Shown: positions 1 to 32,427 of the stretch, in pieces | Layout of the letters: each line of letters starts with the position of its first letter | Numbering within the stretch: the first letter of the stretch is position 1 | Assembly (NCBI GenBank): GCA_001045525.1 | Contig: LDWW01000036.1 | Coordinates: 1 to 32,427, forward strand | Source: Chitinispirillum alkaliphilum | GTDB taxonomy: Bacteria > Fibrobacterota > Chitinivibrionia > Chitinivibrionales > Chitinispirillaceae | Direction of reading: 5' to 3' | DNA: 32,427 nt | Position numbers and translations under genes: made by a program | The notes under the pieces: model-generated | What the model was told of the DNA's origin: nothing | Seen by the model: only the letters and a program-made list of their open reading frames with translations | Databases searched by the model: none

Positions 1-689
1 CGATGTTTTCAGATGCCAGTTCCTTTAATCAGGATATTGGTTCCTGGGATGTGTCCAGTGTAAAAAGCATGGAGGCGATGTTTGCGGGTGCCGAAATCTT
101 TAATCAGGATATCGGTCCCTGGGATGTTTCCAATGTGACCAATATGGGCTGGATGTTTGCGGATGCTTCCTCCTTTAACAGTGATATTGGTTCCTGGGAT
201 GTCTCCGGTGTGACCAACATGGAGAGGATGTTTGCGGGTGCAGAGTCCTTTGATCAGGATATCGGTCCCTGGGATGTTTCCAATGTGACCAATATGGGCT
301 GGATGTTTGCGGGTGCTTCCTCCTTTAACAGTGATATTGGTTCCTGGGATGTCTCCGGTGTGACCAACATGGAGAGGATGTTTGCGGGTGCAGAGTCCTT
401 TGATCAGAATCTCTGTTCATGGGATGTGTCTAACGTTACCCAAATGGCGAAAATGTTCGACGTTGACATTAACTCAAGGCAACAAGTAAGTAATATAGTT
501 GTCCTTTCTGTAGAAAACTATGATGCACTGCTCATATGTTGGGCAAATCTGGCAAAAGAGAAAGGTGTTCAGAAAAATGTCTCATTTCATGGCGGAGGCA
601 GTCAATACTCTCAGGATGCAGCAGATGCACGGGGTTTCCTTGTACATGAGTTTGGGTGGAGAATTTCAGATGGCGGCGTGGTGCAATGA
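1..689 (+). CDS. DUF285 (BspA-like) repeat surface protein, 3' part
   Basis: This is the C-terminal part of a surface or secreted protein made of DUF285 (BspA-like) repeats, a family found on cell surfaces and often linked to adhesion. Six 25-residue units run from base 3 to 452, each of the form MF..A..F..DIG.WDVS.VT.M. The ATG at base 3 is the conserved Met of a repeat, not a start, so the gene continues beyond the left edge. After the repeats comes the usual family ending: a segment with YDALLICWANLA, then NVSFHGGGSQYS, then FGWRISDGG. There is no transmembrane segment, sorting motif or extra domain after it. Units 2 to 6 are almost identical at DNA level. The family call is firm; the role as adhesin is inferred from the family. 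Confidence 0.9.
   Translation, partial: MFSDASSFNQDIGSWDVSSVKSMEAMFAGAEIFNQDIGPWDVSNVTNMGWMFADASSFNSDIGSWDVSGVTNMERMFAGAESFDQDIGPWDVSNVTNMGWMFAGASSFNSDIGSWDVSGVTNMERMFAGAESFDQNLCSWDVSNVTQMAKMFDVDINSRQQVSNIVVLSVENYDALLICWANLAKEKGVQKNVSFHGGGSQYSQDAADARGFLVHEFGWRISDGGVVQ
121..406 (+). repeat. 150-bp tandem repeat inside the DUF285 gene
   Basis: Bases 121-270 are repeated at 271-406 with only one or two differences. The 150-bp period encodes two 25-residue units (a GSWDVSGV type and a GPWDVSNV type). Such near-identity points to recent unequal crossing-over or gene conversion, so repeat number may vary between strains and may be collapsed in assemblies. Confidence 0.9.
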
Positions 690-716
690 GCTCTGGGCAC
701 CATAGCCATTAACAGG

Positions 717-739
717 AGAGTGGGTAGGGGAATGCAGAG
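717..739 (+). repeat. Dispersed 23-bp repeat, copy 1
   Basis: The core GTAGGGGAATGCAGA, preceded by AGAGTGG, recurs in the same orientation at 26862-26884 with a one-base length difference in the G run. A match this long is not expected by chance in a window of this size. A weaker relative (AGAGTGGGGTAATGGAAA) lies near 29363. Its nature is unknown. Confidence 0.55.
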
Positions 740-910
740 GCTGTCTCAAAACTAAAAGGAATAATTGGGCGGCTGCCGAGGACAGTTCGGCCAAGCTCAC
801 TGTAAACTTACCGATTCCCGCGTTTTACCCAGGCAGTTTATGTAAATACGGCATTTACTCCTTTTGTGCCTGTATTTCATTTTGAGATCCTGTATATCTG
901 AGATTTGGGG

Positions 911-960
911 TCGGACCAGCCCCGCTCCTTATTTTTCAACCTGTTACACGGTTCTAAGCG
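911..960 (+). repeat. 50-bp direct repeat, left copy
   Basis: This sequence (TCGGACCAGCCCC..., then CTTATTTTT, CAACCTGTTA, TTCTAAGCGC) recurs at 1952-2001 in the same orientation with about 8 differences in 50 positions. The two copies are about 1.04 kb apart and bracket the small secreted-protein gene at 1302-1901. Confidence 0.7.
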
Positions 961-1045
961 CTTAAAAACCGGCTTGAAAGCCGATATGACCACCGTTTAT
1001 CGGGCTTTAAGAGGTTTTAGGGCCGGGTTTTATCCTCTCTTACAT

Positions 1046-1070
1046 TCCCACTGTCGGGGCGACAGTGGGA
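1046..1070. other. Perfect 11-bp stem hairpin with GGG loop
   Basis: TCCCACTGTCG is followed by GGG and then by its exact reverse complement. No T-run follows on either side, so a simple intrinsic terminator is unlikely. A related string (CCCCACTGTGTCCC) occurs near 5930. It may be a REP-like or other structured element. Confidence 0.6.
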
Positions 1071-1301
1071 CACAGCATAAGAGTTTAATCATGCAGCGCT
1101 CTCCCCTTGATACAGCTGGAGGACCAGCTTACTCGGGGAGCGTTTGTGTCGCAGCTGTGTATAAACCTGTAAAGCTGAAGTTTCTGATTTCCACTGCTGC
1201 TGTGCTCCCTGGTAGATCACTATTGGTACTATTAAGGGTAACTATCAGGTACATCCGGGGCACTTATCACAGGGTAAAGGGAACGCTCCTTTTGGTTGGC
1301 T

Positions 1302-1901
1302 TTATTCGAGGGTCACTTCCCAGTTGCCAACGGCTCTTATCTCTAGAATAGCAGCATTATCAGGCACCAGTACTTTTCCGGAATATTCATTGATTGTGTT
1401 GACCATTAATCCTTTCAGGCTACCACTTTCATCGTAAGCAGTTACTGAGAAGTGGCTCTGGGATGCATTTCCTATGATAGTTGCAGTAATGGCATCACCG
1501 CTGATTCTTAACACATTATCCCCTTTTGCAGTAAGTGTTTCACCTATTTCAATTACTGTGGCTTTTTCTATGGGATATAGGTGAATAAGCCATGGACCTA
1601 CTGCAGAAATTTCAAGCATTCTGGTCTCGGTTTGCGATGGCAGGTCTAACCCTACAATTCCCGAATAAGTTTTCAATGTGTTTACAAGCAATCCAACCAG
1701 GTTTCTGTCCGAATCATAGGCTGTTATTGAGAAGTGCCTTTGACTTTTATTCCCTTCCACATACAACAAGGCAGGTACGTTTTCCTGTGGTTTTTCGATG
1801 ATAATTACATCATCACCACTTCCGCTAAACTCTTGATGTTGCCCGTTAATATTAGCAGTGCAAATAAGAAGGAGATGTATGAGGAAAATGGTTCTGTTCA
1901 T
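1302..1901 (-). CDS. Secreted protein with two beta-sandwich-type repeats
   Basis: This 199-residue protein has an N-terminal signal peptide (hydrophobic residues 4-18, cleavage probably near Asn-Gly-Gln at 18-21). The rest is two copies of a domain of about 80 residues. Each copy starts with GDD/GDNV and has a HFS(I/V)TAYD core, a G-L-(L/M)-VNT motif, an EYSG/TYSG turn, and an ending of LEI.AVG.W followed by a hydrophobic strand. I recognise this as a small all-beta extracellular repeat seen in secreted bacterial proteins, but cannot name the family. The start ATG is preceded by AAGGAAC. The gene stands alone on the minus strand between two 50-bp direct repeats. Its function is unknown. Confidence 0.75.
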   Translation of the reverse strand: MNRTIFLIHLLLICTANINGQHQEFSGSGDDVIIIEKPQENVPALLYVEGNKSQRHFSITAYDSDRNLVGLLVNTLKTYSGIVGLDLPSQTETRMLEISAVGPWLIHLYPIEKATVIEIGETLTAKGDNVLRISGDAITATIIGNASQSHFSVTAYDESGSLKGLMVNTINEYSGKVLVPDNAAILEIRAVGNWEVTLE

Positions 1902-1951
1902 ATTGTTCCTTTTTTCTACTATGTATGAGCAACAGCCGTTCCACAGGGAGC

Positions 1952-2001
1952 TTGGACCAGCCCCACGCCTTATTTTTTAACCTGTTAAAGGATTCTAAAC
2001 G
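1952..2001 (+). repeat. 50-bp direct repeat, right copy
   Basis: This is the second copy of the repeat at 911-960. It contains a small internal palindrome, TTTAAC-CT-GTTAAA, that is less perfect in the left copy. It lies upstream of both the minus-strand secreted-protein gene and the plus-strand reductase gene. Confidence 0.7.
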
Positions 2002-2120
2002 CGCTATGGTGCTGAGATACCGGTATAAATCTCAAAATGCTCTATTTGGGTAACTTTTTGCTATAGTTGGGATTGAGATAGTATGAAAGAAAATTGTAAA
2101 CCGTTTATACCAGGAGCACT

Positions 2121-2798
2121 ATGAATATCAGTTATCCACAAAATTCAAAAAACTCATTAGACCGGCAGGAGGTGAGCTGTCTGCTCTTTTCTGCTTCCCT
2201 TAGAGAAGGATCATTAAATTCGGAGTTAGCCAGACTTGCATCAAAGGTAATAACTGATCTTGGCGGAACAGTTGATATAGCAGAAATGTCTGACTTTGAT
2301 TGCGCCTCATACAACCAGGATGATCAGGACAGATTAGGTTTTCCAAAGGGGGCAGAGGAATTCAGGCGTCGTCTGATCTTAAATGATGCTTTTGTAATAT
2401 CATCACCAGAGTATAACTTTTCTATACCAGGAGTTTTAAAAAACGCTATAGACTGGGTTTCAAGATATAAGCCCCAGCCCTTTAACCTGAAACACGCCTT
2501 GTTATTATCAGCCTCTCCATCGATGGCAGGTGGTAACCGTGGATTGTGGTCTTTACGAATTCCTCTCGAACATTTGGGGGCAAGGGTGTTTCCGGATATG
2601 TTCTCACTGGCTCAGGCGGGTAATGCTTTTAATTCAGATGGATTTATCCAAAACATACAGCTCCAAAAAAGATTTGAACAAACTATTACTGCATTTATGG
2701 ATTTAGTTGAAGCTGACAAGCATTACGCATACATCAAGAAAGCATGGTTTGAATTTCTTGGAGAGAAACCGTCATCAGATACGGAAAGAGCAGAATAG
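2121..2798 (+). CDS. NADPH-dependent FMN reductase family flavoprotein
   Basis: This flavodoxin-like protein of 225 residues belongs to the NADPH-dependent FMN reductase family (azoreductase/chromate-reductase type), which passes electrons from NAD(P)H through bound FMN to quinones, flavins or other acceptors. The FMN phosphate loop is visible as SASLREGSLN (residues 24-33), and the second flavin-contact motif as SSPEYNFSIPGVLKNAIDW (94-112). The N-terminal 16 residues precede the first beta strand and are slightly longer than usual. The start ATG follows CAGGAG at good spacing. The gene is monocistronic and convergent with the bacteriohemerythrin gene 63 bases downstream. The real substrate cannot be read from sequence. 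Confidence 0.9.
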   Translation: MNISYPQNSKNSLDRQEVSCLLFSASLREGSLNSELARLASKVITDLGGTVDIAEMSDFDCASYNQDDQDRLGFPKGAEEFRRRLILNDAFVISSPEYNFSIPGVLKNAIDWVSRYKPQPFNLKHALLLSASPSMAGGNRGLWSLRIPLEHLGARVFPDMFSLAQAGNAFNSDGFIQNIQLQKRFEQTITAFMDLVEADKHYAYIKKAWFEFLGEKPSSDTERAE

Positions 2799-2861
2799 AA
2801 CATGCCTCCGTTTGTAGGGCTCCGGGAATTCCGCTTTTTGGAGCGGACTGGTCAATAGAAA

Positions 2862-3284
2862 TTATCCACCTGCAGTCCTCCCTGCCGCGGTCAGCTCCCC
2901 GCGAACTTTTTCAATCCATTTTACATATTTCATATCACTGCTGATGCTGTGTTCGTAAAGCCATGAGAAAAGAAATTTGCGCAGTGATGCGGGTTTGAAA
3001 TTTTCTGTGTTGAGCTGATCCATGTAACCGACAAGCTTACTGGCAGCAAGTTCGTGATCGGACTGATGAGAGGAGAATTCAGGATAGTCATACATCCGCA
3101 TAAAATGCTCTTCGCTTGTGAAATGGAAGTTGAGGTAACGCTCGATCTCATCCAGGATGGAAGACATTTTTTTTGGGTCTTTCACTACATTATCTTCCGG
3201 CACAAGGTTAAAAATGTTGTAGAGATAGTGATGCTGCTCGTCCATTTCTGGCAATCCCAAACGGGCTTTTTCGGGAATTTCCAT
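2862..3284 (-). CDS. Bacteriohemerythrin
   Basis: A single-domain hemerythrin of 140 residues, a non-heme di-iron protein that binds O2 reversibly and serves in oxygen sensing, storage or delivery. All seven expected iron ligands are present: H18 in DEQHH, H54 and E58 in HFTSE, H73 and H77 in HQSDH, and H112 and D117 in EHSISSD. The N-terminus is short, lacking the usual Trp-containing strand, but the start is supported by GGAGA upstream. The last ten residues are small and Gly/Ala-rich. There is no signal peptide, so it is cytoplasmic. It is convergent with the FMN reductase and not in an operon. Confidence 0.93.
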   Translation of the reverse strand: MEIPEKARLGLPEMDEQHHYLYNIFNLVPEDNVVKDPKKMSSILDEIERYLNFHFTSEEHFMRMYDYPEFSSHQSDHELAASKLVGYMDQLNTENFKPASLRKFLFSWLYEHSISSDMKYVKWIEKVRGELTAAGRTAGG

Positions 3285-3483
3285 TCAGTTCTCCGTGTGC
3301 ATTGGTATTTTTGGGAATAGGGAATGAATCAAAATCAAAGATAGGAAAATATATAACGATGAGGTAAAATCCATAAATACTTCAGGATAACAGTTTGATG
3401 CATAAATGTAACCCAGATCTTTTCTTATTCTGTTATATATAATAAATTTCAAATTAATTTCTAAAAAGAATTATTTTATCTCT

Positions 3484-5643
3484 ATGAAAATACTACTGAT
3501 TTACATATCGATACATTTCATTTTCCTGCACCCCCCGTCAAAAGCCTCTGACTTTTCAATACAAAACAACGATTTATTCTGCAGAGTTGAAATTGTTAAG
3601 AAAAAAAACAGCTTTGTCTTATCTCAACCATTCAATGCCTGCAGAGATCATTCGTTTTTGACGAGGGATACCGGTGGTAATGGCTCCGAATCTGAAACTC
3701 CAGCTTTTGAAGATGAATATCTGGAGTTGGACACCTTTATTGTTACGGGAACACGGGCTTTAGGTGCAAATGCATGGAACAGTGTAACCAATGAGGAAAT
3801 GAAAACCAGACCCGGTACATTTAATGATCTAAACAGAATTATCTCCTCTGCCCCCACCGTAACAACTCACGGCACAATCGAAAGCAGCGGTCTCTTTGTC
3901 AGGGGAGGAGAACCAAGAGAAAACCTGTATCTCATCGATGGAATCGCATTCAGAAGCATAGACCATTTTACTATAAATGAAAGGGGCGCCGGTGCAATAG
4001 GATTCATTAACACCGAAATTGTATCTTCGGCAACTCTTCACAGCGGAGTGACCCCTGCTTCTGTTCGGTCTAATTTATCATCTGTTATTGATATACAGAT
4101 CAGTGAAGGAACAAAAGGAAAGCCCGATTACAAAGCAGGGGTAGACCTCTCCGGATTGGGGCTTGTATATAGCAATGCAACACAGTGTGGAAATAGTTCC
4201 CTGGTTTCCAGTGTAAGATATTCAAATCTGAAATTTTTGGACAAAATTACTCCGTTGGAAGCAGTACCGATATTTGCAAATGCCTTGGTTAAAGTAAACC
4301 ATCTTTTAAATGAATCTAACAGGTTTGAATTTCTTGGTATCGGAGCGTATGATAAATTTCTTGAAACTCAGCCCTCATGGCTCAGTAGCCCAAGGCAATC
4401 TGAATTTATTTTGGATCAGAAGCAATACGCTGCTGGTTTAAAATGGTTACATACAAACAAATACTTCGATAATGAACTTGCGCTCTCTTTTAGCTCCTAC
4501 GAAAAAAACGCATATTTTTTGAGGTTATGGGATCACCTGGGAAATGAAAAACGGAAATCGGGTGAAATAAACAGGGGTTCTGTTTATGGTTTAAGAACCG
4601 CAGGCTTAACAAGTATCTCACCAAACACCTCTTTGGGGTTTGGGCTAAACGGAAACCTAAATGAGCATGAACTTGTTCATTTAAATTATTTTTTCCCTCC
4701 ACTCGACACTACTTTCTATTCTGCCGATGCAGGTGTTTTTGCCGACCTTTCAGCTGATTACAAAATATACCGTCTCTACAGCGGTGTAAGGCTTGATTAC
4801 TATTCAATCATCAACAGTTTAGCATTTTCACCAAGAGTTCTTTTAGATGCACACAGTAGGATCGGAAAACTATCCTTTCAGTTTGAAATCAAAAATCAGA
4901 TACCTGAACTTGTGGATATTGAGCTTCAAGAACTGATATTCGCTTCAGATGGGTCTCAGGTTGATACAGAAAGTTTTTCACCACAGCGTTGCTGGGCATA
5001 TGAAATAGGTTATCATAAAACAATCAATACCGCGCACGATTTCAAGGCCGCTCTTTACTACAAATATTATGATCGAGAATATCCCTACATGTACCCATAT
5101 GAGAGATATTATAGCTGGAAGTCTATAGAAGATTATCAAAACCGTGTATGGGAGGTGATTCCTTCTGATCCAGAGGGCAGTAAAAAAGCTTACGGTGCTG
5201 AAATCTCCTACAGAAACCGGGCATCCAAACTGTTCACCTTTACCGGGTCAGGCTCACTCTCATCTGTTCGTAACAAATATACCAATAACAAGTGGTATTA
5301 CGACAGAAATGATGTAAGATACAGATTAAACACCATCATAACTGCCAACCTTAACCAAAGCAATGCTGTTTCTGCCGGATTCAGTTTGACTGGCGGTCGG
5401 CCGTATAGCCAGAGTAGTGAAACACCCCAGGAGTGGTTTACCAAAAGATTTCCTCCCTTGCCTATGCTCAGTCTCAGATACCTGTATCAGAGTTCATCCA
5501 TTACAGGCTTACAATTTTATTTGGATTTGACCAATCTGCTAAATCGAAAAATTCCAGTTTACAGAGAGCTCTACGGATTTAATACTTACGATCGATATAG
5601 TGAAGGATTTATTCCTATGATAGGGGTAAGTTACAGTTTTTAA
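3484..5643 (+). CDS. TonB-dependent outer-membrane receptor
   Basis: This 719-residue protein is a TonB-dependent receptor. A signal peptide (about residues 1-21) is followed by a 55-residue extension with two Cys and then a TonB-box-like DTFIVTGTR (about 83-91). The plug domain follows, with motifs FVRGGEPRENLYLIDGI and SGVTPASVRSNLSSVIDI. The rest is a beta barrel rich in aromatic residues, ending in the typical terminal Phe (GVSYSF). There is no carboxypeptidase-like N-terminal domain. The ligand is unknown; no metal-binding or heme motif is evident. The ribosome binding site is poor and the upstream 180 bases are AT-rich. It is not next to its own TonB genes and probably uses the module at 10751-15725 or another one. 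Confidence 0.9.
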   Translation: MKILLIYISIHFIFLHPPSKASDFSIQNNDLFCRVEIVKKKNSFVLSQPFNACRDHSFLTRDTGGNGSESETPAFEDEYLELDTFIVTGTRALGANAWNSVTNEEMKTRPGTFNDLNRIISSAPTVTTHGTIESSGLFVRGGEPRENLYLIDGIAFRSIDHFTINERGAGAIGFINTEIVSSATLHSGVTPASVRSNLSSVIDIQISEGTKGKPDYKAGVDLSGLGLVYSNATQCGNSSLVSSVRYSNLKFLDKITPLEAVPIFANALVKVNHLLNESNRFEFLGIGAYDKFLETQPSWLSSPRQSEFILDQKQYAAGLKWLHTNKYFDNELALSFSSYEKNAYFLRLWDHLGNEKRKSGEINRGSVYGLRTAGLTSISPNTSLGFGLNGNLNEHELVHLNYFFPPLDTTFYSADAGVFADLSADYKIYRLYSGVRLDYYSIINSLAFSPRVLLDAHSRIGKLSFQFEIKNQIPELVDIELQELIFASDGSQVDTESFSPQRCWAYEIGYHKTINTAHDFKAALYYKYYDREYPYMYPYERYYSWKSIEDYQNRVWEVIPSDPEGSKKAYGAEISYRNRASKLFTFTGSGSLSSVRNKYTNNKWYYDRNDVRYRLNTIITANLNQSNAVSAGFSLTGGRPYSQSSETPQEWFTKRFPPLPMLSLRYLYQSSSITGLQFYLDLTNLLNRKIPVYRELYGFNTYDRYSEGFIPMIGVSYSF

Positions 5644-5989
5644 GTTTCACTCACAGGAGATCCGGGTAAGTTGCCTTCTTTCAAAAATGATTGGATGTCA
5701 AATAAATACTTGGCTCTGGAATTTCAAGCGCGGGATCAACAGCAACAAGCAACATTTACGTTTTGACAATCCATAAGCGTCTGACCACTTATTGTTGCAG
5801 GGATAATTAGCAGAAGTTATTCTGGGGTTTAAATTTCGAAGAAGGAGGAGAGATTTGACAACCAGTGGGGGTGGAGAGATGCGCAATCTTTGTTTTAAAA
5901 CTGCAATAAAAAAATGCGCCCCTGCAAGCCCCACTGTGTCCCGATCAAGATCAAGATCGCTTTGATGACCATTAGTTTACAGCTGTTAC
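5644..5989. other. Intergenic region between convergent genes
   Basis: No gene is seen. An imperfect long-range inverted repeat (CAGTGGGG near 5862 and CCCCACTG near 5930) could close a hairpin of about 75 bases between the convergent receptor and hydrolase genes. The string GATCAAGATCAAGATCGC near 5943 is a short tandem repeat. No T-tract marks a clear terminator. Confidence 0.4.
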
Positions 5990-7114
5990 TCAGGTGATTC
6001 CGGAAAAGGCAATGGTACGGGGGATGACCTGCACATCGGGATCCCAGACGTTGTTATCCGCTACAAAGCTTGCAAAGATGAAATTTTCCCGCGGATCTGC
6101 ATACAGTGAGCTCCAGCCAAATCCTTCATGGTTTACACATTCAGGTGAAACTGTGGAACCGTCGCAGAAAAATCCCCAGCCCAGTCCATGTCGATAGCTC
6201 TTGCAGTTTGTTCCCCAATGAAATGCAGGAACGTTCTCCAATTGGTTTGTGGTCATCGCCTCAACAGTCATGCGCCCCAGAATTCGAATGTTGTCAAGAG
6301 TGCCGCCGTTAAGAAAACACTGTCCAAAGCGGTAAAGATCATAGAGCGAGCAATAGGCACCCCCACCACTTCGCGGAGCACGTCCGGAGATCCGTTCTCT
6401 GCTTACATCGATATCTTTTCTTTCTTCATCGGTTCTGGTACACACTTCGTTTTCCAACGATTCTGGTACCTCAAAAAATGAACGGTTCATTTTCAGTGGT
6501 ATGAATATTTCCTTTTGTACATAATCATTAAAGTGCTGACCTGAAACCCTGCTCACAATTTCTCCCAGTATTGCATAGCCTCTCGAACAGTAATTCCAGT
6601 TTTCACCGGGTTTGTTTTGCAGTGGGCCTTGGAGGATAGCACCGATCCAGTCTTCTTTGTCGAAAACCTCAGACCATCCGATTGGGCTGGGCTCGCAGAA
6701 ATACCCCGGATCCGCAGGGAGTCCAGATGTGTGAGTAAGCAAATGCCAGAGTGTAATGGGGTTGTGGTAGGGAGTATCAAAATCGGCTATGATTTCACTG
6801 ACCGATTGCTTCAGCCACAGTTTTCCGTCTTCTATCAGTTTCATGATCGCTGTGGCGGTGAATAGTTTACTTATGCTCGCCACCCGTTTTATTGAATCGG
6901 TTTTTATCGCTGGTGAATTTTCAAGTTGGGTTAGTTTGCCTATAACCTGATGAGCGAATATCTTACCTCCACGGGCCATCAGAAAACTGGCAGCCTGTAT
7001 TCTTCCATTATCCACGAGTGCTTTATAATGATCGCTCAGCACCTGAAGCCTTTTTTCATGATACCCTGCTTTTTCAGGGGTGGTATCTGTTTTTGCATAA
7101 TCGTAAACTGACAT
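5990..7114 (-). CDS. Serine hydrolase of the beta-lactamase class C / esterase family
   Basis: A protein of 374 residues with the penicillin-binding/class C beta-lactamase fold, a family that includes esterases, D-aminopeptidases and PBP4*-like enzymes. The nucleophile motif is SISK (S80, K83), the second motif is YCS in NYCSRGYAILGE (Y175), and the third is HEG (H329). The second motif has Ser where most relatives have Asn. There is no signal peptide, so it probably acts in the cytoplasm and not on peptidoglycan. I chose the ATG at 7114 because AGGAG lies six bases upstream; a longer reading from a GTG at 7168 has no ribosome binding site. The substrate is unknown. Confidence 0.88.
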   Translation of the reverse strand: MSVYDYAKTDTTPEKAGYHEKRLQVLSDHYKALVDNGRIQAASFLMARGGKIFAHQVIGKLTQLENSPAIKTDSIKRVASISKLFTATAIMKLIEDGKLWLKQSVSEIIADFDTPYHNPITLWHLLTHTSGLPADPGYFCEPSPIGWSEVFDKEDWIGAILQGPLQNKPGENWNYCSRGYAILGEIVSRVSGQHFNDYVQKEIFIPLKMNRSFFEVPESLENEVCTRTDEERKDIDVSRERISGRAPRSGGGAYCSLYDLYRFGQCFLNGGTLDNIRILGRMTVEAMTTNQLENVPAFHWGTNCKSYRHGLGWGFFCDGSTVSPECVNHEGFGWSSLYADPRENFIFASFVADNNVWDPDVQVIPRTIAFSGIT

Positions 7115-7457
7115 TTTTTTCTCCTGTTCAGGTGTATGTCTGTTAATGCGGATATGTAGAGTTGACACATTAATATATATCTATCCTTCCGGTAAAGAGT
7201 TGTCCTGGCTAATTTTCCTCTGAAGAGAAATACAGGCGAAGTTGTCTGGTCTGGAAAATACTTTTTTTGTGGATTAATTGAGGTTCTGAGAGGGAAAACT
7301 GTATGGGCATAGTCACTTAGCTCACCAATATGTTTTTAATCATGACAGAAATACTTACTTTTGTATATATTTATAGGGTTGACACTGTTTACTGAAAATT
7401 TAGCTTCATATTTGAATCATATCAAAGTAGAAATCCCGGAAATCACTGAGCTTCCCT
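7115..7457. other. Divergent promoter region
   Basis: This 343-base AT-rich stretch separates the divergent hydrolase and radical SAM genes and must hold promoters for both. A TTGACA at 7379-7384 could be a -35 element for the plus-strand gene, with only a weak -10 (TAGCTT) 16 bases later. No small gene or strong hairpin is visible. Confidence 0.35.
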
Positions 7458-8915
7458 ATGAATGATAATTCACCTGTAGATGTGCTTCTGACCTATCCAT
7501 CAGACGGACCACGTATTTTTTCCCCTATGATGCCTATCGGGCTGGTAAGTATTGGTACTGTTCTGAAAAAAGCAGGGTACAGGGTAAAAATCATCGATTT
7601 TAACTTTTACGGAAATGATTTCAGAAAAGAACTTGAACTTCTGAAACCCCGCATAATCGGAATTGGGGGTACAACTCCTTCCAGGTCCGGAAGTTTTCTG
7701 ACAGCCCGCATTGCAAAAGAGGTTCTTCCCGATGTGAATGTTGTATACGGGGGAATCAATGCAACTTTTACATCTGCAGAAACTTTGAAATCTGTGACTG
7801 AGATTGATTATATATTAAAAGGGGAGGGAGAGTTTTCTTTTCTTGAGTTTTGCAATGTAATTACCGGTAAATCAGACAAAACGGTTGAGCAGATACCGGG
7901 ATTGTGTTGGAGAACACCCCAGGGGGTAGTTGAGAATAAGGCAGAGCGTATTTGTGATCTTTCTGCCATACCTGTTGCTGACAGGGAATTACTGGGGGAT
8001 AACTACAGACTTGAAATGGAGTTCATCGGTGGTGAGGGGGATTTTTTGATGACCTCCAGAGGCTGCCCTGCTGCGTGTAATTTCTGTTCAGCTGCAAGAA
8101 TGTTCCCTGGGGGAGTCAGAACGAGACCTGTTGATTCTGTAATGGAGGAGGTCGATTACCTGCTGGGCAGAAAGAAGCTGACAGGGTTAAAAATTTTCGA
8201 CAGCACATTTACCGCCAATAAAGAACACGTACATGATTTCTGCAAAAGTGTAAAGGAGTATAAAATACCCTGGGAGTGTGAAATACGGGCAGATACAGTT
8301 GATAAAGATCTATTGCAACTGATGAAGGAGAGCGGGTGCTACTATATAAATATCGGGATGGAAACATCAGATATGAAGCATCTTAAGCACATCTCCAAAG
8401 GTATAAGTCCAGAGCAGGTTTTAAACGTACTTGAGACATGTAAAGATCTTGATATCCGTTCAAAAGTGTTTTTTACCTTCGGTCATATGGGGCAGACATT
8501 CAGTGAGTGTCTTAAAGATATCAGGTTTATTCAGAATAACAGGGCGAGAATAGATTTTTTTGCTGTGACAGTAGGGATGAGAATTTTTCCGGGTACAAGG
8601 CTTGAACGGGAGTGGCGTAAATGTGAACTGAATGATAAAAAATTTTCCTGGACACGGTCTGCAAAGTCATTTAAAAATCTGATGATCATGGAGCCAGGTG
8701 ATATTCCGGTGTTGTATCAGAAACAACTTGGCCCCTTAAAGCTCTCCGCCATTCTTTTAATTTTGATTTTCAGGCGGCTGGTGTGTACTGAAAAATTTCT
8801 TTTAAGAATGGCACTTCTCAACCTCATCGGCTTTTTTAAATTCTTACAACTTCAGTTTCGGTATACTTCCCATCGTCTTAGCCGGCTATCAGGGAGGCTG
8901 AGACACAACTTATGA
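7458..8915 (+). CDS. B12-binding-domain radical SAM protein
   Basis: This protein of 485 residues has an N-terminal cobalamin-binding-type domain (about 7-140; VDVLLTYPSDGPR, PIGLVSIGTVLKKAGY, YGGINATF). A radical SAM domain follows, with the iron-sulfur motif CPAACNFC (C203, C207, C210) and the usual GMETSD region near residue 317. The C-terminus (about 415-485) has an unusual basic and hydrophobic tail that could touch the membrane. Family members perform methylations, rearrangements or ring modifications, for example on hopanoids, tetrapyrroles or natural products; which one applies is not visible. The gene stands alone, without obvious pathway partners. The start has a weak ribosome binding site. 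Confidence 0.88.
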   Translation: MNDNSPVDVLLTYPSDGPRIFSPMMPIGLVSIGTVLKKAGYRVKIIDFNFYGNDFRKELELLKPRIIGIGGTTPSRSGSFLTARIAKEVLPDVNVVYGGINATFTSAETLKSVTEIDYILKGEGEFSFLEFCNVITGKSDKTVEQIPGLCWRTPQGVVENKAERICDLSAIPVADRELLGDNYRLEMEFIGGEGDFLMTSRGCPAACNFCSAARMFPGGVRTRPVDSVMEEVDYLLGRKKLTGLKIFDSTFTANKEHVHDFCKSVKEYKIPWECEIRADTVDKDLLQLMKESGCYYINIGMETSDMKHLKHISKGISPEQVLNVLETCKDLDIRSKVFFTFGHMGQTFSECLKDIRFIQNNRARIDFFAVTVGMRIFPGTRLEREWRKCELNDKKFSWTRSAKSFKNLMIMEPGDIPVLYQKQLGPLKLSAILLILIFRRLVCTEKFLLRMALLNLIGFFKFLQLQFRYTSHRLSRLSGRLRHNL

Positions 8916-8939
8916 GCCATCCCGGGGCTATGTTTTTTT
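8915..8939 (+). terminator. Possible weak intrinsic terminator
   Basis: A short stem AGCC...GGCT directly at the radical SAM stop codon is followed by seven T residues. The stem is only about four pairs, so the call is tentative. Confidence 0.3.
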
Positions 8940-9024
8940 AATACCAATTCGGATCTTACAAATATCATTTTTATTAAAACAGAAAAAAACTTTTTCATAA
9001 TATAATATTATCAGGGGAGTTTTC

Positions 9025-9804
9025 ATGGAGTGGCGTCTTTTTTTCAGCACCTTTGCTTTAATCTTTCTTGCTGAGCTGGGGGATAAGACCCAGCTTGCCT
9101 CAATGGCTGCATCTGCAGGAACAAAATCACCCTGGTCAGTGTTTGCCGGGGCTGCAAGTGCGCTTGTTGTTTCTACTCTTGTAGCAGTGCTTGTGGGCTC
9201 ATTTCTTCAGAGAGTAGCTCCTAAACATCTAATTCAGGGCGTAGCAGCGGTCCTGTTCTTAATTTTTGGAATCATCTTGCTTCTGAGTGCTTTCGATTCA
9301 TATAAGAGTGAGAAGAGTGTAACTGGAAAACCTGATGGCTTGCTTTCCAGAACTGCGTTTAAAGCAGCAGAAATGTTTGAAAGAGAGTCGGCACAAGATT
9401 ACATGGCCCTTGCAGAAGCAGCCCAAAGTCCTCGGTTGCGTGAACTTCTCATACATCTTGCACAAGAAGAACAGCAGCACCTTTCTCATCTCCACAATTT
9501 ATCCCAAAAGCACAACCGCATCACAATCTCAGTTTCCCCTTCTGAGAATAGTATACCGCCTGTTCAAACGGACAAAACAGAAAATGACGGGACTTCAGAA
9601 CACGTTCTTGAGCAGGCAATTGAGCATGAAAAAGCAACTGCTCAGTTTTACAGAGCTTTGGCTAAGAGCTCTGTGATTACAGAACTACGCAGTGCCTTTA
9701 TCCTCCTTGCGGCTGAAGAGGAGGGGCATCTGGCTCATTTACTGGAGTTCAGAGATACAGGGAAGACAGATCTGCAGATGGAACATGAGTTTGAATTGGG
9801 TTAA
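9025..9804 (+). CDS. Half-size GDT1/UPF0016 membrane domain fused to a ferritin-like domain
   Basis: This 259-residue protein joins two parts. Residues 1-92 are one repeat of the UPF0016/GDT1 cation-transporter family: three membrane helices with the signature ELGDKTQ (E17-Q23) in the first. Full-length members have two such repeats and move Mn2+ or Ca2+. Residues 110-245 form a rubrerythrin/ferritin-like four-helix bundle with paired ligands: a Glu-rich helix at 112-131 (E121), EEQQH (E149, H152), EHEKATAQFY (E202) and EEEGH (E232, H235). The linker at 161-192 is polar. The design recalls membrane-bound ferritin/VIT fusions such as MbfA, which export iron, but with a different transporter. 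GGGGAG precedes the ATG by six bases. A DtxR/MntR-type repressor follows. A Mn or Fe exporter role is inferred. Confidence 0.85.
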   Translation: MEWRLFFSTFALIFLAELGDKTQLASMAASAGTKSPWSVFAGAASALVVSTLVAVLVGSFLQRVAPKHLIQGVAAVLFLIFGIILLLSAFDSYKSEKSVTGKPDGLLSRTAFKAAEMFERESAQDYMALAEAAQSPRLRELLIHLAQEEQQHLSHLHNLSQKHNRITISVSPSENSIPPVQTDKTENDGTSEHVLEQAIEHEKATAQFYRALAKSSVITELRSAFILLAAEEEGHLAHLLEFRDTGKTDLQMEHEFELG

Positions 9805-9999
9805 GTGATCGGTTATATTGAACTGGCGGACACATCCTTTGCAGCAGCTGCGAATCGACTGTGTTATTGGCGAAGCATTAAAGGCCAGAAAGTAACTCCA
9901 AATTCTTCAATCAATGCCAGCTGTATATATTTCTTTAATGACCTGTGCAAAACCTTTCTAATACATAGAACATAATGGGAGAAGGAATACAAGTTTTTT

Positions 10000-10028
10000 T
10001 TGCACCTAGTTTATCTAATATTTATATT
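10000..10028 (+). promoter_or_regulatory. Predicted sigma-70 promoter of the DtxR/MntR-family gene
   Basis: TTGCAC at 10000-10005 and TATATT at 10023-10028 are separated by exactly 17 bases. Transcription should start near 10035, inside the operator that follows. Confidence 0.65.
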
Positions 10029-10029
10029 G

Positions 10030-10052
10030 TTAGATATGTCTAATTGGATTAG
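10030..10052 (+). promoter_or_regulatory. Predicted metalloregulator operator TTAG-N6-CTAA-N5-TTAG
   Basis: TTAGATATGTCTAA is a perfect inverted repeat (TTAGA/TCTAA) and is followed after five bases by another TTAG, which also makes CTAAT-TGG-ATTAG. The element sits two bases after the -10 box and touches the Shine-Dalgarno AGGAGG, an ideal place for autorepression. The same three-part pattern with the same spacings occurs at 28104-28126 before the ZIP gene. DtxR-family sites are commonly inverted repeats with TTAG/CTAA-type half-sites. Confidence 0.65.
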
Positions 10053-10060
10053 GAGGGTAT

Positions 10061-10567
10061 GTGGTATCCATAACAAGTACTATGGAAGATTATCTCGAAG
10101 TTATACTCAATATTGTTACACAGAATGGTGTTGCCCGTTCTATGGAAATTGCTGAAAAACTCAATGTAAAACGTCCCACCGTTACAGTTGCACTTCGCTC
10201 TCTTGCAGAAAAGGGAATGGTGAATTATTCACCCGGTTCATATGTTACACTCACCGAGACAGGGAAAGAAATCGCCAGGCATATAGAGAAAAGACATAAT
10301 GCCCTAAAAGACTTTTTCATCAATGTGTTGAACGTACCTGAAACAGAAGCTGATGAAGTGGCGTGCAAAATGGAACATGGAATGGGTGTTGAGGTATGCA
10401 AGAAACTCAATTCGTTTCTAAGGGTACTCGAAAAGAACAAGGCATTGGCAGATGAGTTGAAAAAGAGTGTTTTAAAAGAAAATGCAAATCATGAATGTGT
10501 GGAAAGTCAAAAGGACAGTTGTCATAATTTTCAAAGCGGTGAGAAAAATGATAAGATCACGACCTGA
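10061..10567 (+). CDS. DtxR/MntR-family metal-dependent repressor
   Basis: A metal-activated repressor of 168 residues with an N-terminal winged helix (about 5-70; RSMEIAEKLNVKRPTVTVALRSL is the recognition region) and a dimerisation/metal domain (75-130). Visible metal ligands are D10 and E13 in MEDYLE, H79 in EKRHN, and C102, E105 and H106 in CKMEH. D10 is the MntR-type residue, while Cys at 102 matches DtxR/IdeR, so Mn versus Fe preference is open. There is no SH3-like third domain. The tail (140-168) has two Cys and two His. The start is GTG with AGGAGG four bases upstream, giving the usual MEDYLE position. It probably represses itself and the ZIP gene. Confidence 0.9.
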   Translation: MVSITSTMEDYLEVILNIVTQNGVARSMEIAEKLNVKRPTVTVALRSLAEKGMVNYSPGSYVTLTETGKEIARHIEKRHNALKDFFINVLNVPETEADEVACKMEHGMGVEVCKKLNSFLRVLEKNKALADELKKSVLKENANHECVESQKDSCHNFQSGEKNDKITT

Positions 10568-10750
10568 ACCCTCCGCCGCTCAGAAAAACTGCCAAAATGA
10601 GCTTACGTTAATGTGTGATATTTTCATCAGTTAAGTTAATTTTTCCTGAGTTTATCTTGCTTCAATGCCGATAGTTTTTTAAATAGAAATGCAGTATTTG
10701 TAATTACTGGAATAGAAAGATTAAGACACTTAAACCTTTTAGGGTGTACC

Positions 10751-11578
10751 ATGGGAATTAAACAAGTAATGGTTTGTTGTTGGATTCTTCTGAGCTCAGG
10801 ATATCTGTTTATCTCAACAGCACAGGATACACAGGAAGTGCGTTCTGAAATAGATCAGTACAGATCAAAGATCGAAGAAATACGCAAAAAAATCGATCAC
10901 ACAAATCAAAAAGCGCACCAGGACAGTGTTGCGTTTGCACAGTATGTGACAGATCATGAAGAGAGGGCCAGGCGGTTATCAAGTGAAACGGATTCTCTGA
11001 GTGCCCTTATCAAACGTCTAAACTCTACAAGAGATTCTCTTGAAGCGCGGGTTGCAGCATCAGATGTGCAAACAGGTAATTACAGGGCCCAGTCCAGGAA
11101 TCTGCTTAGGGCTATTGGTTCCAACTGCAAAGAGCTTATCGATTCACTTGGACATTTAAGCATGTTCAATGCAGACAACCTGGTGAGCGCACTGAAATTT
11201 CTCGAGGGTGAGATCAGTGCAGGAAGTGTGGGTGCAGTAGAGGCTCTGGAGAGATATTGGCAAATTGTAACCCAGATCGAGAACGCATCCCAGCGCATAG
11301 AAACCTGGAGTGGCCCTGCTCCGGTACCTTCAGTGCAGGGGGATTTTACCTGGCTAAGGATAGGGTTTGTGTGGGTTGGTTGTGTAAGTAATGACGGGAA
11401 TACGGGATATATGTGGCAAAATGACACAGAAGAATGGGTGCAGATCGAAAGTTTGGTACAATTATCAAGCATCAGCAAAGCAGCCCGGCTTACATCCGGA
11501 ATGGCTGCACCCGAACTGGTCTCAATTCCTTTTAACCATCTGATAAGAATTGCAGGAGAACAGGAGGAGGCACAATGA
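10751..11578 (+). CDS. DUF3450-type periplasmic coiled-coil protein of the TonB2 module
   Basis: First gene of a six-gene operon. The 275-residue product has a signal peptide (1-24), then long coiled-coil helices (about 25-185) and a small beta-rich C-terminal part (200-262) with LRIGFVWVGCVSNDG and EEWVQIESL. This matches DUF3450-type proteins that accompany TtpC/ExbB2/ExbD2/TonB2 systems in proteobacteria. Their exact role is not known; a periplasmic scaffold or TonB partner is likely. The C-terminal part resembles residues 200-266 of the next protein, pointing to shared ancestry. It overlaps the next gene by ATGA, showing translational coupling. An upstream promoter is not obvious. Confidence 0.75.
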   Translation: MGIKQVMVCCWILLSSGYLFISTAQDTQEVRSEIDQYRSKIEEIRKKIDHTNQKAHQDSVAFAQYVTDHEERARRLSSETDSLSALIKRLNSTRDSLEARVAASDVQTGNYRAQSRNLLRAIGSNCKELIDSLGHLSMFNADNLVSALKFLEGEISAGSVGAVEALERYWQIVTQIENASQRIETWSGPAPVPSVQGDFTWLRIGFVWVGCVSNDGNTGYMWQNDTEEWVQIESLVQLSSISKAARLTSGMAAPELVSIPFNHLIRIAGEQEEAQ

Positions 11579-13041
11579 GACTAAAGATATTATTGCTGCT
11601 GTTTTTTTGTGCCCAGATAAGTTTTGCCTCCCGTCATAACCGGGCTGAACAGGAAGAGTTACTTCAGACTCTTCAGGAGCTCAGAAACACCTATAATGCA
11701 GAACAGAACCGGTTACAGAGGGTTACCGATGACCGCTGGTCGCAGCGTCAGCGGCAGGTGGATCAAAAAACAGCATACCAACAGTCTGCAGACAGAACGC
11801 TTAATGAAATTGAACGGCTCTATTCAGAAATTGCCCGTGCCCGTGAGGAGATTCTCATGCATGAGAGCAGGGCGTCTGCTGTTGTATCTCAACTGGAACG
11901 GGAGAGGGACAGTTATACAGCAATTGGCCGCACAATTCAGTCGATAATAGAGAGGCAAGAGGATGCAATAAGGTCGGGTTTTGTAATTGGTCAGCAGCAA
12001 AGATCCCATGATCTTCAGAGTATTGCCTTATCCGAGGGGCGCAGGGCTGCACAGGTACTCAGACGCCTTAACTTGCTCAACACATATGTAAACGATCGTC
12101 TTCGGGACCAGTCTGCCATAGAACTTCGTAAAGAGACAGTTGCTTTGCCGGACAACACACTCGATGAGGTTACAGCTTTAAGGTTTGGAAATGTGTTTGC
12201 AGTGGCTGTCAATGATACGGGGGCCACTTATTATCTTGGTTACACCGCTCAGCGGGCTTCTCAGCCTTTTGAATGGGTAAAGCTGAGCGATGAGGCCGCA
12301 TCCCGAAATATTATTCAACATATGCCCCGGTGGTTAAACCAGGGACGTGTTGAGGGTAATGTGTATCTGGATGTCATGCAGAACCGTCATTCCGGAGAAC
12401 TGCTTGGAGTCGAGAGGAAAGGGTTTATACAGGCTGCAAAAGATTTTTTCCTTGCTGGTGGAATTATAATGATTCCCCTGGGGCTTATTTGCCTGTGGGC
12501 TCTTTTACTTCTTGTAAATCGTATGGTGGTATATTCGCTTACTCACTCCAGGGATGATAAATTTATTGATGAAGCGATTGTGTTTCTCAATCAGAAAAAG
12601 ATGGATGAAGCTCACAATCTTGCAGAAAATAGCAAAGGAGTGCTTGCAAGAATCCTTAACACATGTCTTCATCATTCTAAGTGGAAACGTCCTGTAGCGG
12701 AAAAAGCGGTAAAGGAACTTTTGCTCGACGAAGTACCTGCTCTTGACAAGCATCTTGATACGCTGGCAGTGCTTGCTGCTGCGGCTCCTCTTTTGGGACT
12801 TTTGGGGACGGTGACCGGAATGATTAGCATGTTCGAGTCGATCACAACTTTTGGTACAGGGGATCCTCAGCTTTTGGCTGGAGGAATCTCAGAAGCGCTG
12901 GTTACCACAAAAGCCGGATTGGCAATAGCTATTCCGATACTGCTTATACACAACTTTCTGCGTAACCGTAAAAATCATATACAGTCCGAAATGGAGGTAT
13001 ACGCGATGCGTATACTCAACAGACTCTGGCCTGAGGAGTAG
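11575..13041 (+). CDS. TtpC-like long ExbB: periplasmic coiled coil plus MotA/TolQ/ExbB channel domain
   Basis: This protein of 488 residues begins with a signal peptide (1-18, ending FAS). It has a long periplasmic coiled-coil region (20-190), a small beta-containing segment (200-266; ALRFGNVFAVAVNDTG, FEWVKLSDE) and a first membrane helix (291-317). A MotA/TolQ/ExbB proton-channel domain ends the protein, with the signature LAAAAPLLGLLGTVTGMI and a TKAGLAIAIPILLIHNF helix. In Vibrio TonB2 systems the equivalent TtpC is needed in addition to ExbB2 to energise TonB2. The ExbB-type domain is normal in length. It is the second gene of the operon, ATGA-coupled to the first gene and 10 bases ahead of the short ExbB. 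Confidence 0.88.
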   Translation: MRLKILLLLFFCAQISFASRHNRAEQEELLQTLQELRNTYNAEQNRLQRVTDDRWSQRQRQVDQKTAYQQSADRTLNEIERLYSEIARAREEILMHESRASAVVSQLERERDSYTAIGRTIQSIIERQEDAIRSGFVIGQQQRSHDLQSIALSEGRRAAQVLRRLNLLNTYVNDRLRDQSAIELRKETVALPDNTLDEVTALRFGNVFAVAVNDTGATYYLGYTAQRASQPFEWVKLSDEAASRNIIQHMPRWLNQGRVEGNVYLDVMQNRHSGELLGVERKGFIQAAKDFFLAGGIIMIPLGLICLWALLLLVNRMVVYSLTHSRDDKFIDEAIVFLNQKKMDEAHNLAENSKGVLARILNTCLHHSKWKRPVAEKAVKELLLDEVPALDKHLDTLAVLAAAAPLLGLLGTVTGMISMFESITTFGTGDPQLLAGGISEALVTTKAGLAIAIPILLIHNFLRNRKNHIQSEMEVYAMRILNRLWPEE

Positions 13042-13051
13042 AACAAGGTAT

Positions 13052-13636
13052 ATGCTCTACTATATTTATGATTATTATGCATCAAACGGAGGAATTGTAA
13101 ACGGAGCCATTTTTCTGGTTGCTGTGTTGACACTTTATACAGGGCTAAGAAAACTTCTGCAGTACCACGCTTACAGGAGTATAAAAAAGGGATATTCTGA
13201 CACACCCGGCGTAATTAAAACAATGGCGTCAGTGGATATATGGTTCAGTGCCCATGAAGGCAGCTCTGTTTTGAACTATCGAAACATTTTCCGGGAACGG
13301 CTTATAGAAGTGTCATCACAGCTCGATGAAGGACTTAATACCATGGCTGCACTGATTCAGGCCGCACCGCTTCTGGGGTTGTTTGGAACTGTAATGGGGA
13401 TGATACGGACCTTTACACTTATAACATCCTTTGGTACTGCCAATCCTGTGGTGTTAACTGAAGGAATCACGATCTCTCTTCTCACAACTCAGGCTGGGCT
13501 TCTTGTCGCATTTCCATCTATGCTTTTCCATAACTATGTTGTGGGAAGGAAAAACGCACTTGTTCAGGAGATAATTGCTCATAGTGAGGCTGTTATCTCG
13601 GGCATGTCAACGGAGAAAAGTAAAGATGAATTATGA
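13052..13636 (+). CDS. exbB: ExbB-family proton-channel subunit (short, ExbB2-type)
   Basis: An inner-membrane protein of 194 residues of the MotA/TolQ/ExbB family. It has three membrane helices (about 15-32, 100-127 and 145-167) with the signature LIQAAPLLGLFGTVMGMI and a TTQAGLLVAFPSMLFHNY helix. With ExbD it forms the proton-driven motor that powers TonB. It lacks the periplasmic extension seen in the preceding TtpC-like protein, so the operon encodes two different ExbB-type subunits, as in TonB2 systems. The start follows AAGG, and the end overlaps exbD by 11 bases. Confidence 0.92.
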   Translation: MLYYIYDYYASNGGIVNGAIFLVAVLTLYTGLRKLLQYHAYRSIKKGYSDTPGVIKTMASVDIWFSAHEGSSVLNYRNIFRERLIEVSSQLDEGLNTMAALIQAAPLLGLFGTVMGMIRTFTLITSFGTANPVVLTEGITISLLTTQAGLLVAFPSMLFHNYVVGRKNALVQEIIAHSEAVISGMSTEKSKDEL

Positions 13637-14039
13637 TGAATATGGACTGATCGGTAAAAAGTCAGCTAATGCAGAGGTAAATATCGGACCTCTTCTGGAT
13701 ATGGTTTTCATACTGCTTATATTTTTTGTGGTAACCACCAATTTCAACCGTGAGACCGGTGTCGATGTCACCAAACCAAGTGCCCAGAATGCGGTGACAC
13801 TGGGAGAAAAAACAATACTTGTGGGCGTTTCCCGTGAGGGGACAATTCATGTCCATGGGAGGCAGGTTACACCAGAAGCGCTTTTGAGTATTCTTAGCAG
13901 AGAAGTCACTCAGCGTCCCGATGTTTCGGTCGTTATAGTGGGTGATGTAGGTTCAACACTGGGAAGAACAGTTGAGATTATGGACATCTCTGCAAGAGCC
14001 GGGATCTCACAGGTCTCGGTATCTGCAGATAAAAATTAG
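13626..14039 (+). CDS. exbD: ExbD-family motor subunit
   Basis: This 137-residue protein has one N-terminal membrane helix (about 19-38) with the functional Asp in PLLDMVFILLIFF. A periplasmic ExbD/TolR domain follows, with TLGEKTILVGVSREG, RPDVSVVIVGD and an ending ISQVSVSADKN. The Asp carries protons through the ExbB-ExbD channel. I start the gene at ATG 13626, where the protein reads MNYDEYG, because GGAGA lies upstream. A longer reading from 13575 would overlap exbB by 62 bases and add a basic stretch that ExbD proteins lack. Confidence 0.92.
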   Translation: MNYDEYGLIGKKSANAEVNIGPLLDMVFILLIFFVVTTNFNRETGVDVTKPSAQNAVTLGEKTILVGVSREGTIHVHGRQVTPEALLSILSREVTQRPDVSVVIVGDVGSTLGRTVEIMDISARAGISQVSVSADKN

Positions 14040-14052
14040 AGAATGGTTGTGC

Positions 14053-14697
14053 ATGGTTCTTAAGAATTATTTAAAAATTCAGGGTATTAAGATTACCTGC
14101 ATGGCAGTTGCACTAAGTGCTTCATTTTTGCTGTTTTCTGTACTGCCCTTTACACGTACACTAATCGACATAGATTCTGAACGCAAAGCAGATGCTCCGC
14201 GCAGTGTCCCGGTTGTAATGCAGCGCATTGTGGAGCAGCGGGAGCTGAGCGATCAGCCCATGCGTCAGGTAAGGGAGATGCAAAATCCGGCAAGTAATGT
14301 CAGGAGCAGCAGAAACCTCGGTTTTTCAATGCGTTTTACTCCTGATCTCGGTGTGGGGGGCTCAGGGGGAGGAGTTGGTTTTGGCCATGAGGATCTGGGG
14401 AGTGTTGTGTTTGATGAAGGAGATGTGGATGAACATCCGCGTCCTGTGTCAAGACCTGCCATTGTCTATCCAAGGCGCGCCAAAGATCTGGGTATAGAAG
14501 GTACGGTATCGGTTATAATGGTTGTAGACAGAGAGGGAAGGGTGAAGGATGTCACTGTGGAATCTTCTCCCCACATTTTGTTAACCAGAGCAGTCGAGCA
14601 GTCAGTCCGGCGATGGAGATTTGAACCCGCTCGTTATCAGGGTGTACCGGTGCAGGTAAGGACAAGGCAGGAATTATCGTTCAGGTTAGATCAATGA
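14053..14697 (+). CDS. tonB: TonB-family energy transducer
   Basis: A TonB protein of 214 residues with one N-terminal membrane anchor (about 14-35). The periplasmic linker (40-130) is charged and Gly-rich (GVGGSGGGVGFG), without the Pro-Lys/Pro-Glu repeats of classical TonB. The C-terminal TonB domain (about 134-214) has the expected motifs: AIVYPRRAKDLGIEGTVSV, then DVTVESSP, and RRWRFEPARYQG. It links the ExbB/ExbD motor to the TonB box of outer-membrane receptors. The start at ATG 14053 gives a normal short cytoplasmic N-terminus; the ribosome binding site is weak, so coupling to exbD 13 bases upstream is likely. The stop overlaps the TPR gene by ATGA. Confidence 0.9.
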   Translation: MVLKNYLKIQGIKITCMAVALSASFLLFSVLPFTRTLIDIDSERKADAPRSVPVVMQRIVEQRELSDQPMRQVREMQNPASNVRSSRNLGFSMRFTPDLGVGGSGGGVGFGHEDLGSVVFDEGDVDEHPRPVSRPAIVYPRRAKDLGIEGTVSVIMVVDREGRVKDVTVESSPHILLTRAVEQSVRRWRFEPARYQGVPVQVRTRQELSFRLDQ

Positions 14698-15725
14698 AAA
14701 AGGGAAACTTACATACAGTTTTTGCTGTGTTGCTTCTTTTCTGTGGGAATATTCATGCGCAGAACGCAGGATTTCTGTCCCGGGGAAATGAGTATTATGG
14801 CAATAGTGATTATGAAAAGGCAATAACTGCTTATGGCCGGGCTATTGAGGAAGATGAAAATCCTGCTATGGCCTGGTTTAACAAGGGTAATGCTCATTAT
14901 CAGATGGGCAATATGCATAAGGCAGTCTCTTGTTATCAAATGGCTACATTGGAAGCACCCGATTTCTTGCGTGGCTGGACAAATCTTGGGGTGATATATC
15001 ATGAGATGGGGGATTATGGAGCCAGTGTGGCAGCTTTGGAACGTGTGCTGGGAAAATCCGGGAGTCAAGATGTCCTTGTCATGTCGGTTCTTGCGTCTTC
15101 ATACAAAAATCTGCACAATTTCAGCAAGGCTGCAGTGTATCTGGAAAAAGTTTTTGAAATGGACAGTACTGTCAGTGATGCGGTTCTTCTGCTTTATGAA
15201 ATTGCTGTAATGACAGGTGATAACAGAGAAGCGCTTAGGTGGCTTTCAAATTACCCGGAATCCGGTTCCCGCCGTTATGACGTTTTGCTTATTAAGGGTG
15301 AGCTGATGGAACAGATGGGTGATACAGCCGGGGCCCTGGCTGCGTTTCGTCAGTGTACACGGATTTCACCAGAGCGAATGCGGGGGTGGATTGCGCTGGT
15401 AAATAATCTCAAAGAGATGGATGCTGTGTATACCGCACTTCTGGAGGCTGAATCAGCACTTAAAATAAACGAATCATTTATCCCGCTTGCTCTTGTTGCT
15501 GGACGTATTGCTTTTGAGGTTGGGTTTTATGAAAGAGCAGAATTTTTCTTTGGTTTAGCATATAATGCAGGGCATCCGGAAGGGGTGGTTGGCCTGAGCA
15601 ATCTTATAAATGTACATGAGCGTTATAGTGATTATGCTTCAGTTGTAAGGGTTAGGTCGATATTTACTACCCAAAGAGAAAATAAACCACATAAAGAGAA
15701 AAACGCTGCAGATAAAAGGGACTGA
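14694..15725 (+). CDS. Periplasmic TPR-repeat protein of the TonB2 module
   Basis: Last gene of the operon: 343 residues with a signal peptide (1-22, ending IHAQ) followed by tandem tetratricopeptide repeats. Clear units start near residues 27 (FLSRGNEYYGNSDYEKAI), 61 (AWFNKGNAHYQMGNMHKA) and 95 (GWTNLGVIYHEMGDYGAS), with degenerate ones to about residue 310. The tail is rich in Lys and Asp. TPR proteins are regular partners in TtpC/TonB2 clusters, where they are thought to scaffold the complex in the periplasm. The ATGA overlap with tonB shows coupling. The ligand or contact partner is not visible. Confidence 0.85.
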   Translation: MKKGNLHTVFAVLLLFCGNIHAQNAGFLSRGNEYYGNSDYEKAITAYGRAIEEDENPAMAWFNKGNAHYQMGNMHKAVSCYQMATLEAPDFLRGWTNLGVIYHEMGDYGASVAALERVLGKSGSQDVLVMSVLASSYKNLHNFSKAAVYLEKVFEMDSTVSDAVLLLYEIAVMTGDNREALRWLSNYPESGSRRYDVLLIKGELMEQMGDTAGALAAFRQCTRISPERMRGWIALVNNLKEMDAVYTALLEAESALKINESFIPLALVAGRIAFEVGFYERAEFFFGLAYNAGHPEGVVGLSNLINVHERYSDYASVVRVRSIFTTQRENKPHKEKNAADKRD

Positions 15726-16259
15726 TGGGTTTCTTGTTCGAAAAGAGAGCATAACCCACCACAGGAATGATAAGCAGGATAAGACTCCGGGTTTTAGTAA
15801 ATCGTGTACACCATAATTGGCGTAAATATAGTTTGGGATCTGTGGTGAGCCTGTTGAAACTGGACGGTGGCCCTATGATCGTTAGATTATTCGAACCGCT
15901 AAGGCAATGCTCTGTGCAGGTTAGGATCTTTGATGACCAGTAAGTATGGTCGAAGTAAATTGGCTATTTGCATAGAGAAGATGTTGTAGTCTGCTTTCTA
16001 TGACAACCTTCTGTATTGAATAAAAGCCGTTTTGTAGTGACCGCTCTGGTAAGCAAAATAGCCACCTTGTTAATAAATATTTGGCCAACTGGTCGGGATT
16101 TCTCTTACTCGTGTGCTAAATAAATCAAAAGTCAGCTTGAAGAAGACGTATTTCATAACTTAGCCTGGAAATATTTCATTTCCCCGACTTCTCCACATCA
16201 TGAAAAGCCCCCAAAAAGCTTGAAATTATCAATCTTTGGCTAAGCTTGTCGGCAATTTT

Positions 16260-16281
16260 GCATCATGCCTGTACATGATGC
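16260..16281. other. 8-bp perfect hairpin in the intergenic region
   Basis: GCATCATG-CCTGTA-CATGATGC forms a perfect stem of eight pairs with a six-base loop. No T-run follows. It might be part of an unannotated RNA or a protein-binding palindrome. Confidence 0.35.
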
Positions 16282-16904
16282 TTGGATTGTAATCTCTCTA
16301 CATTATTACTTCTACACTAGCTTTTGTGCCTCAAAATTTGAAATACCGGTTTTTTTTCTTCACACAGAACCATACCAGCTGAGACCTGTCTATGATAATT
16401 GCAAGATACTTTGATGATTCAGAAAGTGAAACTGTATCTGAATTGCGGGTGGGTTATATACTGGAACGTAAATACCCGTTCTGAGCATCTTAAGATAGGC
16501 CGTTTGCCAGCATTAGACAGCCGAAACTTTTTGTATTCATGTTAAGTGGAGTCTGCAGGATATATTCTCATCGGGCTTTTTGAGAAAATGCTATTCAAAT
16601 AAATATCTCAAACTAGCTTTCATAATTGAATATCCAAAAAAGTTCATAATCTATAAATGTAAAAAAATATTGCAATTGCAAATATACTATGCTAATAACT
16701 TTGGATGTCAATTTACGGAAGGTTTATATCAACATTGACAGGTTCCGAACCATAAAATTTCTAAAAGAAAAAGACAGCAAGATTCGGGGAATTTTTATCG
16801 ATTCACAAAAAAAAATTAAATGTAAAAAAAATACTTGTCTATTGAACTACAAATATGGATAATAAATTATAAGACAGAAAGTAAAGCGAAGGTTGATATC
16901 ATCT

Positions 16905-16976
16905 ATGTCAAATATAGAAAAAAAGATTTGGAGTACTCTGGTCAGAAAGCTGTTTAATAGGAAAGGAGGTCAGTAA
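16905..16976 (+). CDS. Possible 23-residue small peptide ahead of the second receptor
   Basis: A short frame reads MSNIEKKIWS and ends FNRKGGQ, with GAAGG about 12 bases before the ATG. It is basic and amphipathic. It could be a leader peptide or a small precursor-type peptide, but a frame this short also occurs by chance. It lies in the 160 bases just before the receptor and ends next to a consensus AAGGAGGT. Confidence 0.2.
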   Translation: MSNIEKKIWSTLVRKLFNRKGGQ

Positions 16977-17065
16977 CCTTGATGGGTATTAGTTTTTTTT
17001 AATCAAGACAGGATATGTTTTAAATCGTCATTATAGGAAAAATCCTTTTTTTGGGAGGGGATAAT

Positions 17066-19609
17066 ATGGGTAAAAAAAAATTGGCAGTACTCATGGCGCT
17101 TGGGATGTTTTCAATAGCATTTGCGGCAGGAGACGATCTGAGTCTGGACGCTTTGTTCAGAATGTCTGCAGCAACAGGAACGTTCCTTAATGTCGATAAA
17201 GAGCTGATACCTGCGTCTGTAATTGTTATAGACAACAAGGATATACAAAATTCCCAAGCCAGGGATCTTAAGAGCCTTTTGGAGATTTATGTCCCCTCGT
17301 ATCAGACACTTTTTAACCGCTGGAATGGGTGGATCACCTCTCTTAATGCGGTCACCGCAGACGTTAATACAAAAGTGCTGGTTCTTATCGATGGCAGGGA
17401 GGTAAATACTCAGGCGCGTGATGGGGTGGTGAACTGGTGGTCTACAGGAAGCCTCGACTGGATTGATAGAGTAGAGGTTCTTGAAGGAAATGCTGGTTTT
17501 GTGTATGGATCTGGTTCAATTGGTGGAGTAATCAATATTATTCCCAGGTATAAGGATTTTGACCGGGGACGTGTTTCCTATTCTGTGGGAGGGTACAGGC
17601 CTGGTCAGCTTGATCAGAATTATCAGGTGATGCTTGATTTTCCTATAAACAGCGACTTTGGAATTGCCGGTGGTTTCGGGCACCGCTTCAGTGAAGGCGT
17701 GGGTGTGAACCATTCCTATTTAGCAGGCCAGGATGGTTGGAGTCAACCCGGATGGGAGCCCAACTACCCCAAAGGCCCCTATCCCGCCCAGGGATCATTT
17801 AATCGTATACCCGGCGGGAATATCAACTCCTTTTTAACCCTCTACTACAAAGACTGGCAGTGGTATACTCACTACGTTAAAGATGTCATTACCGCCAGTG
17901 GTGCATTTATTCTTGATCCTTTTCCCATCATGAACGGAGGGTGGAATCTTGATGATGTTAGGACTCTTTACAGAAGAAATCCTTACGGACCCAATAACGA
18001 ATTTTTTGATTTCTGGCACCAGACTGAGGCTTACGGTTCTTCAAATCGGATGTACACTTACAGAACTCTTTTGTCAGCGCTCAACCGTAAGGTTGAAATC
18101 GGGGGGGTAAATCTGGACCTTACTCTTTCCTATGCAGGATATGACAATGTGATCAGCGCCGAGGATTTTGCAGATCTTGGCTACGTTGGATACCCAGAGT
18201 ACGACACTACAGAGGTCAGTGGTGAGCATTCGCTGGCATTTAAGGGAACAGCTACAGGAAGTCTTGGCAATGATTTATTGCACTATGCATACGGGCTTCA
18301 GCATAGAACTGATTTTATTGGTCAGGGGCTTTCAGGACTAAACGAACTTGATATGAGCTCCAAACATGTATTCACAGACACCACATTTTATTCTAATGCA
18401 CTTTTTGCCGAAGGAATGTTCAAGGTAACCGATTGGATGAGACTTCATGGTGGATTCAGGTTTGATCACCACTCCGCTGTTGGTGTGACGCTTTCTCCTA
18501 AAGCAGGTGTGATTGTTTCTCAGGGAATGGATCATGTGTATAAACTTGTTTATCAGACAGCCACCAACAATCCATCAGCAGAAGCTTCTACCGGTTCACA
18601 CTACGTCAAGGATGAAAATAACAACTTACAGCAAGAAGATTTTCTGCAGTACCCTGAGAGGTTGCCTGATCAGAATACCGATATCCTTATTGGTGTAAGC
18701 CGCGAAGCACTTTCCGGTCTCAAACCAGAGAAGTCGCAGCAGGCGGTGCTGATGACCCATAATCGCTTCGGAGAACTTGTAGTGGAAAATTCATTCTCAT
18801 ACAACTCGGTGAGAGGTCTGTTTTTATGGGATCAGTCAACATATAAGACTATTGCAACGAGTGGGGGATATAACTATGTTCTCAATAATCTTTCGGTAAG
18901 ATACAATGTTCCACAGCACGGGCTGCGTTTCGGCTTCACACACAATCTTAACAGAATTGTTAATACTGACATTGACAAAGCAAACACAGTTTCAGTCAGA
19001 AAGAGATATGATCGCAGTGATACACTCGCTAATCCGTGGTATGAAAACGTGGGTACGGAAAGCGACCCCGAGTACCGTTTGATATGGAATACCGGGGAGT
19101 ATGACACTGTCATTATTAATGCAGTAAGAAACATGATAACAGAGGATGGAAAATACTTTCTCAATGTAGCACCGCATTTGACAAAGTTTTTCCTGGACTG
19201 GGACATGAACAGCTCTGTCACATGGCACCTTAACACTCAGCTCTACTGGAAGCGTCTTTTGGGCAGAAAAACCATTTATGATGATCCGCAAGGTACAGGG
19301 GCAACGTGGTATGATCCAATGGTCGAAGGGCCAGGGTACACCAAAACTACATGGGATGTTGAAAATAATCTAAGTGCCCGTCTCAATATTGGTGTGTCCT
19401 ACAGGCTACCCGCTGGTCTTATCCCTTTTGTAACAGAGGGAATAGTGGAGCTTATGGGGCATAATATACTTGGGTATCGCTGGACAGACAATCATTCTCG
19501 CTGGGACAGAAATACAGCAACACCATACTTCATGGCCTCTCCTGGGGATGGTGGACTGTTTCGTGCTGATCAGGCAATGCTGAAGGGGAGGGTAACACTT
19601 AATTTTTAA
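17066..19609 (+). CDS. TonB-dependent outer-membrane receptor
   Basis: This 847-residue receptor has a signal peptide (1-20, ending AFAAG) and a conserved LSLDALFRMSAATG segment. The plug domain (about 45-165) contains PASVIVIDNKDI, VLVLIDGREVN, IDRVEVLEGNAGFVYGSG and GGVINIIP. The remaining residues form the beta barrel, ending in KGRVTLNF with the terminal Phe that marks outer-membrane proteins. The start ATG is chosen because GGGAGGGG lies five bases upstream; a TTG at 17051 would fall inside that site. It lies downstream of the TonB module and upstream of two binding proteins and a kinase, which suggests a dedicated uptake and sensing locus. The ligand is unknown. Confidence 0.93.
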   Translation: MGKKKLAVLMALGMFSIAFAAGDDLSLDALFRMSAATGTFLNVDKELIPASVIVIDNKDIQNSQARDLKSLLEIYVPSYQTLFNRWNGWITSLNAVTADVNTKVLVLIDGREVNTQARDGVVNWWSTGSLDWIDRVEVLEGNAGFVYGSGSIGGVINIIPRYKDFDRGRVSYSVGGYRPGQLDQNYQVMLDFPINSDFGIAGGFGHRFSEGVGVNHSYLAGQDGWSQPGWEPNYPKGPYPAQGSFNRIPGGNINSFLTLYYKDWQWYTHYVKDVITASGAFILDPFPIMNGGWNLDDVRTLYRRNPYGPNNEFFDFWHQTEAYGSSNRMYTYRTLLSALNRKVEIGGVNLDLTLSYAGYDNVISAEDFADLGYVGYPEYDTTEVSGEHSLAFKGTATGSLGNDLLHYAYGLQHRTDFIGQGLSGLNELDMSSKHVFTDTTFYSNALFAEGMFKVTDWMRLHGGFRFDHHSAVGVTLSPKAGVIVSQGMDHVYKLVYQTATNNPSAEASTGSHYVKDENNNLQQEDFLQYPERLPDQNTDILIGVSREALSGLKPEKSQQAVLMTHNRFGELVVENSFSYNSVRGLFLWDQSTYKTIATSGGYNYVLNNLSVRYNVPQHGLRFGFTHNLNRIVNTDIDKANTVSVRKRYDRSDTLANPWYENVGTESDPEYRLIWNTGEYDTVIINAVRNMITEDGKYFLNVAPHLTKFFLDWDMNSSVTWHLNTQLYWKRLLGRKTIYDDPQGTGATWYDPMVEGPGYTKTTWDVENNLSARLNIGVSYRLPAGLIPFVTEGIVELMGHNILGYRWTDNHSRWDRNTATPYFMASPGDGGLFRADQAMLKGRVTLNF

Positions 19610-19619
19610 CCATTAAAAA

Positions 19620-19655
19620 CCTGTTGGTGCCTCATTAAATGGAGGCGCCAACAGG
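19620..19655 (+). terminator. Strong 14-bp hairpin after the receptor gene
   Basis: CCTGTTGGTGCCTC pairs with GAGGCGCCAACAGG (one G-T pair) around an eight-base loop. It begins 11 bases after the receptor stop. There is no T-run downstream, so it may be a 3'-end stabiliser or partial terminator that sets receptor levels above those of the genes that follow. Confidence 0.55.
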
Positions 19656-19723
19656 CAGTAAATGAGCCAGGAAATTAATACAGGATTAACAGGCCATACC
19701 ATGACAAGATTTTTTTTTGACAT

Positions 19724-19751
19724 CCCCGGGAAGCAAGGCTTCCCTGAGGGG
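19724..19751 (+). promoter_or_regulatory. GC-rich leader hairpin before the binding-protein genes
   Basis: CCCC-GGGAAGC-AAG-GCTTCCC-TGA-GGGG folds into a 7-bp stem extended by four GC pairs. It follows an eight-T run and ends 47 bases before the next start codon. It could be an attenuator or processing site between receptor and binding-protein genes. Confidence 0.45.
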
Positions 19752-19798
19752 CTAAGGACAGACATGAATAACAAAACAAAAAACAAGTCGGGGGAGCG

Positions 19799-20464
19799 AT
19801 GAAAAGACTCCTAATGTTTTTTTGGGTGCTATGTTGCTGTATCGATCTTTACTCGCAGAAAATTTACGTGTACTTTCCGACACTTACACAGTCTATAGCT
19901 ATCGCAAACGAGCTCAGAAGTTCATTTCCGGAGCATGATGTTCTTGTTTATGGAAAAGCAGTCGATTTCCAGAGGGCTGTAGCTGACAGGCAGGATAATG
20001 ATATAGTGATTGGCCCCGGTGAAACAATGGCTGGACTGGGTATTGAAGGGTACACGGCGGTTAAAAACGGCAGCAACCAGATGAAATACCTGTTGGCTTC
20101 CTTTGAAGAGGTGGAAGTGAATTCTGAAATTATAGTTGCTGTGGTGAATACGATTATGGACCGTACCGCATTGAGAAGTTTTGTTGCAGAAGTCATGGGG
20201 GCTTCCCCTAGAAGTGCGGTCCCGACAGGAAAACTGGAAGATCTGATACCTGTTCTGCGTTCCTCCGCAAGCGTCAAAGCCATTGTTATAAGTGAATTCA
20301 ACAAAGATGAGGTCATGCGGCTTACTCAGGATGAACTTGTGATAAGGGAGCTTGGACAGAGTGCTATGCCTGTAGCTGTTGGAGACAAGGAAAAGATCTC
20401 AGAGATCACAAAAATTCTCTCAAATTATATGAAGGTTTTCCAGGGGGGTGTGGAATGGAGATAA
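19799..20464 (+). CDS. Periplasmic protein with a type-2 binding-protein-like fold (predicted)
   Basis: A 221-residue secreted protein with a signal peptide (1-19, ending LYSQ) and alternating strands and helices. DIVIGPGETMAGLG (68-81) resembles the ligand-pocket loop of periplasmic binding proteins. I cannot name its family. The start follows GGGGGAG. Its end overlaps the next gene by 10 bases, and both precede a membrane kinase. No permease or ATPase is nearby, so it more likely acts as a sensor partner than in ABC transport; this is inference. Its short length fits one and a half lobes of a typical binding protein. Confidence 0.6.
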   Translation: MKRLLMFFWVLCCCIDLYSQKIYVYFPTLTQSIAIANELRSSFPEHDVLVYGKAVDFQRAVADRQDNDIVIGPGETMAGLGIEGYTAVKNGSNQMKYLLASFEEVEVNSEIIVAVVNTIMDRTALRSFVAEVMGASPRSAVPTGKLEDLIPVLRSSASVKAIVISEFNKDEVMRLTQDELVIRELGQSAMPVAVGDKEKISEITKILSNYMKVFQGGVEWR

Positions 20465-21420
20465 AGAGAATGTTGCTCTTGCTGCTTATATATGCTTCAG
20501 CTGCTTTCCCCAGTCATCTGATTGTTTTCAGAGGTGAAAGTGATAAATTCAGTGAAGTAGTGGAGTCGATGCGCTCTGAATTAGAGTCTGAGTTTACTAT
20601 TGTTGAGCATGTTATCAGAGATGTAAATCCGCAACTGGTAATAAATGCAATGAAATCGGAACCTGAAATTGTTGTACTTATGGAAAACAATTCAATAAAT
20701 TCCTATATTCAGTATCAGAGAACAACCGGAGATACCCTGACTCCATCGGTATGTCTCATGGCTGCCAATGTGGGCAATCTCATTCAGCATGTTAAGAACT
20801 CAACGGCCATTGACTACGAGGTTTCTATCCTGACTACACTGATGGTTTTGCGCAACAACAACCTCTCTTATGTAGATAAAATCGGGGTTATTTACAGAAG
20901 TAATTTCGGCGGGTTTGTTGAACAGAACCGTAAAACCCTTGAGCAGGAAGGGGTTGAGCTTGTCGCCATTGAGATCAATGATAACAACATCTCTGGCAGC
21001 ATTCAACGGGAACTCAGAAATCTCCATAGGATGGGGGTGGATGCTCTCTGGATACCAAATGACAATGTTCTCCTTAACTCTTCAACTATATCTGCCTGGC
21101 AGTCATTTACAAGAACTGCGCCATATCCTGTTATCGTAGGTGTTGAGAATTTGCTTAGAACTAATTTCCGGATAGGGGATATCGGCAATGTTCCAGATCA
21201 TGAGGAGCTGGGTATTCAGGCCGCTTCCATTGTGTGGGAAATATTTGACAATGAGTTTGTTGTGCCCGAATGGCTTCTTGGGCAGACTGCAATACCCTTT
21301 ACTATTGAATCTTCCTATAACCCTGACCGTCTAAGAAGGTTTTTTGAAAGAAGGGGTGTTTTCACACGCAACGGAATTACAAGGGATGATGTTCTGAATT
21401 TTGACAAAATAGTTAAATAG
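20455..21420 (+). CDS. ABC-type substrate-binding protein (PF04392-like), orphan
   Basis: This 321-residue periplasmic protein has a signal peptide (1-19) and the two-lobed fold of the ABC_sub_bind family (COG2984-like). Recognisable segments are VDKIGVIYRSNFGGFVEQN (139-157), LRNLHRMGVDALWIPNDN (187-204), PYPVIVGVENL and HEELGIQAASIVWEI. Relatives are usually encoded with a permease and an ATPase; neither is present here. Instead a CheA-like membrane kinase follows 48 bases later and a TonB-dependent receptor lies upstream. A role in presenting the ligand to the kinase is plausible. It overlaps the preceding gene by 10 bases. Confidence 0.8.
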   Translation: MEIKRMLLLLLIYASAAFPSHLIVFRGESDKFSEVVESMRSELESEFTIVEHVIRDVNPQLVINAMKSEPEIVVLMENNSINSYIQYQRTTGDTLTPSVCLMAANVGNLIQHVKNSTAIDYEVSILTTLMVLRNNNLSYVDKIGVIYRSNFGGFVEQNRKTLEQEGVELVAIEINDNNISGSIQRELRNLHRMGVDALWIPNDNVLLNSSTISAWQSFTRTAPYPVIVGVENLLRTNFRIGDIGNVPDHEELGIQAASIVWEIFDNEFVVPEWLLGQTAIPFTIESSYNPDRLRRFFERRGVFTRNGITRDDVLNFDKIVK

Positions 21421-21468
21421 AGTGGCTTGAATATTTATGGTATGTAAATTCCAAGAAGGAGAAAAGAA

Positions 21469-23817
21469 ATGAAATTGCCGGAATTGCGATTTAAATCATT
21501 TAAGGAAAAGCTCCTTTTCTGGGTTATAAGTCTTTCAACCATTGCTTTTCTTGTGCTGATAGGATTCTTTGTTTTGACCTCAGTGAGCAGAAATTTGAAT
21601 CAGCTGGCTCAAACTAAAGATGATATTACCACTAATATTATCAGCAAAGGAAGGCTGCTGACCTTCGGTCACGCAATGTCCCTTGAGAATTCCATATCAG
21701 ACTTTGCCTATGCTGATATCAGGCGGCTCGTATCATCTACAGTTGAATCTGAGGAGGACCTCAGGCGGGGTATTGTCACTGACAGCGAGCTTGGGGTCTT
21801 TGCCTATTATGTTGAGGGAAGTAGTCTTGAGGTATTTCAGCTTGAAGATGATCTTACAGTTTACCTGAGCAATAAAACTGAAATGTTTGACACTCTTTAT
21901 TATTGTAAAGAGCTCGGGGAGGAGGTGTATGAGTTTTACTCTCCGGTATCACTGTATGGGGAGATCATAGGGCACTGCAGGTACGCCTACTCTGCAGCTC
22001 CGCTAAGAGTAGCGATAAAAGAGGCCCAGCGTAATGCCCGGGCAGAGCTTTATGGGATAGTGTTTGGCAGTCTTCTGATAGCGGCGTTGGTGATCCTTCT
22101 GTTTGTATTTATTATGTCAAGAGTAGCCGGGGATATGGTGAGACCTATCACTTCTCTGGTTTCTGCTGCAAAGGTTATAGCAAAAGGAGACTACTCACAG
22201 GAGGTTAAAGCATCCACGGAAGATGAGATCGGAGAGTTGGCTTCCAATTTCAACACAATGCGCCTGAGTGTGCAACAGAGAAATGAGACGATAAAACGTT
22301 TCCAGAGCAACCTTTTGGGTAATATCGATCAGGGATTATTGGTCGTAAAACTCGACATGTCAATTGCTGCGGAGTACTCACTTAAAACAAACGAGATACT
22401 TGAAACGAATGATGTCACCTCAGAGAGCATTTATACACTGCTAAGGCTTAATGATGAAAAATCCAGAAAAGCTTTTGACACATGGTTCAACACAGTCAAA
22501 AACCGAATGTCAAATCTCAAATGGAGTAAACTTGAGAAACTCTCACCAGTCCATGAGCTTGAGCTAAATGACATGAACGGTAATGCCAAATATGTTCGTG
22601 TATCCTATAAACCAGTGCTCAACTCAGGTGTACTGGAGGGAGTGATGCTGCTGGTATCGGACTGCACCCAAATCCGCAAGCAGGAGGAAGCGCTCCGGTT
22701 ACAGCAGCTCCGACATGAAAATGAAATGCACATTGTCCTTGGTATCGCAAAATCAAAGCCCTCTGAGATTGATCAGGTAATAGATGATACAAAGGAGAGA
22801 ATTAACCGTGTTGAGAATATATTGTGTCATTTAAATGATAAGGTTTGCATACAGCGCGACAACCATCCTGATCCAAACTTTGTCTTTGATATAGAAACAG
22901 ATGTACTGGACACAATGTATCGCGAAATGCACACTGTCAAAGGAAATGGGGGAAGCTATGGTTTTGACCTCATCACTGAACTTGCCCATAATTTCGAGAC
23001 GCTCATAAGTGATCTGAGGGAAAAAACCGAGATCAGGAGAGATCTGATCATCGATAAGATGTTTAGCCTTATTAAAGAGATAGAGAAAGAATTTGTCGAA
23101 GTTAACAAACTCTACGACATGCTTAACAAAAATGACACCTCGGTGATAAACGTTCCTACAAGGATACATCATACACTGAAAGAAGTGGTCGCATCAGCAG
23201 TGGTGCAGTATCCTCAACAAAAAACATACTCTGTACTGAAGGAGCTGGTCGAGAAGATGACCTGGGCAAGACTTGATGATCTTGTTTCTCCCTTCAGGAA
23301 AGCTTTGCTGCGGGCTGCAGAGAAGGTGGATAAGACGGTTACTTTTGAGGTCATGGATCCCGATGAGCTCTACCCCGCAGAGCTGTTCAGTAAGGTAACC
23401 AAATCACTTGGCCATATCATCAGAAACTCTGTTGATCACGGCGTAGAAACAGATGAATTCAGGCAAGAGAGTGGAAAAGGGTCAGGAGTGGTGAGTTTCA
23501 GTGTGGATTACTCTTCAGAAGAAACTGTTGTAAGAATAAGTGATAATGGTAAAGGTATAGACCCTGAACAGATTATTAAGAAAGCTGTTGAGAAAAAAAT
23601 CATAAGCTCTGAAGAAGCTTCATTGATGAGCCCCGAGGAGATTTTAAATATCATTTTCAGGCCTGGATTTTCCACTGCGCAAAACGTAACTGATATATCA
23701 GGAAGAGGTGTTGGTATGGATGTGGTAAAAAGTAATCTTAATGAAATAGGTGGTAGTATAAGAATTGAAAGTGTTTTGGGTGAGGGGACTACTTTTATCC
23801 TGGTATATCCAAGCTGA
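21469..23817 (+). CDS. Membrane-bound CheA-like histidine kinase (HAMP, Hpt, HATPase)
   Basis: A kinase of 782 residues. Two membrane helices (about 15-38 and 195-217) enclose a periplasmic sensor of some 155 residues. Then come a HAMP domain (218-270), a PAS-like region (about 280-405), an Hpt/P1-type domain with the phospho-acceptor H488 in MHTVKGNGGSYGF, and a CheA-type ATPase. The ATPase has HIIRNSVDHGVE (N653), DNGKGID (692-698), RPGFSTA, and SGRGVGMDVV (744-753). P2 and the CheW-like P5 domain are missing, and the protein ends at GTTFILVYPS. AAGGAG precedes the start. No response regulator is adjacent, so the target is elsewhere. The binding proteins upstream suggest what it senses. Confidence 0.88.
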   Translation: MKLPELRFKSFKEKLLFWVISLSTIAFLVLIGFFVLTSVSRNLNQLAQTKDDITTNIISKGRLLTFGHAMSLENSISDFAYADIRRLVSSTVESEEDLRRGIVTDSELGVFAYYVEGSSLEVFQLEDDLTVYLSNKTEMFDTLYYCKELGEEVYEFYSPVSLYGEIIGHCRYAYSAAPLRVAIKEAQRNARAELYGIVFGSLLIAALVILLFVFIMSRVAGDMVRPITSLVSAAKVIAKGDYSQEVKASTEDEIGELASNFNTMRLSVQQRNETIKRFQSNLLGNIDQGLLVVKLDMSIAAEYSLKTNEILETNDVTSESIYTLLRLNDEKSRKAFDTWFNTVKNRMSNLKWSKLEKLSPVHELELNDMNGNAKYVRVSYKPVLNSGVLEGVMLLVSDCTQIRKQEEALRLQQLRHENEMHIVLGIAKSKPSEIDQVIDDTKERINRVENILCHLNDKVCIQRDNHPDPNFVFDIETDVLDTMYREMHTVKGNGGSYGFDLITELAHNFETLISDLREKTEIRRDLIIDKMFSLIKEIEKEFVEVNKLYDMLNKNDTSVINVPTRIHHTLKEVVASAVVQYPQQKTYSVLKELVEKMTWARLDDLVSPFRKALLRAAEKVDKTVTFEVMDPDELYPAELFSKVTKSLGHIIRNSVDHGVETDEFRQESGKGSGVVSFSVDYSSEETVVRISDNGKGIDPEQIIKKAVEKKIISSEEASLMSPEEILNIIFRPGFSTAQNVTDISGRGVGMDVVKSNLNEIGGSIRIESVLGEGTTFILVYPS

Positions 23818-23853
23818 TGCATTAAAACGAAAAATTTTTACTTTCAGTAATAT

Positions 23854-23886
23854 CCAGGAGGACAGATTAAAAATCTCTCCTCCTGG
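23854..23886. terminator. Hairpin between convergent genes
   Basis: CCAGGAGGA and TCCTCCTGG form nine perfect pairs, extended after one mismatch by AGAT/ATCT. It lies between the kinase stop and the minus-strand acyltransferase stop and may terminate transcription from one or both sides, although no clear T-run follows. Confidence 0.55.
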
Positions 23887-23965
23887 TGGTGTGTCATGTA
23901 TAGCACTTGTTTTAATTGTAAATTACCTGAGCTTTTCAATGACTACTCTAGGTTGAACAGGTTTA

Positions 23966-25246
23966 TCACTTGTTAAAAGAAGCCAGTTTACTTTCCAGCT
24001 TTTGCATGATTTTCTGAGCTGCAAGAGCAGGGAAGCGATCCTTTTCAAAAATCATTGTAAGGGAAAGTCGCTCCTCTGCAGTATTTACCCCAATAACGAT
24101 TTCGCCATCCTGTGCACTAAAAATTGGCCCATGACACTCAAGAATTCTGCTCTTGTTTTCTGAATCATCAAATTTGATTACTCCCACATTTGATAGTGAG
24201 AAATCGTAATCAACTCCAGCTTCTTCCTTGCGGCTGTAAAACAGTGCTTCCGGATCTGAAACTCCCTTAAGCATATGATCAATAAAAAAGTAATAGTGTT
24301 TCAGCGTATCTGTGGATTTTATCATTTTGTGAAGAGAGTTATGGATATCAAGTATAACCGATTCAAAAGATCTCCCTGGCGAACAATCTATTTTTGACTT
24401 TATTATTCCATTATAGATCCCAAACGCCTCACTTGCCTCATTTTTCATAAAAGGCCTGAAACTTACAGGGCATTGAATCACCCTTTGATATCCCTGTTTT
24501 TCACCAAATTCATCCGCAAAAAGCAGGAGCAGAATCGCACCCAGATATGAGTGAACTGTAACCCCGTACTCTTTGGAAGCCTTTATAATCTCAAGGGTAT
24601 TTTCCTTATTGAGTTGAAGTGAGTACAGGTGGAAATCTGTACTCTCAAAAGGGATGTCCTCGGGGCGTGGTACAATTTCAGTTTGGAGGTGCTTTTTATA
24701 CTTAAGCCAGTCCGGAAATTCTGCCCTGGTAAGTTCGTCTTTAATATCGTCTGTTAAAAATTCTGTAAGAGTGGGTGCCCAGTTAACCTCAAATTGCTCA
24801 GCTCCGTGATTTGTGCATAAAATACGGTAAAGCTTTTTCAGGAACAGGACTGCAGACATCCCATCCGAAACAGCATGATGAAATATCGCAACTAAATGGG
24901 TGGTGTCCTGATTTGGTATCATGTTAAATTTCACCATGGGTCCGGTGCTGTCATCAAACTCCTTTCCCAGCTCTGAGGCGACAATCTGTTTCCAATCAGT
25001 ATCGGGTTGTTCGACTTTAACAGAATAATCTGGAACGTTTTGAGTTGTCAGAATCTGCTTTTTGGGTGGTTTAAATTCCACTCTTACAGCAGATAGCGGG
25101 TAAACTTTTCTTACCAGGCTAAGAGCTTTATTCAGATCCTCAAGAGAAATGTTTCCACTGAATTTTAAATGGAATGCAAAAAACATCGGCTTGCTTTTTG
25201 CCATGTGAAAGAGAACTCTTTCGTATGTATTGGTCTCACGCTGCAT
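23966..25246 (-). CDS. Condensation-domain-like acyltransferase
   Basis: This 426-residue protein has the chloramphenicol-acetyltransferase/condensation fold, with the catalytic motif HHAVSDG (H123, H124, D128, G129). It is a stand-alone enzyme, related to NRPS condensation domains, PapA-type and alcohol acyltransferases, which join an acyl group to an amine or alcohol. No carrier protein or adenylation domain is present in the window. The family's DFGWG-type motif is not obvious. Its start is 17 bases after the MATE exporter stop, so the pair is almost certainly one operon. The product may be an acylated small molecule or lipid that the transporter handles. Substrates are unknown. Confidence 0.82.
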   Translation of the reverse strand: MQRETNTYERVLFHMAKSKPMFFAFHLKFSGNISLEDLNKALSLVRKVYPLSAVRVEFKPPKKQILTTQNVPDYSVKVEQPDTDWKQIVASELGKEFDDSTGPMVKFNMIPNQDTTHLVAIFHHAVSDGMSAVLFLKKLYRILCTNHGAEQFEVNWAPTLTEFLTDDIKDELTRAEFPDWLKYKKHLQTEIVPRPEDIPFESTDFHLYSLQLNKENTLEIIKASKEYGVTVHSYLGAILLLLFADEFGEKQGYQRVIQCPVSFRPFMKNEASEAFGIYNGIIKSKIDCSPGRSFESVILDIHNSLHKMIKSTDTLKHYYFFIDHMLKGVSDPEALFYSRKEEAGVDYDFSLSNVGVIKFDDSENKSRILECHGPIFSAQDGEIVIGVNTAEERLSLTMIFEKDRFPALAAQKIMQKLESKLASFNK

Positions 25247-25263
25247 CTTTTAATGTCCCGGTA

Positions 25264-26679
25264 TCAGGCTAAAACTGTTTCTTTTTCTTTTGATTGCGCT
25301 AAAACAGTTTCTTCTTCTTTTGATTGCATTGGTTTAACAAGGTTATGAATCCACTTATGTGAAAAGAATCTGATGAAGGCCGCAGAGGCCTTACTGATCT
25401 CTTCAATAGAAGCCAGAGCTACTACCCAGTGAACCGGCCACTCTAATACAAATGCTCCTAAAGCTGCAAGCGGAACACCTATAAGCCATATACCTCCGAT
25501 GTCTACAATCATTCCAAAAAGAGTGTCACCTCCACCCTTGAATACACCCATGTGGAAAACGATATTGAGTCCCTTTGCAAAAGCAACAAGCGCCATCACA
25601 AACAAAATACCTGAAAAATATTGCATTCCATCATCAGAAAGGCTATAGAGGGAGAGTAAAGTACCTCTGGAAAGTAAAAGCAATAACCCCATCAGTAAAC
25701 CGCAGATAATCGTAAGCTGTAGAAAGTTAGCCGCGTATCCCTTTGCTTTTTCATTCTCACCAGAACCAATTCTGTTACCAACCATAATCGAACATGCCAC
25801 CCCAAGACCTACAAAAACAATAAGACAGATCCTCTCGACTGAACTTGCAAGATTGAATGCGGCAAGAGATACCGTGCTAACGTGTCCGTAGATCATTGTG
25901 TACATGTTATATCCAAAACTCCATCCTGCTCCCTGTAAAATAACGGGTGTGGAACGGCTAATGTACATTCCTAGTAAATCTGTATCTATGCTGAGCAATT
26001 CATTTAAATTGATTGCTGCAGGATGTTTTCTTACATATGAGTATACTACGATTATAACAAACTCAATGGTCCTGGCTATCACAGTTGCAATAGCAGCACC
26101 TTTTACCCCCATTTCAGGAAAGCCGAAGGCACCAAAAATTAAACAGTAGTTTCCAAAGGTATTCAAGCTTACTCCAATAAGACTTGCATACATTGGAAGT
26201 TTTACCTGACCTGTACTTCTAAGCATAACTGCGTAATTAGCTGATATAGCGGTCGCAATACAACTAAATGCCACAATTGCAATGTACTCTTTTCCTATTG
26301 CATGCACTGCCGCATCGAGACTGTAAAGCCTGAGGATCGAAACCGGGAAAAGAAAAATTAAACCTGTAAAAAGCACTGAAATTGCTATACTTATTAATAA
26401 TCCGATGCTCATTACTTTTCGTATTCCAGTGAAATTTTTTGAGCCCCAGTATTGAGCTGCAAATATACCTGCTCCACCTGAAACGGAAAATATCAGCATC
26501 AGGTAAAAAAAGATAAACTGATTTGCACTTCCTACAGCCGCAACAGATGTTTCCCCAAGTTTTTCAATCATGAAAACATCAATAAAATTCAGTGAGGCAC
26601 TCAACAAATTCTGAATGCATACCGGCACGGCAAGAGCGAGAAGAGTTGGAAGAAAGTCTTTATCTTTATATATAAGCAT
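25264..26679 (-). CDS. MATE-family multidrug/metabolite exporter
   Basis: An inner-membrane antiporter of 471 residues with about 12 helices in two similar halves. The first starts LPTLLALAVPVCIQNLLSAS, followed by GAGIFAAQYWGSKN; the second half carries MVGNRIGSGENEKAKGYA. MATE proteins export cationic or amphipathic compounds using Na+ or H+ gradients. The C-terminal tail ends in two copies of a ten-residue SKE(E/K)ETVLA repeat, a feature not typical of the family. It is the first gene of an operon with the condensation-domain acyltransferase. The start has a poor ribosome binding site. Confidence 0.9.
   Translation of the reverse strand: MLIYKDKDFLPTLLALAVPVCIQNLLSASLNFIDVFMIEKLGETSVAAVGSANQFIFFYLMLIFSVSGGAGIFAAQYWGSKNFTGIRKVMSIGLLISIAISVLFTGLIFLFPVSILRLYSLDAAVHAIGKEYIAIVAFSCIATAISANYAVMLRSTGQVKLPMYASLIGVSLNTFGNYCLIFGAFGFPEMGVKGAAIATVIARTIEFVIIVVYSYVRKHPAAINLNELLSIDTDLLGMYISRSTPVILQGAGWSFGYNMYTMIYGHVSTVSLAAFNLASSVERICLIVFVGLGVACSIMVGNRIGSGENEKAKGYAANFLQLTIICGLLMGLLLLLSRGTLLSLYSLSDDGMQYFSGILFVMALVAFAKGLNIVFHMGVFKGGGDTLFGMIVDIGGIWLIGVPLAALGAFVLEWPVHWVVALASIEEISKASAAFIRFFSHKWIHNLVKPMQSKEEETVLAQSKEKETVLA
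25268..25327 (-). repeat. 30-bp tandem duplication at the 3' end of the MATE gene
   Basis: Bases 25268-25297 and 25298-25327 match at 28 of 30 positions and encode two charged ten-residue units at the C-terminus. It is a recent in-frame duplication. Confidence 0.85.
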
Positions 26680-26983
26680 AATGTTTACTTTTCAGTTAAG
26701 GTGTTTTTCATTATTGGGACAGTAGAATATAACCATCCGCAAGGTTTTATGTCCATCATATTGAATTTATCAGTCCATCTTAAACGGAATCATACCAGGA
26801 GGCAGATTTTTCTGGACTTGATTTTTCAAGGCTGAAAAATCTATGTTATTAACTGCAAGATAGAGTGGGGTAGGGGAATGCAGAATACTCAGACTAAGTT
26901 TTTCCTGGGCATATAGAAGCTTTCCGCTGCTCAGTTTTCCCCTGAAATATACACATTACTCATCAGTAGTTTTGGAGCAGCCC
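26680..26983. other. Divergent promoter region
   Basis: The 304 bases between the MATE operon and the CDF exporter hold no gene. They contain copy 2 of the dispersed 23-bp repeat (26862-26884). I see no TTAG-N6-CTAA operator here, so the CDF gene is probably not under the same repressor as the ZIP gene. Confidence 0.4.
26862..26884 (+). repeat. Dispersed 23-bp repeat, copy 2
   Basis: Same-orientation copy of the element at 717-739, here 100 bases upstream of the CDF gene start. The flanking sequences differ. Confidence 0.55.
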
Positions 26984-27898
26984 ATGTTATGCGAAACAGT
27001 ACATACCATACCGGATAACCGAAGAAATAAGAAACGAACAATACTTGTCATGATAATTACTGCACTCACCATGATTGCAGAAATCACTATGGGGCTTCTA
27101 TCGGGTTCCATGGCACTTCTTTCGGATGGTATTCACACGGGGACACACACTCTGGCGTTTTTGTTTACCCTGATTGCCTATGCCTTTGCTGAGCGCCACG
27201 GGAAAAACAGGAAGTTTACCTTCGGGACAGGGAAGGTGGGGGTTCTGGCGGGATATACCTCTGCCATAGCGCTTATCATTACAGCAGGGATAATGGTAAA
27301 GGAATCGATTCACCGCTTGATTTCCCCCACAGATATCCAGTTTCGAGATGCTCTTATTGTGTCTGGGATAGGCCTTACAATCAACGTTTTCTGTGCCCTG
27401 ATTCTTTCAGACCATCATCATCATGAAAAAAAACACTGCCATGGTCATCATCATGATCACAACCTGCGTGCAGCCTACCTGCATGTTCTTACCGATGCAC
27501 TTACTTCACTTCTTGCAATTATCGCTCTTCTTGCGGGAATGTTTATGGGAATGGTGTGGCTTGATCCTGCTGTGGGAATCATTGGTGCCGGTGTTATACT
27601 TCACTGGGCTGTGGGGCTTTTAAAAAGTACGGGAAAAATACTGCTTGACTACAATGAGGATAACGCTCTGGTGAATGATGTAAAGGATATCCTGCTCACC
27701 GGCGGTGTGAAAAATATCCACGATCTTCACATCTGGCGGGTATCCCCCGACCAACGATTTCTTATGGCAACTGTGGAGGGGGATGGTATAGATAAAGAAC
27801 CGCTTCTTCAAAAACTGCGTGAAACTCAGGAATACTGTCATATCACCATCGATATTATTTGTGTTAAATCAAACGCGAGTTTACCAAAACACTCTTAA
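26984..27898 (+). CDS. CDF-family divalent metal exporter (DmeF-like)
   Basis: A cation diffusion facilitator of 304 residues with six membrane helices that exports divalent metals by proton antiport. The first metal site is DGIHTGTH (D48, H51, H55) and the second HVLTD (H167, D171), a pattern typical of the DmeF-like group linked with Co2+, Ni2+ or Zn2+. A His-rich cytoplasmic loop (about 143-159: HHHHEKKHCHGHHHDH) lies between helices 4 and 5. The C-terminal cytoplasmic domain includes NIHDLHIWRVSPD. I start at ATG 26984 because GGAG lies six bases upstream; a TTG at 26972 has no such site. It is upstream of, but 448 bases away from, a ZIP importer. Confidence 0.9.
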   Translation: MLCETVHTIPDNRRNKKRTILVMIITALTMIAEITMGLLSGSMALLSDGIHTGTHTLAFLFTLIAYAFAERHGKNRKFTFGTGKVGVLAGYTSAIALIITAGIMVKESIHRLISPTDIQFRDALIVSGIGLTINVFCALILSDHHHHEKKHCHGHHHDHNLRAAYLHVLTDALTSLLAIIALLAGMFMGMVWLDPAVGIIGAGVILHWAVGLLKSTGKILLDYNEDNALVNDVKDILLTGGVKNIHDLHIWRVSPDQRFLMATVEGDGIDKEPLLQKLRETQEYCHITIDIICVKSNASLPKHS

Positions 27899-28000
27899 AA
27901 ACCGTTGATATTTATTAAATGATTTGTTTGGTAAAGCAGATTATACCCGATCAGCTCATCTATACCAGCAAATGCGGTCACTTAGAAATTACCAAAAAGC

Positions 28001-28026
28001 CTCAGCAGTGATTGTAACTTGCTGAG
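28001..28026 (+). terminator. Possible terminator hairpin after the CDF gene
   Basis: CTCAGCA and TGCTGAG form a 7-bp stem with a 12-base loop. A short T run (CCCCTTTTATCC) comes about 15 bases later, so the call is weak. Confidence 0.3.
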
Positions 28027-28062
28027 CCTGGTGATAAACCCCTTTTATCCCTAAACTATCCA

Positions 28063-28091
28063 TTGACATCAAAATCAAAACCATTTATATT
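28063..28091 (+). promoter_or_regulatory. Predicted sigma-70 promoter of the ZIP gene
   Basis: A perfect -35 TTGACA (28063-28068) and TATATT (28086-28091) are separated by 17 bases. Transcription should start near 28098, a few bases before the operator, leaving a leader of about 250 bases. Confidence 0.7.
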
Positions 28092-28103
28092 AATTATTGT
28101 TGA

Positions 28104-28126
28104 TTAGAGTGGCCTAATCTGGTTAG
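28104..28126 (+). promoter_or_regulatory. Predicted metalloregulator operator TTAG-N6-CTAA-N5-TTAG
   Basis: GATTAG-AGTGGC-CTAATC is a perfect 6-bp inverted repeat, followed after CTAA and five bases by a third half-site TTAG. Pattern and spacing match the element at 10030-10052 in the repressor's own promoter. Its place at the start of the transcript fits repression of ZIP synthesis when metal is plentiful. Confidence 0.65.
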
Positions 28127-28346
28127 ACGCGGGTAATGTCCATTCAAAGATTAGTCGCAGAGGAGTGAATCCTCACAGAAACACTCTGTGAGTGCCCGGA
28201 AGATATGGCGGTTAAATGATAATTGACCTTTTATGTAATGTTAAAAGAACTCTTAATGAGAGTTGATTAAATGTATAATTTTCATCATTTTAACTACAGC
28301 ATTTTCGGTATAATCGTTTGCTGCTGTTAAAGAGCGGGGGGGGACT

Positions 28347-29093
28347 ATGGAAAGTGTTTTATACAGTTTTTATGCCGGAGTGTCAACTGCAGTAGGAGCG
28401 CTGCTGCTTTTTATATTTGGAAAGCCCAATAAGAAGTTCCTTGCTGGCCTTTTGGGGTTTGCAGGTGGAATTATGGTTGCTATTTCACTTTTTGAATTAA
28501 TGCCGGAAGCGTATGAATTTGGTTCTATGGCAAGCACTGTGATTGGTTTTGTATTGGGTGTAGCACTTATGTTTTTGGTAGACAGGATTTTGCCCCATGC
28601 TCATGTGACTACATCGGACAACTTCGAGGAAGAGAATCCTGAGAATCTCAAGCCTATGAAAAGCCCTGTATTAAGGACAGGTTTTTTGGTTCTTTTCGGT
28701 ATTGCCCTGCATAATCTGCCTGAAGGCCTTGCCATCGGTGCAGGACTGGAATCAAGTCAGCATTTGGGTTTTGTGATTGCCATTGCCATTGCTTTGCATA
28801 ATATTCCCGAAGGACTTGCTATAGCTGGTCCACTGAAATCAGGGGGGCTAACAAATATGAAAATACTTCTGCTGACTGTCTCCGCTGGACTTATGACCCC
28901 GGTAGGAGCGATCATCGGACACCTGTTTTTTAACATTTCAGAAGTGTTTGTTGGTGGTGCACTTGCATTTGCTGCTGGTGCCATGGTATACATCGTAAAT
29001 GACGAATTGGTTCCCAGTGCAAATAAGCTCAACACCCACTATGCCAACATCGGGATTATGGGTGGGATAATCCTTGGTTTCGTAATCTTCTGA
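28347..29093 (+). CDS. ZIP-family divalent metal importer (ZupT-like)
   Basis: This 248-residue inner-membrane protein of the ZIP family has about eight helices. The metal site is seen twice, in HNLPEGLA (H122, N123, E126) and HNIPEGLA (H151, N152, E155). The cytoplasmic loop (84-108) holds HAH and several acidic residues but no long His run. ZIP proteins bring Zn2+, Fe2+ or Mn2+ into the cytoplasm. A predicted DtxR/MntR-type operator in the promoter favours Mn2+ or Fe2+ as the main physiological substrate here. The ATG follows a G-rich ribosome binding site (GCGGGGGGGG). The gene appears monocistronic. Confidence 0.92.
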   Translation: MESVLYSFYAGVSTAVGALLLFIFGKPNKKFLAGLLGFAGGIMVAISLFELMPEAYEFGSMASTVIGFVLGVALMFLVDRILPHAHVTTSDNFEEENPENLKPMKSPVLRTGFLVLFGIALHNLPEGLAIGAGLESSQHLGFVIAIAIALHNIPEGLAIAGPLKSGGLTNMKILLLTVSAGLMTPVGAIIGHLFFNISEVFVGGALAFAAGAMVYIVNDELVPSANKLNTHYANIGIMGGIILGFVIF

Positions 29094-29409
29094 GATTTAA
29101 TCAAAATTCTTTTGGCGAAATACACACTAAAGAACACGATGTGTAATCAATAGTGTTCTTTAGTGTGTATGAAAACCGCTCACTATTTTTAATAAATCAG
29201 ACTAACAGCATGCTCAGAATCTGGTTTTCAGCCACATAAGATTTGACAAGCCCTCATGTAAACTTTGGCTGTGTTTAAATTAAGAAGTGGCTTCGGGTCT
29301 ATTTATAGTAAATTTCAGGGAGAAATTGAAGTGTGCCTGTTAAGTTGCCTGCGGAATACCTAAGAGTGGGGTAATGGAAACATCAGAGCTGGTCATGTAC
29401 AAATAATAG
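29094..29409. other. Intergenic region between convergent genes
   Basis: These 316 bases hold no gene. They contain a long perfect inverted repeat (29120-29170) near the ZIP stop and, near 29363, a weak relative of the dispersed 23-bp repeat. Confidence 0.45.
29120..29170. terminator. 18-bp perfect inverted repeat
   Basis: ATACACACTAAAGAACAC at 29120-29137 is exactly complementary to 29153-29170, with a 15-base loop. It lies 27 bases after the ZIP stop codon. No T-run follows, so it may be a transcript-end stem, a bidirectional terminator or the remnant of a small mobile element. Confidence 0.55.
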
Positions 29410-30039
29410 TCAGGTCTTCATCTTCTCAACCGCTTCTGCCGTATCATGGCAATCAAGCTTTCTCAGAATCCCTTTTATGTGTGATTTGACAGTGTCCTCG
29501 CTTTTGAAAAGAATTTCTGATATGTGTTTTCTTTTACACCCGGTTTCAAGCAGGTGAAAAATTTCTCTTTCTGCTGGTGATAACTTGCTAAGGGCGGCAT
29601 CTCTTCTCTGCTTTTTAATTTCCAGCCGGGCAGCTTTAAGAATCGGATCTCCCTTTGAAAGAGAGAGTTTAACTTTTGATCTAAGTGATGCAAGATCATC
29701 TTTTGGCACAAAATATTGAATCGAACAGGACAGTGCACCGCTTAAAGATTGTTGGTCTGTCATAGAAGAGAGAATGATCAGTTTTGAAGTGGAGAAAGAA
29801 GCCAGTTTTTTTGCAAGTTTTATTCCGCCCAGAGGGTCATTGTGGATGTTTATATCAATCAAAATCACATCCGGGTTACTTTTTTTTGCCAGCTCTATGG
29901 CATCATCAACCGATTCAACACCCCATGAGACAATAAACTGAGCATCTTTTATCAGCTCTCTTGTAATTATGCGCACCCATTGAGGGCTATCATCCACAAT
30001 CGCAACCCTTATTGGTTGTTGTCTGGTTTCATTATTCAT
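29410..30039 (-). CDS. NarL/LuxR-family response regulator
   Basis: A response regulator of 209 residues. The receiver domain (10-125) has the acidic pair D16/D17, the phosphorylation site D62, S91 and K113. A LuxR-type helix-turn-helix follows (about 150-205), with LSPAEREIFHLLETGCKRKHISEILFKSEDTVKSHIKGI-type residues in the expected order. Phosphorylation should promote DNA binding as a dimer. The gene overlaps the histidine kinase gene upstream by ATGA, so both are made from one transcript and the pair is cognate. The targets are not visible. Confidence 0.92.
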   Translation of the reverse strand: MNNETRQQPIRVAIVDDSPQWVRIITRELIKDAQFIVSWGVESVDDAIELAKKSNPDVILIDINIHNDPLGGIKLAKKLASFSTSKLIILSSMTDQQSLSGALSCSIQYFVPKDDLASLRSKVKLSLSKGDPILKAARLEIKKQRRDAALSKLSPAEREIFHLLETGCKRKHISEILFKSEDTVKSHIKGILRKLDCHDTAEAVEKMKT

Positions 30040-31472
30040 TTAATATACTCCGGTGTTTTGGTTACATCACTTTTGCGAACTGTTCTGAAACTGTTTTTTT
30101 TGAAAACTGCCCCTGGTACAACAATGGTGATCGAAGTGCCATGGTTTAGCTTACTGTCTATCTGCATATCCCAGCCGTGACTTTTAAATACTTTGCTGCA
30201 AAACATAAGGCCAAGCCCCCAGTTGCCACATCCTTTGGTCGTAAAAAAGGGCTGGGTTATATGCACCAGATTCTCCTGATCGATTCCGCATCCTTGGTCA
30301 CGTATAATCATTACAACCCTGCTGCCATCCCTGTAACCAACTAAAGACAGTACGCCACCATCGGGCATAGCCTCGATGCTGTTTTTCATAAGGTTGAAAA
30401 AACATTCAACTATTTGGGTTAAATCACACGGTATAGTGATATTTTGCTCGTAATTACATTGAAGAATAATCTTTTTCTCTTTTATTTTCTTTTTCAACAA
30501 CTCGCAGGCAGAACCAAAGAGTTGCTGCAGGTCCTCCATTTTAAGTTCGGGGGCAGTATCGTTAACAAATGTGTATATAGACTTTGTAATCCCAAGTAGA
30601 TGATTCGTACTGTCCTGAATATCACGAAGTTCCGGTGTTAGTTTGTTCTTGTCAGTCAGATCGGATTTCTGAATCTGCTCTAAAACGTACTCGGTCTGGT
30701 ATTTAATAACCGAAACATGGTCTTTTATTGAATGATTAAGAAATCCAAGACCTGAGACCGGGTTAGTTTTGTTTGCTTTTTCGACTTTTATCCTGATACC
30801 ACAGAATCCGTAATTGACCAAAAAAATCAGATACAGCAGAATCTGAGAGGCCACAATATGCTGGTTGTAGCGCCAGTATCCCTTAAGCTCTGTAAAATTA
30901 ATCAGGTAATTTACAAAAATCGAGCTTGTTGCAGGAGGTATAACCAGAATGCAAAGAAAGAGTTTTTCCCTTTTAATCAAACGGTTTTCAGGAGTGATAA
31001 AAAACGCATAGAGCAAAAGTGCTACGGTTGCCAGAATATATAGGGGAGCCCATACTGACATCACTTTGCTGCCGGGCATTACAATATGGTCGGGGTTGAA
31101 GGTTACGTTGAAGGGAAAAAAGATATACATGAATACTACCGGTATAAGCAGCAGGAACTTGAGCAGCTTTAAATGCCTTTTGAGCCTTACCCTGTTATCG
31201 AGATTTGAGAGCGCGAGCATGAGCAGGGTGTAGGGGGTGATATAGTGATATATTGAAGAGAGTAGTGAAACGAAATATTGTCCTGGTTTTTCTAATTCGG
31301 GAAAAAGGGATGAGGAGGGGAGTGAATTCAGGCTGTTTTCGACAAAGGCAGAAAAGAACCCGCAGCTTGCACATACAAACACCAAAGCTAACCAACGGTT
31401 TATCGGTGAATGCCTGTTGTTTAAGTAAACAAGCAAAGCGAAAAAATTCAAAAATAAGGATAATGTTCCCAT
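30036..31472 (-). CDS. Multi-pass membrane sensor histidine kinase
   Basis: The kinase has an N-terminal membrane domain of about seven helices (to roughly residue 225), then a dimerisation helix with the likely phospho-acceptor H247 in NHSIKDHVSVIK. The C-terminal HATPase has an N box (FNLMKNSIEAMPDGG), DQGCGID, PFFTTKG and WGLGLMFCSKVFKSHG. There is no PAS or HAMP domain, so the signal is probably sensed in or near the membrane. I start at ATG 31472 because the first membrane helix begins directly after it; the frame extends to a TTG at 31553, and no candidate has a good ribosome binding site. It is coupled by ATGA to its NarL-type regulator. Confidence 0.88.
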   Translation of the reverse strand: MGTLSLFLNFFALLVYLNNRHSPINRWLALVFVCASCGFFSAFVENSLNSLPSSSLFPELEKPGQYFVSLLSSIYHYITPYTLLMLALSNLDNRVRLKRHLKLLKFLLLIPVVFMYIFFPFNVTFNPDHIVMPGSKVMSVWAPLYILATVALLLYAFFITPENRLIKREKLFLCILVIPPATSSIFVNYLINFTELKGYWRYNQHIVASQILLYLIFLVNYGFCGIRIKVEKANKTNPVSGLGFLNHSIKDHVSVIKYQTEYVLEQIQKSDLTDKNKLTPELRDIQDSTNHLLGITKSIYTFVNDTAPELKMEDLQQLFGSACELLKKKIKEKKIILQCNYEQNITIPCDLTQIVECFFNLMKNSIEAMPDGGVLSLVGYRDGSRVVMIIRDQGCGIDQENLVHITQPFFTTKGCGNWGLGLMFCSKVFKSHGWDMQIDSKLNHGTSITIVVPGAVFKKNSFRTVRKSDVTKTPEYIK

Positions 31473-31774
31473 GGCTTGGATGCTGTACTGTTGGTTAATA
31501 ATATGGATGCATTTTGCACGACATACTTTCACTTCTGTGCTTAACACAATCAATATAATCTGCGGATTGCTTTCAGGGGGGATAAATTATCCTCCCTGAG
31601 AAGGCCAAGGGTGATGAATATTCACATTGAATGTGATTTTAATCAAGGCTATTTTCAATATGAATCCTTTTATTATGCTCTTGGGTTATGGATGGCAAAA
31701 ATCACCTGCTGTTAATGACTTTTGCCCTATAAAGTAGCTCTGTAACAACGGTCATCGAAAAGGGATAGAGGTAT

Positions 31775-32335
31775 ATGGTAAACGCCATCTGCTATAGATG
31801 CGGAGCAGACAAGAATTCTCCACTATCAATTTGTCCTATATGTGGCTTTGTACTTGAGAATGGAGACCTCGCTGGTGAATGCCTCTCACTTATCCTTTCC
31901 CAACAGTGTATCAGAAATCAAGCAGCACTCAAAGCGTTGGGGTCGCTTATAATGCTCGAATTACTGGTATTGGAGTCCAGAAAAGAAGAGCTGTTCAAGG
32001 CTACTAATACTGAAGGTTTTCAAACTGATGTAAGCAAGGCTTTGATCCTGGTTAACAATATGGCAGCCGATGCACAGAAACCGCTCCTTACTTTGGCACC
32101 CCGGCTTGATGAATTTTCCTCATGGCAGTTCTGGCGTAAACGCCACAGACAGAAACTGCTGGTCATGTATTCTGAGACTGAAAGGGAAAGCCAGCCCGTT
32201 GAGCGAATTCTTGAGGTTATTAAATGCCTCGGTTACAGCATGGTTTCAATGTATTGTGAAGTAAATCAGGACGAGAATTTACAAAAAAAATTACGTTTAG
32301 ACGGTCTTTCAGCAATCACCGTCAAGAGGAGTTGA
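31775..32335 (+). CDS. Small zinc-ribbon protein of unknown function
   Basis: This 186-residue protein begins with a zinc ribbon: two CxxC pairs, CYRC (C6, C9) and CPIC (C20, C23). The remaining part is mostly helical (35-110), then a basic stretch FWRKRHRQK (118-126) and a mixed C-terminal part. I recognise no enzyme motif. It has no signal peptide or membrane segment, so it is cytoplasmic. AGGG and AGAGG precede the ATG. Its stop codon overlaps the start of a following frame by TTGA, suggesting an operon that continues beyond the window. Confidence 0.7.
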   Translation: MVNAICYRCGADKNSPLSICPICGFVLENGDLAGECLSLILSQQCIRNQAALKALGSLIMLELLVLESRKEELFKATNTEGFQTDVSKALILVNNMAADAQKPLLTLAPRLDEFSSWQFWRKRHRQKLLVMYSETERESQPVERILEVIKCLGYSMVSMYCEVNQDENLQKKLRLDGLSAITVKRS

Positions 32336-32427
32336 CCAGATTGCTAAGTCGTGCAATCGGAAGGGCATTCTCCGTCAAGTCAGTTAAAGGCATTCTCAGT
32401 GGAGAAAAATGCGGATTGGTCGAGAAT
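32332..32427 (+). CDS. Start of an unidentified gene, cut by the window edge
   Basis: An open frame starts with TTG at 32332, overlapping the previous stop as TTGA, and stays open for 32 codons to the window end. AGAGGAG (32325-32331) lies directly before it; a second in-frame TTG at 32341 has better spacing. The peptide reads TRLLSRAIGRAFSVKSVKG and onward. It is too short to identify. Confidence 0.4.
   Translation, partial: MTRLLSRAIGRAFSVKSVKGILSGEKCGLVEN

Follow-up and report, generated by a model that had tools for sequence, protein, structure and literature searches.

A predicted three-part operator shared by a DtxR/MntR-type repressor gene and a distant ZIP importer gene in Chitinispirillum alkaliphilum

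Results

Genes and features of the locus

The window, which is the whole stretch of 32,427 nucleotides of C. alkaliphilum that was analyzed, carries a gene for a DtxR/MntR-type repressor (dtxR) and, 18 kb away, a gene for a ZIP-family metal importer, each preceded by a sigma-70-like promoter and by half-sites of identical spacing. The features concerned are given below, where G003 stands for a genome of a sister genus.

10000-10028, + strand: dtxR promoter, TTGCAC-N17-TATATT, read from the sequence (-35 at 10000-10005, -10 at 10023-10028)
10030-10043, + strand: primary operator of dtxR, TTAG-ATATGT-CTAA, an exact match and predicted DtxR-type site for one dimer
10049-10062, + strand: degenerate second site at dtxR, starting with the third half-site TTAG (10049-10052), read from the sequence; TTAG at this gap of 5 is enriched in relatives
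10061-10567, + strand: DtxR/MntR-type repressor, 168 aa, GTG start at 10061, without FeoA/SH3 domain (PF01325, 8.5e-14; PF02742, 1.8e-15)
26972-27898, + strand: DmeF-type CDF exporter, upstream neighbor of the ZIP gene (NF033827, 2.4e-93, above cut-off), with this synteny kept in G003
28063-28091, + strand: ZIP promoter, TTGACA-N17-TATATT, 11/12 consensus bases (-35 at 28063-28068, -10 at 28086-28091, both kept in G003)
28104-28117, + strand: primary operator of ZIP, TTAG-AGTGGC-CTAA, an exact match conserved in G003
28123-28136, + strand: second tandem operator of ZIP, TTAG-ACGCGG-GTAA, one mismatch, centered 19 bp from the first, with GTA(A/T) kept in G003
28137-28346, + strand: ZIP 5' leader, long and possibly structured (RNA fold z-score -2.4; no Rfam match)
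28347-29093, + strand: ZIP-family metal importer, 248 aa (PF02535, 6.2e-32, over cut-off)

Both protein assignments of the initial annotation were confirmed by Pfam: the repressor consists of Fe_dep_repress and Fe_dep_repr_C domains (PF01325 and PF02742, both over cut-off), and the importer is a ZIP protein by PF02535, although its score to the ZupT equivalog model lies below the cut-off (185.6 bits versus 252; 1e-54). The repressor is the sole PF01325 protein found in the genome, which also encodes two Fur-family proteins. When aligned to Bacillus subtilis MntR, it keeps the equivalents of the ligands D8, E11, H77, E102, and H103, while the position of E99 is taken by a Cys, as in DtxR (C102), which together with the Asp at D8 makes a hybrid site. 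The protein scored far below the cut-offs of the NCBIfam MntR models (78.5 bits versus 153 and 77 versus 138), and it has no Glu at position 99. The iron sensors IdeR and DtxR have a primary site made up of Met10, Cys102, Glu105, and His106 as well as an SH3-like domain; in the window repressor Cys, Glu, and His are kept, Asp replaces Met10, and there is no SH3/FeoA domain. Most such repressors (the window protein and those at loci L097, L099-L102, L137, L208, and L210) have a pair of Cys residues past the dimerization domain, arranged as C-x3-C before FeoA in the relatives and as C and CH in the tail of the window protein, possibly a metal or redox site.

The gene directly upstream of dtxR (9025-9804, + strand) encodes one protein in which GDT1 (UPF0016 cation/proton antiporter) and rubrerythrin/ferritin-like domains are combined, an architecture that recalls the iron exporter MbfA, with GDT1 in place of VIT; relatives occur in five genomes (G004, G033, G035, G039, and G025). 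Downstream of dtxR, positions 10751-15725 hold an ExbB/ExbD/TonB-type operon that starts with a DUF3450 gene and is syntenic in G003; no good operator match was found upstream of it. The ZIP leader of about 250 nt, which folds better than its shuffles, is matched in G003 by a leader of similar length, and a riboswitch in it was rejected for want of an Rfam match.

Operator sites and their uniqueness

The pattern TTAG-N6-CTAA-N5-TTAG is present exactly on the + strand upstream of both genes, as had been described, at 10030-10052 before dtxR (TTAGATATGTCTAATTGGATTAG) and at 28104-28126 before the ZIP gene (TTAGAGTGGCCTAATCTGGTTAG). A search with strict patterns through the whole Fibrobacterota genome (a 4.43-Mb draft of 4,434,773 bases, 98.9% complete) returned these two 23-mers and no others, so the full pattern, which the initial annotation had not noticed elsewhere in the window, is absent from the rest of the genome as well. 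The 14-bp palindrome TTAG-N6-CTAA by itself was found in 13 places, and within the window it is not very rare, with 8 of 100 shuffles of the window reaching two matches. The other 11 palindromes are intragenic, at 3' ends of genes, or intergenic, and they were rejected as further targets because none (0/11) precedes a recognizable metal gene. The genome-wide scan, proposed in the initial annotation as a check, thus gave few matches, and the proposed small metal regulon with autoregulation is supported by two strict sites and by palindromes that otherwise do not lie before metal genes. The primary operator of dtxR has the best profile score in the window (18.4). With the same profile, the best other scores reached at most 9.8, compared with a training minimum of 13.2; the regions upstream of the GDT1-ferritin gene and of the TonB receptor gave no good match, and a shared operator before either gene was rejected.

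The position relative to the promoter differs between the two genes. The operator had been placed just after the -10 element in both, which applies literally to dtxR, where it begins 1 bp past the -10 and spans the predicted transcription start; at ZIP it starts 12 bp past the -10, about one helical turn further down. A consensus scan of the dtxR promoter gave an overlapping 9/12 match that shares the same -10, the number of matches being not above chance. Two features were overlooked earlier: at dtxR, the third TTAG merges into the Shine-Dalgarno sequence (TTAGGAGGG), and the ZIP site continues beyond the 23-mer as TTAG-N6-GTAA to 28136. A fourth half-site is absent at dtxR.

Conservation and half-site spacing

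The ZIP ortholog of G003 is 90% identical; its promoter has the identical -35 and a near-identical -10, and the spacing from these to its operator (TTAGAATAGGCTAAGCAAATTAG) is unchanged. Comparison of the two ZIP 23-mers showed that all 12 half-site bases are kept versus 4 of the 11 other bases, on a background of 51% identity in the intergenic alignment and 56% at third codon positions; the fourth half-site reads GTAA in the window and GTAT in G003. The ZIP operator is known from these two genomes (the window genome, G000, and G003), and among other ZIP relatives and paralogs of the family none has the exact palindrome upstream; no ZIP relatives were found in viral contigs. A further copy of the three-part pattern in G003 stands directly after dtxR, where it precedes a DUF2023 gene. 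Two further exact 23-mers in that genome (contigs 5 and 27) lie inside coding sequence and were set aside.

The spacing within the palindrome is specific. In 91 nonredundant regions upstream of dtxR relatives, a set that includes some loci fetched via the pattern itself, TTAG-N6-CTAA occurs in 34 and any other spacing from 0 to 13 in 0 to 5. It precedes repressor relatives in Fibrobacterota, Omnitrophota, Planctomycetes, a Spirochaete (locus L074, TTAGGTTAGGCTAA), and deltaproteobacterial genomes, so that the pattern, whose loss in related genomes would have told against the initial annotation, is retained there. Both sites and the relatives agree with the initial description, in which the geometry of the half-sites is conserved and the bases between them vary. 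In one genome (G034, locus L136), the three-part pattern falls between the dtxR gene and an apparent Fur-family gene, a position that would suggest that DtxR also regulates Fur. A single dimer of Saccharopolyspora erythraea IdeR has been shown experimentally to bind half a box, and a 14-bp consensus, TTAGGNNNNCCTAA, was proposed for this one-dimer site (PMC8464063). At the window sites, the N6 spacing is exact in both, while the fifth G/C base (TTAGG-N4-CCTAA) is missing from either side of the site at 10030 and occurs on just one side of that at 28104. Judged by its sequence, TTAG-N6-CTAA is a predicted one-dimer DtxR/IdeR-type site.

Since some of the 91 regions had been fetched through the pattern, the third half-site was evaluated on protein-fetched loci. 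A word that agrees with TTAG in three or all four bases stands at a gap of 5 in 12 of 27 such sites, the window's own included, versus 1 to 5 at other gaps, and none of 20,000 flank permutations reached 12, a probability that is only indicative, since some of the 27 sites are related sequences. Loci L036 and L038 continue past the third half-site with N6-CTAA, which makes a perfect second palindrome at 19 bp; the second tandem site is perfect in some Planctomycetes and nearly complete at ZIP. In a Fibrobacter genome (L156, positions 1501-1549), the TTAG-N6-CTAA palindrome is repeated three times in succession, with a period of 19 bp, ahead of a gene for a possible AraC-type regulator.

Linkage to feoB

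PF01325 repressors above cut-off were found in 19 genomes of the order, and in 14 of these 19 the gene lies within 3 kb of feoB. All three feoB-linked repressors that were scanned against Pfam have a C-terminal FeoA domain, and by alignment a FeoA-like extension is present in most of the others, the repressors of G035 and G037 being exceptions. In Fibrobacter, the three-part and longer tandem operator precedes dtxR-feoA; we did not find these dtxR-feoA(-feoB) operons described in the literature searched. No full-length FeoB above cut-off was found in the window genome (draft, 98.9% complete) or in G003, both of which have dtxR without feoB and carry ZIP with the operator. In G004, from the genus of the window, FeoB is present, no DtxR was found, and ZIP is only distant. 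The window genome encodes on another contig (C1; L198, positions 1486-2754) a 423-aa FeoB-like protein with gate domains and without the GTPase domain, its gene adjoining fumarate reductase/succinate dehydrogenase-like genes, and G033 and G034 have FeoB fragments of about this length. With this gate protein retained, some FeoB function may persist. As the assembly is a draft, a feoB may also have been missed.

Discussion

The model that we consider highly probable as a whole is that a metal-loaded repressor dimer binds at both promoters with a second dimer adjacent to it, that both genes are repressed in metal-replete cells, and that the arrangement derives from a dtxR(-feoA)-feoB operon. The repressor encoded at 10061-10567, carrying Fe(II) or, with somewhat lower probability, Mn(II), would bind as a dimer to TTAG-N6-CTAA in its own promoter and in the ZIP promoter, and a second dimer would occupy, probably more weakly and perhaps cooperatively, the adjacent site centered 19 bp downstream. 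The operator at dtxR would cover the predicted transcription start and that at ZIP would lie just downstream of the start; from these positions and from dimer binding, it would follow that metal-replete cells shut off both genes and that metal-starved cells make the importer. The arrangement probably arose through loss of feoA and feoB from that operon, a ZIP gene being placed under the operator of the repressor instead.

That two AT-rich promoters without any regulatory link came to look alike by chance could be argued from the shuffles, in which the lone palindrome reaches two matches, yet we regard such a coincidence as very unlikely, because the 23-mer is unique genome-wide, is placed at both promoters, and is kept in relatives, both as the ZIP operator of G003 and as the spacing-specific recurrence upstream of dtxR in many phyla. 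If the first palindrome alone were bound, the third TTAG would have no role of its own, belonging to the Shine-Dalgarno region at dtxR and arising by chance at ZIP; the merging of the dtxR TTAG into GGAGGG, the lack of a fourth half-site there, and the many dtxR relatives with one palindrome only are consistent with this. We nevertheless think it unlikely, considering the enrichment of TTAG at the gap of 5 beyond permutation and the retention of the third and most of the fourth half-site at ZIP in G003. Given the perfect tandems in L036 and L038, the N6-GTAA continuation at ZIP, and the array of three in L156, we interpret the third half-site as the opening part of a putative second dimer site, adjacent to the first and centered 19 bp downstream. 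This assignment is secure at ZIP and ambiguous at dtxR, where the third TTAG may be nothing more than Shine-Dalgarno sequence and where the second site, being a poor match merged into that sequence, may be weak or unused. The classical DtxR/IdeR box has four CCTAA repeats in 19 bp, and its two dimers, offset by 5 bp, sit interlocked on opposite faces of the DNA. The two dimers on overlapping sites envisaged in the initial annotation are not supported, because the inverted repeats here are adjacent, with centers 19 bp apart.

With regard to the metal, we lean toward Fe(II) over Mn(II). Equally real DtxR operators could serve an MntR that controls a ZIP manganese importer, with the neighboring GDT1-type protein as a possible manganese exporter, and several lines of reasoning favor this less probable alternative: (i) by sequence, the closest characterized relatives are MntRs; (ii) the Asp/Cys/Glu/His site matches that of Porphyromonas gingivalis PgMntR, which is the one characterized protein with Cys at E99 and Asp at D8, is linked to an FeoB-like Mn transporter, and binds both metals, with Mn(II) strengthening and Fe(II) weakening DNA binding in vitro (PMC4805248); (iii) ZIP proteins can import Mn (PMC9334652); and (iv) the gene immediately upstream of dtxR encodes a GDT1 domain. 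On the other hand, sulfur ligands favor Fe(II) (PMC10317159), and the G003 gene under the same operator belongs to DUF2023, genes of which are among the most strongly induced by iron starvation in Bacteroidetes (PMC10434189). Against manganese also stand the association of dtxR with feoA(-feoB) in Fibrobacter and across the order and the GDT1-ferritin gene itself: it lacks a good operator match, and it is retained in G004, a genome in which no DtxR was found. The links to feo and DUF2023 speak for iron; ZIP and the adjacent GDT1 gene would be compatible with manganese.

Given that dtxR adjoins feoB in 14 of 19 genomes, that the window genome and G003 have no full-length FeoB, and that the FeoA domain of most feoB-linked relatives is missing from the window repressor, a replacement of FeoB by ZIP, with the repressor retained, is probable as judged from two genomes. 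To the fuller scenario, we would give an even chance: in one Chitinispirillales lineage, the repressor of its own dtxR-feoB operon, often FeoA-fused, would have lost FeoA and FeoB, and a tandem operator with a 19-bp period would have become established at an unlinked ZIP gene, yielding a regulated ferrous-iron importer.

Overall, this is a well-supported regulon of an ordinary metal-repressor kind, in which binding is predicted, the operator layout is unusual, and the change of target is of interest. It provides a concrete operator for a poorly studied DtxR/MntR branch of Fibrobacterota and other phyla, with a hybrid Asp/Cys metal site, often FeoA-fused and FeoB-linked; it suggests that ZIP importers can take the place of FeoB under an unchanged repressor; and its layout of adjacent dimer sites departs from the interlocked DtxR box seen in structures.

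These similarities and differences can be set against known systems. Like B. subtilis MntR, the window protein is a two-domain DtxR-family repressor with equivalents of D8, E11, H77, E102, and H103, but it has Cys for E99 and an extra, Cys-containing C-terminal tail. PgMntR shares its hybrid metal site and is linked to the FeoB-type Mn transporter FB2, with an FeoA domain as in relatives of the window repressor; the latter has neither an FeoA domain nor an adjacent feoB, the ZIP gene that is its second target lies at a distance of 18 kb, and no mapped PgMntR operator was found in the available part of the source (PMC4805248). The dtxR-feoA(-feoB) operons of Fibrobacter have the same three-part and longer tandem operator before the repressor gene, but their likely cotranscribed target is feo, whereas the window target is a separate ZIP gene. 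With the half-site of S. erythraea IdeR, the window sites have in common the one-dimer spacing TTAG-N6-CTAA and the placement at the promoter or transcription start (PMC8464063), while the fifth G/C base is mostly not kept. The full IdeR box, finally, interlocks two dimers with a 5-bp offset, in contrast to the two adjacent sites 19 bp apart in the window.
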